The notes under the pieces were generated by a model. The model did not search any database. It was not told where the DNA came from and saw nothing but the letters and a program-made list of their open reading frames with translations. From an uncultured Leptolyngbyaceae cyanobacterium (GTDB lineage: Bacteria > Cyanobacteriota > Cyanobacteriia > Leptolyngbyales > Leptolyngbyaceae): a stretch of DNA of 64,000 nt. Location: the NCBI GenBank assembly GCA_938023035.1, contig CALIDI010000022.1, forward strand, positions 1-64,000, in the 5' to 3' direction. Below are positions 1 to 64,000 of this stretch, in pieces. The position numbers and the translations under genes were made by a program. The first letter of the stretch is position 1. Every line of letters starts with the position of its first letter.

Positions 1-4
1 GCAT
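1..4 (-). CDS. Start of a gene running out of the window (partial)
   Basis: An ATG on the minus strand (bases 4-2) sits 6 bases after a strong Shine-Dalgarno-like AGGGGAGAAG (bases 17-8). This looks like the translation start of a gene lying to the left. Only one codon is visible, so no product can be named. The gene would be read in the same direction as rpsD. Confidence 0.35.
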
Positions 5-252
5 GTTCTTCTCCCCTTTGCGATCGCCCACCCAAAATATAGCGGTCGTTATGAGAAACCTGGCGATCGCGAGTCAGAAAGCCGACCCAATATTGACGTT
101 TGAACGATTGGTTTTGTCCTAAGCTTTTTGATCAAGGTGATTGTACTGGCTTTAGATCGGGGAGCTGGCTGACTTCTGATAAAGCCCTGATACTAAATTG
201 GTCGCGGTGGGTTCCCCAGATCTCGCCATTAGCCACCAAAAATCAGCCTGCT

Positions 253-290
253 CAAAAAGAAAGCCTCCTGGTCTGACGGTTCCAGAAGGC
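253..290 (-). terminator. Intrinsic terminator of rpsD
   Basis: On the minus strand GCCTTCTGG pairs with CCAGGAGGC (9 bp with one G-U pair, 10-base loop) and is followed by a T-rich run TTTCTTTTT. It starts 44 bases after the rpsD stop codon, a standard Rho-independent arrangement. Confidence 0.85.
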
Positions 291-333
291 TTCTCAATGT
301 TAATGCCGCGGTAATCAAGGGTTTAGCCGATCT

Positions 334-942
334 TTAGGCCTGACGAGAGTAGTACTCAACCACCAGAAGTTCATTAATTTTTAGGGCAACCCATTCTCGC
401 TCAATTACCCCATTCACCTTACCCTCAAGCTTGTTTTTATCAAACTCAAGATGGCTGGGCAGGTTAGCCAAACCAGGATATTGCAGATTAGTTTCAACGA
501 GTTTGCGAGATTGCTCACGATTGCGAACTGCAATCACATCACCTGGGCGGCAGTTATAGCTGGGAATGTCTAGTATGCGCCCATTGACTGTTACATGCCC
601 GTGGTTGACCAACTGGCGAGCAGCAGGAATGGTGGGAGCCATCCCCAGCCGAAACACGGTGTTGTCTAGCCGCATTTCTAGTAATTGCAAAATTGTTGTC
701 CCGGTAGAACCGGCTTTACGCCGTGCTTTGCGCACGTAGCTTAGCAATTGGCGTTCAGTAATGCCATAGTTAAATCGTAGCTTTTGCTTTTCCTCAAGGC
801 GAATGGCATATTCTGAGCGTTTCTTGCGTTCTTGCCCATGTTGCCCAGGGGGGTAAGCTCGCTTGGGCGTTTTGCGGGTTAATCCTGGTAAATCCCCTAG
901 GCGGCGTGCAATCCGCAGGCGTGGACCTCTATATCGCGACAT
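334..942 (-). CDS. rpsD: 30S ribosomal protein S4
   Basis: Primary 16S rRNA-binding protein that nucleates assembly of the small-subunit body and contributes to decoding fidelity. The 202 residues match the family length. The N-terminus ([20 protein letters not shown]) is the typical cyanobacterial and chloroplast S4 form. An S4 RNA-binding fold follows at about residues 90-155, including [20 protein letters not shown] and the [10 protein letters not shown] segment. The gene is monocistronic here, with a terminator just downstream and about 95 bases separating it from the divergent yidD. Confidence 0.98.
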
Positions 943-1042
943 TGAACTTCCTCTAATGCTGTAGAAAACTTTCTAGCACAATCTACAAGTATAGGTGCTT
1001 TAGCTGCTAACTTCAAATAGTTGGGGTTATTTTTTATTGACC

Positions 1043-1282
1043 ATGAAAGTCCTGTTGCTGGGTTTCATTCACGGTTATCGCGCCTTTATTTCGCCTCTGC
1101 TGCCGCCGATGTGTCGGTTTCAGCCGACTTGCTCGGCCTATGCGATCGCAGCGATTGAACGTCACGGCATTCTCAAGGGCAGTTGGTTGGCCGCCGGGCG
1201 TATTTGTCGGTGTCATCCCTTTACCCCGGGGGGATATGACCCAGTGCCCCCTGCAAGGAAGCCACCTGTTGCTGAAGAGTAG
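1043..1282 (+). CDS. yidD: Membrane protein insertion efficiency factor YidD
   Basis: Small (79 residues) basic, membrane-associated protein that assists YidC-dependent insertion of inner-membrane proteins. It carries the family signature: an amphipathic N-terminus ([17 protein letters not shown]), [11 protein letters not shown], then the G[16 protein letters not shown] block. A TTG two codons upstream (1037) is also possible. ATG at 1043 is preferred because homologues begin MK-x-LL. It stands alone between rpsD and a peptidase gene, not in the usual rnpA-yidC cluster. Identification is firm because the cysteine and proline signature is highly conserved. Confidence 0.93.
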
Positions 1283-1479
1283 AGATTTTGAGATAGCAGA
1301 GTCGGGGCGGGTTGCGTCAGCCCTATAGCTTGGCGTGATGGGCAAGCTGTTGATTGCATGTCACGCCTATGGCTTTGCTGGGGAGTAAGGCTAGTGCTCT
1401 TTGCCCACCTACGGGTTGCTATTGGCCAAAATTGCACAGCTAAAGTTCAAGATGGTATCTGTTTATGGGTATCTGTACT

Positions 1480-2202
1480 ATGTCTGTAAAGCCCTATCAC
1501 CATATCCCGATTCAAGAATGTCATGAACCGCTGGTGGAATTGCTACCGGAGGCGATCGCCTTCGTCACACCCCATCCCTACCAGACGATAGGTGCCCCCT
1601 ATGGTGCGCAATCTCCTTTTTGGGTGCGTCGGGGCGTGCGCGATCGCCTGCTACGGGCGCAGCACTATTTGCAAACCTTACAACCGGGCTGGCAAATTCA
1701 GGTGTTTGATGCCTATCGTCCGATTGCGGTGCAGCAGTACATGGTGGACTATACTTTTGCCCAATTGGCTCAGGCTCAGGGCCTCCACCCTGCCCAGGTA
1801 GAACCCGCCCAAAAACAGGCCCTCTACGAACAGGTGTTTGAATTCTGGGCTTTACCCAGTTCTAACCCCGCTACGCCTCCACCCCACAGTACGGGGGCTG
1901 CGCTGGATGTTACCCTGGTAGATGGCAACGGGCAGGCGATCGCTATGGGATCGCCGATTGATGAAGTCTCGGCGCGCTCTTACCCTGACCACTTTGCCCA
2001 GGCAACCGATCCGATTGGGCAAGCCTACCATCACCATCGCACACAACTCAATCAGGTCATGGTTGAAGCGGGTTTTATGCGTCATCCCTCTGAGTGGTGG
2101 CACTTTTCCTACGGTGACCAGATGTGGGCGTGGCTGATGGCTCAGAAATATCCTGCAACCAGTTATATTGCCTGTTATGGTGCTGTTGCGCCTAACCCTT
2201 GA
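1480..2202 (+). CDS. D-alanyl-D-alanine dipeptidase, VanX/DdpX type (peptidase M15D)
   Basis: Zinc dipeptidase of family M15D, predicted to split D-Ala-D-Ala, the dipeptide of peptidoglycan precursors. With the ATG at 1480 it is 240 residues. Metal ligands and catalytic residues are visible: PHSTGAALD (H136, D143) and SEWWHF (catalytic E205, ligand H208). The N-terminal VYDAYRP-like motif appears as FDAYRP. There is no signal peptide, so a cytoplasmic recycling role is likelier than resistance: no vanH, vanA or vanRS homologues are nearby. An upstream ATG at 1465 would add five residues. Neither start has a good ribosome site. Confidence 0.88.
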   Translation: MSVKPYHHIPIQECHEPLVELLPEAIAFVTPHPYQTIGAPYGAQSPFWVRRGVRDRLLRAQHYLQTLQPGWQIQVFDAYRPIAVQQYMVDYTFAQLAQAQGLHPAQVEPAQKQALYEQVFEFWALPSSNPATPPPHSTGAALDVTLVDGNGQAIAMGSPIDEVSARSYPDHFAQATDPIGQAYHHHRTQLNQVMVEAGFMRHPSEWWHFSYGDQMWAWLMAQKYPATSYIACYGAVAPNP

Positions 2203-2394
2203 GGCTAATCGGCTGGAGTCAGTCGCTTGGAATTGAGTGTGGGGCACCAGCGATTTTTGTTGAAAGCACTGGAACCTATCTGGTTCTGGTCAATTCATGA
2301 ATCCTGGTGAACATACTCTGGAAGCCACCACAGTTTGAGTGAAGATTGGTATAACCCTTGCTGTGCGATCTTTAACCCACGGAGGGATTGCTCT

Positions 2395-4473
2395 ATGCTG
2401 CCCAAACCATTGACCATCAAACTTTTAAGGGGTCTTGTTCGAATCAGTGGATCAGGAATTGGGTTACTGAGTCTTTTGGTTGGGAATGCTAGTACGGCTC
2501 TGGCCCAAGTTGATCCGAGTCAGTCAACAAGACCGACGGCACCGCTGCCAACGCCGCTGCCGCAGATGGAGCAGGCTCCGACTGTGCCAACGCCGCCGTT
2601 ACCACGGGAGCCGTTGCCGACTCAACAGCGTGAACCCGATTTGCTGGCCCCGCCTCAGCGATCGCCGCTTTCTCCCCTCGATGTCGATCTTCAGGTACCC
2701 GGTGGGGTGTTATCGGTGAATCTTTCTTGTCGGAGTGCAGTTGGTAGCTTTGCCCAAAGAATGGCAACCTGTCGGTCAATTTTGGGATGGCAGCGACGGT
2801 TGGGCGATCGTCTGGGCGAAATGTTGACCCTCTACGATGTCGGTGTTTTGCTCAGCAAACAACAACGGCTCGAGCTAGGGAATGTCTTCTTTAAACAGGC
2901 GATTGGTCACAGTTCTCTTTTATCTATAAGCGATTGGCAAATCGGAGATCGGGCACAGATCATTCCTCCCATTTATCGTCCTCTGGCCGGCAACCTGTTT
3001 AGTCTAGGACGACTTACCCAGGGGTTAGCTGTAATGGAAGTGATGAAACAAACAGAGTTGTTTGCTGCCATGGGTGAAAGGCCCTTACCAGGCCCTTTAC
3101 CGGAGGTGCTGGTTCCCACCTCGGCGGAAACAACCGTTATGACCAGCTACTTTAGCCTGGTGGATTTTGGGCAAAAAGTTGAGGCTTGTAAGCAAACCAA
3201 CTGTGCTGAACTCAGCCGGTTGAACGACCAGTTGCAAACGCTGATTGAGGAATTTAATGCCAAGACCGATGCCTATGAAAAAGAAATCCGCCAGCGACGA
3301 GCGGAGGATGATGCCTTTCTTGATCCGCGCCGGCTGCCAAAACTGCGCGAAATTGTTGAATCTCAACCGGGTACTCTCTTAATCTATCCTCTGGTGCTGG
3401 AGGATCGGCTCTGGCTGGTTTGGGCGGCTTCTGGCGGTGTTGTCAAAAGTGAAGAAATTCCTGTGCAGTCCCAGGAGGTTGGCCTGGCTGTACAGCGGTT
3501 TCGCCAGTTGGTGCAAGATCCCACGGCTCCGACTGCGGCAATTCAGGCGGCGGGGCAACGGCTTTATAACTGGCTGGTCAAACCCCTAGAACCAGAGTTG
3601 CGTCGCGGCAAGATTCAAAATCTGGTGTTTGCTCTCGACCGCATGACCCGCTACATTCCTGTCAGTGCTCTGTTTGATGGTCGGCAATACTTGGTAGAAA
3701 CTTATACGACCTCTACAGTTCTCTCGGGAGAATTGACCGATTTGCGCGATCGCCTGCCTGCCCCGATTCAAAAAACACCAGTGCTGGCCATGGGGGCCTC
3801 CAAATTTGCCAGCCTCAATCCTCTGCCCTATGTCCCAATTGAGCTGGGGCTAATTGTGCAGAATGCCTCTACCCCATTAGCAGGAATTTACCCTGGCAAA
3901 GAGTTTCTCAACCAGTCCTTCGATTTTCGAACCCTGCGGGATCATCTCACCGGCCATCGCATTCTCCACATTGCCACCCATGGAGCCTTTGTGCCTGGTC
4001 GTCCGCAAGATTCTTACCTGGTCATGGGTACAAACGAGAAAATGCTGATTCCTAATGTGCGTACTCTTCAGGATTTAGTCAATGTGCATCTGGTCGTGCT
4101 ATCCGCCTGCGAAACGGCAGTCGGTGGTCCCAATCAAGATGGGATCGAAATTTCAGGAATGGCTTACGCCTTTATGAATTCTGGCGCGAAGGCCGTCATT
4201 GCCTCCCTCTGGACAGTGGATGATGCTAGTACCAGTCAATTAATGCACCGCTTTTACCAGGGGTTACCCAGCCGGGCCTCGACCCCGCTGACAAAAGCTC
4301 AGGCATTGCGCCAGGCTCAGCTCGCACTTTTGCGTGGCGAAGTCAAGCGTTCCCAGGTGCGGGGCCTTGGGGTGGTTGGCCCCAGCGAAGATGAACGAGC
4401 TACTCCCCGACCCGCCACATTCACCAAGCCCTACTATTGGGCACCATTTATCTTGTTAGGAAACCCACTTTAG
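2395..4473 (+). CDS. Exported CHAT-domain (caspase-like) protein
   Basis: This 692-residue protein begins at an ATG preceded by GGAGGG at a good distance. An N-terminal hydrophobic stretch ending near ALAQ looks like a signal peptide, followed by a long proline- and threonine-rich segment (about residues 40-105). The C-terminal third is a CHAT domain, the caspase/separase-clan protease fold: HIATHG (H529) and VVLSACETA (C572) supply the catalytic His-Cys pair, followed by GMAYAFMNSGAKAVIASLWTVDD. The middle segment is helical and may hold degenerate TPR-like repeats, but I cannot define them. Cyanobacteria carry many CHAT proteins, often of unknown substrate. The exported location is inferred from sequence only. 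Confidence 0.85.
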   Translation: MLPKPLTIKLLRGLVRISGSGIGLLSLLVGNASTALAQVDPSQSTRPTAPLPTPLPQMEQAPTVPTPPLPREPLPTQQREPDLLAPPQRSPLSPLDVDLQVPGGVLSVNLSCRSAVGSFAQRMATCRSILGWQRRLGDRLGEMLTLYDVGVLLSKQQRLELGNVFFKQAIGHSSLLSISDWQIGDRAQIIPPIYRPLAGNLFSLGRLTQGLAVMEVMKQTELFAAMGERPLPGPLPEVLVPTSAETTVMTSYFSLVDFGQKVEACKQTNCAELSRLNDQLQTLIEEFNAKTDAYEKEIRQRRAEDDAFLDPRRLPKLREIVESQPGTLLIYPLVLEDRLWLVWAASGGVVKSEEIPVQSQEVGLAVQRFRQLVQDPTAPTAAIQAAGQRLYNWLVKPLEPELRRGKIQNLVFALDRMTRYIPVSALFDGRQYLVETYTTSTVLSGELTDLRDRLPAPIQKTPVLAMGASKFASLNPLPYVPIELGLIVQNASTPLAGIYPGKEFLNQSFDFRTLRDHLTGHRILHIATHGAFVPGRPQDSYLVMGTNEKMLIPNVRTLQDLVNVHLVVLSACETAVGGPNQDGIEISGMAYAFMNSGAKAVIASLWTVDDASTSQLMHRFYQGLPSRASTPLTKAQALRQAQLALLRGEVKRSQVRGLGVVGPSEDERATPRPATFTKPYYWAPFILLGNPL

Positions 4474-4650
4474 AACGGTGGCTGTGCGGACGGTCAAAAA
4501 ACGCTGATGGTGACGCAAAGGTTACTTGCTGTCGTTCACGGGAAGGTTAGGGATGCAGATTAAGTAACATCTGGCAATCAGGCAAGGATGATAGGCTGAC
4601 AGTAACGTGAGATTCTCTCAAAATCGACATAGGGTGCAGGTTCCTTTTGC

Positions 4651-4697
4651 CCTCACCCTAGATCCCTCTCCCAATTTGGGAGAGGGACTTTGAGATG
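4651..4697. repeat. Short dispersed palindromic repeat
   Basis: The stretch contains CCTCTCCCAATTTGGGAGAGG, a near-perfect palindrome (CCTCTCCCAA/TTTGGGAGAGG) within a CCCTCACCCTAGATC context. This type of small hairpin repeat is common in cyanobacterial spacers. It follows the CHAT gene by about 180 bases. There is no T-run on either strand, so it is not a typical terminator. The rest of the 4474-4830 spacer shows nothing recognisable. Confidence 0.6.
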
Positions 4698-4830
4698 GCT
4701 TTCATCGACACAACCCTATTTCATGGAAGTTGAACAACAAATTTGGGTTGCTTATTATCTACTCTACACTTGCGAATACAATCCGATTGGGTATTGCTTG
4801 TTTCCCTATCTCACTCATGTATGCCAAGGC

Positions 4831-5403
4831 TTACAATAGCTGCTCGATATTTTCGTAGAGGGTTGAGATCGCATAAGCAAAGCCAATGCTGGCAAACTCT
4901 ACTGTATCTCTATCTTGATAGATCTGGGGAATCCACAAGTTATCAGAGGTGCGCTGAAACCGTTCGACCAGGATTTGTTTTTGATGGATTAGAACGTATT
5001 CCTCAAATTCAGCGATCGTTTTGTAGTTGGTAAACTTGTCACCTCGGTCAAAGGCTTCGGTCGAGTCTGATAGCACTTTAACAATCAGTTTGGGATGTAA
5101 AATAAAGGCCTCACTGGAGACGCGATCGCGATCGTCACAGGTGACAGCCAGATCAGCGTAATAGAACAGATTCAATGAAGGCAGGCGCACTTTCATATCA
5201 GTTGTATAAGAGATACAGCCTGTTCCACGCAAATGATTGACTAAAAGTGCAGATAGATCTCCTGTAATAATGGCATGCGCTTTGCTAGCTCCTGCCATTG
5301 CTACTAGTTGTCCCTGAAGGTATTCGTGCTTGATAGGACTAATACGCTCGATTTCTAGATATTCTTCTGGTGTGAAGTATGCATGGCTTCTGCTAACTGT
5401 CAT
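4831..5403 (-). CDS. Uma2-family (PD-(D/E)XK fold) protein, core residue substituted
   Basis: This 190-residue protein belongs to the Uma2 (DUF820) family, a restriction-endonuclease-like fold greatly expanded in cyanobacteria, of mostly unknown function. Recognisable blocks are FTPEEYLEIER at the start, DLAVTCDDRD, the LSDSTEAFDRGDKFTNYKTI block and FEEYVLIHQ. Members usually read LIVEVLS, with the glutamate as an active-site acid. Here it reads LIVKVLS (AAA instead of GAA), and the preceding PD is AD. The protein is otherwise intact, so it may be an inactive or recently mutated copy. It is monocistronic, convergent with the CHAT gene. Confidence 0.88.
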   Translation of the reverse strand: MTVSRSHAYFTPEEYLEIERISPIKHEYLQGQLVAMAGASKAHAIITGDLSALLVNHLRGTGCISYTTDMKVRLPSLNLFYYADLAVTCDDRDRVSSEAFILHPKLIVKVLSDSTEAFDRGDKFTNYKTIAEFEEYVLIHQKQILVERFQRTSDNLWIPQIYQDRDTVEFASIGFAYAISTLYENIEQLL

Positions 5404-5819
5404 GCGTGTTCTCCCTATTGCTCAATCTTTCTACGCTAGTTATGTGACTTCTTCTATGTCTTTAATGTGCTTGCGGTCGGTCACGTAGTTTTTACTGAGG
5501 ATCTGTTCCTTAATGCTTAGTATTGCTATAGATCTTTCGGTATAGCCTTTTAAGGCATTCTCTTGTAAAGCCTTGTCTGCATTTTCAGCAGTGGCTCAAA
5601 TTCGTTTGGACAAGCTCTCGTCGCTGCTGGGTGATGGGTGTCGTCGGATAGCGTCACTAAGGCAAGTTCCTGATGTGGGTTTGCTGCCTGAGATACTTAG
5701 AGCCTATTTAGTTGGGGAATTGACTGGCAGCCTAAATGGCAGCAAACGGATGAAAAGTTGTCATTTGGGGTAAAAACAAGCTAACTTGACCAAGCATAGG
5801 CTTCTTTAATCAATGGGTC
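5404..5819. other. Intergenic region, no feature identified
   Basis: A 416-base spacer lies between the divergently transcribed Uma2 gene and the binding-protein gene, so it must hold both promoters. I found no convincing operator, hairpin or small gene. A 66-codon open frame at 5573-5773 has no recognisable motif or ribosome site. Confidence 0.5.
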
Positions 5820-7610
5820 ATGGCACTTTTTTCGATTACTGGGTTTCGCCACTCTTGGCTGATCCTGATGGCTAGCTTACTGTTAATCCTACCTCTGGCA
5901 GGTTGCGGCGATCTGGATCGGTTTCGAGTGGCTAACGCTCAAGTGAGTCAGTTCACAACTAGTACCCTGAGCGACCCTAAGACGTTTAATTATGCTTTGG
6001 CGAATGAGTTTCCTAATATTTTTATCTTCACCCATGCTGGAATGATTGGCGAGAACGGCCAAACAGGAGAGTTGATACCTGAGCTAGCGGAATCTTGGCA
6101 GATTTCGGAAGATAAAACCCGGATTACGTTTACCCTGCGTCCTGATCTAAAGTGGTCGGATGGTGAGCCGCTCACTGCCGATGATGTGATTTTTAGCTTC
6201 CAAGATATTTATCTAAATGAAAAAATTCCTACTACGACACGGGATGGTTTGAGAATTGGTGAAAAAGGGACGCTGCCGACCTTGCGCAAATTGAGCGATC
6301 GCCAAGTCGAGTTTACAACCGCCGAACCCTTTGCCCCAATTGTCCGTCAGTTAAGTGCCCCGATTTTGCCTGCCCACATTCTGCGAGAATCAATAGAAAA
6401 AGTTGATGAGAAGGGCAACCCATTGTTCTTATCGACCTGGGGAACCGATACCGACCCGCGTCAGGTCGTTGTGGCAGGCCCCTACACGATGGAGAGCTAT
6501 ATACCCAGTCAACGCATCATCTACAAGCGCAACCCCCATTATTGGCAAAAGGATACGGAAGGCAATGCTCAACCCTATGTGGAGCGGATTGTCTGGCAAC
6601 TGATCGATAGTACCGATAACCAACTGGTTAAGTTTCGCTCTGGCGAACTGGATATGGTGGGTCTCACGCCGCAGGAGTTTTCTCTATTGAAACGGGAGGA
6701 GAAACGGGGGAATTTCACCATTTATGATGGTGGCCCCCGTTCTGGGACAAACTTTATTTCTTTTAATCTAAACCAGGCTAAAACTGCTGGTGGTAAACCA
6801 GTTGTCGATCCTGTGAAGTCGCGATGGTTTACCAACAAAGCTTTTCGGCAGGCCGTTGCTTATGCGATTGATCGGCCAACGATGCTGAATAACGTGTTTC
6901 GCGGTATTGGTGATTTACAGCACTCTCCTGTCTCGGTGCAAAGCCCCTACTATTATTCTCCGGAGGAGGGCTTAAAAACCTATGACTATGACCCCAAAAA
7001 GGCAAAAGATCTGTTGTTGGGGGCTGGTTTTCAGTATGGGGCTAATGGCCTGTTACAGGATGACCAGGGTAACCCGGTACGCTTTACCCTGATTACGAAT
7101 GCCGAAAATAAACTGCGCATGGAGATGTGCGCTCAAATTAAGCAAAACCTGGAAGCTATTGGCATGCAGGTTGACCTGACCCCAATTAACTTCAATGCCT
7201 TAATTGAGAAGCTAGACAACACTCGCGATTGGGATTGCCTGTTGCTGGGCTTTACCGGGGGGGTAGACCCCCATAGTGGTTCAAACCTATGGACTAGTAA
7301 GGGAAGTTCCCATTTCTTTAACCAGGGGCCATTGCCGGGGCAACCCCCTCTGAAAGATTGGGTGGTTTATGACTGGGAGAAGGAAATTGATCGACTATTT
7401 ATTCAGGGCGCGCGGGAATTTGATGAGATGAAGCGAAAGGCTATCTATGCGCGGTATCAAGAAATCGTTCAGGAGGAATTGCCGCAGATTTTTTTAGTGA
7501 CACCTAAGGCGCTCTCGGCAGTACGCAACCGGATCAGTAATGTGAAGTTTACGGGGCTTGATCCGCGTGGGTCGCTGTGGAATCTGCCGGAGCTAAAGGT
7601 AATGGATTAA
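5820..7610 (+). CDS. ABC transporter substrate-binding lipoprotein, peptide type (SBP family 5)
   Basis: This 596-residue extracytoplasmic solute receptor belongs to the oligopeptide/nickel class (SBP_bac_5). The N-terminus is a lipoprotein signal: hydrophobic residues ending in the lipobox LAGC. Family landmarks include LIPELAESWQISEDKTRITF, LRPDLKWSDGEPLTADDVIFS and the later KAFRQAVAYAIDRPTML. No permease or ATPase partner is adjacent, as is common in cyanobacteria, where such transporter genes are scattered. The ligand is probably a peptide but cannot be told from sequence alone. It converges on the LivM-type permease gene, which belongs to a different transporter class. Confidence 0.93.
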   Translation: MALFSITGFRHSWLILMASLLLILPLAGCGDLDRFRVANAQVSQFTTSTLSDPKTFNYALANEFPNIFIFTHAGMIGENGQTGELIPELAESWQISEDKTRITFTLRPDLKWSDGEPLTADDVIFSFQDIYLNEKIPTTTRDGLRIGEKGTLPTLRKLSDRQVEFTTAEPFAPIVRQLSAPILPAHILRESIEKVDEKGNPLFLSTWGTDTDPRQVVVAGPYTMESYIPSQRIIYKRNPHYWQKDTEGNAQPYVERIVWQLIDSTDNQLVKFRSGELDMVGLTPQEFSLLKREEKRGNFTIYDGGPRSGTNFISFNLNQAKTAGGKPVVDPVKSRWFTNKAFRQAVAYAIDRPTMLNNVFRGIGDLQHSPVSVQSPYYYSPEEGLKTYDYDPKKAKDLLLGAGFQYGANGLLQDDQGNPVRFTLITNAENKLRMEMCAQIKQNLEAIGMQVDLTPINFNALIEKLDNTRDWDCLLLGFTGGVDPHSGSNLWTSKGSSHFFNQGPLPGQPPLKDWVVYDWEKEIDRLFIQGAREFDEMKRKAIYARYQEIVQEELPQIFLVTPKALSAVRNRISNVKFTGLDPRGSLWNLPELKVMD

Positions 7611-7642
7611 CCGATCGATTGGTTGAGGAGTTGGGTGCTCTG

Positions 7643-8560
7643 TTAGCTTAGGCTGTTTCGGCGTTTGACCTGTAAGATTCCTTGAGGAAAAAAGACTGCA
7701 CCGATCGCGATTAACAGTCCAAAAATAATCAACCGGCCATTTTTAAGAAACGCTGCTAACCATAGGGGTAGGCCGGGAATATCTCCCAAGGCCCGCAAAA
7801 TCTCTGGTAGGGCTGTAAAGACAATGCCACCCAACACCGGCCCCAACCAAGTGCGGGAACCGCCGATGAGAACGAAGGCCAGATAAATAATGCTGGCATC
7901 GAAGGTGCCCTGGCGCGTGTTCCAGGTGTTGAGGAGGTGGGCGCTGACGACGCCAGTCATGCCAGCTAGCGCCGCCCCCAGGGTAAAGGCCAACACTTTG
8001 TAGTAAGTGGTGTTGATTCCCATAGCGTCTGCGGCGAGTTCGTCTTCACGAATGGCCAGAAGAGCGCGCCCAACCCGGGTTTTTTCCAGCCGATAGACAA
8101 ACCATCCGCTGATCAGTAGGAGGGGAACCGCCAGCCAGAGATAACCGATGGAAAAGCGAAAGGGTTGAGGAATACCGGCAATGCCGATTGCACCTCCGGT
8201 GATGTCTAAGTTTAGGCAAAGGATGCGGAGAATCTCTACAAAGGCGATGGTGGCAATGGCTAGATAAATGCCACGCAGGCGCAACACAGGCATCCCGACC
8301 AGAATGCCCAGTAAAGCGGTGATCACCCCTGCTGCGACCATTTCTAGCAATACCAGAGGAACAGCATATAATTGCCCCTGAGCCACTGGGAATAGCTGAG
8401 TTGAGGCGATCGCGGCGATGTAACCGCCAAGGGCGTAGAACCCAGGGCTTGCCAAGGAGAGTTGTCCTGCCATGAGCGGTAGGTAAAGAGACAGACCCAA
8501 TACTGCTCCCAGTAGCATATTGACGATTAAGGAACCGTAGGTATTGAGGAAGTCGGCCAT
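7643..8560 (-). CDS. Branched-chain/neutral amino-acid ABC transporter permease (LivM/NatD-like)
   Basis: This 305-residue inner-membrane permease has about eight to ten hydrophobic segments. LivM-family hallmarks are the SLASPGFYALGGYIAA block, GMPVLRLRGIYLAIATIAFVE, and the cytoplasmic coupling loop AIREDELAADAMGIN that docks the ATPase. The ATG at 8560 is preferred over a GTG at 8584, which has no ribosome site. The other subunits are absent. In Synechocystis the five subunits of the N-I amino-acid system (NatA-E) are also scattered, so NatD is a reasonable but inferred identity. It lies 27 bases downstream of dapB and is probably co-transcribed with it. Confidence 0.9.
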   Translation of the reverse strand: MADFLNTYGSLIVNMLLGAVLGLSLYLPLMAGQLSLASPGFYALGGYIAAIASTQLFPVAQGQLYAVPLVLLEMVAAGVITALLGILVGMPVLRLRGIYLAIATIAFVEILRILCLNLDITGGAIGIAGIPQPFRFSIGYLWLAVPLLLISGWFVYRLEKTRVGRALLAIREDELAADAMGINTTYYKVLAFTLGAALAGMTGVVSAHLLNTWNTRQGTFDASIIYLAFVLIGGSRTWLGPVLGGIVFTALPEILRALGDIPGLPLWLAAFLKNGRLIIFGLLIAIGAVFFPQGILQVKRRNSLS

Positions 8561-8587
8561 CGTTCTGCCTGGTATAAACTCCACCTT

Positions 8588-9412
8588 TTACAGAATCTTC
8601 TCTAGCCCATAGACGAGAGATTTCAGTGCGCGTACTTTGCGAATTGCTAACAGCACGCCTGGCATGTAGCAGGCGCGATCGCTGGTATCATGACGCAGGG
8701 TGTAGAGTTGCCCTGCTGCCCCAAAGATTACTTCCTGGTGCGCGATCAGCCCAGGGAGACGAACGCTGTGAATGCGAATATTAGCTTCAGCGGTGCTGCC
8801 GCGTGCCCCTGCTAGTTTTTCCGTTTCTGCTACTACAGGCGGGTTAAAGGATTTACCAAATTCGGCTAACAGCTGCGCTGTTTGCAGGGCAGTGCCGCTG
8901 GGGGCATCTGCTTTTTGATTGTGGTGTAGTTCAATAATCTCCACATGATCAAAATACTGGGAGGCGGCAGCGGCAGCCTGTTGCAGCAACACCATACCGA
9001 TGGAAAAGTTGGGGATCAGAAGACAGCCGGTACTCGCTTTGTCGGCAAACTCTGCCAGTTCTTGAATCTGGGTAGGAGATAGACCGGTAGTGCCAACAAC
9101 GGGCCGCACCCCATAGGCGATCGCCGAACGAACCGAATCGTAAACGGAGTCAGGATGGGTAAAATCCACCATCACACCGAGTTCTCGTTCCTGGGATAGC
9201 ATGGCAACCATTGGCTCAAACTGATCGGTGATCGGAACCTCTAGGGCACCACACCCCGCCAACTCGCCAATATCCTGGCCTTGAACTTCGGGGTTACGAT
9301 CCACGGCCCCTAGCAGCACCATATCGGCTGCTTGCGCAACGGCCTTAACGACTTCGCGCCCCATCTTACCGGCTGCACCATTGACTAAAACTGGGATCGG
9401 AGCCATACACAC
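8588..9412 (-). CDS. dapB: 4-hydroxy-tetrahydrodipicolinate reductase
   Basis: NAD(P)H-dependent enzyme of the diaminopimelate/lysine pathway. It supplies lysine and the meso-diaminopimelate of peptidoglycan. The 274 residues include the N-terminal Rossmann loop [12 protein letters not shown], a GTTGLSP segment, and the catalytic and substrate-binding block [15 protein letters not shown]. The start MCMAPIPV could also be the second ATG (MAPIPV), six bases later. The amino-acid permease gene follows closely on the same strand. Confidence 0.97.
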
Positions 9413-9825
9413 CTATTGGATTCATTCATTTCGGTATTGTATAGCAACCATCCGCCGGGTTAAGGCGTGGATTGAGTGAATCTCGCAACCGGCAGAGGGC
9501 GTTTTGTCTATGGGTTAGAGCGGACGTTTGAGCAGGGATTGGCAAAACCACCCATCACCTAAATGCCTCAGCCAATGGAGCCGAGGGCTGCAAGGGTGCT
9601 AAGGGGGTTTTCTCGGAAGCGGATGATCGATTGGCTGTTAGAAGTAGGGCTTGCGTGCGGGGCCGATGGGTGGAGATCGCCTGGATTTCCTACTCTAACT
9701 GTTTGAGTTGTTGTCCTAGTCGCTCTAGTGTTGTTCTGGTTTTCTCAATTGGTGGCTCCCGCTTCAACTGGTCACTGCATACTTGAGGCCCAATTTTGGA
9801 GGAATTGCCGAGGGGCTGGGTGAGG
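9413..9825. other. Intergenic region with a dispersed-repeat copy
   Basis: The 413 bases between dapB and the HHL1-like gene contain, on the minus strand, one copy of the dispersed repeat whose tail reads GGTTTT-...-CTCAAACGTCCGC (about 9513-9549, with weaker similarity to about 9612). No terminator for the HHL1-like gene is obvious. A 60-codon frame at 9690-9872 overlaps the end of that gene and has no recognisable features. Confidence 0.5.
9513..9612 (-). repeat. Dispersed repeat family R1, copy 1 (tail plus partial body)
   Basis: Read on the minus strand, it carries the family tail: a GGTTTT block, a variable centre, then CTCAAACGTCCGCTCTAA. This matches the tails at 27.5, 53.2, 53.6, 56.4 and 62.4 kb. 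The body upstream is only loosely similar. See the finding on this family. Confidence 0.55.
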
Positions 9826-10239
9826 TTACGAAGCTGGCTTTTGAAATCGAGAAAGAAGCTTTTGAAAAACACTAGATTGCCTGGAAGCGGGCTTTTCAGC
9901 GAGTTGGATGGGTTCGTCTTTAAATTCTTTCAAACGGTAGCCGTACTCTAGGTTGTCTTGGTTTTTCCGTAAGACAGGAAACAGGCGAAACGCTCCCTGG
10001 AGTAGTTGGGCTTCATTGTCGTAAATAGCGTGGTGAATCAAGCTGGTACGCTTGACTGCGATCGCTCCCACGGGAAACCAATTGTTCTTACCGCGAATCC
10101 GGATATAGATTTCAAACTCAGGGACGCCTGCCGACTTCATCTCATCGTATTGCTGACTGGCCGCACGCCGCTCTGCGGTTCGCTTTGAAACTTGAGGCTG
10201 GGGCTTTGGTGTACCGAAACCACGCTGAGTTGTTGCCAT
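9826..10239 (-). CDS. HHL1-like protein (DUF6523)
   Basis: This 137-residue soluble protein resembles the cyanobacterial relatives of plant HHL1 (hypersensitive to high light 1), a thylakoid protein that in Arabidopsis helps photosystem II cope with strong light. The conserved core is visible: VPEFEIYIRIRGKNNWFPVGAIAV, followed by an AIYDNEAQLLQGAFRLFP segment and LEYGYRLKEFKDEPIQ. The N-terminus is basic and Gln-rich (residues 1-30). No membrane segment is seen. AGGAG lies about 9 bases before the ATG. Assignment is from recalled family resemblance. The role in cyanobacteria is not established. Confidence 0.75.
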   Translation of the reverse strand: MATTQRGFGTPKPQPQVSKRTAERRAASQQYDEMKSAGVPEFEIYIRIRGKNNWFPVGAIAVKRTSLIHHAIYDNEAQLLQGAFRLFPVLRKNQDNLEYGYRLKEFKDEPIQLAEKPASRQSSVFQKLLSRFQKPAS

Positions 10240-10444
10240 AGGGCTATGCTCCTAGGGAGTAAAGTGTAATAAAAGTTTACATGATTCTCAGGTTTCTTGT
10301 TCACTCCTGACTGGTGACTCTGGCTTGGCGAATGAATCATGCGGTTTGTATGGGGCCATGTCTGCTTTGGGAGCGCGGAAAAAAGGAAAGAGAAGAGGTG
10401 TCCACACATCCTGAATGTCTAATGGACTCAAATGGACTCAGCAA

Positions 10445-10520
10445 CCTGGCGATCGCTCTACCCAGTTTTTTGTCATCTGTGAAGGTGGGTTTTGATTGCC
10501 TGGCGATCGCTCTAACCACG
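10445..10520. repeat. Direct repeat around HIP1 upstream of tatC
   Basis: CCTGGCGATCGCTCTA occurs twice, about 53 bases apart (near 10446 and 10500), and AATGGACTCA is tandemly doubled just before it. Both copies include a HIP1 octamer. This is probably a local duplication, of no known function. Confidence 0.6.
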
Positions 10521-10644
10521 GGGGGAAATTTTGTCAGTTAACCAAGGGGAAACTTTGCCTGGGTGGCGTTCTCTCATGTGCTGCTATCTTCCTACCCGTT
10601 CCCCCGATACAATGGGAATGCAAATTACTGCGTTGCTGCATCCA

Positions 10645-11436
10645 ATGACCGCTCCTACCAAGCTTGAACCTGCTGTATCGTCGACGGTTGATACGAACCC
10701 CGCCGTTGAGCTAGAGGAATTGGATAATGAAATTCCTGATGAGGTCGAAATGTCGCTGTTCGACCATCTGGAAGAGTTGCGAATGCGAATTTTCTACGCC
10801 CTGATTGCAGTGGCGGTGGGAGTGGTGGGTTGTTTTACCCAGGTAAGGCCCATTGTGAAGCTGCTGGAGGTGCCTGCCCAGGGGGTTAAGTTTCTCCAGT
10901 TAGCACCGGGGGAGTATTTCTTTGTCTCGCTGAAGGTGGCCGCCTACAGTGGTATTCTCGTCGCCAGTCCGATGATTTTGTACCAGATTATTGCTTTTGT
11001 GCTACCGGGGCTGACTCGCAGGGAGCGGCGGTTTTTAGGCCCAGTTGTGTTTGGCTCAAGCATCTTGTTTGTAGCGGGTTTGTTCTTTGCCTATGTTGCG
11101 TTGGTACCTGCGGCACTGCGTTTCTTTATTTCCTACGGGGCAGATGTAGTTGAACAAGCCTGGTCGATTGATCGTTACTTTGAGTTTGTACTGCTGCTGA
11201 TGTTTAGCACGGGGCTGGCGTTTCAAGTGCCTGTCATTCAGGCATTGCTGGGTTTCTTAGGGATTGTTTCCTCAAGGCGAATGCTCTCTGGGTGGCGGTA
11301 TGTGTTGTTGTGGGCTGCGATTGCTGGGGCGGTACTAACCCCCTCTACAGATCCTCTGACTCAGAGTTTACTGGCCGGAGCGGTGCTTACGCTTTATTTT
11401 GCGGGTATTGGCCTGGTAAAGGCGTTAGGCAAATAG
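10645..11436 (+). CDS. tatC: Sec-independent (twin-arginine) translocase subunit TatC
   Basis: Integral membrane receptor of the Tat pathway, which exports folded proteins bearing twin-arginine signals across thylakoid and plasma membranes. The conserved N-terminal motif [13 protein letters not shown] is followed by six predicted membrane segments, with [26 protein letters not shown] and [17 protein letters not shown] in between. The start is uncertain. ATG 10645 gives 263 residues, near the family length. Upstream ATGs at 10612 and 10618, and a TTG/GTG region at 10531, would add unconserved residues. No tatA gene is adjacent. Confidence 0.93.
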
Positions 11437-11481
11437 TTCAATGGGTATTGCCCCTGAGTTTTGGTAAAAATAACTATAATC

Positions 11482-11519
11482 CAGAAGGAAAGGTACTTTC
11501 CTCGGATGATTTCCTTCTG
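11482..11519 (+). promoter_or_regulatory. Hairpin with alternative pairing before nadA
   Basis: CAGAAGGAAA (11482-11491) pairs perfectly with TTTCCTTCTG (11510-11519), a 10-bp stem. Within it AGGAAAG-GTA-CTTTCCT forms a competing 7-bp hairpin using the same left arm. The nadA GTG start follows 17 bases later with AGGGG between. There is no long T-run directly after the stem, though TTAATAGGGGCTTTTT follows. It could terminate tatC transcripts or tune nadA translation. Confidence 0.55.
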
Positions 11520-11535
11520 TTAATAGGGGCTTTTT

Positions 11536-12501
11536 GTGTTTACAACAACTCTCTCAAAGCCAGGGATGACTGGTTTTCCTCAGGATCTGTTTGCGGCAAT
11601 TCAGGAACTTAAGCGAGATCTGAATGCGGTGATTCTGGCCCATTACTACCAGGATCCAGATATTCAAGATGTTGCAGACTACATTGGCGACTCGCTGGGC
11701 TTGTCTCGGCAGGCGGCCAAGACGGATGCTGATGTGATTGTGTTTGCTGGGGTTCACTTTATGGCAGAAACGGCCAAAATTCTTAACCCCGGTAAGTTGG
11801 TGCTGTTACCGGATCTGGCAGCGGGTTGTTCTCTGGCGGATAGCTGCCCGCCGGATCAATTTGCTGCGTTTAAGGCCGCTCATCCAGGACATTTGGTTAT
11901 TTCTTACATTAACTGCACGGCGGAAATTAAGGCGTTAAGCGATATCATTTGCACAAGCTCAAACGCTGTGCGGATTGTGCAACAAGTTCCACCGGAGCAA
12001 CCCATTATTTTTGCCCCGGATCGCAATCTGGGTAAATATGTGATCGAGCAGACAGGACGGGACATGGTGCTCTGGCAGGGAAGTTGTATAGTGCATGAGA
12101 CGTTTTCTGAAAAGAAAATGGTGCAACTAAAGATGGAGCACCCGGAGGCTGAAGCGATCGCCCATCCTGAGTGTGAGCCTGCCGTGCTGCGCCATGCCAG
12201 CTATATTGGCTCTACTACGGCCTTGCTGAATTATGTGCAACAAAGTCAAAGCTCTGCTTTTATTGTGGCTACGGAGCCAGGAATCTTGCACCAGATGCAA
12301 AAGGCGGCCCCTGGGAAGCACTTTATTCCAGCTCCCCCGTTAAATAACTGTGCCTGTAATGAATGCCCCCATATGCGGCTCAATACCCTGGAGAAGCTTT
12401 ATCTCTGTATGAAAAACCGCGCACCGGAAATTACACTGCCAGAGGCAACTCGTGTAGAGGCGCTGCGCCCGATCCAACGGATGCTGGAGATGAGTGTTTA
12501 G
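11536..12501 (+). CDS. nadA: Quinolinate synthase
   Basis: Condenses iminoaspartate with dihydroxyacetone phosphate to give quinolinate in de novo NAD synthesis. It needs a [4Fe-4S] cluster. The 321-residue protein shows [20 protein letters not shown] near the N-terminus, conserved cysteines in [17 protein letters not shown] and HPEC, and the C-terminal [11 protein letters not shown] block. The start is GTG with AGGGG about seven bases upstream; no ATG fits better. It follows tatC by 99 bases. nadB and nadC are not in the window. Confidence 0.97.
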
Positions 12502-12704
12502 GAGCAGTATCGGGGATGAGGGGGATGGAGCGATCGAGAATGGGGTCAGTTTGGCATTTTGCTTTTCTGGTTCTGGTTCGGCCTTCCTCACCCTCTGCCA
12601 TTTCGCCATTCCTCGGATGTAGCTAACCTTCTACCCTAGGAGTTATGTCAGCCTGATGTTTCTTCGTTAGGGTGGAAAGGCAGAGGGCTTGAGGTTGGGT
12701 GAAG

Positions 12705-14087
12705 ATGCGATTGCTTGGTTGCCTAATAATGGCAGGGGTTTTGATGGGTTGCCAGGGGATTGAAACAGCACAATCTCCAGGGAAGGTTGAATCACGACCT
12801 GGCAACGATGCGATCGCCCACGCGGCTCCAACCCGTAAAGAAAGCCTGATTCAAACGGAACTGCTGACTCCTAGCCCAATTCAGGTAACGTTGGCAGATC
12901 TGCCAGCCCCCTACAGCACACGCAGTGCTAGCAAGCCTCCCAACATCGTGCCAGTTCCTGCAAATCCTATATTGAAGGTGCCACGCGGGTTTCAGGTTAA
13001 TGTGTTTGCGGCAGGATTGGATCGGCCCCGCTGGTTAGCCTTGACCCCAACGGGAGAGGTGTTAGTGACTGAAACGCGGCAAAATCGGATTCGGTTGCTG
13101 CGAGATGCTGATGGTGATGGAGTTGCAGATATCAATCGGGTATTTGCAACCAGTGCCAATGGCCTGGATATTCCTTTTGGGATGACATTTAGTCAAGATG
13201 CTTTTTTTCTGGGAAATACAAATGCGGTTTTACGATTTCCCTACCGGCCTGGCCAGGAGCGTTTGACGGGGGTTGGGCAAAAGATCACGGATTTACCGGG
13301 GGGTGGGTATAACCAACACTGGACACGAAATGTGGTGATATCGCCCAATCAGCGGCAACTCTATGTGTCGATTGGTTCGCGCTCTAATAATGATGCGGAG
13401 GCATTGCCACGGGCTTCGGTACAAGTGATGAATTTGGATGGCAGCGATCGCCAAACCTTTGCCTATGGGTTGCGAAATCCCGTTGGGCTGGCTTTTCATC
13501 CCCAAACGGGGGATCTCTACACGACGGTGAATGAGCGAGATGGGATGGGAGATGACCTGGTGCCAGATTACTTTACGCGAATTCAAGCGGGGGAGTTTTA
13601 TGGCTGGCCCTATGCCTATCTGTCTCCCAAGCTGCCTGATCCGAATTATGTCCGTGATGGCAAGAGTGTGAAGCCAGACTTGATAGCCCAAACTCGCACG
13701 CCAGATGTGCTGTTTAAGTCCCATTCGGCGGCACTGGGGCTACAATTCTACACGGGTAATACGTTTCCAGAGCGCTATCGCAACGGGGCGTTTGTGGCCT
13801 TTCGAGGATCCTGGAATCGCGATCAGGGAACGGGTTACAAAGTTGTCTTTATTCCCTTTAATCGGGAAGGCCGCCCAAGAGGATATTACGAGGATTTTCT
13901 GACGGGCTTTTTGCTGAATCCTACAGGCCCAGATACCTGGGGACGTCCGGTTGGTTTGTTGGTGTTGCCTGACGGTAGCTTGCTGGTAACCGAGGAAGCT
14001 AATGGACAGATCTATCGCATTCAATATCAGGGGAGTTCAGATTCGCTTAGTGGGAGACTCGCGCCTCTGCAAAATGGCGGGGGCTAG
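12705..14087 (+). CDS. Lipoprotein PQQ-type sugar/sorbosone dehydrogenase-like beta-propeller
   Basis: A 460-residue predicted lipoprotein: a short hydrophobic N-terminus ends in the lipobox LMGC, so it should be anchored outside the plasma membrane. The rest is a six-bladed propeller of the soluble glucose/L-sorbosone dehydrogenase class: PRGFQVNVFAAGLDRPRWLA, TETRQNRIRLLRDADGDG, GLRNPVGLAFHPQTGDLY, a GEFYGWPYAY segment and SLLVTEEANGQIYRI. These folds bind PQQ and calcium in characterised members. Whether this one has an activity is unknown. ATG 12705 is preferred over GTG 12699 because GAGG lies about 10 bases ahead of it. Confidence 0.88.
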   Translation: MRLLGCLIMAGVLMGCQGIETAQSPGKVESRPGNDAIAHAAPTRKESLIQTELLTPSPIQVTLADLPAPYSTRSASKPPNIVPVPANPILKVPRGFQVNVFAAGLDRPRWLALTPTGEVLVTETRQNRIRLLRDADGDGVADINRVFATSANGLDIPFGMTFSQDAFFLGNTNAVLRFPYRPGQERLTGVGQKITDLPGGGYNQHWTRNVVISPNQRQLYVSIGSRSNNDAEALPRASVQVMNLDGSDRQTFAYGLRNPVGLAFHPQTGDLYTTVNERDGMGDDLVPDYFTRIQAGEFYGWPYAYLSPKLPDPNYVRDGKSVKPDLIAQTRTPDVLFKSHSAALGLQFYTGNTFPERYRNGAFVAFRGSWNRDQGTGYKVVFIPFNREGRPRGYYEDFLTGFLLNPTGPDTWGRPVGLLVLPDGSLLVTEEANGQIYRIQYQGSSDSLSGRLAPLQNGGG

Positions 14088-14182
14088 GAATGGCCCCTAG
14101 CCAATCCATCAGGATGGTTTGCCGTAGGGGTTCCCGACTAGTGTTTCACGGTTCTGAATTTGACGATCGCCGATTTCGACTT

Positions 14183-14217
14183 GAACTTCTGCGTGTTACG
14201 CAGAAGTTCTTTCTATT
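14183..14217 (+). terminator. Strong intrinsic terminator after the dehydrogenase gene
   Basis: GAACTTCTGCGT pairs perfectly with ACGCAGAAGTTC (12 bp, GTT loop), followed by TTTCTATT. It lies about 95 bases after the stop codon. A second 7-bp hairpin (GGCTAGG/CCTAGCC, 14082-14102) straddles the stop codon itself. Confidence 0.85.
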
Positions 14218-14689
14218 CCAAAACTCTAAGATTTCGTCCTAGAGGCGCTTTCAACTAGCTCAAATCTGGATGCTAATTTATTTGGACTAAAACTGGCCTA
14301 ACTTTAGCACCCCCTTCCTGGCTCCGCGATCGCTACTTTTCCTCAAACGGTGATCTCCCCCATGTTGCAACCCTCAGCGCCAAACCTCCCACGCTTATCT
14401 CATTTAAGATAGTTGAGACTCCTAAAAGTCTTAAAGCAGTCTTTCTATTCCCAACTGAGATTGTCGAAGCCCCCTAATCTCCTACTACTGCAAGCCTGAA
14501 AAAGTTCTCAACACATTGACGTTGCCGCAGTCGGTATAGCCAACTGCGCCTTTAGCCTTGTTTGCTATCTCCCATCTCCTACCATACGCTTAAACGGGAT
14601 GTCTAACACGAGATTTTTGAGACTTCATTAAGTCTTGTATGAGTCTTTTGATTCAAATAAGAGACAGGGCATACCGATTAACACAGAGA

Positions 14690-14770
14690 AGACGACAGAC
14701 ATCCGGCTAAGTGCCTGGCGCTGCGAGACTGGTGCTAGCCAAAATCACAAACCTAATACGATGCCATCAC
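14690..14770 (+). repeat. Dispersed repeat family R4, copy 1
   Basis: It matches the copies at 30.2 and 58.1 kb in order: GACAGACATCCGGCT (others GGCAGATACCCGACT), GCGCTGCGAGACTGGTGCTAG, then CCAAAATCACAAACC. The later copies end in the AAAATCC-type short tandem motif. Confidence 0.55.
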
Positions 14771-14876
14771 CTTATCTCAATTAAAACTATTGAGACTTTT
14801 ACGAGTCTCGATTGATTCTCTTAAATTTCAGTCGAGACGATTCTTGCTAAATTTTGATTCTAAATAACCGGCCCAG

Positions 14877-15036
14877 CCTAAGCCACCCTTCCCTGTCCAT
14901 TCTTCCATTCAGCAAGCAGGGGAGCCAGATCGAAGCTCCTATCCCATGATGGGAGAGGGGGATAGCCCTAACGGACATTCAAGAAAGGGGTGACGGTAAC
15001 CAGACTGATGCCTTGGTCCACTAGTAATACCTGCAA
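14877..15036 (+). repeat. Dispersed repeat family R2, copy 1 (~150 bases)
   Basis: It shares a long colinear similarity with 50276-50430. Common blocks in order are AGCCACCCTT, CTTCCAT, GGGAGC, GATCGAAGC, ATGGGA, CCCTAAC, AAGAAAGGGGT, CCAGAC and ATGCCT. Gaps are small, so these are diverged copies of one element. No open frame is conserved. Confidence 0.7.
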
Positions 15037-15314
15037 ATGAGATAACTGAGACTCTTTATAAGTCTTAAATGATTCTCTTTATTCCCACTTAAGATTTCAC
15101 TTGGTAACTTCATCTACTTTCGTCTTAATTGAGATTTACGAAACTCTTTTAGGTCTTATAAAAGACTAAATTTCTTGATTGAGACTTTCGTTGCTTGCGA
15201 TCTTCGTGATTTCAGTGGTTTCAAGGCCAATTGATCGACGCTTCCACAATCCGGTCTTTGAGCATTGACAACCAGGTAGCGACATCCATTCGCGATGCCC
15301 CAATGCCCTCAAAC

Positions 15315-15340
15315 AAAAAAGGTTGGGCGATCGCCCAACC
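15315..15340 (-). terminator. Intrinsic terminator of the peroxiredoxin gene, built on HIP1
   Basis: A perfect 20-base palindrome, GGTTGGGCGATCGCCCAACC, with a HIP1 octamer at its centre, is followed on the minus strand by TTTTTT. It lies 30 bases after the peroxiredoxin stop codon. Confidence 0.85.
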
Positions 15341-15369
15341 GCTTCAATCGATAAAAATGTACCGAAACC

Positions 15370-15966
15370 CTAGACCGCTGCAAAGTATTCCTTCGACTTC
15401 ACAGGGTCAGGATTCATAGTGGCATCACCTGGCTTCCAGCCAGCGGGGCAAACCTCGTCAGGGTGAGACTGCACATACTGGATGGCCTGCAAAGTACGCA
15501 GTGTTTCATCAACACTGCGACCAAACGCCAGATTATTGATCGTGGCGTGTTGAATCACCCCATCCTTATCAATCAGGAACAGCCCCCGCAGGGCAATACC
15601 TTCATCGGTCAGCACATTGTAAGCAGTACTGATTTCTTTCTTAATATCAGAAACAAGCGGATAGGCTAGATCACCCACCCCACCGCTCTTGCGATCAGTT
15701 TGAATCCAGGCTAGGTGAGAAAACTCGCTATCAACCGAAACGCCGAGAATCTCAGTATTCAGGTTTTTGAACTCTTCATAGCGATCGCTAAAAGCTGTGA
15801 TTTCGGTCGGGCAAACAAAGGTAAAGTCTAGGGGATAGAAGAACAAAACCACATACTTGCCGCGATAATCCGACAGTTTAATCGTCTTAAATTCCTGATC
15901 GACCACTGCGGTCGCTGTGAAATCAGGGGCAGGTTGCCCAACACGCAATTGTCCTTCCAGAGTCAT
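15370..15966 (-). CDS. 2-Cys peroxiredoxin
   Basis: Thiol peroxidase that reduces hydrogen peroxide and organic peroxides, using thioredoxin or NTRC as electron donor in cyanobacteria and chloroplasts. The 198 residues carry the peroxidatic Cys52 in [20 protein letters not shown] and the resolving Cys173 in [16 protein letters not shown] and a C-terminal YF correspond to the GGLG/YF motifs of hyperoxidation-sensitive enzymes, with one conservative change. It is monocistronic, with its own terminator. The upstream region (15967-16090) is AT-rich but I cannot name an operator. Confidence 0.97.
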
Positions 15967-16275
15967 GAGCTAGTAGCCTCCTTGATTAGCGTCTTCAACC
16001 TGAGTGTCAGAGCCACATGGCCATGATTAGCTTTGAGCACTCAAGTACTTAATCGTTAACGAATATAGCATAATCATAGTCATAACGATTTTGAGTAAGT
16101 CAAAGATGCTGTTGCTTGACTGCGTAGATTCGATAGAGTTTTGCTCATCTCAATTGTTTTTAGCCTCCGTTCATGACATATCTGTTGAAAATTGGCCACC
16201 TTTGGGCAAGTTAAGATTGGCAAAACTCGAAGACTTACCCTCGGCACTGTTCATTCCCATTGCCCATTTTTATCT
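15967..16275. other. Divergent promoter region of peroxiredoxin and glycosyltransferase genes
   Basis: An AT-rich stretch with repeated ATTATGACTATGATTATG-like runs (16050-16085, minus strand) lies upstream of the peroxiredoxin gene. No known repressor box could be matched with confidence. Confidence 0.3.
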
Positions 16276-17481
16276 ATGCGAATTGCCTACTTGGTGAATC
16301 AGTATCCTAAAGTCAGCCATAGTTTCATTCGTCGGGAAATTCTTGGCCTCGAGGCTTTGGGGGCTTCAGTTCTGCGATATTCAGTGCGTGATTTAGCGTC
16401 TGAGCTTGTTGATGCAGCCGATAAGCAAGAATTTGAACAAACACACTACCTTCTCAAAAGTGGAGCCGCTAGTCTGCTAAAGGCTGTCGTTACAACTGCG
16501 ATCGCGCATCCTATCCGGTTTTTGCAGGCTCTGCAATTGGCTGTTAAAGTCGGCTGGAACTCAGACCGTGGCCTGCTGCTGCATGTAGCCTATTTAGCCG
16601 AGGCCTGTCTCCTGCAACAATGGCTACGCACTGCCGATGTCAGCCATCTGCATGTGCACTTTGGCACAAATTCAGCTACGGTCGCCATGCTTTGCCAGGT
16701 TTTAACCCAGATTCCCTACAGTTTGACCATCCACGGGCCAGAGGAGTTTGACAAGGCAACAGCGATCGCCCTGTCGGAGAAAATTCACCGGGCAGCCTTT
16801 ATTGTGGCAATTTCTTCCTTCACCAAGAGCCAACTCTTTCGCTGGTGTGATTACTCCGATTGGGGTAAAATTCATGTCGTTCGCTGCGGGGTTGATGATT
16901 TGTTTTTGGGGCAAGACCTGATTGCTCTGCCCAGCACCCCCCAATTTGTTTGTATCGGTCGGCTTTCTGAGCAAAAAGGGCATCTGCTCCTCATCGAAGC
17001 AGCCAGCCAACTCGCCGCTGCGGGGCTATCCTTTAAGCTAGTGTTTGTTGGTGATGGCCCCCTCCGGCAAAAAATTGAGCAAATTATTGTTCAGCGCCAT
17101 TTAGAGCAGCATATTGAGGTTACGGGATGGGCCACCAATGCTGAAGTGCGGCAACATCTGTTGCAATCCCAGGTGATGGTTGCCCCCAGCTTTGCGGAAG
17201 GCTTACCCGTCGTCATTATGGAAGCCCTTGCCCTCGGTCGCCCGGTCATCAGTACTTACATTGCGGGCATCCCAGAGTTAGTCGAGTCTGGAGTCAATGG
17301 GTGGTTAGTGCCCGCTGGAGACGCTGTCAGTTTAGCAGTAGCGATGCGCCAGGCCCTTCATACTCCCCTCGATCAGTTGACGCAAATGGGTAAAAACGGG
17401 CGCGATCGCGTCGAGCAGCATCACCAGGTTGCGATCGAAGCCACAAAGCTTTTAGCCTTGTTTGAGAAGTATCAAGCTTAA
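16276..17481 (+). CDS. Glycosyltransferase, family 4 (GT-B fold)
   Basis: This 401-residue nucleotide-sugar-dependent transferase probably acts in exopolysaccharide or lipopolysaccharide synthesis at the inner face of the plasma membrane. ATG 16276 gives MRIAYLVNQYPKVSHSFIRRE, the usual N-terminus of the colanic-acid-type GT4 subgroup. The C-terminal domain shows FVCIGRLSEQKGHLLLIEA, VFVGDGPLR and the sugar-nucleotide block SFAEGLPVVIMEALALGRPV with the EX7E pair. A longer reading from 16192 adds residues with no counterpart in the family. Acceptor and donor sugars are unknown. No other polysaccharide gene is adjacent. Confidence 0.92.
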   Translation: MRIAYLVNQYPKVSHSFIRREILGLEALGASVLRYSVRDLASELVDAADKQEFEQTHYLLKSGAASLLKAVVTTAIAHPIRFLQALQLAVKVGWNSDRGLLLHVAYLAEACLLQQWLRTADVSHLHVHFGTNSATVAMLCQVLTQIPYSLTIHGPEEFDKATAIALSEKIHRAAFIVAISSFTKSQLFRWCDYSDWGKIHVVRCGVDDLFLGQDLIALPSTPQFVCIGRLSEQKGHLLLIEAASQLAAAGLSFKLVFVGDGPLRQKIEQIIVQRHLEQHIEVTGWATNAEVRQHLLQSQVMVAPSFAEGLPVVIMEALALGRPVISTYIAGIPELVESGVNGWLVPAGDAVSLAVAMRQALHTPLDQLTQMGKNGRDRVEQHHQVAIEATKLLALFEKYQA

Positions 17482-17554
17482 GCCTTGCCCTCTGTGTCAG
17501 CTCGTCGGTTTACCCAGAGCCACTCCTAGCAAAGAAGCATGGCCAGATGTAGAA

Positions 17555-17635
17555 GCTGCAAGCAGGGGTAGAGGGGGGCTAAAACTCCCCAGCCTGGAGG
17601 CGTAGCCTTCAGATACTCTGCTGACAATGAGTGAG
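17555..17635. repeat. Dispersed repeat family R3, copy 1
   Basis: GC-rich hairpin repeat: GGGGGGCTAAAACTCCCC, then CCTGGAGGCGTAGCCTTCAG, then CTGACAATGAG. It aligns with copies at 20877-20960 and 55150-55228, being the most diverged. The spacer holds nothing else. Confidence 0.55.
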
Positions 17636-17645
17636 ACTGGATGAT

Positions 17646-18404
17646 TTACGAAAAGGATTGAAACAAGGAAATCATCAGCCCGTAGCTTAGTAAAACAAGA
17701 AGCAGGCCAATTAAATTAGTTCGTCGAGCCAAGGAAGAAGACGGGTTCAACCAGAACTGTAGCAAGCGGGTCACAAGCGGCATCACCACCCAGGTTAACA
17801 GAGAGCAACTCACCAGGTTATTGACAAACATTTTGGGCGCAAGCGACCAGCCTTCCATGATGCCAAAATGAGAGAACAGTAGCGTCTCAACCATGACTGT
17901 AGGGTAGAGTCCAAACAATATAGTCAGATTTTGCTTCCAGGCTGGAGGGCTAGTGCCTGGTTCTTCACCCTGCTTACCTTGGGAAAACCATCCCTCTAAG
18001 CCGGTTGCCAGATTGCGGTAGTGATAATCGCCAAACTGACTTCTAGCGTGACGAATTAACGCATGGCGATGGTCAGAATCGAGCCATCGGGTTAAGTTAG
18101 TTGAACTATCAAAATGGACGACAATATACCACTTGTTTTGAGCACCTTCTACAGGCGGGCAAATATCCGTCCTTACATAACCTGGGTGGTGAGTTGCCTC
18201 GGCCTGAATAGATTGCTGCCATTGCCAAAATTCTTCTGCCTTTGCCTTTGACACCTCATACTCAATCACCAAACTGGTTGTTTCCTGCTGGGTTACATCT
18301 GGCATAAAAATTGGGTAGTCTGATTTCTTAAAGGGTAGAGAATCATCAGGCGGTTTCAGAAGCTTTAAAGTTAAATAACGATTAATCGGGAATCGACAAA
18401 CCAT
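17646..18404 (-). CDS. Antibiotic-biosynthesis-monooxygenase-like (ABM) domain fused to a membrane segment
   Basis: This 252-residue reading frame has a ferredoxin-like ABM domain (about residues 42-135: SLVIEYEVSKAKAEEFWQWQ, HPGYVRTDICPP, KWYIVVHFDS, LTRWLDSDH) followed by three to four hydrophobic segments (WKQNLTILFGLYPTVMVETL onward). ABM domains occur in haem-degrading and small cofactor-free oxygenases, but many members are uncharacterised. A shorter start at ATG 18305 (MPDVTQQETTS, 219 residues) is plausible because the first 33 residues look unconserved. Neither start has a clear ribosome site. Substrate and function unknown. Confidence 0.75.
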   Translation of the reverse strand: MVCRFPINRYLTLKLLKPPDDSLPFKKSDYPIFMPDVTQQETTSLVIEYEVSKAKAEEFWQWQQSIQAEATHHPGYVRTDICPPVEGAQNKWYIVVHFDSSTNLTRWLDSDHRHALIRHARSQFGDYHYRNLATGLEGWFSQGKQGEEPGTSPPAWKQNLTILFGLYPTVMVETLLFSHFGIMEGWSLAPKMFVNNLVSCSLLTWVVMPLVTRLLQFWLNPSSSLARRTNLIGLLLVLLSYGLMISLFQSFS

Positions 18405-18453
18405 CGATTATGCGGTTTTGCTGAAAGTTTTACTGGGTTGCAGAAACCTGATT

Positions 18454-18753
18454 TTATCGGCGACGCCGAGGTTGAGTGATCTTGCGACCAAGCCGGTCTA
18501 ACCCCCAGCCAACCCCAAAGGTGTAGAGCGTAGCCAAGAGCAACGACAATAGTATCACCAGGCCAATAAAGAGCCAGCGTAGGATGGGGTGATCTAGATT
18601 AAAGAACCCCAATAGGCGGGGGGTTATCAAAGCAACGGTCAAAAAAGCCGCCGCGATCGCCCCAAACCCATGCAAACCATTGACCAAAAGCAAAAAGATC
18701 TCTTCACCCGCAATCTTCTTACGGCGTGGCTTGGGATCCGGTGCTTCCGACAT
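18454..18753 (-). CDS. Small two-helix membrane protein, function unknown
   Basis: This 99-residue protein has a basic cytoplasmic start (MSEAPDPKPRRKKIAGEE), two hydrophobic stretches (about residues 20-45 and 55-82), and a strongly basic tail ending PRRRR. The ATG at 18753 is preferred over an upstream start at 18795. I do not recognise the family. It lies 49 bases upstream of the ABM-membrane gene on the same strand and about 100 bases after the ABC exporter gene, so the three could share transcription. Confidence 0.65.
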   Translation of the reverse strand: MSEAPDPKPRRKKIAGEEIFLLLVNGLHGFGAIAAAFLTVALITPRLLGFFNLDHPILRWLFIGLVILLSLLLATLYTFGVGWGLDRLGRKITQPRRRR

Positions 18754-18852
18754 AATTTGCCTCAAACTCGACAATTGCCCTAGTGTTGCACCCAACCCAT
18801 CGACTAATCAAGCCTTCCTAAGGTCGCACCACAAAGAGGGCGTTTCCGTGGC

Positions 18853-20700
18853 TTATTCAGGGTTTACAGGGCTAACAGTCATTTGCGTTTGATGATAGTG
18901 CCACAGCTTGCCGCGCAGGGCCAGTAATTCCTGATAAGTACCCTGCTCAACAATGCGCCCTTGCTCCATCACAACGACCTTGTCGGCATTAGCAATCGTT
19001 GATAGACGGTGGGCGATCGCAATCACCGTCCGCCCGATGGATAACTGCTCAATAGATGCCTGAATCAACCGTTCTGACACCGAGTCCAGGGCACTGGTAG
19101 CCTCATCCAAAATCAGAATTTCAGGGTCACGCAGTAGCGCCCGGGCGATTGCAATTCGTTGCCGTTGTCCACCAGATAGTCGCACACCGCGATCGCCCAA
19201 AACCGTATCCAACCCCTGGGGTAAATTTTCAATAAACTCAACCGCATTCGCCAGTTTGGCCGCTGCCATCACTGCGGCATCACTGACAGCCTCCAGCCCA
19301 TAGGCAATGTTATTTCGCACAGTCGTATTAAAAATAAAGGTGTCTTGACTCACTACCGCAATGCGCTGGCGCAGCGAAGTCAGATCAAACTCCCGCAAAT
19401 TGACCCCATCCATGTAGATGGCTCCCTGGGTCGGGTCATAAAACCGGGGAATCAGGTCAGCCAGCGTCGATTTTCCTGCCCCCGAAGCTCCCACTAGGGC
19501 CACCGTTTTTCCCTTCGGAATCATCAATGTAATATCCTTCAACACCAACGCATCCGGGTCATAACCAAAATCAACTGCAACAAACTCCATCGCCTGCTGC
19601 AATCCTGAAAAGATCCGATGGCCATTATCAAGATAAGACTTATTGTCTCGTCGGAGCAGTTCCTCAATAGCCTGAACAGAACCTTGCATACTTACCATTG
19701 TCGCGATACTACCATTCAACTCTTGAATGGCAGGCACCAGCCGAAACAACAGAAAGATGAACGTAAGCAGTGCGCCTACACTTAAGACGCCTTGGGCCAC
19801 AAACACACCAATACCCACCACAATCATGCCGATCAAAATGGTGCTGGCGATCGCCTCTGCCAGAGGCCGCACAATTGAAACCTGTACAATCGCGCGATCG
19901 TTCGTTTCCCGAATCTTGTCACTGGCCAGATAAAATCGCCGTCGCTCAAAGACCTGAGTTGCAAAAGCTTGAACCGTGCGGATGCCATTAATAAACTCCG
20001 CTGCGATCGCTGTAAACTCACCCCTGGCCCGCGATACCGGAAAACTCAACTCGCGAGTGCGGCGGTTTAACCTAGACAATCCAACGGCCATCAAGCCAAA
20101 CAACAGCACCGCCGCCAATGTCAATTGCCAGGAAATCGTCAGGGCGATCGCCCCATAAACCAGCAACACCTGACCCTTTGTAAACAGAAAGCTAAACGAC
20201 CCAATAAAGTTCTGCAACTGCCCCACCTCTGCCGTCAGGGTATTGACCAGCTTACCCGCCTGGGTTTGCCCAAAAAAGCTCAAACTCAGAGATTGCAATT
20301 GCTCAAAAATTTGGCGATACAACCGATCCACCAGCCGCACCCGGGCCAAGCCCATATAAACGGCAGTCAAATAGTTACAAATGGCCCGTATCCAGGTAGA
20401 AAGTAAAATCAGCCCAGAGATCCGATAAAGCTGTTCCAGTTTGGGCGTATTCAGCCCCAACACCCAAATATCAACCCAGGCAACGCCAGTGCGAATTGGT
20501 TCAGCCCCTTCACTCACCAAGTTTTGTAAGAAAGCTAACAAAAACCCAATCCCAAAGCCTTCAAAAATCGCCGCCAGCGAGGGAAATAACAACGCCAGTA
20601 GTACCACTCCCGGAAAGTGGCGAAGCTCCCGCAAGATCAGGCGGTTATCCTGCCAAAAGCCTGTGCGTTGAATCAGTTGTTTTGCGATCGTTCGCTTCAA
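18853..20700 (-). CDS. ABC exporter, permease fused to ATPase (MsbA/HepA-like)
   Basis: This 615-residue half-transporter works as a homodimer. Residues about 25-330 form the six-helix type-1 exporter membrane domain. The ATPase domain from about 370 on has Walker A GASGAGKST, the signature LSGGQRQRIAIARALL, Walker B ILILDEATSALD and the switch histidine in AIAHRLST. Substrate classes for this group include lipids, lipopolysaccharide precursors and, for the cyanobacterial HepA relatives, polysaccharide components. It cannot be narrowed here. No HlyD partner is adjacent. Confidence 0.93.
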   Translation of the reverse strand: MKRTIAKQLIQRTGFWQDNRLILRELRHFPGVVLLALLFPSLAAIFEGFGIGFLLAFLQNLVSEGAEPIRTGVAWVDIWVLGLNTPKLEQLYRISGLILLSTWIRAICNYLTAVYMGLARVRLVDRLYRQIFEQLQSLSLSFFGQTQAGKLVNTLTAEVGQLQNFIGSFSFLFTKGQVLLVYGAIALTISWQLTLAAVLLFGLMAVGLSRLNRRTRELSFPVSRARGEFTAIAAEFINGIRTVQAFATQVFERRRFYLASDKIRETNDRAIVQVSIVRPLAEAIASTILIGMIVVGIGVFVAQGVLSVGALLTFIFLLFRLVPAIQELNGSIATMVSMQGSVQAIEELLRRDNKSYLDNGHRIFSGLQQAMEFVAVDFGYDPDALVLKDITLMIPKGKTVALVGASGAGKSTLADLIPRFYDPTQGAIYMDGVNLREFDLTSLRQRIAVVSQDTFIFNTTVRNNIAYGLEAVSDAAVMAAAKLANAVEFIENLPQGLDTVLGDRGVRLSGGQRQRIAIARALLRDPEILILDEATSALDSVSERLIQASIEQLSIGRTVIAIAHRLSTIANADKVVVMEQGRIVEQGTYQELLALRGKLWHYHQTQMTVSPVNPE

Positions 20701-21194
20701 TTGCTTCAGCTCCTAACCTGCAAGATGAATCCACCGGCACCCTTATGTTTGAGCCTTTGCTCTACCCTTTACCTTCTGTCAGCATCTCAGCAGTCAGGAT
20801 AAACCTGATTGCATTTTTGCCGAGTTCACAGTGCCTTTAATTAAGTAGCAGGACGCAATTAAAGTGAAGCGGATTTCGGGGGTGAGAGGGGGGTGGTTCC
20901 CCTACTTGGGGGCACAGCCTCCACTCTTCCCTACTTACAGTTCATTAGGACTACCGACTTAACCTTGTTGGCCTAATCACATGAACGGCTAAAATCTTTC
21001 AAACCTTAACACTGCGATCACTCAAACTAAGATGGCCTATGCCAGTCTCAAAGGGTGAACCGCATGTGTTCAGACAGCCTTGTCACTCTAGTGCGCTGCA
21101 CTTCCTGGGGGCGATCGCCCCACCCTAACCCCAGAGTCGGCAACCGTGCTTTAGGATCAAGATAGTCTTTTTTTCTTACCCGGCACTCTCTGCC
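20701..21194. other. Intergenic region with one R3 repeat copy
   Basis: The 494-base spacer between divergent exporter and GTPase genes holds an R3 repeat (20877-20960) and a HIP1-centred palindrome (GGGGCGATCGCCCC at about 21108-21121). No small gene was found. Confidence 0.5.
20877..20960. repeat. Dispersed repeat family R3, copy 2
   Basis: It contains GGGGGGTGGTTCCCCTACTT, GGGGGCACAGCCTCC, CTTCCCTACTTACAG and TTCATTAGGACTACC. Each block has a match in order at 55150-55228. The GC-rich arms can form stem-loops. Confidence 0.65.
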
Positions 21195-22691
21195 ATGTCT
21201 GACCCCTCTTCCGATATTCGCATCCCTGAAATTCTCACCGATGCCCTAGAGCTAGAAGAAACCCTAAGCAGTTTTGAGGACATACAAGCAGAGCTAAACT
21301 ACCGCGAAGCGCAAAATGCGTTGCATGACCTGGTGGAAAATCTAGACCTAACCCCCCAAGAGCGCCGAGGGTTAGAGGCTGAAATCCATGGATTGGAAAA
21401 CCTAGTAGAAAAACTCGATCAGCAGGTTGTTCACATTGCCGTGTTTGGCATGGTAGGGCGGGGTAAATCCTCCCTATTGAATGCACTTTTAGGCCAGCCA
21501 GTATTTGAGACCGGAGCAATTCACGGCGTCACCCGCGCCAGCCAACGAGCAAGCTGGCATATTTCCAGCGAAAAAATTGAAGGAAGTGAACAATCGCTGC
21601 GGCGGGTGCGTTTATCCAGCTTGGGGAACTCCCGCGTTGAGCTAATTGATACCCCCGGGATCGACGAGGTACAGGGAGAAGATCGCGAAGTTTTGGCGCG
21701 CGAAGTTGCCAAACAAGCCGATTTGATTCTATTTATCATTGCCGGAGATATGACCAAGGTAGAATATCAGGCCTTGTCAGAATTACGCCGCGCCAGTAAA
21801 CCCATCATCCTGGTATTTAACAAAGTCGATCAATACCCAGAGGCCGATCGCATTGCCATCTACGAAAAAATTCGAGATGAGCGGGTACGTGAGATTCTTT
21901 CTCCCGACGAAATTGTCATGGCCGCAGCCTCACCCCTAGTAGCCCAGGCGGTGCGCCTTCCGGATGGTCGTCTGAGTGCCCATCTCAGCGTCGGTGCACC
22001 TCAAATCGAAGACCTCAAGCTCAAAATTCTAGAAGTGCTGCACCGAGAAGGCAAATCCCTCGTCGCACTCAACTCGATGCTGTTTGCCGATGGCGTGAAT
22101 GAGCGGATGGTACAGCGCAAGATGGAGATTCGCGACCAGAACGCTAACCAGATTATCTGGAAAGGGGTAATGGCCAAAGCGGTTGCAATCGCCCTCAACC
22201 CCGTAACCATGGTAGATCTGGTCAGTAGTGTGGTGATTGATGTCACCATGATTGTTTCCCTTTCTAAGCTCTACGGCATTCCCATGACCCGACAGGGAGC
22301 CGTCAAACTCCTGCAAAAAATTGCGATCGCCATGGGCGGCATCACCGCTGGAGAGTTACTGGCCAACTTGGGCCTCAGCTCTCTTAAAGGCTTATTAGGG
22401 CTGGCAGCTCCGGCCACAGGCGGCGTTTCACTCACAGCCTATGCATCGGTTGCCATTACCCAAGCCGGCGTTGCTGGAGTCTCAACCTATGGCATCGGGC
22501 AAGTAGCCAAGGAGTATCTAGCAAACGGTGCCTCCTGGGGGCCAGAAGGGCCAAAAACGGTAGTTCAGCGCATTCTGGCATCCCTAGATGAAAGCTCAAT
22601 TCTCAGCCGCATCAAAGATGAACTCCGCGCTAAAATTGATGCGCGTTTGCAACCGCCGCAAGCGCCCCCGACCCGCGAGCGAAATAACTAA
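21195..22691 (+). CDS. Era/dynamin-like GTPase with C-terminal membrane-associated domain
   Basis: This 498-residue GTP-binding protein has a helical N-terminus, then G1 GMVGRGKSS (G85-S92), G3 DTPGID (D152) and G4 NKVD (N209-D212), giving a complete TRAFAC-type GTPase domain. Residues about 310-460 are hydrophobic and helical (VAIALNPVTMVDLVSSVVID, then a glycine-rich LLGLAAPATGGVSLTAYASV segment), resembling DUF697 domains. Cyanobacteria and plastids share such proteins, thought to act at membranes, but their roles are little known. cutA follows after eight bases and is probably co-transcribed. A second, longer GTPase of similar plan lies at 30454. Confidence 0.85.
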   Translation: MSDPSSDIRIPEILTDALELEETLSSFEDIQAELNYREAQNALHDLVENLDLTPQERRGLEAEIHGLENLVEKLDQQVVHIAVFGMVGRGKSSLLNALLGQPVFETGAIHGVTRASQRASWHISSEKIEGSEQSLRRVRLSSLGNSRVELIDTPGIDEVQGEDREVLAREVAKQADLILFIIAGDMTKVEYQALSELRRASKPIILVFNKVDQYPEADRIAIYEKIRDERVREILSPDEIVMAAASPLVAQAVRLPDGRLSAHLSVGAPQIEDLKLKILEVLHREGKSLVALNSMLFADGVNERMVQRKMEIRDQNANQIIWKGVMAKAVAIALNPVTMVDLVSSVVIDVTMIVSLSKLYGIPMTRQGAVKLLQKIAIAMGGITAGELLANLGLSSLKGLLGLAAPATGGVSLTAYASVAITQAGVAGVSTYGIGQVAKEYLANGASWGPEGPKTVVQRILASLDESSILSRIKDELRAKIDARLQPPQAPPTRERNN

Positions 22692-22699
22692 GGCAGATA

Positions 22700-23023
22700 A
22701 TGGAAACCATCAACTATGGCATCGTGCTAGCAACAGCGGGGACAGAAGCTGAAGCCAAAGAACTTGCGCTGGCACTGGTACAAGCCCAACTCGCTGCCTG
22801 TGTCAGTTTGTTTCCAATTCAATCGGTTTACACCTGGCAGGGGCAAGTTGAGCAAGCACAAGAATGGCAACTTCTGATCAAGACCGATTTGGCACAGTTT
22901 CCAGCCCTCGAAGCCAAAATTCGTGAAATTCACTCCTACGAAGTCCCAGAAATTCTAGCTTTACCCATTCAGCAAGGTTCGGCCGCCTATCTAAACTGGC
23001 TGGCAGCCCAGGTAAGGCCCTAA
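22700..23023 (+). CDS. cutA: Divalent-cation tolerance protein CutA
   Basis: This 107-residue trimeric protein has a PII-like ferredoxin fold. Signature segments are GIVLATAGTEAEAKELALAL, the AACVSLFPIQSVYTWQGQVE block and HSYEVPEILALPI. CutA was first linked to copper tolerance in E. coli. Its real ligand and role remain unsettled. It starts 8 bases after the GTPase stop codon, suggesting one operon. Confidence 0.96.
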   Translation: METINYGIVLATAGTEAEAKELALALVQAQLAACVSLFPIQSVYTWQGQVEQAQEWQLLIKTDLAQFPALEAKIREIHSYEVPEILALPIQQGSAAYLNWLAAQVRP

Positions 23024-23120
23024 TACATCAGTGCTAGCTTGCCGAACTTAAAACCATGCGACAAGCTCAACCCACCTCCAAAATCCAAAATGCTACAAAG
23101 CTAAGAAAAGCAATAAGGTC

Positions 23121-23153
23121 AAGAAAAAGGGATAGGAGTAAAACCCCTATCCC
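23121..23153 (-). terminator. Intrinsic terminator of chlH
   Basis: On the minus strand GGGATAGGGG pairs with CTCCTATCCC (one mismatch, short T-rich loop) and is followed by TTTTTCTT. It lies about 47 bases after the chlH stop codon, between the convergent cutA and chlH genes. Confidence 0.87.
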
Positions 23154-23199
23154 AAAGTGGAGCACGCTTGCATGGTGCTACCAATGACCTGACCGAGAC

Positions 23200-26100
23200 T
23201 TATTCGATCCCCTCAATCCGGTCTTCGATTTCCTGGTAAAGTGCGCGCAGGCGATCGAGGTTTTCTTCACTTGTTTCCCAATAACCACGCCCATTGGCTT
23301 CGAGCAACGTTGTCACCATCTTGCGGAACGAATTAGGGTTGAGGTTCATCAACCGCTTACACATCTCCTCATCCTTAAAGAAGGTAGTGTTGGTGTCTTC
23401 GTAGACCCAGTTGTCTACAGCGTTCGCCGTGGCAGACCAGCCCATTGTATTGACCAGACGCTTCGACAATTCCCGTACGCCTTCGTAACCATGGGATAGC
23501 ATGCCCTCATACCACTTGGGGTTGAGCAGCTTAGTACGGGCGTCGAGACGCACCGTTTCTGACAGGGTGCGAATCTGAGCATTGGCCGTAGTCGTATCTG
23601 CCATATAAGAAGCAGGCATTGCGCCATCATCCCGCAGGCGTGACACGATCTTAGTTGGGTCAGAGTCGTAGTAGTGAGAGACATCCGTGAGAGAAATCTC
23701 AGAAGAGTCGAGATTTTGGAAGGTAACTTCTGCCGTTTTGAGACTGGCGCGGAAGAGGGCTTCGTTTTGCTCCATCACGCCAGGGTTATCCGAGGAGAAG
23801 GCAAACCCCTTGCGGGCAAGGTACATATTCTGAAGTTCTTCTTCGGTTTCCCACGTGCCGTTTTCGACTGCCAGGTTAATATTGCTGGAGTAAGAACCCG
23901 AAGCATTTGAGAAAATCCGGGTTGCGGCCTGACGTAGTTCAATCCCCAGTTCTTTGGCTTGTTCTAGGGCATGCTTCCGAACAAAGTTCATTTCCAGCGG
24001 TTCATCGGCTTCTGCCGCCATTTTCACGGCTCGATCCAACAATGCCATCTGGTTGATAAACAAGTCACGGAAGACACCAGAGCAATTGACTACTACATCA
24101 ATCCGCGGACGGCCCAACTCTTCCAGATCAATCAGTTCTAGTTTATTCACCCGTCCAAGCGAGTCGGGCAGGGGCTTTACCCCTAACATCCAGAGAATTT
24201 GCGCCAGGGATTCGCCATAGGTCTTAATGTTATCCGTGCCCCAGAGGACGCAGGCGATCGTTTCGGGGTAGTTGCCTCCATTGTCTGCCATCTGGCGAGC
24301 GAGTAGGCGATCAACGACAATTTTGGCTGACTTTACCGCTGCCGCTGTTGGAATGGATTGGGGATCGAGGGCATGAATGTTTTTGCCAGTAGGTAGCACA
24401 TCCGGGTTGCGGATGGGGTCGCCACCGGGACCTGGCAGAATGTATTCGCCTTCGAGCGCTAACAGCAAGGCCCCCAATTCGTTATCCGCCACTACTTGCT
24501 TAAGGCAAAACTGGAGATACTCAAACAGGGGTTTGAGCGCTTCGGTATCGACATTAGGGAAGCCAGCGGCATGGAGTGCTTCAACCCAAGGTTCTTTGTT
24601 ACCGCCACCAAAGTTGAAGAAGTTGCCGAACAGCGATGTTCTGGAAACGCGACCCTCGGCATCGATTTGGGCATGAACCATGGCGGAAACTGCCGATCGC
24701 ACGGTTTGGTTGATGGTGTTGAGCAGCTCCACATCCGCTAGCACCCCGCGATCGCTATTTTGGTAAACCTCCTCAAGGTTGCGCCCAATACTCTCGGCAA
24801 TGATGCGTTGAAGGCTCTTAATACCCTCTTCCTCCCGGTCTAGGCCGGCAACGTTAACCAAGGTCGCGATCGCCTCTTCAGCACTAGGAGGCTTTCCAAT
24901 CACATGCAAGCCACAGGGCAGCAGGCGCGACTCAATCTCCATCAGCTTGATGTAAATCTTGCCAACAAGGGTATCCCGTTCGTCTGGGGTTAACTCCGCT
25001 GCATTGACCTCTGGCAGCACAACATCCTTATCCAGGTTACAGAGCCGGGCCTTATCCATAATCGTGTCCACGATCTGAATACCCCGTCCTGAATCCTTCA
25101 GGGTTTGGTAAGAGCCGATCAGCTCGCTCAGTTCCTTCAACCCCTTGTATAGCCCTGCATTCTCTGCCGGAGGGGTGAGATAGCTGATCGTCTCAGCATA
25201 GCTGCGTCGTTTTGCGATCGTTGCTTCAGAGGGATTATTCGCAGCGTAGTAGTAGAGGTTGGGAATTGTACCAATCAGGCTATCCGGAAAGCACTCGCCC
25301 GACATCCCCATCTGCTTACCAGGCATAAATTCTAGAGAGCCATGAGTGCCAAAGTGTAGCACCGCATCTGCACCCCAAATCTTCTCTAGGTAAGTATAGT
25401 AAGCCGCAAAACCATGGTGAGGACTGGCCGACCGCGAGAATAACAGCCGCATTGGGTCACCTTCATAGCCAAAGGTGGGCTGCACTCCAATGAACACATT
25501 ACCAAAAGTTTTACCGTAGATCAGCAGGTTCTGCCCATCCGTGTTGAGATGTCCCGGTGGCTCACCCCACGAAGGAATCAGCCGTTCATAGTAGGGGGTT
25601 AGTTTCTCGTACTCCGGTACCGACATTTTGTAAGCAATGTTGAGGTTAGGGCTGTTGTATTGCGCTTGCGCGTCGTGCAGCACCGCTTCCATCAATTGCA
25701 TCGGATCGTCGGGCATATCCTGCACATCGTAGCCGTTCTCCCGCAGCGCCTCCATCACCTTGTAAATGGAGCCAAATACATCTAGGTAGGCAGCCGTCCC
25801 CACATTGCCCTTATCTGGCGGGAAACTAAAGACAGTGATCGCTACCCGCTTATGGAGCCGGGGCTTACGCCGCAGGTTTGCCCACTTCATAGCCCGTTGC
25901 GCGATCGCCTCGACCCGGTCTTGCAGGGCGATCGCTTTACCCGTTGTGCCATCGCGACCTGACAGAATAATTGGCTCAATCGCCCCATCGAGTTCAGGGA
26001 GAGCAATTTGTAACGCCACTTGAATGGGGTGCAGACCTAACTCGCTGTCCTGCCATTCTTCCGTTGTTTGGAAAACGAGGGGCAGCGCCACCATATAAGG

Positions 26101-27195
26101 ACGATTAAGCCGTTTGAGGGACTCGATCGCCTTAGGGTGATCCTGCCGCGCTGGCCCACCGACTAAGGCAAAGCCAGTCAGTGACACCACCACATCCACA
26201 ATTGGCGTTTCTTTGGCGATCGGGTCGTAGAAGTAAACATCCACAGGTTTCGAGAAATCTAACCCACCCGCAAACACCGGAATCACCCGCGCCCCCATGG
26301 CTTCCAGTTCTGACACCATCGCCACATAGTGAGCATCATCACCCGTGACCAAGTGGGTTCGTTGCATCACCAAGCCCACCGTCGGCACCAGCGGATCCCG
26401 CATCTCCTCGGGAATGTCACGTCGCGAATTGTGCCAGTTCAGGTATTCCTTGATATCTTCAAACATTTGCGGCGCGAGGGGATGCCAGATCCCCATATCG
26501 GGGAACGTTTGCGGATCCGCATAATCCAATTCACCAGCAGCGATGCCCTTACCCTTAAAGGAATAGCGGTCTGCCAGCATCAGTAGAAAGTTTTGCAGAT
26601 TCTCAGAGTTACCCCCCAACCAATATTGGAAGCTCAGCATAAAATTCCGCGCATCTTGAGCCTTTTCAACGGGCAGATACTTCAACACCGTTGGCAGCGT
26701 TCTCAAGAGTTTCAGCATGGCATCTTGGAAACCTGCACCCGACTTCTCCTTGCGCTTTTTCATAAAACTGGAGATAACGCTCTTGGATTGCCCAATTTGA
26801 GCCAGGGAGAAGCTACCCATCTTATTGAGCCGCATGACCTGAGGCATCGAAGGAAAGACAACGGCCACATCTAAGCGATCGCGCACCGGCTCAACCGCTG
26901 CCACAATTTTGTCGGCCAAATCTTCTAAGAAAATGAGCGAAGCAATAAAAATATTGGCTTCAGCCACATCGCGTTTAAAGTCTTCATAGTTATCAGGGTC
27001 GCGGAGTTCCTCAATCAGGTACCCGCTAATTTCGACAGCAAGATGGGGGTGGTTCTGGTTAATCGAGCGAACCGCTGCCGAAAGTGAGCTTTGGTATTGA
27101 GGCTCCAGCACGACATAGACCACCTTGAGTAACGACCGCCCCCCTATATCATCAGGTTTAATATGGCGGATGGTGGGCTTGACGTGTGTGAACAT
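23200..27195 (-). CDS. chlH: Magnesium chelatase subunit H
   Basis: The large, porphyrin-binding subunit of the three-subunit Mg-chelatase (ChlH-ChlI-ChlD), which inserts Mg into protoporphyrin IX at the branch point to chlorophyll. The 1331 residues match the cyanobacterial ChlH length and are collinear with the CobN/BchH family: an N-terminal DUF3479-like domain (about 15-180), then the CobN/Mg-chelatase domain, with blocks such as [39 protein letters not shown] and [24 protein letters not shown] lies before the ATG. It is single, with its own terminator and a long upstream spacer. ChlH rather than aerobic CobN is supported by length and the N-terminal domain. Confidence 0.98.
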
Positions 27196-27428
27196 GCGGT
27201 CTGTGCTCCTTCTCAGTGGAATCAGCGAGGGGAGTCGCTATCAGCCTTGCCCTAAAGAGCGATCGCCCCCAGGCACCAACCTTGCCTGGATATGCAAGTG
27301 ACTGACAGCGACAACCTATCCATCTGTCGTTTTACCAGAAAACCTTTACCAGATGCGGATTTCGGCCCCTAACTGACACAATTTGATAAAAATAAGTACA
27401 AATTTCTTTGCAATCTGTTACAAAGCAA

Positions 27429-27440
27429 TCGAAATTTCGA
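27429..27440. promoter_or_regulatory. Palindrome in the chlH upstream region (possible operator)
   Basis: TCGAAATTTCGA is a perfect 12-base palindrome about 235 bases upstream of the chlH start, in an AT-rich stretch. chlH is light- and redox-regulated in cyanobacteria, but I cannot assign a regulator to this sequence. Confidence 0.3.
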
Positions 27441-27526
27441 AAAAACTTGACAAATTCAAAAGTGACTGCTCATCAGAGCAGCCTAACTCAACCCACATCA
27501 ACATCTAAGCTAAATCCAAATCGACG

Positions 27527-27620
27527 TTAGAGGTCGTTTGAACAGCCCCTGACATCAAAACCGCGACTGAATCCTCTGGCCAATGCGGCCTGTAGCCAAT
27601 CAGAGAGGCCATTAAGCCAT
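27527..27620 (-). repeat. Dispersed repeat family R1, copy 2
   Basis: The minus strand reads CAGTCGCGGTTTTGATGTCA, then CTGTTCAAACGACCTCTAA, matching the family tail. The region just before it (GATTGGCTACAGG and GGCCAGAGGATT) is weakly similar to the bodies at 53.5 and 62.4 kb. Confidence 0.6.
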
Positions 27621-28018
27621 TAAAGTCTATTAATTAAAAGGATTCCAGGCATAAGGGCGCTAAAATCAGGTGATACTAGCTGGCTGAAAACGCGTTTGCC
27701 CCAGAAGTGCAAAAAAGTTGCGACGAAATCCAGAGGTAAAACGATTGCCTGAGAGCGCAAATACCTCATTGACAGGGTAAATTACTTCTTAATAACTGGT
27801 TAAGAGAATGCCTATCTTCAAAAACTGTCCTCCTACAGGCCAGACAATCGGTAAGAGATGATACACTGGAAGCATTGGTGATTGGAAGGTTACAGCGAAA
27901 TTGAAGCCTTTTTATTCCATTCGATACCTGTGGCTTTCATTGTGGTACTTATCAATGAAGCTGAAGCGAAAGCGGGAATCTGACCCAGCGCTGTCGCTAG
28001 TGGATTGTTGTGAAGCTC

Positions 28019-28144
28019 CTAGTATGGGCTGACCGACCTGTAACTTTGAGGTTTGTGTCTCAGTCTGTTTTGTTCTAGTGGATGCCGTTCAAACAGGAAG
28101 TCTGCGGAGAAAGACACGAACTCGGTCGGTCAACTCTCGTATAG
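28019..28144 (+). ncRNA. Candidate structured RNA: long rod-like hairpin
   Basis: Nested pairings span 126 bases: CTAGTATG (28019) with CGTATAG (28138), GACCGACC (28031) with GGTCGGTC (28124), GAGGTTTGTGTCT (28048) with AGACACGAACTC (28112) and CTGTTTTG (28065) with CAAACAG (28090). An asymmetric bulge separates the second and third stems. The rod with a central bubble recalls 6S RNA, though it is shorter than usual. It could instead be a leader of the downstream gene. The plus strand is assumed. Confidence 0.45.
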
Positions 28145-28638
28145 AGATTTTTGAAGACGTAAGTTTTGCCTGACAGGTGGATTGAGTGGGTTTACTGCCT
28201 TAGCAGTAGATTTTGCTGACTCACCCGGTTAATCGCGGGTTGAAGAGGGCGCGATTAGTATCTATTTGTTTGCAGAGCTGATGTCGTTTCAGCCTGTAGA
28301 GCGCTTTAGGCGGTCAGGGATACTTTTGCGTTTGTTCCCAGCCAAGTCGATGCCGTGTTGCTTCCTCGCTTTGTTACCATTGTCGCCGTTTTAGACAGAC
28401 TGGCAACAGACGCTCCACGGCTGCAAACATGATCTGAGCTGCAAACTACCCAATCATGGGTAGATCATAACTAAACTCGGTGACTCGTTTTGCGATGTTT
28501 GGCAATAAATTGAACGACCCTGTGCGCAATCTCCAGGTCGTCAAAATTGCAGTGAGTCAGCACTTGCTTTGCTAAATTCATCCTGTCTTTTTAACGATTG
28601 CTCAACTGTATGCTGTCTAATCTTTGTGGAGTATCTCA

Positions 28639-29841
28639 ATGTCCAAATTACTTAGCCGTAAAATCGCACCCTCCCCCATCCAAGCTGATGTCAGCGTTGT
28701 CGATTTAATTGACAACTACTTCACTGCTTATAACTCCGCCCGTTTGCGAGAGATCTGCCACCTGTTAAGTAAGGAAGTGCTGAAAGATGGCGTCACAGTG
28801 GGTTTAAGCCTATCTGGTGCAATGACACCGGGTGGCTACGGGGTATCCGTTTTAGCTCCGTTGATGCGTCAAGGACTCATCGATTGGGTGATTAGCACAG
28901 GAGCAAATTTGTATCATGATTTGCACTATGGTTTGGGATTAAATCTCTACTCCAGCACTCCCTTTCTAGATGATGTGAAACTCCGGCAAGAAGGGCGCAT
29001 CCGAATCTATGACATCGTGTTTGACTATGATGTGCTCCTTGAAACCGATGCATTCTTGCGCGAACTCCTGCGATCGCAGCCCTTCCAACGGCGGATGAGC
29101 ACAGCAGAGTTTCACTACTTACTAGGGAAATATATTCATCAGGTAGAGCAACAAATCGGCGTTAAAGATTCCTGCCTGTTGGCAACGGCCTATGAGTGTG
29201 GGGTACCCGTTTATACCTCCTCTCCTGGCGATAGCTCAATTGGAATGAACGTGGCGGCCCTGTCCTTAGAAGGCTCTGAACTTGTGCTGGATCCATCCTT
29301 AGATGTCAACGAAACCGCTGCGATCGCTTACTGTGCTCGCGATAATGGGATTGATGGCGCAGAAGGTAAAAGCGCCGCCATTATTCTAGGCGGGGGTAGT
29401 CCCAAAAACTTTTTGCTCCAGACCCAACCTCAAATTCATGAAGTCCTGGGCCTTGCAGAGCGAGGGCATGACTACTTCGTTCAAATCACAGATGCCCGTC
29501 CTGACACCGGCGGCCTATCTGGTGCGACCCCCAGTGAGGCAGTCAGTTGGGGTAAAGTAGACCCCAATGAGCTACCTAGCACTATTGTTTGCTATACCGA
29601 CAGCACCATTGCCCTGCCCATCATTGCGGCCTACGTTACCAACCAGTGCACCCCGCGTCCACTCAAGCGCCTTTACGACCAGCGCTCAGCCATGTTAGAA
29701 AAGCTGCGCGCTGATTATCTGACCGTGAAGGAAAATCCAACTCATCAGTTGGCAACCCCCTTGCCAGCGATCGACATTGAGCGGGAGTTAGTGGCAACCT
29801 ACCCCTGTGGTACACCCATTCGCAAGGGTAAAAATAGTTAG
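28639..29841 (+). CDS. Deoxyhypusine-synthase-like protein (homospermidine/polyamine synthase family)
   Basis: This 400-residue member of the DHS superfamily is NAD-dependent and transfers an aminobutyl group between polyamines (to eIF5A in archaea and eukaryotes). Bacterial members lack that target and are linked to homospermidine or related polyamine synthesis. Seen here: [13 protein letters not shown] and [11 protein letters not shown] (NAD/spermidine site region), [14 protein letters not shown], and [10 protein letters not shown] with the active-site lysine K306. ATG 28639 follows GGAG at 8 bases and is preferred to a TTG at 28624. It is monocistronic with an unusually long upstream region. 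Confidence 0.88.
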
Positions 29842-30453
29842 CACCTATGAGTAGTTACATGGCTAGCTAAATTTAGCCTGATTGCCAGTCAAGGCCGAAT
29901 TAGGCACTCTGCGAGAGTCATCAAACATCCATCCAGATCTACCTGGGTCGGTGAGATTAAAGCTTCGTCCAACTTGAGAACTGGAGTTTTGTTCGTGGGA
30001 AAATGACAGAACTTAAGCTGGACTTGGCATAAACTCGACTACCCAGGTTTTTTACAGTTCCTCAGACAGGCTACCCCGTACTGGCAGTTGAGCAATGGAC
30101 TTTTTCCCAAGCTTTCTGACCAAAGCGCTAAGTAACTGGACAGTTAAATTGGAACTGATTTCTGGGGTGGAGGAGGTGGAACCCTCTGCCTAGGAGCTGC
30201 ACTCCACCGATTGAAAACAAAAATGCAGCAGATACCCAGCAGCAGATACCCAATTAACGCTATACGCCGCAAGGCTTCTGCTTGCCAAAATTGCAAATCC
30301 AAAATCCAAAATGCTGGTACACCTCTCATCGCATCTACAGTGTTGAAGAATTCTGTTAAAGAACTCCTGAGAATGCCCTTTTAAGACTTGTCTTTTTCCT
30401 TCAAAATCTGAGCCTGTCGCCTAAACTAAGAGCAACTTGCTTGGATTCGCGGT
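29842..30453. other. Intergenic region with one R4 repeat copy
   Basis: 612 bases lie between two plus-strand genes. Only the R4 repeat (about 30225-30322) is recognisable. A 61-codon minus-strand frame across it (30144-30329) is a by-product of the repeat. No terminator was identified for the upstream gene. Confidence 0.5.
30225..30322 (+). repeat. Dispersed repeat family R4, copy 2, with AAAATCC short repeats
   Basis: Order of blocks: GCAGCAGATACCCA twice in tandem, CCGCAAGGCTTCTGCTTG, CCAAAATTGCAAAT, then CCAAAATCCAAAATGCTGGTA. The same order occurs at 58122-58222 and, without the tail, at 14690. Short runs of CAAAATC units are common in cyanobacterial spacers; another sits at 23080-23093. 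Confidence 0.65.
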
Positions 30454-32361
30454 ATGATGCGGCTAAAGGTTTGGCAATGGACAGTACTAATTGTTCCAGT
30501 GGTCGGAGTTGGGTTGTTTTTTCTAGTAGCAGCCGGATTTCAAATTCATGCTTGGGGCATTAACTGGATTTGGGCCATCATTACCCTCCTGTTTGTTGGT
30601 TGGCGCTGGCTGCTAGTGCATTGGACTCAGCCCGCCTTAACAGAAGCTAGTGTTGCGATCGCAGAGGTGACCGAAGCGTTGCAAGCCCCCATCACTTCCG
30701 CCGCTGACCCAACAGCCGCGACTCAACTGGCGACAGTTGCAATTCAGCAAATTCTCACCGAAGCACGGGAGGACCCACCCGTGTGGGAAGATTGGGGACG
30801 ATTTGGGCAACGCTGTCAGCAGATGGTAACGGCAATTGCCTGTGCCTATTATCCTGGTGTCAAGCATCCCCTGCTGAGCATCTACATTCCCCAGGCCTAT
30901 CACCTGATGCGTGGCACTGTAGATGATATGGCGATCTGGATGGAAAAACTGGCTCCAGCCCTGAACCAGGTTACCATCGGCCAAGCCTACCAGGCTTACC
31001 AGACTTATCAGAAATTAGAACCTTCTGTGCGCAAGCTGTGGCGCGTCATGAACTGGGCCCAATGGTTACTTAACCCTGCTGCTGCGATCGCCCGCACAGC
31101 AACGCAGAAATCAGGCAACCAGGCTAACCGCGCACTTTTGGCTAACCTAGGAAGCCTATTACGTGAAGCGGCCCTACAAAATCTGGGCAAACAGGCGATT
31201 GCTCTCTACAGCGGCACCGCCTACCCCAGATCGGAGGTATCAACAACGCCCTCACCCATGGCCCAGACCCAAACGCTTCAGGCCATTCTCGCCGCCACCG
31301 AACCCATTGCTCAGGTAGAACAGGCACCCGTGCGCGTTTTTCTCGTGGGTCGCACAGGTGCTGGCAAAAGTAGTCTGATTAACACGCTCTTTTTAGAACC
31401 AATGGCAGAGGTGGATGTTCTCCCCAGCACAGAGACCTTGCAAGCCTATCATTGGCAGGCAGAAACAGGAGAAACCCTGACGCTTTGGGATAGCCCCGGC
31501 TATGAACAGGTCAATCGACCCGACTTAAAAGCCCAGGTGTTAGATGCCATCCATCAAGCGGACTTACTGCTGCTGGTCACCCCTGCCAGTGATCCCGCCT
31601 TAGAAATGGATGCTGACTTTTTGCACCAGGTCAAGACCGTTGTTGCCGACTTACCGGTCATCACCGTCGTCACCCAGGTAGATCGGCTGCGGCCCTTTCG
31701 GGAATGGCAACCCCCCTATGACTGGCAATGGGGGGAGCGCCCCAAGGAAGTCGCCATCCGCTCGGCAGTCCAGTATCGCCTAGAACAATTAGGCCGGGTT
31801 TGCGATCGCATCTTTCCCTTAGTGACTGGAGATCCAGAAGTTGGGCGCAGCCCTTGGGGGGTGGCAGACCTCTCCTGGGGGCTGATTGAAGCGATCGCTC
31901 CAGCAAAACAACAGCGACTGGCTCGCTTTTTGTGCAACCAGGAAGCCCGCATCCAGGCTGCCGCCAAAATTATTCGAGATTACGCCTTTCAAATAACAAC
32001 CCAGCAAGGGCTAACAATGCTCCTCAAAAGTCCCGTGTTGATCTACCTATCTAATCTGACAACCGGTTCGCCAGCCCTTGCCTACGTCTTAGCCGAAAGA
32101 ATACCAGTGGAGCAACTGCCGCTTGTAATTGGTAAGTTACAGATGGCCTACGACCTCTTTAACTTGTTCAATACGGGCCGCTCTGAGGCTCGCAACTTTG
32201 ACTTAGCCGCTATCTGGACTTTACTCAAAACCAACAACGCCTCTGCGCCTCAAAGTGCCTGGGCCTTTGGTCATACAATGACCGAATATTGGACCCAGAC
32301 CATTACGGCTGACCAACTCCAGGATCGCTATCACTTTTATCTAGAGCAGGCCCCCACCTGA
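30454..32361 (+). CDS. Membrane-anchored GTPase (Era-like), function unknown
   Basis: This 635-residue protein has two N-terminal transmembrane helices (about residues 8-29 and 35-52), a 230-residue helical linker, then a GTPase domain: G1 GRTGAGKSS (G299-S306), G3 DSPG (D346) and G4 TQVD (D410, with T in place of the usual N). A C-terminal hydrophobic region (about 520-570) may touch the membrane. The plan resembles the YcjF/DUF697 group. It converges on the rsgA operon with only 13 bases between stop codons. A paralogous shorter GTPase is encoded at 21195. Substrate and process unknown. Confidence 0.82.
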   Translation: MMRLKVWQWTVLIVPVVGVGLFFLVAAGFQIHAWGINWIWAIITLLFVGWRWLLVHWTQPALTEASVAIAEVTEALQAPITSAADPTAATQLATVAIQQILTEAREDPPVWEDWGRFGQRCQQMVTAIACAYYPGVKHPLLSIYIPQAYHLMRGTVDDMAIWMEKLAPALNQVTIGQAYQAYQTYQKLEPSVRKLWRVMNWAQWLLNPAAAIARTATQKSGNQANRALLANLGSLLREAALQNLGKQAIALYSGTAYPRSEVSTTPSPMAQTQTLQAILAATEPIAQVEQAPVRVFLVGRTGAGKSSLINTLFLEPMAEVDVLPSTETLQAYHWQAETGETLTLWDSPGYEQVNRPDLKAQVLDAIHQADLLLLVTPASDPALEMDADFLHQVKTVVADLPVITVVTQVDRLRPFREWQPPYDWQWGERPKEVAIRSAVQYRLEQLGRVCDRIFPLVTGDPEVGRSPWGVADLSWGLIEAIAPAKQQRLARFLCNQEARIQAAAKIIRDYAFQITTQQGLTMLLKSPVLIYLSNLTTGSPALAYVLAERIPVEQLPLVIGKLQMAYDLFNLFNTGRSEARNFDLAAIWTLLKTNNASAPQSAWAFGHTMTEYWTQTITADQLQDRYHFYLEQAPT

Positions 32362-32374
32362 CCCACTTAATTTT

Positions 32375-33466
32375 TTAAAGTTCCTCCAGTTCCTCACTCA
32401 ATAAACCCTGATGCTCCATACGGCGAGAACGGCGACGATACTTTTCGCTTGCCAGTTTGGGTTCAAAAGTCGCATGTCCTTTACCTTTTGTTTTGCGCTT
32501 TAACGCGCTTTCTGGATTGCTTTGCCGCTCGAGAACCTGCTGATAGGCGATCGCCTCCGTCAAAAACTCTAGGTAATGTTCATAGCGCTCCCACGTTCCC
32601 CGTACCGCACAATTCGGTTCCCCACGGTGAAGACAGTCGCTAAACTGACAGGTGGTGTGCGTCAGTCGTTCGCGAATTTCAGGAAAGTACTGAGCCAAAT
32701 CCTGGGGAAGCGCCATCAGGTCTGGTTGATTAAATCCCGGTGTATCTGCTAAGAGACCACCCCCCGGTAGCTCAAATAACTCAACATGGCGAGTGGTATG
32801 ACGACCCCGTGCTAACTTGCCAGATACTGCCCCCGTACGCAAAGCAGCCTGGGGAATGAGCCGGTTAATCAGACTGGATTTGCCAACCCCCGAAGGCCCA
32901 GAAACAATCGTAATTTTTTGTTGTAAGTGGAATAGCAGAGTCTCTAACCCCTGATCTTGAGAAACACTGATCAAACTGGCGCTATAGCCCCATTGGCGCA
33001 GGCGATCAAGCCAACTTATTTGCTCTACTGTAGCCACCAAGTCTTGTTTACTCAGACAAAGCTGCACTTCCAGTCCCGTAGATTCTGCTTTCACCAAAAA
33101 CCGACTGAGTTGATAGGGATCCAAAGCCGGTTCTGCCAGAGCAAACACCAGCAAAATTTGATCCGCATTGGCAACCGGCGGACGATCCAGAACAGAACGC
33201 CGGGGCAAAACTTCCCCAATCGCTCCCCGTAATCCCTGCCAATCCGGCTCTTCAATCACTACGCGATCGCCCACCATCACCGTCTGGCCAATTTTCATCA
33301 GCCGAGAACGGCGAGTACATAGCAAGATCACAGGTGGCTGTGATTTATCTGCCCGCCTATCCTGAGTCTCTAAGCTCACCCGGTAATAGTTCGCATGGGT
33401 TGCCAACACAGTGCCCAGCCATCTGCTTTTCTCCGAAAAAGTAGAGTCTGGCCAATTGTTTCGCAT
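32375..33466 (-). CDS. rsgA: Ribosome small-subunit-dependent GTPase A
   Basis: Late 30S assembly factor whose GTPase is stimulated by the small subunit. The 363 residues show an OB-fold domain, then the circularly permuted GTPase order G4 (LSKQDLV), G1 (GPSGVGKSSLINRL), G3 (DTPGF), and a C-terminal zinc knuckle (C-x4-C-x-H-x5-C in TCQFSDCLHRGEPNC). The C-terminal tail is basic. Its ATG abuts the stop codon of the tusA-like gene (TAAATG), so it is the last gene of the grpE-dnaK-dnaJ-tusA-rsgA run. Confidence 0.97.
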   Translation of the reverse strand: MRNNWPDSTFSEKSRWLGTVLATHANYYRVSLETQDRRADKSQPPVILLCTRRSRLMKIGQTVMVGDRVVIEEPDWQGLRGAIGEVLPRRSVLDRPPVANADQILLVFALAEPALDPYQLSRFLVKAESTGLEVQLCLSKQDLVATVEQISWLDRLRQWGYSASLISVSQDQGLETLLFHLQQKITIVSGPSGVGKSSLINRLIPQAALRTGAVSGKLARGRHTTRHVELFELPGGGLLADTPGFNQPDLMALPQDLAQYFPEIRERLTHTTCQFSDCLHRGEPNCAVRGTWERYEHYLEFLTEAIAYQQVLERQSNPESALKRKTKGKGHATFEPKLASEKYRRRSRRMEHQGLLSEELEEL

Positions 33467-33724
33467 TTAGTCAGCCACAGCAGGAGAACGCACCCACATC
33501 AGAAAAAAGTTAGACGCCTGGGGTTCTAGCCTTTCAATTAAATAGCCTTCCATTTTGAGACTATCTGGCACCTGCTCTACCGGCTCTCCTCCATCCAACC
33601 AAACTTCCAAAAGAGAGCCGGCTGGCAACTGTTCTAACTTTAGCTTTGTCCGGATAAAATTGATCGGGCAAGGAGTTCCGCGCAGATCAAGATGGGCATC
33701 AGGTTGAGCAGATAAAGGCACCAT
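33467..33724 (-). CDS. TusA-family sulfurtransferase
   Basis: This 85-residue protein has the TusA/SirA two-layer fold: HLDLRGTPCPINFIRTKLKL carries the CPxx motif with the sulphur-carrying cysteine. TusA in E. coli relays sulphur for tRNA thiolation, and other family members feed different sulphur pathways. It sits between dnaJ (2 bases) and rsgA (0 bases), implying tight co-transcription and possibly translational coupling. The precise sulphur acceptor is not known. Confidence 0.9.
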   Translation of the reverse strand: MVPLSAQPDAHLDLRGTPCPINFIRTKLKLEQLPAGSLLEVWLDGGEPVEQVPDSLKMEGYLIERLEPQASNFFLMWVRSPAVAD

Positions 33725-33726
33725 GC

Positions 33727-34881
<1,155 letters not shown>

Positions 34882-34895
34882 TCAGCCAATTAATC

Positions 34896-34915
34896 ACCTG
34901 ATGAGTTCATCAGGT
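34896..34915. promoter_or_regulatory. Perfect inverted repeat between dnaK and dnaJ
   Basis: ACCTGATGA-GT-TCATCAGGT is a 9-bp-arm palindrome in the 107-base dnaK-dnaJ gap. On the minus (transcribed) strand no T-run follows, so it is more likely an RNA processing or stabilising hairpin, or an operator, than a terminator. On the plus strand AAAAA follows it. Confidence 0.5.
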
Positions 34916-34946
34916 AAAAAGCCTTTTAAGCTCTTTTCTACCTTAA

Positions 34947-36920
34947 CTAATCTACCGCTTCATAATCAGCTGTGATCGTCGCATCATCTTCAGCCTCTAA
35001 ATCAGTACCTGGCACAGAGCTAAAATTCAAGCCATCCTGGAGAGAGGAAGCAGGGTTATACTCAGCGTACTCTGTTGCGGCATTGTTAGCAGTAGATCTG
35101 TCCGCCATTTCAGCCCGTTGATAAACAGCGGCTCCAATCGCTAACAGGGTTTGTTGCAATGCATCGAGCATTTGCTTGACTTCTTCTACCTTGGCGGATG
35201 GATCAGCCAAAGCCGCCTTTAACTGGGCAGCTTGATTGCTAGCTTGCAGTTTCAAGTCTTCTGTAATCAGCTCACCACTATCTCGCAAAGTCGTTTCATA
35301 GCTGTAGAAAAGACTATCGGCTTGATTTTTTAGCTCTACCAAACGCTTACGCCGAATATCTTCTTCAGCGAATAGATCCGCTTCCTGTCGCATCCGTTCA
35401 ATTTCACTGGGACTAAGGCCACCTGTGTTGGTAATCGAGATGCTTTGTTCGCGGCCTGTCCCCTTATCACGGGCAGAGACCTTGAGAATACCATTTGCAT
35501 CAATATCAAAAGAAACCTCAATTTGCGGTACCCCCCTTGGGGCGGGAGGAATTCCATTTAACTGAAATCGTCCCAAGCTCTTATTATCTTTTGCCATGGC
35601 CCGCTCTCCCTGGAGAGCATGAATTTCAACGGAGGTCTGGCCATCGGTCGCTGTAGAAAAGACCTGAGTCTTGCTCGTCGGAATGGTCGTGTTCCGCTCA
35701 ATAATCTTAGTAAAGACTTCGCCTAGCGTCTCAATCCCCAAAGAGAGAGGTGTCACATCCAGTAGCAACAGATCTTTTACCTCACCGCCCAGCACCCCCG
35801 CTTGGATCGCTGCCCCTAAAGCCACTGCTTCATCGGGGTTAACCGACCGATCAGGAGCTTTGCCATTAAAGTAGGTGCGAATGGCATCTTGCACGGCTGG
35901 AATTCGAGTTGACCCCCCCACTAAAAGGATACGGTCAATATCATCAATGCTCAAATCCGCGTCCTTAAGCGCTTGCTCGGTTGGCACCACCGTTGCCTGT
36001 ACCAAATGGCCGACTAGCTCTTCAAACTTAGCCCGCGATAGCTCCATCTCTAAGTGCTTTGGGCCGGTTTCATCTGCAGTAATAAAAGGCAAGTTAATCG
36101 AAGTCGTAACCGTTCCCGATAGCTCTATCTTGGCTTTTTCAGCGGCTTCCCGAAGGCGTTGGAGAGCCATCTTGTCAATAGACAAGTCAATCCCTTCCTG
36201 TTCTTTGAAGGTGCTAATCATCCACTGCACGACACAGTCATCGAAATCATCCCCTCCCAGATGATTGTTTCCAGAGGTCGCCTTGACTTCAAAGACCCCA
36301 TCCCCAAGCTGTAGAATTGAAACGTCAAAGGTGCCCCCTCCCAAATCAAACACCAAGACACATTGATCTTGATCTTGCTTATCGATGCCATAGGCAAGCG
36401 CCGCCGCCGTTGGTTCATTAATAATGCGCAAAACTTCAAGCCCCGCAATCGTACCAGCATCTTTTGTTGCCTGGCGCTGAGCGTCGCTGAAATAGGCTGG
36501 CACTGTAATCACGGCTTGAGTGACGGCTTCCCCCAGATAGTTTTCGGCATCTTGCTTCAGCTTTTGCAAAATCATTGCAGAGATTTCTTGAGGAGTATAC
36601 GAGCACCCTCGGATGTGAACATCTACTGTCTCATCCTTACCCTGAACGCAATTGTAGGGAACCCGGCTGCGTTCTTCTTCCGTTTCGCTCCAACGTCGAC
36701 CAATAAATCGCTTAATGCTAAAAATCGTGTTTTCAGCGTTGGTGACAGCCTGTCGCTTAGCTAGTTGACCAACTAGGCGATCGCCCGCTTTGCCGAAACC
36801 AACCATACTGGGCGTCGTTCGCCCGCCCTCAGCGTTGGTTATCACAACAGGCTGACCACCTTCCAAAACAGCAACACAACTGTTGGTTGTACCCAGGTCA
36901 ATACCGATAACTTTTCCCAT
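34947..36920 (-). CDS. dnaK: Chaperone protein DnaK (Hsp70)
   Basis: ATP-driven Hsp70 chaperone. The 657 residues start with [20 protein letters not shown] and include the phosphate loop [32 protein letters not shown], the substrate-domain linker region [17 protein letters not shown] and a helical lid. The acidic C-terminus ends ADYEAVD, similar to the DnaK2 type of cyanobacteria, though paralogue number is inferred. It is 120 bases downstream of grpE. I found no CIRCE element upstream. Confidence 0.97.
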
Positions 36921-37040
36921 AGCGAGTGGCGGTGATAAGGATAGGAGAGTGCAACGAAAATCAGAAAAACTAATCGAAGTCTAACAACCTGCTGTCTGCG
37001 TTGCTCCTCTAGCAGCTGCCGACACAGGGAATGATTGCAA

Positions 37041-37793
37041 TTAACCCTCTGAATCAACCACTTGACCTTCCTCCGAGGGTATCACGGGGTCCGGAGCCGC
37101 AGCAACTTTGACCAAGGCATGGCGCAAAATGCGATCGCCCAGTAAATAACCCCGCTGTAACTCTTCTAGTACAGTGCCTTCAGGAAATTTATCCGTTGGC
37201 TCACGCATCACAGCCTCGTGCATCGTTGGATCAAACTCTTTACCCTCTGCCCGCATAGGAGCCACACCCACGCGCTTCAGGCACTCAACCAACTGCCTGT
37301 AAACGCTTTGATAACTCTTATGAATCGTATCCTCGCCTTCAGTTTGGGGCTTAATCTGCGATCGCGCCCGTTCAAAATTATCAACAACAGGCAAGAGTTC
37401 AAGAATGGTATCGCACTTGATTTTCTGCTCCTGCTCTTCTCGCTCCCGTTGAGTCCGCTTCCGAAAATTATCGAAATCAGCCGCCATCCGAGCAAATTGA
37501 CCATTTCGATCCTCTAGTTGCAGCTTGAGAGCCTGAATTTCGCTGTCTCGCTCAGCCAAAGCCGAAGCATAATCAGACGGCACCCCTGCTGTCTCGGTAT
37601 CATCCGAGCCCAAAACAACATCACCCAGGGTAATGCCCTCAGCCGATTCCGCTTCAACCTCTACCTCTAAAGAAGACGGCTCATCCACAGGTACTTGCTC
37701 CAAAACCTCAACCTCTTCTGCTACTCGATCCTCTGCCAAAGAAACCACAGTTGTACCCCCATTAGGGTTACGTTTATCCTCATCGTCAACCAT
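37041..37793 (-). CDS. grpE: Nucleotide exchange factor GrpE
   Basis: Dimeric nucleotide exchange factor that releases ADP from DnaK. The 250 residues comprise an acidic, low-complexity N-terminal part (about 1-75) typical of cyanobacterial GrpE, a long coiled coil (SEIQALKLQLEDRNGQFARM), the FDNFRKRTQRE block, and the C-terminal GV-PMRAEGKEFDPTMHEAV and LLGDRILRHALVKVA segments. It is the first gene of the chaperone run. Its promoter lies in the 1-kb spacer shared with divergent pilB. Confidence 0.97.
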   Translation of the reverse strand: MVDDEDKRNPNGGTTVVSLAEDRVAEEVEVLEQVPVDEPSSLEVEVEAESAEGITLGDVVLGSDDTETAGVPSDYASALAERDSEIQALKLQLEDRNGQFARMAADFDNFRKRTQREREEQEQKIKCDTILELLPVVDNFERARSQIKPQTEGEDTIHKSYQSVYRQLVECLKRVGVAPMRAEGKEFDPTMHEAVMREPTDKFPEGTVLEELQRGYLLGDRILRHALVKVAAAPDPVIPSEEGQVVDSEG

Positions 37794-38785
37794 TCTGCAT
37801 CGCCTCTACTCTCGCAACCGTTCGTTTCTACTCAACCTATGCTATACGGATACGACCTCACCGTTAAACACTTTTACCAACCTCTACGTGTAAAGCGAAC
37901 CGCACCCAAAACTTTAGTCATACAGCCATAACAGACTTAATCCAAGAGCCAGCATGCCCATTTTGGCCAATTTAGCAAACACTCCAGCTTTACATAAGCT
38001 AACATTTGTTCAGCAGCGCCTAATGCATTCTTCAATAAGCTCAGTTTAACTCAGTCTCTATTCCTGGTAGTTCTCTATTCCTAGTAGTAAAGATACCCTA
38101 GGCAACCCGTTGCTGGGTATATCGTCCGAAGACTCTGCCAGGAAAGGGTTCAGTCATGAGAGCTGGCTGCTGCTTAAAACCGGTTCCATTGGCATGCAGA
38201 ACTTAACAGTGTGAGCAGAAGCATCTCCCGTTTTTAGCTTTACAAGCTATTATCTGAGGAATCGGCTGTGACTGACCCCAGCCCAGCTAAACTGTGGCAA
38301 TCCTCTAAACTGGATGTGGAAAGGATAAATAATAATTAAAGCCCGTATTTTTAGCGCTATCGCAATCTTCCTGACATCTGAACTTTCTCCTGCTAGCCTT
38401 GTTATTAAATTTAAATTACATTTGACGAGTAACGAGCACCATCGGGTGGATAGGGGTTAGATTTTGAGAGCACACGACCCGTTCAAGTTTCTCTAACGGA
38501 GCATTGACTAAGCAGCATCCTAAAATATCAGAATATTGCGTATTCCAGGTTGTTATGACAGATTTTGTAGATTTCTACCTGTTAACTTAGTTTAGTCTCA
38601 TTGACATCGGGGCAACCTAATGGACGAGCTTTACTCGAATCTTTGTCTAGCTTCAGACTCAGGATCTAGCGATCAAGTTCTGTGATCTTTATTGACTTTG
38701 GTCGTTCCTTGAACCGTTTTCGACTTTAAGTTTAGGCATTCCTTTATACCTTTATAAACGTCACACGTATTTTGTTTCACCCGTT
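37794..38785. other. Shared 1-kb upstream region of grpE and pilB
   Basis: No gene is seen in 992 bases between divergent grpE and pilB. It includes a short tandem duplication TCTCTATTCCTRGTAGT (about 38054-38090), a TACCC/GGGTA hairpin (about 38095-38119) and AT-rich stretches that could hold promoters. No heat-shock (CIRCE) or cAMP-receptor site could be recognised. Confidence 0.5.
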
Positions 38786-40783
38786 ATGGCAAACTCCTCC
38801 TCCCAGCGTCGCGCCCTTGTCGTTCAGAATAATTTTTCGCCCTTTGGTAACAAGCTGATTCAGTCTGGCTATGTTAACAACGAGCAGATGCAGCAGGCCT
38901 TAATTGAGAGTCGTAAGTCGGGTAGACCTCTGACTGATGTGTTGGCTTCTATCACTGGCCAACAGTTACCGCCTGATTTACTCCGGCAATACAAGAAGCA
39001 GCAGTTATTCGAGCTAAAAATTCTCTACGGTGTTGAATCACTCGATCCAGAGATTAGTCAAATCCCCACAAACCAAGTCAGCGATCTAATCGACAACCTT
39101 ATTCAAGTCGATCTGTGCCGTCGCCATCGACTCGTGCCCCTTTCTCGCATTGAAGGGCCGCCGGCAGCCGTTTTAGTAGCCATGGTCAATCCAGATGACT
39201 TGGCGGCTCAGGATGATCTCAATCGCATTCTGCGCCAGCAGGGTTTAGCCCTGCAACGCTTAGTGATCACTAACGAAGACTATCAGCGCCTGATCAATTT
39301 GTATCTAGATGAACAGGTTGAACGGCAGAAGCAAGTAGATCAGGAAGCCAAGGTAGATGTCCAGGCAGATCTGGAAGAACTGGGGTATATGGATCTCAGC
39401 GAAGCCCCTGAAGAAGATGAGGCTAACCTGGATGCCTCAGACGCAGAGGCAGCACCCGTCATTGCCCTAGCCAATAAAGTGCTGATTAAGGCGCTGCAAG
39501 AAGGCGTTTCCGATATCCACATTGAACCCCAGGAAGAATATCTCCGGATTCGCTTCCGGAAGGATGGGGTGCTACGCGAGGCCTTTGAGCCATTTCCTAA
39601 GAAAATCATTCCAGCGGTGACGGCTCGCTTCAAGATTATGTCGCAATTGGATATTGCCGAACGCCGGATGCCTCAAGATGGTCGCATTCGTCGAATTTAT
39701 GATGGCCGTAAGATCGACTTTCGGGTCAGTACGCTGCCAAGCCGCTATGGCGAAAAGGTTGTACTGCGGATTTTGGATAACTCTGCGACTCAACTGGGGT
39801 TAGATAAGCTCATTACAGATCCAGAATCGTTAAAGATTGTTCAGGAAATGGTGCGCCGTCCCTTTGGGCTGATTTTGGTGACTGGCCCAACGGGTTCTGG
39901 TAAAACAACAACCCTTTATTCGGCCCTGGCAGAACGGAATGAACCAGGGGTGAATATCAGTACGGCAGAAGACCCGATTGAATACACACTGCCGGGCTTA
40001 ACCCAGGTGCAGGTGATCCGAGAAAAAGGAATGGATTTTGCTATGATTCTGCGCGCTTTTCTAAGGCAGGATCCGGATGTGATTCTAGTCGGTGAGACGC
40101 GCGATAAGGAAACTGCTAAAACAGCGATTGAAGCAGCTCTGACAGGTCACCTAGTGCTGACGACCCTGCACACTAATGATGCCGCTGGGGCGATCGCTCG
40201 CCTGGATGAGATGGGCGTTGAACCGTTCATGGTTTCAGGGGCGCTGATCGGAGTGGTAGCACAGCGGCTTGTGCGACGAGTGTGTGATGAGTGCCGCATC
40301 CCCTACACCCCTTCCCGGCAGGAACTGGCCCGCTTTGGCCTCACAGCTTCCCAAGACAACGAAATTACAATTTACCGAGCAAACACCCTCTCCGCCTCGG
40401 AGGTACAAGAAGCAAAGGCTCGCGGGCAACTCTGCTCAAAGTGTGGGGGAGTGGGTTACAAGGGACGCTGTGGCGTCTACGAAATTATGCGGGTGAGTGA
40501 GAATATTCAGAACCTGATTACTCAAGGTGCTCCAACCGAAGCCATTAAAGAGGCCGCTGTTGAAGAAGGCATGCAAACATTGCTGGCTTATAGCTTAAAC
40601 CTGGTACGGAGCGGAATGACAACCCTAGAGGAAGTCGAGCGCGTCACCTTCACAGATACGGGCTTAGCGGCAGAGTTGAAAGCAAAACGCAAAACCTCTC
40701 TAACTTGTCGTGTTTGCTCTGCTGAATTGAAACAGGAGTGGCTAGATTGCCCCTACTGTATGACTCCCCGCTTCCAGGAATAG
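38786..40783 (+). CDS. pilB: Type IV pilus assembly ATPase PilB
   Basis: Hexameric extension motor that powers pilus polymerisation. The 665 residues begin with an MshEN-type domain (about 20-150), then the GspE/PulE ATPase core with GPTGSGKTTT (G367-T374), the aspartate box STAEDPIEYTLPG and Walker B DVILVGETRDKET. A CxxC zinc pair (CDEC and CSKC) follows in the core, and a second small CxxC...CxxC zinc-ribbon tail (CRVC...CPYC) ends the protein, as in cyanobacterial PilB. First gene of the pilB-pilT-pilC series, divergent from the chaperone operon. Confidence 0.97.
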   Translation: MANSSSQRRALVVQNNFSPFGNKLIQSGYVNNEQMQQALIESRKSGRPLTDVLASITGQQLPPDLLRQYKKQQLFELKILYGVESLDPEISQIPTNQVSDLIDNLIQVDLCRRHRLVPLSRIEGPPAAVLVAMVNPDDLAAQDDLNRILRQQGLALQRLVITNEDYQRLINLYLDEQVERQKQVDQEAKVDVQADLEELGYMDLSEAPEEDEANLDASDAEAAPVIALANKVLIKALQEGVSDIHIEPQEEYLRIRFRKDGVLREAFEPFPKKIIPAVTARFKIMSQLDIAERRMPQDGRIRRIYDGRKIDFRVSTLPSRYGEKVVLRILDNSATQLGLDKLITDPESLKIVQEMVRRPFGLILVTGPTGSGKTTTLYSALAERNEPGVNISTAEDPIEYTLPGLTQVQVIREKGMDFAMILRAFLRQDPDVILVGETRDKETAKTAIEAALTGHLVLTTLHTNDAAGAIARLDEMGVEPFMVSGALIGVVAQRLVRRVCDECRIPYTPSRQELARFGLTASQDNEITIYRANTLSASEVQEAKARGQLCSKCGGVGYKGRCGVYEIMRVSENIQNLITQGAPTEAIKEAAVEEGMQTLLAYSLNLVRSGMTTLEEVERVTFTDTGLAAELKAKRKTSLTCRVCSAELKQEWLDCPYCMTPRFQE

Positions 40784-40932
40784 CTTACCCCCAAGATTCT
40801 GATAGGCGGTAATTGGCGATTTTTTGCCTTTTCCCGTCACTTTGGGCGATCGCCTGGGTACACTAGCCCCACAACAAGAGCACCGTTCCCGATTCCCCTT
40901 GCACATCTACAAGCGCGAAAGGAGCAAAACTA

Positions 40933-42048
40933 ATGGAGTTGATGATTGAAGACTTAATGGAGCAACTGATTGAAATGGGTGGCTCTGACCTGCACCTCAC
41001 AGCCGGTCTCCCTCCCTACTTTCGGATTAGTGGGCACCTGCAACCCATTGGTGATGCGTTAAGTTCAGAAGAATGCCAGCGACTCATCTTCAGCATGCTC
41101 AACAACACCCAGCGTAAAAACCTGGAGCAAAACTGGGAATTAGACTGCTCCTATGGTGTACGGGGTCTAGCCCGGTTTCGGGTCAACGTCTACAAAGACC
41201 GTGGCACCTACGCCGCCTGCCTACGGGCACTCAGCTCCAAAATTCCCAGCTTTGAAAAATTAGGCTTGCCAGACGTTGTCCGCGAGATGGCCGAAAAGCC
41301 CCGTGGCTTGATCCTAGTAACAGGCCCTACGGGATCGGGCAAAACCACAACCCTAGCTGCCATGATCGACCTGATCAACCGCACCCGAGCCGAACACATT
41401 TTGACCGTCGAAGACCCGATCGAGTTTGTCTACGAACCGATCAAGAGCCTGATTCACCAGCGGCAGTTAGGGGAAGACACTAAGAGTTTTGCTAACGCCC
41501 TTAAAGCAGCGCTGCGAGAAGACCCAGACATCATTCTAGTGGGTGAAATGCGAGACCTAGAAACCATTTCTCTGGCCATTAGCGCCGCTGAAACGGGTCA
41601 CCTGGTTTTTGGTACCCTCCACACTAGCTCAGCCGCTCAAACCGTTGACCGGATTATTGATGTGTTTCCCTCTGAACGTCAGCAGCAGGTGAGGGTACAG
41701 CTTTCTAACTCCTTGGTAGCCGTTTTCAGCCAAACCCTGGTACCCCGAAAAAACCCGAAACCAGGTGAATTTGGTCGCGTCATGGCCCAGGAAATCATGG
41801 TAGTTACCCCAGCCATTGCCAACCTAATTCGAGAAGGCAAAACGGCTCAGATATATTCCGCTATTCAAACCGGCGGTAAGCTGAGCATGCAGACCCTAGA
41901 AAAAGTGTTGTCAGACCAGTATAAAGCCGGCTTGATTACCTTCGAAGCAGCCATGTCAAAAACGTCCCGACCCGATGAATTGCAGCGCTTAATCGGAGGC
42001 GCGCCCTCTCCGGCGGCGGCTGGGGCAGGGGCCCCCGCTCGACGTTAA
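40933..42048 (+). CDS. pilT: Type IV pilus retraction ATPase PilT
   Basis: Retraction motor for twitching motility and DNA uptake. The 371 residues show a PAS-like N-terminal domain (GGSDLHLTAGLPPYFRISG), Walker A GPTGSGKTTT (starting G131), the ASP box VEDPIEFVYE, the Walker B block DIILVGEMRDLETISLA and the diagnostic AIRNLIREGK-like segment here read AIANLIREGK. The tail is Ala/Pro-rich. A GGAGC ribosome site precedes the ATG. About 150 bases separate it from pilB. Confidence 0.97.
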   Translation: MELMIEDLMEQLIEMGGSDLHLTAGLPPYFRISGHLQPIGDALSSEECQRLIFSMLNNTQRKNLEQNWELDCSYGVRGLARFRVNVYKDRGTYAACLRALSSKIPSFEKLGLPDVVREMAEKPRGLILVTGPTGSGKTTTLAAMIDLINRTRAEHILTVEDPIEFVYEPIKSLIHQRQLGEDTKSFANALKAALREDPDIILVGEMRDLETISLAISAAETGHLVFGTLHTSSAAQTVDRIIDVFPSERQQQVRVQLSNSLVAVFSQTLVPRKNPKPGEFGRVMAQEIMVVTPAIANLIREGKTAQIYSAIQTGGKLSMQTLEKVLSDQYKAGLITFEAAMSKTSRPDELQRLIGGAPSPAAAGAGAPARR

Positions 42049-42396
42049 TCTTGGATCAATGCTGGGTTGAGTGCCGAACTTTTTGTGGCAATCGCATAAG
42101 ATTGTGCATCATAGAGGAGTGCTTGGATAAAGACTGACATCAGGGAAACTGGGATTCAGCCAGTTCTAGGTTAAGTTCTCAGAAGCATCAAAGGGATTTG
42201 CTTTATCTAGGCCCGGTGTTATGTCCAATTCAGTTTCAATCTAGTAGCCTCTTCTAGGGGGAAGTCCGGTTGCTGGTGGAGTAAAACTTGAAGTCTTGAG
42301 TTCTGCCGTTTTGGCAAACGATCGCGGGTTCAGGTTTCCCTTCTTAACTTCAAACTTCGTTGCCTATCCATTGTCTCGTGCTGTAGGTGAACAGTC
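42049..42396. other. pilT-pilC spacer, no feature identified
   Basis: A 348-base spacer lies within an otherwise co-directional pil series. It has no strong terminator, but the gap is large enough to hold a separate promoter for pilC. A frame at 42296 reads into pilC out of phase and is not a gene. Confidence 0.45.
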
Positions 42397-43620
42397 ATGC
42401 CAACCTTTGTTGCTCGCGTTCAGGACGCGCGAGGAAACGCTAGAAAAGAAAAAATCGTCGCCCAAACGATTAGTGAAGCGCGCACCAGTTTGCGGGAGCG
42501 GGGGCTGTTTATTCGAGATTTGCAAGAAGACAAGGGGCTATCGCTCAACTTTGACCTGAAGCAAATCAGCAACTCCATGGCTTCAGTGACCGTTAAAGAT
42601 AAGGCGGTGTTCTCCCGCCAGTTTGCAGCATTGGTCAATGCTGGAGTTGCTCTGGTGCGGGGGTTAGGGGTGTTATCGGAGCAATGCCCTAACCCTAAAC
42701 TTAAGAATGCCTTGATGAGTATTAGCTCCGATGTTCAGCAAGGGATGAACCTATCTGATGCGATGCGTAAACATCCCCAGTGTTTCGACAATCTCTATGT
42801 CAGTATGGTGCAGGCTGGAGAGGTTGGGGGCGTGTTGGATGAGGTTTTAAACCGCTTGGCTAAACTGCTGGAAGATGTAGCCCGTCTACAAAACCAGATT
42901 AAATCAGCCTTGACTTACCCGGTCGTTGTCAGCTTTATTGCTATCGTTATCTTCATTGGCATGACCGTGTTTATCATTCCAGTGTTTGCGGGTATTTTCC
43001 AGGAATTGGGAACCGAGTTACCTGCTTTTACCCAGGTCATGCTGAATATCAGCAAATTTCTGCGTAGTCCAGCCGTTGTTCTGTTGCCAATTATTTTCTT
43101 TAGTGGGTTGTTTGCCTACCGGCAGTACTACAAAACCCGCGTTGGCCGTGAAACCCTTGATCGCCTTTATCTGAAGTTACCCTTATTTGGTGATTTAATT
43201 CAGAAGTCAGCCACTGCCCGATTTTGCCGCACCTTTGGTGCCCTGACGCGTTCGGGGGTACCGATTTTAACCAGTTTAGAAATCGTCCGAGATACTGCTG
43301 GGAACCAGGTGGTTGCCAATGCCATTGATGAGGCCCGCAAGGAAATTCAAACTGGAGGGGTCATTAGTCTGGCCTTACAAAAGGAGCAGGTCTTCCCGAT
43401 TATGGCGATTCAGATGATTAGTATTGGCGAAGAAACGGGAGAACTCGATAAGATGCTGATGAAGGTCGCTGATTTTTATGAGGATGAGGTGGAACAGGCT
43501 GTTAAGGCTCTGACGAGCATTCTTGAACCTGTCATGATCGTGTTGCTGGGGGGAATGGTGGGTTCGATCTTATTGTCGATGTACCTTCCCATGTTCAAGG
43601 TGTTTGAAACTCTGGGTTGA
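42397..43620 (+). CDS. pilC: Type IV pilus inner-membrane platform protein PilC
   Basis: Polytopic platform protein that couples PilB and PilT to pilin assembly. The 407 residues contain the duplicated T2SSF domain: FSRQFAALVNAGVALVRGL and ATARFCRTFGALTRSGVPIL start the two halves. Three membrane helices are predicted (VSFIAIVIFIGMTVFIIPVF, the AVVLLPIIFFSGLFAY helix, and the C-terminal IVLLGGMVGSILLSMYLPMF). IGEETGELDKMLMKVADFYE is the usual second-half motif. The next gene starts eight bases after its stop. Confidence 0.97.
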   Translation: MPTFVARVQDARGNARKEKIVAQTISEARTSLRERGLFIRDLQEDKGLSLNFDLKQISNSMASVTVKDKAVFSRQFAALVNAGVALVRGLGVLSEQCPNPKLKNALMSISSDVQQGMNLSDAMRKHPQCFDNLYVSMVQAGEVGGVLDEVLNRLAKLLEDVARLQNQIKSALTYPVVVSFIAIVIFIGMTVFIIPVFAGIFQELGTELPAFTQVMLNISKFLRSPAVVLLPIIFFSGLFAYRQYYKTRVGRETLDRLYLKLPLFGDLIQKSATARFCRTFGALTRSGVPILTSLEIVRDTAGNQVVANAIDEARKEIQTGGVISLALQKEQVFPIMAIQMISIGEETGELDKMLMKVADFYEDEVEQAVKALTSILEPVMIVLLGGMVGSILLSMYLPMFKVFETLG

Positions 43621-43627
43621 CGCAATA

Positions 43628-44260
43628 ATGACGATCACCAAGTCACAGTATGAAGAATTGCTAGCCGAGTGCAGTAGTAGCCAGGGAGCGATCGCCCTAT
43701 TGAAACGCTATCGCTCCTACCTAGAAATGCTGCCTAGCATGCGTCGCCCTTTGGAAAGCATTATCACGATTCCGCTACCGGTGGTGCGTTTTCGTGCCAC
43801 TGCAACCGAAAAAAATCGGGGCTTGGTTAGCGATCGCACGGCGGTGTGTCTTCCCTGCGATATTGCTTTCCTCATGTGTGATCCGGAATGGAAAATAAAA
43901 ACTGGGGTTGAAATTTTTGTTTTTATCCACCAGCCCCAGGAAGATTTCTCGGATTTGCTTGGCCGCTGGCGAGAAACCCAAGTGAATCTTAGTCGTGGCT
44001 ATGAATGGGATATGCCCTTGCGCTACCGCCATATTTTGAGTGAGGGTGCAGATAATATCTATCCTCTATTTGTACTGTTTGACGAAACTCCAGAGCGGAT
44101 TCAAAGAGGCTTGAAAGGCGCATTTTTGCCCTATGTCTTGCGCTCTGTGCAGCTTGATGATGCCAAAGAAAAGGGGAGCGAAGGTTCAGAATTAACATCC
44201 GACGACTCTCTTTGGGCGGATGGGCAAGAGGATATCCTGCATCCAGAGTCTCAAGACTGA
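43628..44260 (+). CDS. Hypothetical protein following pilC
   Basis: This 210-residue soluble protein belongs to no family I recognise. It has no membrane segment. Features are a hydrophilic helical start (MTITKSQYEELLAECSSSQG), a central beta-rich portion (VVRFRATATEKNRGLVSDRT, then EIFVFIHQPQEDFSDLLGRW) and an acidic, Ser-rich C-terminus (from about residue 185). ATG 43628 is eight bases after the pilC stop, so it is likely translated from the pilC message. A role with the pilus machinery is inferred from position only. Confidence 0.75.
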   Translation: MTITKSQYEELLAECSSSQGAIALLKRYRSYLEMLPSMRRPLESIITIPLPVVRFRATATEKNRGLVSDRTAVCLPCDIAFLMCDPEWKIKTGVEIFVFIHQPQEDFSDLLGRWRETQVNLSRGYEWDMPLRYRHILSEGADNIYPLFVLFDETPERIQRGLKGAFLPYVLRSVQLDDAKEKGSEGSELTSDDSLWADGQEDILHPESQD

Positions 44261-44331
44261 CCTGGGATCCAAAAACTGACCTGGAATCCAAGAATTCCGC
44301 TAGGATTGCCCTAGAGCTTAGAGGGCAACGT

Positions 44332-46863
44332 ATGGACGCAACAGCGCGGGTTGGCTGGCTACGCCAACAAACCAACCTGGGTATCCTTTCTGATGCCACA
44401 TTAGCGGCGATCGCCAATGCAGTGCAAGTTGAGAGCTGGCAACCCAACCGCCGCCTAGCTCTAGAAAATAGTCCCCCAACGGCGCTCTATATCCTCTACA
44501 GTGGCCTCTTAGAAAGTTATCGCACCAGTCCCAATAGCCTGGCCCAGCAAGTTGCGAACCTATTACCGGGTTCGATCCTGCATTTCAAGGAATTGGTTCT
44601 GGGGCAACCGGCTGAGACTACCATCATCACCCTGACGGATTGTGAACTGTGGGTGATTCCCCAGGAATCCTTTCGAGCGATCGCCCAGCAATACCCTGAA
44701 ATCGCCCAGAGTTGCTCGCGTCAACTAGCTAGCGAACTCGAGCAGGTAACGGCTGCTCTAGAATACGAGCGCGATCGCCAAGCAGCGCTGCGTCCCTACC
44801 TTGTGCCCAAAGTGCGGCGAGGCATTGTTGGCTCCACTCGATACGCCATTCGGCAGCGGCAGGATATTCGCAAAGCCTCTCAAGATCGGCGACCCGTCAT
44901 GATTTTAGGTGAGCCAGGGCTAGAAAAAGACAATGTGGCAGCACTGATTCATTTCGGCTCAGCCTACCGCAAAGAGCCGATGATTAAAATCAACTGCGAT
45001 ACATTGCAAGCCAGTGGCGTTGAGCTATTTGGACGGGCGGGTGGCAAACGTGGCCTGTTGAGATGGCTGGGCAATGGCACCCTACTACTGAATAACGTTC
45101 AAGACCTACCCCCCACCCTAGAAGACCGATTAATACAACTCCTCAAAACAGGAGAATACCTTCCCGTAGGGCAAACAGAAATTCCACCCCTCCTATACTC
45201 TACAAATGCCCGGATTATCTTGACCACCGAAAAAGTACGGCCAGCAATCACCAAGAACCTGATTGGGCACGATATCAGAATATCGCCCCTGCGGGTGCGC
45301 AAAGCCGATATTGCGGCCCAAGTCGAATACTATCTTAGCCTTGCCTGTCGAGCCCGTGGGATCCGCAAACCCCAGGTTAGCCCAGAAGCCATTCGCCGAC
45401 TCCAGAGCTACGACTTCCCCGGTAATTTGACCGAACTAGAAAGCCTGGTAGAACGGGCCGTGATTCAATCAAACGGAGCAGCCGAACTCACCGAGGAAGT
45501 ATTTTGGTCGGTCAACACCAAAGCCAAACGCTTTCGCGTCAACCTGCTCAATCTCTATCCAGGGTTTCGCCAATTTCTTCGCAGTCCCTGGTACCCCAAC
45601 CGAATCAACAATGGCTTTACCTTTGGGTTCTTTGCAGTGGTGGTTGCTGTCTTGCTGTTTGGGCCTCAAAGTCGCGACCAAAACATCATGCTCAACTTTT
45701 TTTGGGCCTGGTGGTGGCCGCTGATTTTACTGGCTTTTCCCTTTGTGGGGAGGCTCTGGTGTGCATTTTGCCCCTTCATGATTTATGGCGAAGTCATCCA
45801 AAAAATCTCGCTGTGGCTTTTTCCCCGCAAGTTGCGTCCCTGGGCGCGACGAGAAGCCGATCAAATCGGTGGATGGTTCCTATTTGGGCTATTTGCCTTG
45901 ATTTTATTGTGGGAAGAGTTATGGAATTTAGAAGATACAGCCTATCTGTCAGGCTGTTTACTGCTATTGATCACCGCTGGGGCTGTGATTTTTTCCCTAT
46001 TGTTTGAGCGGCGCTTTTGGTGCCGTTATCTCTGCCCGATTGGCGGCATGAATGGTCTGTTTGCCAAACTAGCCGTGATTGAGCTGCGGGCACAACAGGG
46101 GATTTGCTCAGCTACCTGCACTACTTACCAGTGTTACAAAGGTGGCCCCCAGAAAGGAGAGGGTCAGGAAACAGAAGGATGTCCTGTTTACTCCCACCCG
46201 GCGCAGCTTGAGGATAACCGCGATTGTGTTCTCTGTATGACCTGCCTCAAAGCCTGCCCGCATCGCTCTGTAGAGCTAAACCTGCGTCCCCCTGGGATTG
46301 AACTATGGACAACCCACAAACCCACCACCGCAGAAGTTTGTCTGTTGTTCTTACTTCTGGGGGGTGTGTTTCTTCATCGTTTACCTGAAATTGAGGCAGT
46401 ACTTGGAATTAACCTGCATTTAGAGCAAGTAGCAGCCCATGGAGTGGTCGCTTCGCTAGCCTTGGTCTTCCCTGCTGCGATCGCCCTGGCTGCCCAACCT
46501 GCTAGCCTTTGGCTGAATGGATCTGCAAAATCCTGCAACTTTGTCCGGTTAGCCTATGGTTATCTGCCCCTAGTTTGGGGGGGAAGTCTAGCCCACTACC
46601 TGCGTCTGGGGTTAAGCGAAGCGGGTCGGATTCTGCCCGTCACTTTTGCTACTTTCGGCTTAAGTGGGGCAAATCTGCCGGTCGTTGTCGCTCACCCAGC
46701 GGTCATTGCCTTTTTACAGGGTGCCACCCTATTCGCCAGCTTCTGGTTGTCTGTCGCGCTCACCCAAAAAATTGCCCGCCAGCCCCTGCTCCGTCTAGTT
46801 CCTCAGGTTTTAGCCCTCGGTGCGATCGCCGCCCTGCTATGGGCAGTCATTGTTGGCTGGTAA
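44332..46863 (+). CDS. cNMP-binding-like / degenerate sigma-54-activator AAA+ / membrane 4Fe-4S fusion protein
   Basis: An 843-residue fusion. Residues about 10-135 resemble a cyclic-nucleotide-binding domain (ALYILYSGLLESYR, LLPGSILHFKELVLG). About 165-400 match the AAA+ domain of NtrC-type regulators, but Walker A is GEPGLEKD (193-200, the second Gly replaced by Glu), Walker B ends LLLNN (251-255) instead of LFLDE, and the GAFTGA loop that contacts sigma-54 is missing. Membrane helices follow, with NapH/NosR-like CAFCP (C477, C480) and CRYLCP (C564, C568), a CSATCTTYQC cluster, a ferredoxin motif C632-x2-C-x2-C-x3-C642, and more helices to the end. No DNA-binding helix-turn-helix is evident. 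GAGGG precedes the ATG. Confidence 0.85.
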   Translation: MDATARVGWLRQQTNLGILSDATLAAIANAVQVESWQPNRRLALENSPPTALYILYSGLLESYRTSPNSLAQQVANLLPGSILHFKELVLGQPAETTIITLTDCELWVIPQESFRAIAQQYPEIAQSCSRQLASELEQVTAALEYERDRQAALRPYLVPKVRRGIVGSTRYAIRQRQDIRKASQDRRPVMILGEPGLEKDNVAALIHFGSAYRKEPMIKINCDTLQASGVELFGRAGGKRGLLRWLGNGTLLLNNVQDLPPTLEDRLIQLLKTGEYLPVGQTEIPPLLYSTNARIILTTEKVRPAITKNLIGHDIRISPLRVRKADIAAQVEYYLSLACRARGIRKPQVSPEAIRRLQSYDFPGNLTELESLVERAVIQSNGAAELTEEVFWSVNTKAKRFRVNLLNLYPGFRQFLRSPWYPNRINNGFTFGFFAVVVAVLLFGPQSRDQNIMLNFFWAWWWPLILLAFPFVGRLWCAFCPFMIYGEVIQKISLWLFPRKLRPWARREADQIGGWFLFGLFALILLWEELWNLEDTAYLSGCLLLLITAGAVIFSLLFERRFWCRYLCPIGGMNGLFAKLAVIELRAQQGICSATCTTYQCYKGGPQKGEGQETEGCPVYSHPAQLEDNRDCVLCMTCLKACPHRSVELNLRPPGIELWTTHKPTTAEVCLLFLLLGGVFLHRLPEIEAVLGINLHLEQVAAHGVVASLALVFPAAIALAAQPASLWLNGSAKSCNFVRLAYGYLPLVWGGSLAHYLRLGLSEAGRILPVTFATFGLSGANLPVVVAHPAVIAFLQGATLFASFWLSVALTQKIARQPLLRLVPQVLALGAIAALLWAVIVGW

Positions 46864-46869
46864 GTGGAT

Positions 46870-48063
46870 TTATTGACCGATAATCCAGCCATAGGCCATC
46901 AGTAGGGTGATTAGCGTCAGTGGTAAGCCAAACCGCAAATGTTCCCAAAAAGAAAGTGTATACCCCTGTTTGGCGGCAGCCTCTGCCACAATTAAGTTAG
47001 CCACAGAACCAAGCAGCGTCATATTTCCCGCCAGGGTCGCCCCAGCCGAAAGCAACAGCCACGTCTCTGCATCTGGGTTGGGAAGCAGGCGATACAATAA
47101 CAGAACCGTTGGCACATTTGAAACCAGATTTGACAAAAGGGCAGTCACACTCAACAAGTTCAGCGGGGCGTTGACCCACTGGGTAAAACCATTGAGAAAA
47201 CCCAGTCTTTGTACCCCCTCTGTTAAGACAAACAAGCCAGCAAACATCACTAACAAATCCCAATCCACCTTTTGCAAAAAGCGTTCAGGTTTAAACCGCC
47301 GAGTCACCAACAACAAGCCCGCCGCAATCAGGGCAGACTCTGCTAAAGGCATTCCCAGAGCAAAGGCTAGCAACAACCCACTGGTGATTCCCCCACTTTT
47401 GTACAGCAGCGGTTTAAACACCCGGTAACGCTGTGGAGGCACGTCTAGGCATTCCTTAGTCGATCGCACTTCTGGATAAAGGCACCAGAGCAAGCCAATT
47501 TGTACAAATAAGCAGGCGATCGCCAAAGGGGCTAGCGTTTGGGCAAAGTCTAAATAGGGGATTTGTGAAAAAGCCCCAATCAAAATATTTTGGGGATTAC
47601 CACTCAACGTCGCCACCGACCCCAGGTCAGTGCCAGCCGCTAAAGCCAATAAATAGGGAATCGGGTTAAGTTGCAGCCGGCGAGTCAACTCAAGCACCAA
47701 GGGGGTTAATACCAGTGCGATTGTGTCATTGAGAAAGAAAGCAGACAGCACCCCGCTTCCCATCGTCAACAGCACCAGTAAACCAAAAGGGCTTCGGCTC
47801 CAGCGCAGCAGCGAATGAATAGCTAACTGAAAGAACCCCGCCGCTGCCAAGTTGGCATTGATCAACATCATGCCAAACAGAAAAATCAACGTGCGGTAGT
47901 CAATCGCCCCCCAAGCAGATGGTAAATCTAGCAAACCTAGTCCCAGCAAAGCTGTTGCACCCGCTAGAGCAATCGTAGCCCGATTCATGCGTAAGCCAGG
48001 CAAGTAGCCCAACCCTAGCCCAACATAAGTCAGAGCAATCACAAATGCTTGAAAAATAGACAT
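46870..48063 (-). CDS. SLC13/ArsB-NhaD-type anion or ion permease
   Basis: This 397-residue integral membrane protein has about 10-11 helices. It belongs to the ion-transporter superfamily with two repeats: LIFLFGMMLINANLAAAGFF and SGVLSAFFLNDTIALVLTPL in the first, LLVMFAGLFVLTEGVQRLGF and NLVSNVPTVLLLYRLLP in the second. The paired NDT and SNVP motifs form the substrate and cation site in relatives. Substrates in this group include arsenite, sulphate, dicarboxylates and Na/H exchange, so specificity is unknown. It converges with the fusion gene (6 bases). A cluster of AGTCTC sites lies upstream. Confidence 0.88.
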   Translation of the reverse strand: MSIFQAFVIALTYVGLGLGYLPGLRMNRATIALAGATALLGLGLLDLPSAWGAIDYRTLIFLFGMMLINANLAAAGFFQLAIHSLLRWSRSPFGLLVLLTMGSGVLSAFFLNDTIALVLTPLVLELTRRLQLNPIPYLLALAAGTDLGSVATLSGNPQNILIGAFSQIPYLDFAQTLAPLAIACLFVQIGLLWCLYPEVRSTKECLDVPPQRYRVFKPLLYKSGGITSGLLLAFALGMPLAESALIAAGLLLVTRRFKPERFLQKVDWDLLVMFAGLFVLTEGVQRLGFLNGFTQWVNAPLNLLSVTALLSNLVSNVPTVLLLYRLLPNPDAETWLLLSAGATLAGNMTLLGSVANLIVAEAAAKQGYTLSFWEHLRFGLPLTLITLLMAYGWIIGQ

Positions 48064-48191
48064 GCCGTAGGCTGGTAAGATGCGCCACTCTGATTATCAA
48101 TAAAATTTAGGGCGAGCTAGAACAGCCGGAACAAAAGATGCAGCCATCTTCTGTATTTCTGTGTTTCCTCCTTGGTCTCACCCCGCCAATG

Positions 48192-48290
48192 AGTCTGGCC
48201 ACTAAAAATAGTCTCATTGACCTCCTTAAGGCGCAGAAAAGTCTCGAAAGCTTGATGCACAAAAGTCTCATAATGAGACAAGAGTCATAG
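48192..48290. promoter_or_regulatory. Cluster of AGTCTC motifs upstream of the permease
   Basis: AGTCT occurs at 48192 and AGTCTC at 48210, 48240 and 48264. The last is part of the perfect palindrome GTCTCAT-A-ATGAGAC (48265-48279), followed by GAGTC. These lie 130-230 bases upstream of the permease start on its strand. The motif resembles the GAGACT/AGTCTC arms of the 14.4-15.2 kb units. Possible operator array; unproven. Confidence 0.4.
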
Positions 48291-48566
48291 AAAACGGGAT
48301 AACGTGGATGCTCAAGTTTCCACACAAAACAGCCTTTGCTATCACTCCCCCAACTTCATCGTTAACTGCACACTCAATTGAGTCAATCGATTGATCTCCA
48401 AGACCAACGCCCCTTAGACGGGTTTTGTGAAAACGTGGTAGCCATTTTGCAAACCCCAAGCGCTTGTGTGAGCCATAGCTGCCCCAATTGAGCCACCGGC
48501 ACGGTCGCGTATCGCTACATAGAGCGCTTGAACGATTTGTGTTAGCTCTTTTGTTGACACCTCCAT
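48268..48566 (-). pseudogene. Small frameshifted open frame overlapping the preceding gene
   Basis: A frame starts ATG at 48566, overlapping the last 25 bases of the gene at 48542-48910. It reads MEVSTKELTQIVQALYVAIR, then 30 more residues to a stop at 48414 (50 residues). A second frame, shifted, continues with protein-like sequence (GVGLGDQSIDSIECAVNDEV) to a stop at 48268. Together they look like one roughly 95-residue gene broken by a frameshift. I recognise no family. It may equally be a short intact gene followed by noise. Confidence 0.35.
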
Positions 48567-48910
48567 TTTCCTTCGATTAACTCAATCTCTTGCCACACCC
48601 CACCCACTAGTTTTTCAAACCTTCCCCATTGGGGTTTACCTTTATCCCGCCCAATAACACGTACAGGCTCAATCCAATCCTGTTGGCAATGCTCTAGCGG
48701 ATCAGGAATGATCCGCCAGTCCTCACTCAGAATGCCGTACTCACTCAGACAAAAAGATTCTGCACTTTCTAAATCTTCGTACCATTGGTCGCCATTAGCA
48801 AAACCGTCATCTAGCGAAGTACAAGGAAATAGATAAACGCCGTTAGCACACTGGTATAGGATGACCTGTCGAATATCAGGATGATGCCTTGTTGTTGCAA
48901 CTTTTCTCAT
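48542..48910 (-). CDS. Conserved hypothetical protein
   Basis: This 122-residue soluble, acidic protein is Trp- and Cys-containing. Its core reads ILYQCANGVYLFPCTSLDDG, a WYEDLESAESFCLSEYGI segment, then IIPDPLEHCQQDWIEPVRV. The pattern of a short beta-rich domain with a CQQDWI motif recalls small uncharacterised proteins in several bacterial phyla, but I cannot name a domain or function. Start MRKVATTRHHPDI at 48910 has no strong ribosome site. Flanked on both sides by decayed sequence, suggesting a region under turnover. Confidence 0.65.
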   Translation of the reverse strand: MRKVATTRHHPDIRQVILYQCANGVYLFPCTSLDDGFANGDQWYEDLESAESFCLSEYGILSEDWRIIPDPLEHCQQDWIEPVRVIGRDKGKPQWGRFEKLVGGVWQEIELIEGKWRCQQKS

Positions 48911-49029
48911 GCTCTGTTCACTCCACTCAGCTAATCATTCATTTATCGAATATCAAAGGAGCATTCCACAGATTAAAGGTGCAATCACTGACCAATCACC
49001 AAATGATTCGACTGCTGGTTGAGTCAAGT

Positions 49030-49318
49030 AGCGCCTTTCCTTGATGAGGACGCGCCGCTGTTATTGTAGGTTGTCAATTCAGCGAAAGTTCTAGTTGAGG
49101 CGATCGCTCCCCAAAAGCCAGGTTTGAATCTGCCGAAAAGCTCCCTGCCGCTCGACCAAGGCTTATAACTCGGCGATCGCATCTGCCCAAATCCGGAGAG
49201 AAGCACTGACTTCAACAACAAGCACCCGATCAAACCAGCGTTTTGGTACTGTGGTCATTACCAGAGAAACGTCCCCCTGCTCAACCACTTGAGCTGCCGA
49301 AGGGATCGGTGAGGTTCC
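49030..49318 (-). pseudogene. Decayed coding remnant
   Basis: One minus-strand frame reads protein-like segments separated by several stops: VVEQGDVSLVMTTVPKRWFD and VEVSASLRIWADAIAEL, a stop, ALVERQGAFRQIQTWLLGSD, then more stops. The segments stay in one frame, which suggests a dead gene, not chance. No family recognised. The rest of the 48911-49322 gap shows nothing. Confidence 0.35.
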
Positions 49319-49322
49319 CTTA

Positions 49323-50162
49323 TCAGCTCTGCATTTTTAAGGATGATTGCCTTGCCAGCGGCCAGCCCAAACGAGTCGGTTGCAGATAAACTCGCTTCAG
49401 CGTATTCACATCGCGCTCTGAGATTGGGGATGGGTGGCGAACCTGTGAGAAATAGAGGGCGTCGCTTTCCAGGGGGCTATGGCCCCAAATCCCCAAGGCA
49501 TGGCCCAACTCGTGACGGGCCGCTGCCAGTAGGTAAACGGGGGCTTGGTCAGGGCGTAACCACAGGGAAAACCGGTGCTCCAAATAGGTGACCGTGGCAC
49601 GCTGGGTGGTCAATAACTCAAACCGGGCTTCAGCCGAGCGGGCACGCCCTAGGCGGGGCCGACCATTGGGGTCGCGCTCCAGCTTTAGGGGAGCTGATCG
49701 CCGCCAAATGGTAATGTTAGCCGTTTCTGCAGTGTCCACCAATTGTAGAGGCAAATAGCGGTTCCACTCTTGCACGGCCTGTTGTACAGCACTCATCCAG
49801 GCTTGGGCCTGCTGGCGCAAAAAGTCGTTCGCTTGTTCGGCAGTTGTCAGTGGCTGCACGTATACCCGCACAGGAAAACTCGACCAGAGGAGATGCCCAA
49901 ACTCTGGGGGGTGCACTTGGTCAAAGTAGTCCCCCGCTGCTGTCTCTGGCCAGGCGGCAAGGGATGGCGGCAAGGGATGAGGTCGGAGCGCAGGAAGAGT
50001 ATCGGTCTTGACCTGAGCGAGGCGAGAACGGAATAGATCGGTAAGATGCGATCGCCCCCAGACGGGCCTATGCCACCCACTCAGGAGAATCAGCAATAAC
50101 AATGGCAGCAGCCATCGCCACCTCCTTCTTTGTTTGTGATGACATCGCAGACTGCACAACAC
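49323..50162 (-). CDS. Exported zinc metallopeptidase (matrixin-like)
   Basis: This 279-residue predicted extracellular protease has, with GTG at 50162, a basic start followed by a hydrophobic LLPLLLLILLSGW stretch that looks like a signal peptide. The zinc motif HELGHALGIWGHS (H217, E218, H221, H228) is close to the matrixin motif HExGHxxGxxHS, with one residue more before the last His. A central EWNRYLPLQLVDTAETANITI segment fits the metzincin beta-sheet. The frame is open upstream to 50351, but that part overlaps a dispersed repeat and has no conserved look, so it is probably untranslated. Substrate unknown. Confidence 0.8.
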   Translation of the reverse strand: MLCSLRCHHKQRRRWRWLLPLLLLILLSGWHRPVWGRSHLTDLFRSRLAQVKTDTLPALRPHPLPPSLAAWPETAAGDYFDQVHPPEFGHLLWSSFPVRVYVQPLTTAEQANDFLRQQAQAWMSAVQQAVQEWNRYLPLQLVDTAETANITIWRRSAPLKLERDPNGRPRLGRARSAEARFELLTTQRATVTYLEHRFSLWLRPDQAPVYLLAAARHELGHALGIWGHSPLESDALYFSQVRHPSPISERDVNTLKRVYLQPTRLGWPLARQSSLKMQS

Positions 50163-50275
50163 TGAATAAACCGAAAAAACGCAGGAGATTTTTAGCCGAT
50201 CAAAAAATTGCCGCCTTCTCCCTGCCAGAAGACCCTGTGTAAACGACTTGTACAACAAGGCAGAAATTTCTAGAC

Positions 50276-50430
50276 TAGCCTCAGCCACCCTTACCACCAG
50301 TTTCTTCTTCCATCGAGGGAGCAAGGGAACTGGATCGAAGCCCTCTTCCACAATGGGATCAGCATATCCCTAACAGGCATTTAAGAAAGGGGTAAGGGTA
50401 GCCAGACCAATGCCTCAGTCTACTAAGCCG
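50276..50430 (+). repeat. Dispersed repeat family R2, copy 2
   Basis: Colinear with 14877-15036: GCCTCAGCCACCCTTACC, TTCTTCCATCGAGGGAGC, GGATCGAAGCCC, ATATCCCTAAC, TTTAAGAAAGGGGTAAGGG, CCAGACCAATGCCTCAGTCT. It runs into the open frame upstream of the metallopeptidase start. Confidence 0.7.
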
Positions 50431-50543
50431 GTTTAACAGCACCTTTGGATTACGCTCAGGAAGCTGAGCTAGTTTGCTAGGCAGGCTCTTTTCTGGAAAG
50501 CGCCGTAGGCCGATGCTACACAGACACGGGGTGATTTCTTTCT

Positions 50544-50777
50544 CTAACCCGGTAGCCAGTTAGCGCTGAGCACTACCGCTAGGCCCATAAAGATGACGGT
50601 CAAAGCCCAAGTTACTCGATTGAGAGTAACTTCTGCACTTTTGGTACTGGTAAACAGTTGGGCTTGCCCGCCCAGCCCACCTAACCCATCACCCTTGGGG
50701 CTATGGAGTAGCACTAAGATAATCAACCCCAGGGCTGAAAATACCCAGATAATTTGCACAACACTCGTAACAGTCAT
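50544..50777 (-). CDS. secG: Protein-export membrane protein SecG
   Basis: Small accessory subunit of the SecYEG translocon. The 77 residues have two hydrophobic helices (VVQIIWVFSALGLIILVLLH and VTWALTVIFMGLAVVLSANW) separated by a glycine-rich loop (SPKGDGLGGLGGQAQLFTST), the family signature. It starts 23 bases after gpmI and is very probably co-transcribed with it. Confidence 0.95.
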   Translation of the reverse strand: MTVTSVVQIIWVFSALGLIILVLLHSPKGDGLGGLGGQAQLFTSTKSAEVTLNRVTWALTVIFMGLAVVLSANWLPG

Positions 50778-50800
50778 AACAGTACTCTCAGCAAGTAAAA

Positions 50801-52399
50801 TTAACGGCTTAACTTAACCGGGGTGCGGTTGGGGCGCAGGTCTAACTCCGATGACACGATCATCGAGGTTCCAGTCATTTCGGGAGGTTGAGGCAGCTTC
50901 AAAATTTCTAGAATGGTGGGTGCCACATCTGAGAGGCGTCCATCACTTCGCAGGGTCACTTCAGCCCCATGCCCTGGAATTTTTAAGCCCTCTCCCTCTA
51001 TTAAAATAAAGGGAACAGGGTTGGTTGTGTGAGCCGTCCAGGGGTTATGGTTTTCATCCCACATTAATTCAGCATTGCCATGGTCAGCAATGATAATAGC
51101 CGTGCCACCTGCTTGGGAGACAGCTTCTAACAACCGCCCCAGACAGCGATCAACGGTCTCAAGGGCATCTATGGTTGCTTCCATCTTACCTGTGTGCCCG
51201 ACCATGTCAGGGTTGGCATAGTTAATCACTACTAGGGAATAAACCCGCCGAGCGATCGCCGCGATCGCCCCATCAGTCACCGCTACCGCCGACATGGCTG
51301 GCTCTTTATCGTAGGTAGTCACCTGAGGACTAGCAATCAGTTCGCGATCTTCCCCCTCAAAGGGGTCTTCCTTCCCACCGTTAAAGAAGTAAGTAACATG
51401 GGCATACTTCTCCGTTTCAGCCGTACGAAACTGCTTTAAGCCATGCTTCGCAATGACTTCACCCAAAATGTTATCTAGATTTTGGGGTTCAAAGGCTACT
51501 TCCACCAGAAAGCTGGGATCGTACTGAGTAAAGGTAACAAAGGCCAATGGTTGAATCAGCTCGCGCTCAAATCCAGAAAACTGAGGATCGACCAGTGCCT
51601 GGGTTAGTTGGCGTGCCCGGTCAGGCCGAAAGTTGAAGAACACTACGCCATCTCCTGACTTAATGGCTCCAGGAGCCACGCGGACAGGTAGGATAAACTC
51701 ATCGTTAACCCCTGCTTTATAGGAATCCGTCAACACGTCTAAAGCCGACTGGCCATTGCCTCCGCCGTCGGTCGTGATCACTCGATACGCTTTTTCAATC
51801 CGATCCCAACGGCGATCGCGATCCATCGCGTAGTAACGCCCGCTCAGAGTGGCAATCCGCCCGACCCCAATCCGTTCAATATAAGCTTCAATCTGTTGAA
51901 TAGACTCCTTTGCTGAGGTTGGAGGGGTATCTCGCCCATCCGTAATTGCGTGAATACAGACATCCGTCAGGCGTTGGTCCTTGGCCATTTCCAACAAACC
52001 CGCCAAGTGGGTCAGGTGAGAATGCACCCCTCCCTCTGAACAGAGGCCAATCAAATGCAAAGTTCCCCTACGCTGGTGAACCGTTTGCAAGGTTCTTACC
52101 AGGGCAGAGTTGCTCAACAACGTCCCATCTTCAACCGCATCCGAAATTCGCACTAATTCCTGGGGCACAACCCGCCCGGCACCAATATTCAGATGCCCCA
52201 CTTCAGAATTTCCCATTTGGCCATCGGGTAGCCCCACATGCTTACCCGATGCCTGAATCAACGTGTGGGGGTAAGTTGCCCAGAGACTATCAATCACTGG
52301 GGTATTCGCCGCCATAACCGCGTTGCCATCGGCTTCTTCGCGATAGCCCCAACCATCTAGGATGATCAGCACAACAGGTGATACTGGCGATTGCGCCAT
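50801..52399 (-). CDS. gpmI: 2,3-bisphosphoglycerate-independent phosphoglycerate mutase
   Basis: Interconverts 3- and 2-phosphoglycerate using two Mn ions and a phosphoserine intermediate. The 532 residues from ATG 52399 (preceded by GGAG) match the family length. Seen: PVVLIILDGWGYREEADGNA (metal-binding Asp), LPDGQMGNSEVGHLNIGAGR (nucleophilic Ser), VINYANPDMVGHTGKMEATI and IADHGNAELMWDENHNPWTA (metal ligands). A longer reading from 52441 lacks conservation. First gene of a gpmI-secG pair. Confidence 0.97.
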   Translation of the reverse strand: MAQSPVSPVVLIILDGWGYREEADGNAVMAANTPVIDSLWATYPHTLIQASGKHVGLPDGQMGNSEVGHLNIGAGRVVPQELVRISDAVEDGTLLSNSALVRTLQTVHQRRGTLHLIGLCSEGGVHSHLTHLAGLLEMAKDQRLTDVCIHAITDGRDTPPTSAKESIQQIEAYIERIGVGRIATLSGRYYAMDRDRRWDRIEKAYRVITTDGGGNGQSALDVLTDSYKAGVNDEFILPVRVAPGAIKSGDGVVFFNFRPDRARQLTQALVDPQFSGFERELIQPLAFVTFTQYDPSFLVEVAFEPQNLDNILGEVIAKHGLKQFRTAETEKYAHVTYFFNGGKEDPFEGEDRELIASPQVTTYDKEPAMSAVAVTDGAIAAIARRVYSLVVINYANPDMVGHTGKMEATIDALETVDRCLGRLLEAVSQAGGTAIIIADHGNAELMWDENHNPWTAHTTNPVPFILIEGEGLKIPGHGAEVTLRSDGRLSDVAPTILEILKLPQPPEMTGTSMIVSSELDLRPNRTPVKLSR

Positions 52400-53237
52400 A
52401 GAGTTCACTCCACTTAACTGAACGGCGGACAAACTAAACAAATGCTTAAATTTCTGCGGAAATCATACCATCCTACTTTTCTCCTGCCATCCCATCAGGA
52501 ATCCAAAGCCTTCCTCAGCTCAGAAGATCTTTATTCAATCACCGAGCGACGGCTAGGAGTTTACCTGGTTTCCGTTGTGGCATGATCCCATCACTTAATC
52601 ACCGGCTCCAACAATGTTAAGTTTTGCCCACAATTCACTCCATGATTTAAGAAAACGATACGGTTGCCTACTCGCAAAAACACGGAATCAGGATGGCGAT
52701 CTAGGCGATCTAGATGAATCGACTTCACTAATCTCGCGATAGGAGCAGAGCATCAAGCAGCTCAGCTTTACTATGCTAAGGGTATCCGGATTTTCAGGTG
52801 TTGATTAAGCGAATGGACGTTAGGTGGCTAACATTCATGGCAACTGACCAGATAGACAAAATCTGGAATTACCTAGCCCAACCAACCAGATCTCTCAATT
52901 CCAGCCTCTGCCATGAGAACTTACTCAAACGAATCGACCTGAGATTTTGGCGCGGCTAAACAGACGCAGAACGGCTGATTTGTCCCTGCTGCCAGGGCAG
53001 ACTAAATGAGCGCGATCGCGCTTGGAAAGGTGGCTTTTTGACACCGAATTAGTTGCCTTTCATCATCGAACCTTCCAAGTTTGTCACGTCAGCTTTTGTA
53101 CATATTTTCAAAGAAAGTTGCTTATCTTAAGGTTTTGTAACATTGAGATAGGATAGTCTAGCTCATCCGATTTAACCAAGAAATGTGGCAGATATTGATT
53201 GAACCCTGTGTGCTGCCGGGTCACTGCTATCTAAAGT

Positions 53238-53280
53238 CGTCGCTGCTTTCACCGCCAGACACTGTGCAAACACCTGCTTA
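53238..53280 (+). repeat. Dispersed repeat family R1, copy 3 (tail only)
   Basis: CGTCGCTGCTTTCACCGCCA, then GACACTGTGCAAACACCTGC, aligns with the family tail with several substitutions. Confidence 0.5.
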
Positions 53281-53337
53281 CACACAGGCTGTGCCCCCAT
53301 TAACGATCAACCCTTCAAAGCAATACTTCCAAGCAAT

Positions 53338-53360
53338 AAAAAAGCAGCCGAGCGGCTGCT
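53338..53360 (-). terminator. Intrinsic terminator without an assigned gene
   Basis: On the minus strand AGCAGCC-GCTC-GGCTGCT (7-bp stem) is followed by TTTTTT. The nearest upstream minus-strand gene (DUF4870) ends 310 bases away. Either its message is long, or a small transcript ends here. A 26-codon frame with ATG just upstream runs through the stem. Confidence 0.7.
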
Positions 53361-53489
53361 GAAGTCAGTGCACGAGGTGTTAGCCATAGATTACGGGAAA
53401 CCTCGGCAGGTTGCTGGGCTGTTGCAATTTTAGATACGTGCGAAATCATCCCCGAAGGTTGACTCAACATCCCGCTCTAGGAGGATGCT

Positions 53490-53656
53490 TTGAGAGCCGA
53501 TCTCCGGATGGCCTTGCCAACTCAAGTCGCGGCTATCCGGACAACACCCTGCCTTTGCAGGTAATGGAAGGATTTGGTGGGGTGCAGTCCGCATCGGCAG
53601 ACCTAGATCCCATCGTCGCGGTTTTAACTGCTAGACACTCTTCAAACGCCCGCTAG
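53490..53656 (+). repeat. Dispersed repeat family R1, copy 4 (near full length)
   Basis: About 165 bases colinear with 62300-62469. Shared blocks are ACTCAAGTCGC, CCTG-CT--GCAGG, ATGGAA, GGGTG-AGT, ATCGTCGCGGTTTTAAC (identical) and TTCAAACGCCC (identical). Confidence 0.75.
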
Positions 53657-53671
53657 GATATTTGTGCAGTG

Positions 53672-54031
53672 TTATACCACGCGAAAGATAAATGAATAGC
53701 GAAAGGGCTCGTTCGGGGTGCTCAAGCAGTGGGCAACGGCCCAAATTGCTAATCCCCAATGAAACAGGAATAGAATTGGCCCCAAAATCCAGCCAGCTAA
53801 CCCCAGGGTCAAAAAGCTTAAAACCCCAATGATCGCCCCATAAATCAAGACGTTGATGTGAAAGTTAATCGCCTCTTTGGCATTTGCTTTGACGACGGTA
53901 TCTTCTGAGACCATTAACAGAGCTATCGGGATGCCAATCGAGAAAACAAGCGTGCTGATAAAGATTGAGGCATGACTCAGCACAGATAACAGCTTACGCT
54001 TATCGCTGTCGGTGCTGCCTGGTGTTTGCAT
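53672..54031 (-). CDS. DUF4870 family small membrane protein
   Basis: This 119-residue protein has three hydrophobic segments: LSHASIFISTLVFSIGIPIA, then VLIYGAIIGVLSFLTLGLAG and ILFLFHWGLAIWAVAHCL. The intervening VKANAKEAINFHINVLIY, with the NFHIN block, is diagnostic of DUF4870 proteins (also called Tic20-like in some annotations). Function unknown. It follows holA on the same strand with about 95 bases between. Its C-terminus stops 15 bases from an R1 repeat. Confidence 0.85.
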   Translation of the reverse strand: MQTPGSTDSDKRKLLSVLSHASIFISTLVFSIGIPIALLMVSEDTVVKANAKEAINFHINVLIYGAIIGVLSFLTLGLAGWILGPILFLFHWGLAIWAVAHCLSTPNEPFRYSFIFRVV

Positions 54032-54125
54032 AAGTCTTCCTTACCGTTTTCCTTAACATGTCGTGCTTTTCCCTAGTATCTCGTATCTCTTCCCAAATGC
54101 GTTTGGCATTTCAGTCGAGAGATCC

Positions 54126-55115
54126 CTATCGGGGAGGACGGCAAACTTCACAGAGTTCTACAATTTTTGTTTGCAAGGTGATTAGCTCGTCTGCACTGCG
54201 CTTGAGGCTGGCATCTAGCTCTAACAAAATTGGCAGGGCTTGAAGTAAACCATCCAAGCTAACCTGGCTGACTTCTTGCTTAAGAAAATAGAGGCGTTTA
54301 GGGTTGCTCAATTCAGCGGCAGTGGCGATCGCCCGTTCATCCCGTTCTCCTGTTTCGAGTAGCAGCTTAACCCAAAGCCAGGTACGAAAACTCGTCACGA
54401 GACTGCGAGTCAGCACCAAAGCTGGTTCATTTTGTCGCAGTAAATCGGCGGCCAAGTCAAGGGCGATCGCAGTTTTGCCCTGACAGATGGCCTGGGCCAG
54501 TTGAATCGTGCTTTGGCTGGTAGTGGTAACGAGTTGGGCAACCGTGGCCTCATCAATTGCTTGCTTTTGCCCAGTGCTATAAAGCCGCAATTTTTCCAAC
54601 TCGCTGTGTAATTGGCGGGTGTTGCCCCCTACCGCGATCGCCAATTGCTCGGCAGCAGTGGGAGTCAGATTCACCCCAACAGCCTGGGCCGCTTGCTGCA
54701 CCTGCTTCAGTAAGTCCGTCGTTTTCCAGGGGGGAAGCAGCGCAAACTCACGGATTTCACCATACTTTTGTAACAGTTTGGTCGATTTTAGCCGCCCATC
54801 GGGTTTGCTTGCACTGGTCAGCAATAGAACAGAGGTTTCTGGGAGTTTGGGCAGCGTTTGCTCTAGCTCGGCTAGTAAAGCCTCCGAGCAGCGCTGCCCC
54901 AGAGTCGTTTCGCTAAGCCACACCAGCCGTTTTCCAACTCCAAAAGGAGGCGTCATCACCTGATTTAGTGCCTGTTGCACTCCATCAGGCTGCTCTGGGG
55001 AGATTTTTTCGTAGTTAAAGCTTTCCCAATTGGGATCAACAGTTTGTTGGCGCAAGATTTTGACCGCCTGGGCGATCGCAAAGTCATCCTCACCCCAGTA
55101 GAAGTAAACGGCCAT
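54126..55115 (-). CDS. holA: DNA polymerase III subunit delta
   Basis: Clamp-loader subunit that opens the beta sliding clamp. The 329 residues have the HolA layout: an N-terminal AAA-like domain without Walker motifs (VYFYWGEDDFAIAQAVKILR, WLSETTLGQR, TSVLLLTSASKPDGR), a lid (AAEQLAIAVGGNTRQLHSEL) and the C-terminal collar (LLLETGERDERAIATAAELSN and LLELDASLKRSADELITLQT). It stands upstream of the DUF4870 gene on the same strand. Confidence 0.95.
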   Translation of the reverse strand: MAVYFYWGEDDFAIAQAVKILRQQTVDPNWESFNYEKISPEQPDGVQQALNQVMTPPFGVGKRLVWLSETTLGQRCSEALLAELEQTLPKLPETSVLLLTSASKPDGRLKSTKLLQKYGEIREFALLPPWKTTDLLKQVQQAAQAVGVNLTPTAAEQLAIAVGGNTRQLHSELEKLRLYSTGQKQAIDEATVAQLVTTTSQSTIQLAQAICQGKTAIALDLAADLLRQNEPALVLTRSLVTSFRTWLWVKLLLETGERDERAIATAAELSNPKRLYFLKQEVSQVSLDGLLQALPILLELDASLKRSADELITLQTKIVELCEVCRPPR

Positions 55116-55149
55116 AAGTAGCTGGGCACACTTAAATTAAAGATACCTC

Positions 55150-55228
55150 TTGGAGGAAGGGAGTAGCATCCCCTGCCCGAGGGCGCAGCCCCCGCTCCTC
55201 CCTTCTGACAGTCAATTAGGACTCTACT
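55150..55228. repeat. Dispersed repeat family R3, copy 3
   Basis: GGAAGGGAGTAGCATCCCCT, then GAGGGCGCAGCCCCCGCTCC, then CCTTCTGACAGTCAATTAGG. It matches 20877-20960 block by block. The GGGCGCAGCCC core is palindromic. It lies just upstream of holA. The remainder of 55116-55613 holds no clear gene; an 80-codon minus-strand frame (55366-55608) is doubtful. Confidence 0.65.
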
Positions 55229-55613
55229 TACCTGAAAAATTCAAGATTTAGAGAGTCTGATTTAGAAGCGATTTTAGCCTCTGCACTGGCGTTTTCCCAG
55301 TTTGGCAGTGCAAAATCATTCATCAAGGGGCGTCTCTTCAGAGTGAAATTAAGGTATCTTGGGGATCACTGCTCTCTGGCCAAAAAGCTCGGAGGCAGAA
55401 GCAGGTATCTGTTTGCCTGACCAGGGAGTGCGCTTGCGGTAAGGTTCTCAATGGTAGACAGCAAGAGAGCGACTGAGGTTAATGGCCCTAGCAGATTCTG
55501 GTGCAAGCAATCCAGTTGTTCGAGCACAGCGCCATTGGCGGTTTGTCTAGATTGCCCCCAACCTGCTGGGTAACTGGAGCTAATTTCGTTAATAACGATA
55601 CGAGGCATTACTT

Positions 55614-56396
55614 TTGGACGAAGACTTTCAGACCTATCTCAATCGGGCGATGCACTTAATTTTGCCTGAGACCTGCCGCTCTCAGGTTCAACATATTCAG
55701 GAATCGCCAAAGTTTCGATTGGTGCCAGGCCAAGGGCTTCAAGCGGCTCCCTTTCCGGGTTATGCGATTATTACACCCCCGGCCATTGATGAAACAGAGA
55801 ACCAATCTCTCTATTCTCTCTTAGAGCACTATCAGCAGCAGCTTGTGGAGGATTTGGGCGCTCAATTGTTTGCCTTGGTGCCACCAGAGAGTTTCCATTT
55901 AACGCTGGCCGATTTGATCTGGGATAGTCGCTATCGCGACGCACTCCAAAACCCTGGTTATGAAAATCAACTCCGCCAGCAGATTGCTACGATTTTTGAC
56001 CAAACGGCCTGGTTAAACGAGGGTGCACCTATTCGTTTTCAGGCCATTGGTTTTTTTATCATGACGCGGGCGATCGCCCTATGCCTAGTGCCCACGGATG
56101 AGGCAGCCTACGATCGAGTACTCAAGTTTCGCCGGGCCATTTATCAAAACCGCGAACTGATTGGGCTTGGCATTGAGCAACAGTACTACTTTACCCCCCA
56201 CATTACCCTGGGTTACTTTGGTGATGTGCCTCCGCCCGAAGCATTACAGCAGTGTTGCGAAAGTCTTGTGACGTTAAACCAGCGCTGGCTCGAAGGCAAA
56301 CAGCAAGATTTTTGGGTCAAGCAAGCAGAACTGCGTAAATTCGACGATATGACGCACTATTACCGCGAAGCCAACTGGGCCAGGTTCACTTTCTAG
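55614..56396 (+). CDS. 2H-phosphoesterase-fold protein (DUF1868)
   Basis: This 260-residue soluble protein has the two His-x-Thr motifs of the 2H phosphoesterase superfamily: SFHLTLADLIWD and FTPHITLGYFGD. The superfamily includes 2'-5' RNA ligases and cyclic phosphodiesterases. The block FRLVPGQGLQAAPFPGYAII fits DUF1868. Substrate unknown; RNA 2',3'-cyclic or nicotinamide-derived phosphates are possibilities. The start is TTG 55614 with GAGG about 9 bases upstream. ATG 55650 is the alternative. An R1 repeat tail lies 32 bases after the stop. Confidence 0.8.
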   Translation: MDEDFQTYLNRAMHLILPETCRSQVQHIQESPKFRLVPGQGLQAAPFPGYAIITPPAIDETENQSLYSLLEHYQQQLVEDLGAQLFALVPPESFHLTLADLIWDSRYRDALQNPGYENQLRQQIATIFDQTAWLNEGAPIRFQAIGFFIMTRAIALCLVPTDEAAYDRVLKFRRAIYQNRELIGLGIEQQYYFTPHITLGYFGDVPPPEALQQCCESLVTLNQRWLEGKQQDFWVKQAELRKFDDMTHYYREANWARFTF

Positions 56397-56427
56397 GCGG
56401 CCATTCCTCTGAAGCAGAATTGACCCA

Positions 56428-56468
56428 TGTTGTTGTAACTGCCAGACACCGTTCAAATGCCCTCTAAG
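56428..56468 (+). repeat. Dispersed repeat family R1, copy 5 (tail only)
   Basis: TGTTGTTGTAACTGCCAGAC, then ACCGTTCAAATGCCCTCTAA, matches the family tail. It sits between the convergent 2H-fold gene and ycf46. Confidence 0.6.
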
Positions 56469-56552
56469 CTGGGTTTTGTCCTCAGCCTTTTGACCGATTT
56501 TTGAGCATAGCATTCCCAAGAACGATCGCAGCTATTCTTCACGGGGTTGCAC

Positions 56553-58046
56553 TCAGCTACCCAGATTACTTTGGCGAGATGCCATCCGTGCTTTACCGGC
56601 AGCGGCCCATTCCTGCAAGAACTGGATCTGGGCTTGGGCCGTGCGAGCTAGGGGCACGATTTGACTGGCCGCTTCAAGAATGTCATCAGTCATAAAATCT
56701 CGATTTTGGCTAAACCCAATGTGCATAGCTTCAATGATAGTCTGCTCAATTTCAGCCCCAGAGAAATCGGGCGTTTCGTAGGCAAGCCGATCTAAATCGT
56801 ATTGTTTTAGGGCAGAGGGTCGCAGGCGGGCCAAGTGTACTTCAAAAATCGCTCGCCGTTCGGCCTGACTGGGCAAACCCACAAAAAAGATTTCGTCAAA
56901 GCGCCCCTTTCGCAGCATTTCAGGAGGGAGGGTCTGGATATTATTGGCAGTTGCGACGACAAATACGGGAGAGGTTTTCTCTGCTAACCAGGTAATGAAG
57001 GTGCCAAAAACCCGGCTTGTAGTCCCCGCATCTCCCCTACCATCAACGCCAGAGAAGGCTTTGTCAATTTCATCGATCCATAAAACGCAGGGGGCTAGAG
57101 CTTCCGCCAATTGGATCATCTGGCGAGTGCGCGATTCTGACTCGCCCACCAAACCAGCGAATAAGCGGCCTACATCTAAACGCAGCAGGGGGAGGTGCCA
57201 GTGGTGGGCGATCGCCTTAGCTGTGAGAGATTTTCCCGTTCCCTGAATGCCAACTAACAACAACCCACGGGGATGGGGTAAACCATACTGCCGAGCTTTT
57301 TCAGAAAAAGCCCCACCCCGGCGTAAGAGCCAATCCTTGAGATTATCCAACCCGCCAATATCAGAGATATTCGCCGTTGTTGGGTAAAAGTCGAGGATCT
57401 GAGTTTGGCGAATGGTTTGACGCTTTTCTTCCAAAATCAGGTCAATATCTTCAGAGCGGAGCTCACCGTGGGTGGCGATCGCCCGCGCCAGCACTCGGCG
57501 AATTCGCTCAATTGATAAACCCTGGCAAGACCGAACTAACTCGTCGAGGAGGCGACCATCCAGGGTTTGCCCTAGAGCCGTGAGCAGACGCTCGATCTCC
57601 GATCGAATCTCGGTTGCATTGGGCAGTGGAAAATCGAGAATTGTCAAGACTTCGCCCAACTCATCGGGAATCGTGACCTGAGGAGAGAGAATGACAATAT
57701 TCTTGGGCTGGGACTTGAGCGAGCGAGCCAGATTGCGCAGCTTGCGTGAGATCGAAATGTCATCTAGAAATCGGTGGAAATCGCGCAGGACAAAAATCGC
57801 AGGCGCACTGGCGGGTAATTTGTCTAAAAATTCCAGAGCTTGCAGCGGGTTTCGTTTACCAAACCCTGCATCGTTTAGGTTGCCCTGGTAGCCATCGACA
57901 AAATCCCAAGTGTAAACAGCACGATTGCCCTGATGCTTTGCTGAACAGGCGATCGCGGCTTCTAAACGCTCCTCCTCCAACGTAGGCACATAAATCAGCG
58001 GATAACGTGCCCGCAGCAATAATTCAAACTCTTCACTAAAAGCCAT
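56553..58046 (-). CDS. ycf46: Ycf46 AAA+ ATPase
   Basis: This 497-residue AAA+ protein, found across cyanobacteria and algal plastids, starts [20 protein letters not shown]. An N-terminal inactive-looking ATPase-like domain (about 1-200) is followed by an active one: Walker [17 protein letters not shown], Walker [13 protein letters not shown], then [20 protein letters not shown] with the arginine finger region, and a C-terminal helical lid. In Synechocystis the homologue has been linked to inorganic-carbon utilisation; mechanism unknown. Its C-terminus is Gln/Ala rich. Monocistronic. Confidence 0.93.
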
Positions 58047-58808
58047 AACAGCCGCCGTCGTCAGATTGAGATCTCCTATCCAGCCGCAATTACAGTCTCA
58101 TACCAGTCTAAACAAAGAACGCGGCAGATACCCGACTGAACCCCTTGCGTTGCAGAGCTTTAGCAAGCCAAAATCGCAAACCGTTCGACCCGTTCACCAC
58201 ACGTCCAAAATCTAAAATGGTATTAGCTGCAATCACAACAGCCTTCTTCAAAGAGCATAGCCCGCTTTGGTGGCTCAGAGATCGGTAGGCCCATCATGGA
58301 GTCACGGAATCTCAAGGGTTAAAGATCGTTATTTCGCAGCGCGATCGCAAACACAAACCCTCTCAAACAGACCAATCGATTCGCATCCTTTTGGGATTTT
58401 CTTCAAAAACAGCAAAAGGGTCAGATTTTCTGACCCAAGAGAAACAGTGAACATGGTGAACACAAGTGAAAGGAAAAACTGGAATAGCTTGGCAACACTG
58501 GCGAGATTTGACAGCGATCCTGGCAATTCAGTAACCTCAGCCCTCAAAAGCTCAGAAATGCTTGCTCTTTCTAGATTTGAGATCAGTAGATTTGAGATCA
58601 ATAAAGTGGGAATTGTCGAGAACAGGCTACTCCCATCAGAAGACTGCCCCACGCCATCACCTTTCCCGTCCAATCACCCAAATCTCAACAGAGCCAACGT
58701 TCTTCTCTTTAACGAACCAACGCCACGCTTTTTCTGACCAAAATCCTCTTTGAAACCTGCCACCCTCTCAGGGAGGAAACTCCTATTCCGAGCCAAGACA
58801 AGGCTTTG
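58047..58808. other. Spacer between ycf46 and sigF, one R4 repeat
   Basis: 762 bases. It contains R4 copy 3 (about 58122-58222) and a short tandem repeat GATTTGAGATCARTA (about 58574-58602). Overlapping frames on both strands (58267-58737 plus, 58329-58673 minus) lack motifs and good starts, and are not accepted as genes. Confidence 0.5.
58122..58222 (+). repeat. Dispersed repeat family R4, copy 3
   Basis: GGCAGATACCCGACTGAACC, GCGTTGCAGAGCTTTAGCAAG, CCAAAATCGCAAACC and finally CCAAAATCTAAAATGGTA match the copy at 30225-30322 in order, and the first three blocks match 14690-14770. Confidence 0.65.
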
Positions 58809-59594
58809 CTAGGGTTCTGTCTGCAAGACCTGAGGCTGCAACATCAACACCATTTGTTGAATACCTCGATGAATTCGGCGGGTCACAGTCATTGGACTAA
58901 CCCCGATTCTTTCAGCAACTTCTTTGCGCGATAGGTCATTGATAAAAACATACTCAATCGCTTGCCGAGTCTTGTCTTCCAACTGGCTCATCGCCCGCTG
59001 GAGTTGTTGGCGATCTTCTTCTAGAGATTGCAACATTTGGTAGTGGGTGTCTGGCAGTGTATCGCCCAGGGTCATTGTCGAATCGACCTGATGGCAGACC
59101 GTTGCATCCAGGCTGAGGGGCACACGATTACGGGTGGCTAACTTGCACTCACGCCACTCGTTGAGAGAAACACCAAGCTGGGCGGCAATTTCAGCATCGC
59201 TAGGTTGACGGCCATGGCTAGCAACCAGGGCTTCGCGCACTTTTTGCCCTTCTTTGTTGAGTTGTTGCCAACGCCGGGGAATCTTAACAGTGCCACTGCG
59301 ATCGCGGAGAAAATGCAGCATCTCACCCCGAATATAGGGCACTGCAAAAGAGCTAAAGGCACAGCCCTGAGTTGGGTTAAACCGTTCAATCGCCCGAATC
59401 AACCCTAGGTAGCCAATTTGCTCTAAATCTTCATAGGGTTCAGAGCACTGGTGGCTAATCCGGTGGGCGATCTTGCGAACCAAGCCAGCATTCATCTGCA
59501 CCAGTCGATTGCGTAGCTGCACAGTCGGTTGCTTGTGGTAAGCCACCAGCAAATCCATACACCGCGAATGAGAAGAGGTTTGAGTCGCCAACAT
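58809..59594 (-). CDS. sigF: RNA polymerase sigma factor SigF (group 3)
   Basis: Alternative sigma factor of the SigB/F/G type. From ATG 59594 (preceded by AAAGGTGA) it has 261 residues: region 2 with LVRKIAHRISHQCSEPYEDL, GYLGLIRAIERFNPTQGCAF and SSFAVPYIRGEMLHFLRD (the -10 recognition part), region 3, and region 4 ending in a helix-turn-helix (DLSRKEVAERIGVSPMTVTR). The sequence closely follows cyanobacterial SigF, which in Synechocystis controls pilin genes, motility and outer-envelope properties. No anti-sigma gene is adjacent. A GTG at 59606 is an alternative start. Confidence 0.94.
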   Translation of the reverse strand: MLATQTSSHSRCMDLLVAYHKQPTVQLRNRLVQMNAGLVRKIAHRISHQCSEPYEDLEQIGYLGLIRAIERFNPTQGCAFSSFAVPYIRGEMLHFLRDRSGTVKIPRRWQQLNKEGQKVREALVASHGRQPSDAEIAAQLGVSLNEWRECKLATRNRVPLSLDATVCHQVDSTMTLGDTLPDTHYQMLQSLEEDRQQLQRAMSQLEDKTRQAIEYVFINDLSRKEVAERIGVSPMTVTRRIHRGIQQMVLMLQPQVLQTEP

Positions 59595-59879
59595 CTTGCA
59601 AGTCACCTTTCACTTCAGAGTTGAACTCATTCTCTAAATCCGGAGAGAGAGAAACCATCGTCAATCTACGGACTGCTGAAACAGCCGACTCAGGCACTTC
59701 GGCAGAAATACGGAAATACATGCTCCAATGAATCGGGCAAGCCTCAAACCCTGTGGGCTTTTGCCAAGTTTCTGGCTGGCCTGACCCTGCAACCGGCCAG
59801 GCCAATTCTTAATAAAACCAGCCAGTTCTTTCGTTAAAATTGATGAAACATATTTCTAGTCATTGTTGGACGATTCGTT

Positions 59880-60996
59880 ATGGAAATGCTGGATATCAAG
59901 CGTTCAGTCGAAGTGTTATCTAACCGCCTGGGTCAAACCCAGGACTATCTTTGACGTACCCGCTTTGACTGCCAGAATTCAGGATTTGGAGCAATTAGCT
60001 GCCCAACCCGACTTTTGGGATGATCAGGTAACGGCTCAAACGACCTTGCAAGAGTTAAATGAATTAAAAGCACAACTTGAGCAACTGGGTCATTGGCGCA
60101 CTCATCTCGAAGATGCCAAAGCAATTATTGAGTTACTAGAACTAGAAGCCGATCAGGGCTTGTTGGAAGAAGCTAGCGCTAATCTCGAGCAACTGAGCCA
60201 TGATCTCGATCAGTGGGAATTGCAACGGTTGCTCGCTGGGGAATATGATAGCAAAGGCGCCGTTTTGACCATTAATGCGGGTGCTGGTGGCACCGACGCC
60301 CAGGATTGGGCTGAGATGCTGTTACGTATGTATAGTCGTTGGGCAGAGGCGCATCGCTACAAAGTTCACCTCTCAGAATTGTCAGAGGGAGAAGAAGCCG
60401 GAATTAAGTCTGCCACGTTAGAAATTGAAGGGCGTTATGCCTTTGGTTACCTCAAATCTGAAAAGGGAACGCATCGCTTGGTACGCATTTCGCCCTTTAA
60501 TGCCAATGGCAAACGTCAAACTAGCTTTGCAGGTGTAGAGGTGATGCCAATTTTGGATGATGTGGCGATTGAGATTGAGATTCCAGAAAAAGACCTGGAA
60601 ATTACGACAACCCGCTCTGGGGGCAAGGGCGGACAAAATGTGAACAAAGTTGAGACGGCTGTACAGATACGCCACCTGCCAACGGGTATTTTGGTGCGTT
60701 GTACCGAGGAGCGATCGCAGCTCCAGAATAAAGAGAAAGCCCTGGCGCGGCTCAAGGCAAAATTACTGGTAATTGCCCAGGAACAAAAGGCACAGCAGAT
60801 TGCAGATATTCGCGGTGACATGGTTGAGGCGGCCTGGGGTAATCAAATCCGAAACTATGTGTTTCATCCTTACCAGATGGTCAAAGATTTGCGCACTGGG
60901 GTTGAGACAACCGACATTACGGCAGTCATGAATGGCAATCTGGATGCTTTTATTGAGTCCTACTTACGTCAAGAGAACCAATTGGTCAGCCTGTAG
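59880..60996 (+). CDS. prfB: Peptide chain release factor 2, made by programmed +1 frameshift
   Basis: RF2 recognises UAA/UGA stops. The frame from ATG 59880 runs 24 codons to an in-frame TGA at 59952-59954. After a +1 shift at CTT-T-GAC the frame continues from 59953 to 60996, giving 371 residues, normal for RF2. The first part ([20 protein letters not shown]) and the second ([20 protein letters not shown]) join as in other RF2s. The peptidyl-release motif GGQ is near residue 250 in [17 protein letters not shown] single-frame call from 59863 is wrong at its N-terminus. ATG 59886 is an alternative start. Confidence 0.96.
59941..59955 (+). promoter_or_regulatory. RF2 autoregulatory +1 frameshift site
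   Basis: AGGACTATCTTTGAC matches the classical bacterial site AGG...TATCTTTGAC: a Shine-Dalgarno-like AGGA three bases before CTT, the slippery CTTT, the TGA stop and a following C that weakens termination. Low RF2 favours frameshifting and so more RF2. Confidence 0.95.
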
Positions 60997-61184
60997 CCTC
61001 AGTAGTACGCAAGCGATTGTTAGCAGCACCCGTATTCCGTAAAAAAACCGATTTATTTGAAAGAGTAAATTGACCATACTGAGTTAGTCCAAGCGACAAA
61101 GGTGAGTGTAAGATCGATGCAAATCCCCTCTGGCTGCTACACCTCTGTCAAGAGTCATACTCGTTTCGTTTAAGGTCTTTCGAT

Positions 61185-62207
61185 GTGAGTTCTCCCGATT
61201 CTGAGTTCCCAAGAATTCTCGTAGTTGATGACCATCCTTCTAACCGGATGACAGCCTTTGCTTTACTGTCAATGGAAGGATACAAAGTCATCGAAGCTGA
61301 GAGTGGTTCAATTGCTCTTGAAATCATCAGCAATGTTGATCCAGACTTGATTTTATTGGATGTCATGATGCCAGGCATGGATGGGTTTGAGGTTTGTCGC
61401 CGCCTCAAGCAAGACGAACAAACCCGCCTCATTCCAGTTATTTTTGTGACTGCTTTGGATGACCGCCGAGCTAGGCTGAAAGGGATTGAAGCAGGGGGTG
61501 ATGATTTTCTGACAAAACCCTTCGACCAGTTGGAGTTGTCGGCAAGGGTGCGATCGCTGGTACGGCAAAAGCGACTGAACGAAGACCTTGACCATGCCGA
61601 ACAGGTGCTCTTTTCCATTGCGAGAACTGTTGAAAGCCGCGATCCCAACACAGGCGATCATTGCCAACGCTTAGTGGAGCATGGGCGGGCCTTTGGAGAG
61701 TACCTGGGGCTATCCCGTAGCGAAATTCGCGATTTAACCTGGGCTGGTTACCTACACGACATTGGTAAAGTGGGCATTCCTGATGCCATTTTGCTTAAGC
61801 CTGGGCATTTTACCCCCGATGAATGGGAGCTAATGAAGCAGCATGTGGTCATTGGTGAGCAAATCTGTAAACCACTCCGCACCATGCGCGGAGTTGTACC
61901 GATTATTCGGCACCACCATGAGCGCTGGGATGGCTCTGGTTATCCTGATGGCCTCAAGGGTGATGAAATTCCCCTTTTGGCTCAGGTCTTCCAAATTATT
62001 GACATCTATGATGCCTTAACCAGCGAGCGCCCCTATAAGCCGGCACTGTCCTCCGCCGAGGCGATCGCAATACTGGAAGAAGAAACCGCAAAAGGTTGGC
62101 GTAATCCTGATTTAGTCGCAAGATTTAAGCAATTCGTTGAGAGCCAGTCAAAACCTACAGCCCAACTCGCAAACTCGACTTTGTTAAGTATCCCACAGAC
62201 AGCTTAG
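61185..62207 (+). CDS. Response regulator with HD-GYP domain (c-di-GMP phosphodiesterase type)
   Basis: A 340-residue two-component regulator: REC domain (residues about 9-125) with ILVVDDHPSNR, phosphoacceptor D59 in LILLDVMMPGMDG, and FVTALDD; then an HD-GYP domain with HDIGKVGIPD (H191, D192), VVIGEQICKPL, IIRHHHERWDGSGYPDGL and DIYDALTSERPYK, retaining metal ligands and the GYP signature. It probably hydrolyses cyclic di-GMP, affecting motility or attachment. The start is GTG 61185 with AAGGT upstream; no ATG fits. The partner histidine kinase is not in the window. Confidence 0.93.
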   Translation: MSSPDSEFPRILVVDDHPSNRMTAFALLSMEGYKVIEAESGSIALEIISNVDPDLILLDVMMPGMDGFEVCRRLKQDEQTRLIPVIFVTALDDRRARLKGIEAGGDDFLTKPFDQLELSARVRSLVRQKRLNEDLDHAEQVLFSIARTVESRDPNTGDHCQRLVEHGRAFGEYLGLSRSEIRDLTWAGYLHDIGKVGIPDAILLKPGHFTPDEWELMKQHVVIGEQICKPLRTMRGVVPIIRHHHERWDGSGYPDGLKGDEIPLLAQVFQIIDIYDALTSERPYKPALSSAEAIAILEEETAKGWRNPDLVARFKQFVESQSKPTAQLANSTLLSIPQTA

Positions 62208-62892
62208 AGAGTTGCTAGCAGAATAAACGATCGGCTGGCCTTCACTATTAGGGAGAAACACCAAGAGCAACGTTCAGCCAACTGTACCCCAAAAAATACT
62301 TTAAAGGGCCCGTCTCCCAGTAGCCCTGATGACTCAAGTCGCAGCGACATGGATAAAATCCTGTCTCCGCAGGGTATGGAAAGCTCCGGTTGGGTGAAGT
62401 TCGCGTCAGCGACTGAGATTTCTATCGTCGCGGTTTTAACCACCGTGTACTTTTCAAACGCCCCTTAAGCATCGTCGAAAGACAGCGTTCCCAAAAGCAA
62501 CTGCTTTCTAGAAATTGCTTTAGAAACCTGGAAAGCCCTTAGATAAAGGACAAAGAAGTATAATCTCGAACCGACGAACACTTGCTGAAAAGCGGCTGGA
62601 AACGCCTGATGATTCTTTATCCTTTAAGTTCTTCATCCTTTAAGAAATAGGACAACTATCGGAGTCTATAGGTTAACGCCGGATTACAGGGCCGTTGAGA
62701 GCTGAGAAAGTCGTTTCTTAGAAAAGCATGAAGCGTAACTTATCTCCCAAAGAGAGAAGTTCACTCAGGGGCTACGTCATACCGACCTGACTAACTAACA
62801 AAATGCCTCAATCTTCGAATACTCTGTTTCACTAGGCGAATGGCGAAAATTGCACCGAGACAGCCCCAGCCTGCCTCTAAAGCAAGGTGCCC
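62208..62892. other. Spacer with a near full-length R1 repeat
   Basis: 685 bases between convergent genes. R1 copy 6 occupies about 62300-62469. Further on, TTATCCTTTAAG and CATCCTTTAAG form a short direct repeat (about 62616-62645) that is also roughly inverted against AAAGGACAAAGAA near 62547. No gene found. Confidence 0.5.
62300..62469 (+). repeat. Dispersed repeat family R1, copy 6 (near full length)
   Basis: Colinear with 53490-53656. On the minus strand both can be read as VKTAT...ADA-..T-P...SI-C--R-LS, one copy with an internal stop, so a small frame may once have been shared. No protein family is recognised. Confidence 0.75.
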
Positions 62893-63906
62893 CTAAGCTG
62901 GTGAAAATGGCTCTGGAAGCTTGCTACCCTTGACAAATATACTATTACGAATGAAATCTCCCAGTAACTGAGGCGGATCCAAATCTTCCTTTTGTTGAAG
63001 CACCCGACGTAGTCGCCACAGCGCGTAGCTAACAATCCAAACCACATCTGTTGCGGCTGTATAGATAACCCCATGGTTTTTGACAAAATAGCGCCGCCGC
63101 GAGTCAAACCAGTATTGAGGACGACGCTTGGGGCGCACATTGCGAACCGTTACCCCTGTACTCTGGCCCACAATGTGCATAATGCGGCTTTCTGGCACAT
63201 ACCAGCAGTCCCAACCTGCCCGCTTTGCCTGTAAACAAAAGTCTGTCTCCTCGTAATAGAGAAAATAGCCCTCGTCCATTAGCCCAATGTCATCAAACAC
63301 CTGGCGACGAATCATCATACTGGCCCCTGGTAGCCAATCGACCTGGCATTGAACCCCTTCCATCTGGCGAGCAACAGCCCATTGAGCCAAGAGCTTAGAA
63401 GCTAACCCCAACCGCAGCCCAGCTTCGATCTCACCAAGTAAACTGGGAAAGCGAAAGGCAATTGGCCAAAGCTTGCCATCTGGGTTTTCAAAACTGCTCC
63501 CAGCAATACCCGCCTTAGGGGTTTGCTCCATGAAATCGACCAGGGCTTTCAAGGCATTAGGGCGAACTTGTGTATCGGGGTTAAGCAATAAAAAATAAGG
63601 TGGACAATTGGGATCTTCCAGGGCTGGACGAATGGCCAGATTATTGCCGTAGGCATAGCCACCATTTCGCTCTGAGGGCAAAACAGTGGCCCATTCTGAA
63701 AAGTTTTCTGCGGCGATCGCCCCCTGGATTTTTGTAAACGAATCATCCCCTGAAGCGTTTTCTACCACGACCACACGCATGCCAGGAAGGGTAGAAACCT
63801 CAGACGCAATTGAACGCAGACAATCGATCACCAAATGGGCAGCACGGTAGTTAACAATCACTACCATGAGAGGACAATTTGGTGGGAGCGAGATCACAGG
63901 TGCCAT
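62893..63906 (-). CDS. Glycosyltransferase family 2 (rhamnosyltransferase-like)
   Basis: This 337-residue GT-A fold transferase has LMVVIVNYRAAHLVIDCLRS at the start, VVVENASGDDS, then LLLNPDTQVRP containing the metal-binding DxT/DxD equivalent, and GYFLYYEETDFCLQAKRAGW with the catalytic-region ED motif. The subgroup often adds rhamnose or similar sugars to surface polysaccharides. ATG 63906 (MAPVISLPP) is preferred over a TTG at 63912. No polysaccharide partner is visible before the window edge. The last 94 bases (63907-64000) show nothing recognisable. Confidence 0.92.
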   Translation of the reverse strand: MAPVISLPPNCPLMVVIVNYRAAHLVIDCLRSIASEVSTLPGMRVVVVENASGDDSFTKIQGAIAAENFSEWATVLPSERNGGYAYGNNLAIRPALEDPNCPPYFLLLNPDTQVRPNALKALVDFMEQTPKAGIAGSSFENPDGKLWPIAFRFPSLLGEIEAGLRLGLASKLLAQWAVARQMEGVQCQVDWLPGASMMIRRQVFDDIGLMDEGYFLYYEETDFCLQAKRAGWDCWYVPESRIMHIVGQSTGVTVRNVRPKRRPQYWFDSRRRYFVKNHGVIYTAATDVVWIVSYALWRLRRVLQQKEDLDPPQLLGDFIRNSIFVKGSKLPEPFSPA

Positions 63907-64000
63907 ATTCAAAGTTAAAGGGTGCTTGAAAAGTACTGGGTAGTCACAACCAAAATAACTGGAACAAAGTCTGCCTGTGCGGGCTGCAGCAAACGATGAA

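Follow-up and report, generated by a model that had tools for sequence, protein, structure and literature searches.

A cyanobacterial fusion of cNMP-type and sigma54-activator-type AAA+ domains with a NapH/NosR-like membrane iron-sulphur module, a putative membrane redox protein

Background

Proteins of the NapH/MauN and NosR kind contain membrane helices with two cysteine pairs, followed by two four-cysteine ferredoxin-type sets, the clusters being predicted on the cytoplasmic side. CcoG is, like NosR, an accessory protein of the metal-reduction/maturation kind. The membrane module is common to NapH, NosR and RdhC, and quinol-side electron transfer has been proposed for it; RdhC was initially proposed to be a regulator (PMC5928378).

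Sigma54-dependent activators (bEBPs, i.e. NtrC, PspF and NifA) are built on an AAA+ core followed by a lid. TyrR, HupR, DhaR and VpsR, which are related to them, are soluble DNA-binding regulators. These relatives have a bEBP-type AAA+ domain without a working GAFTGA loop, and the GAFTGA-less TyrR, DhaR and HupR are sigma70-dependent (PMC3162934). Sigma54 and its activators were reported absent from 29 cyanobacteria (PMC3162934).

We analyzed a window of 64,000 nucleotides, i.e. positions 1 to 64,000 of contig CALIDI010000022.1 from an uncultured Leptolyngbyaceae cyanobacterium (assembly GCA_938023035.1), in which one gene joins likenesses to both groups. This gene and its orthologues are called type I below, and a paralogous form is called type II.

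Results and discussion

Gene and domain organization

Inspection of the window revealed one uninterrupted frame of 843 codons (Table 1), in which the initial annotation had read a fusion of cNMP-binding-like, sigma54-activator AAA+ and membrane iron-sulphur parts. Pfam confirmed this reading, the matches following one another in a single protein: cNMP_binding (3e-15, residues 35-121), Sigma54_activat (3.5e-16, residues 166-303), AAA_lid (1.5e-12, residues 321-383) and then Fer4_5 (2e-8) over membrane segments. The source genome has two Fer4_5 matches only, both inside this gene. In NCBIfam the middle of the protein matched bEBPs and its membrane part matched NapH/MauN, both with scores far under cut-off. 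A longer frame with a TTG start is also present; the ATG at 44332 is favoured because many orthologues align from residue 1. No HTH or other DNA-binding family was detected by Pfam at E up to 1, as had been claimed, and the lid leads into membrane helices. A literature search found no published description of this cNMP, AAA+ and membrane iron-sulphur architecture. The adjacent convergent gene (46870-48063, minus strand) is permease-like (SLC13/ArsB type, assigned by eye).

Table 1. Features of the type I gene in the window (positions are those of the window)
Feature	Position	Strand	Basis
Whole gene, type I fusion of cNMP-type, AAA+ and membrane iron-sulphur parts, 843 aa	44332..46863	+	uninterrupted ORF, Pfam, orthologue alignment
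cNMP-binding-type (CRP-like) domain, residues 20-140	44389..44751	+	Pfam, fold match, alignment
AAA+ core, sigma54-activator type, residues 166-305	44827..45246	+	Pfam, fold match
Walker A GEPGLEKD; Lys199 invariant, residue 198 Glu	44908..44931	+	alignment of 105 orthologues
ELFGRAGGKRG at the site of the deleted sigma54-contacting GAFTGA loop	45022..45054	+	alignment
Walker B GTLLLNN, Asn at both acidic positions	45076..45096	+	alignment
AAA+ lid domain, residues 321-395	45292..45516	+	Pfam, alignment
Membrane module, residues 425-843, about nine helices: NapH/NosR-related core and C-terminal helix bundle	45604..46860	+	hydropathy, family match, model
First membrane cysteine pair CAFCP (CX2CP), invariant	45760..45774	+	alignment
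Second membrane cysteine pair CRYLCP (CX3CP), invariant	46021..46038	+	alignment
First ferredoxin-type set C592 C596 C601 C617, invariant	46105..46185	+	alignment
Second ferredoxin-type set C632/635/638/642, CVLCMTCLKACP, invariant	46225..46260	+	Pfam, alignment

Distribution of the family

The gene is neither a product of misassembly nor peculiar to this genome: in a protein search, relatives turned up in 268 of 390 Cyanobacteriia genomes, from 126 of 160 genera. Another collection yielded 353 candidate relatives, of which the 80 listed all come from cyanobacteria. In a plasmid collection two records only cover at least 80% of the query, both cyanobacterial. Several variants were observed. 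AAA-membrane forms lacking the cNMP domain occur in marine Synechococcus-type genomes (as inferred from size and family) and in some others, and family f52 has a cNMP-AAA-AAA-membrane arrangement. Its tandem AAA+ modules were seen at three loci (L163:4143-7505, L164 and L165), and at L163 the first Walker B reads LDH and the second LNN. Stand-alone membrane relatives are found in Deinococcus and haloarchaea. The Deinococcus ficus 4Fe-4S protein shares 34% identity with type I across residues 404-785, where each of the twelve cysteines is retained; unlike type I, it and its haloarchaeal counterparts contain no cNMP or AAA+ domain.

Could the gene be an assembly-error join of two genes, or a decaying relic? 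Split or frameshifted copies do exist in a few genomes (G207, G257 and G295), but the two halves form a single intact ORF in nearly all of the 105 type I orthologues, so a joining error is excluded for the window's gene. Relatives in 268 of the 390 genomes and purifying selection on all domains speak against this explanation as a whole, which we consider to have a negligible probability. Decay in particular was rejected on the low ω of every domain, a rough estimate since dS is near saturation.

Loss of sigma54-activator features

The AAA+ domain is well recognized, both by PF00158 (59.8 bits vs a cut-off of 20.2) and by its predicted fold, which matches PspF, NtrX and NtrC1 at Z 19 to 20 (PspF 19.7). 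The initial annotation had described it as crippled, with a Gly to Glu change in Walker A, a Walker B ending in NN and no GAFTGA loop. The loss of GAFTGA and of the catalytic Walker B Glu holds for the family. The GAFTGA segment is missing from the window protein and from the relatives aligned with it, ELFGRxGGKxG taking its place, and the Walker B acids are Asn in 104 and 103 of the 105 type I orthologues, the 103 being those with Asn at the position of the catalytic Glu. The Walker A claim stands in part. The motif is as read, but the changed residue is the last Gly of GxxGxGK rather than the second, and the change is optional: of the 105 proteins, 70 have Glu and 32 have Gly at residue 198. 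None of this set departs from the P-loop lysine or from the GEPGLxKD frame, and in marine-type proteins GEPGLEKDN is retained while Walker B varies. The orthologues uniformly lack GAFTGA, and the catalytic Glu was never seen in the aligned type I and type II proteins, but the Walker A lysine is kept.

"Crippled" is therefore right for sigma54 contact and for catalysis, and too broad for the P-loop, which is intact in 40 of 40 type II proteins. The invariant lysine, the type II GxGKT loop and purifying selection argue that the AAA+ domain probably binds nucleotide without hydrolysis. With ω about 0.03-0.11 between close pairs (a rough estimate, as dS is high and near saturation), the constraint on the AAA core argues against decay. 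Judged from these alignments, what the family has in common is that sigma54 contact and the catalytic Glu are lost, whereas binding of nucleotide is probably kept; in type I, Glu in place of the last Gly of Walker A could weaken or abolish this binding.

The rpoN families PF04552 and PF04963 are absent from the source genome according to a profile search with positive controls (genome 95.9% complete). Among the 390 Cyanobacteriia genomes there were five weak matches, two of them above cut-off and one convincing, and no convincing full rpoN. This survey agrees with PMC3162934 and bears out the general view, noted in the initial annotation, that cyanobacteria lack sigma54. The one convincing trace, in genome G125 (L161:1462-2067, minus strand), is an orphan ORF of 202 aa that carries an RpoN DNA-binding domain; a homologue of the window's permease-like gene adjoins this fragment, probably by coincidence.

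Type I thus differs from bEBPs in having no GAFTGA, no catalytic Walker B Glu, no detected DNA-binding domain and no sigma54 in the genome, which supports, at the level of sequence, the conclusion that it is not a sigma54 activator. It differs from the TyrR-type relatives in being a membrane iron-sulphur protein in which a DNA-binding domain was not detected.

The N-terminal domain is of the cNMP-binding type, with a PF00027 score of 56.4 bits (cut-off 27.5) and a predicted fold matching CNB folds at Z about 17. True cNMP binders have a phosphate-cassette arginine. With the register of type I against CRP set by eye, positions 95-97 show no conserved arginine (R in 4 and 26 of 105, T in 98).

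The membrane iron-sulphur module

Both cysteine pairs noted at the outset were read as stated in the membrane helices. The single ferredoxin motif initially described is present and is one of two, the sets being C592/596/601/617 and C632/635/638/642. The cysteines are kept throughout: all 105 type I and all 40 type II proteins have the full twelve. Hydropathy and charge predict a cytoplasmic N-terminus followed by four helices, with CX2CP, CX3CP and the two ferredoxin sets on the cytoplasmic side, i.e. the same side as the N-terminal domains; about five more helices follow this core according to hydropathy. The AlphaFold model backs the membrane helices, with low confidence in the iron-sulphur region. 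No solved fold matched the membrane half (best Foldseek E 0.38, best Z 6.6), which does not demonstrate a new fold. Haem in the C-terminal helices was not retained as a candidate, since the two clades share no conserved membrane histidine.

Like NapH/MauN, type I has four membrane segments, two cysteine pairs and two ferredoxin-type sets. It departs from NapH/MauN and NosR in its first pair (CX2CP, not CX3CP), its widely spaced first ferredoxin set (CX3CX4CX15CP), its extra C-terminal helices and its fused cNMP and AAA+ head; no FMN domain was found, and the best membrane-family match, NapH/MauN TIGR02163, scores 43.7 bits, far under the cut-off of 213. The four helices and iron-sulphur core form the most constrained part of the protein: pairwise identity averages 84%, 110 of its 231 columns do not vary, and ω is about 0.02-0.03 (again rough, dS being near saturation). 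Mean identity is lower elsewhere: 52% in the cNMP domain, 66% in AAA and 71% in the lid.

The type II paralogue and gene neighbourhoods

Type II was found in 45 of the 390 genomes at a strict threshold, and not in the source genome. In a tree of AAA domains its nine rows fall together to one side of a branch with full support. All 40 type II proteins examined have a canonical P-loop (GxGKTF); 18 of them have Asp as the first Walker B acid, and in every one the catalytic Glu is replaced by Asn, Gln or His. In 23 of the 39 loci with room, cysK starts at most 400 bp downstream on the same strand, vs 0 of 105 type I loci (Fisher p about 1e-16, relatedness ignored); the identity of cysK was confirmed by a family model on one representative locus. 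Type II lies directly upstream of cysK in many cyanobacteria (loci L157, L158 and L200-L230). Other type II neighbours are extra psbA, petC, hemN, haem oxygenase, cytochrome bd subunits (cydAB), and NrdG-like, SQR-like and rhodanese genes, and at least one low-oxygen or sulphide marker is present in 27 of 40 loci, a raw count without a background rate. In two relatives (L124, L127) type II stands beside HdrA/B/C-like genes, a NifX-like protein and a small membrane protein that by eye resembles a b-type cytochrome. This setting points to low oxygen or sulphide for type II, and the place of the paralogue in the cysK operon suggests that the redox chemistry of the family touches sulphur or thiol metabolism, at least in the type II branch.

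The same setting fits a membrane redox sensor, in which the iron-sulphur module would sense redox state or oxygen and the cNMP/AAA+ head would act on expression or on an enzyme through a partner, on the model of TyrR and HupR, which act without sigma54. The head is of regulator type, and sigma70 dependence of TyrR, DhaR and HupR offers a precedent (PMC3162934). However, no HTH or other output domain was found, and constraint is strongest in the electron-transfer core rather than in the head; we regard a sensor as unlikely.

No neighbour of type I is conserved in 108 loci, and gene context gives no lead to its function. The pilB-pilT-pilC neighbourhood of the window's gene is absent among recurrent type I neighbours. 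In two marine genomes (L130, L154) the gene lies beside zinc-uptake-like genes, assigned by eye. Together with the role of NosR in NosZ maturation as well as electron supply (PMC5928378), these genes would suit a maturation or metal-reduction factor, whose electrons reduce a metal or disulphide during assembly of another complex, with the AAA+ head as docking scaffold. No conserved metal or assembly gene adjoins type I, and this explanation appears slightly less probable still than a sensor.

Proposed function

We favour the reading of the protein as a cyanobacterial membrane redox protein, an electron relay of the NapH/NosR kind with a non-hydrolysing cNMP/AAA+ regulatory head, with a probability of roughly 0.6. 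Two putative ferredoxin-type [4Fe-4S] sites and the two membrane-edge cysteine pairs would relay electrons on the cytoplasmic side, with a soluble carrier at one end and quinone or a partner in the membrane at the other, as is thought for the NapH/NosR module. The cNMP-type and AAA+ domains would form a cytoplasmic regulatory head. The AAA+ domain would still bind a nucleotide and be unable to hydrolyse it; instead of a motor it would be a switch, set by a ligand, for oligomerisation or gating. A more specific and speculative version is a class-wide relay between cytosolic ferredoxin and the plastoquinone pool, its head reading adenylate or another small molecule, with cysteine synthase as the partner of a second form when sulphide is present or oxygen is low.

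Conclusion

The warning that automatic annotation as a regulator would mislead is justified by a paralogue that carries the product name "nitrogen assimilation regulatory protein". Synechocystis slr1529 bears this name; it is lower under iron starvation and high copper, and its knockout has altered metabolites without being one of the four mutants whose growth changed (PMC3516471, PMC4182526, PMC5318462). As the match is by product name alone, slr1529 was set aside as orthologue evidence. Such names direct readers to nitrogen regulation for a protein present in most cyanobacterial genera. The paralogue with an intact P-loop next to cysK is new here, and its cysK operon gives a direct experimental handle. 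If the protein is a gated membrane electron carrier, the electron flow of photosynthesis or respiration would gain a component that is so far unstudied, and a sigma54-activator motor would have been reused as a static ligand switch.
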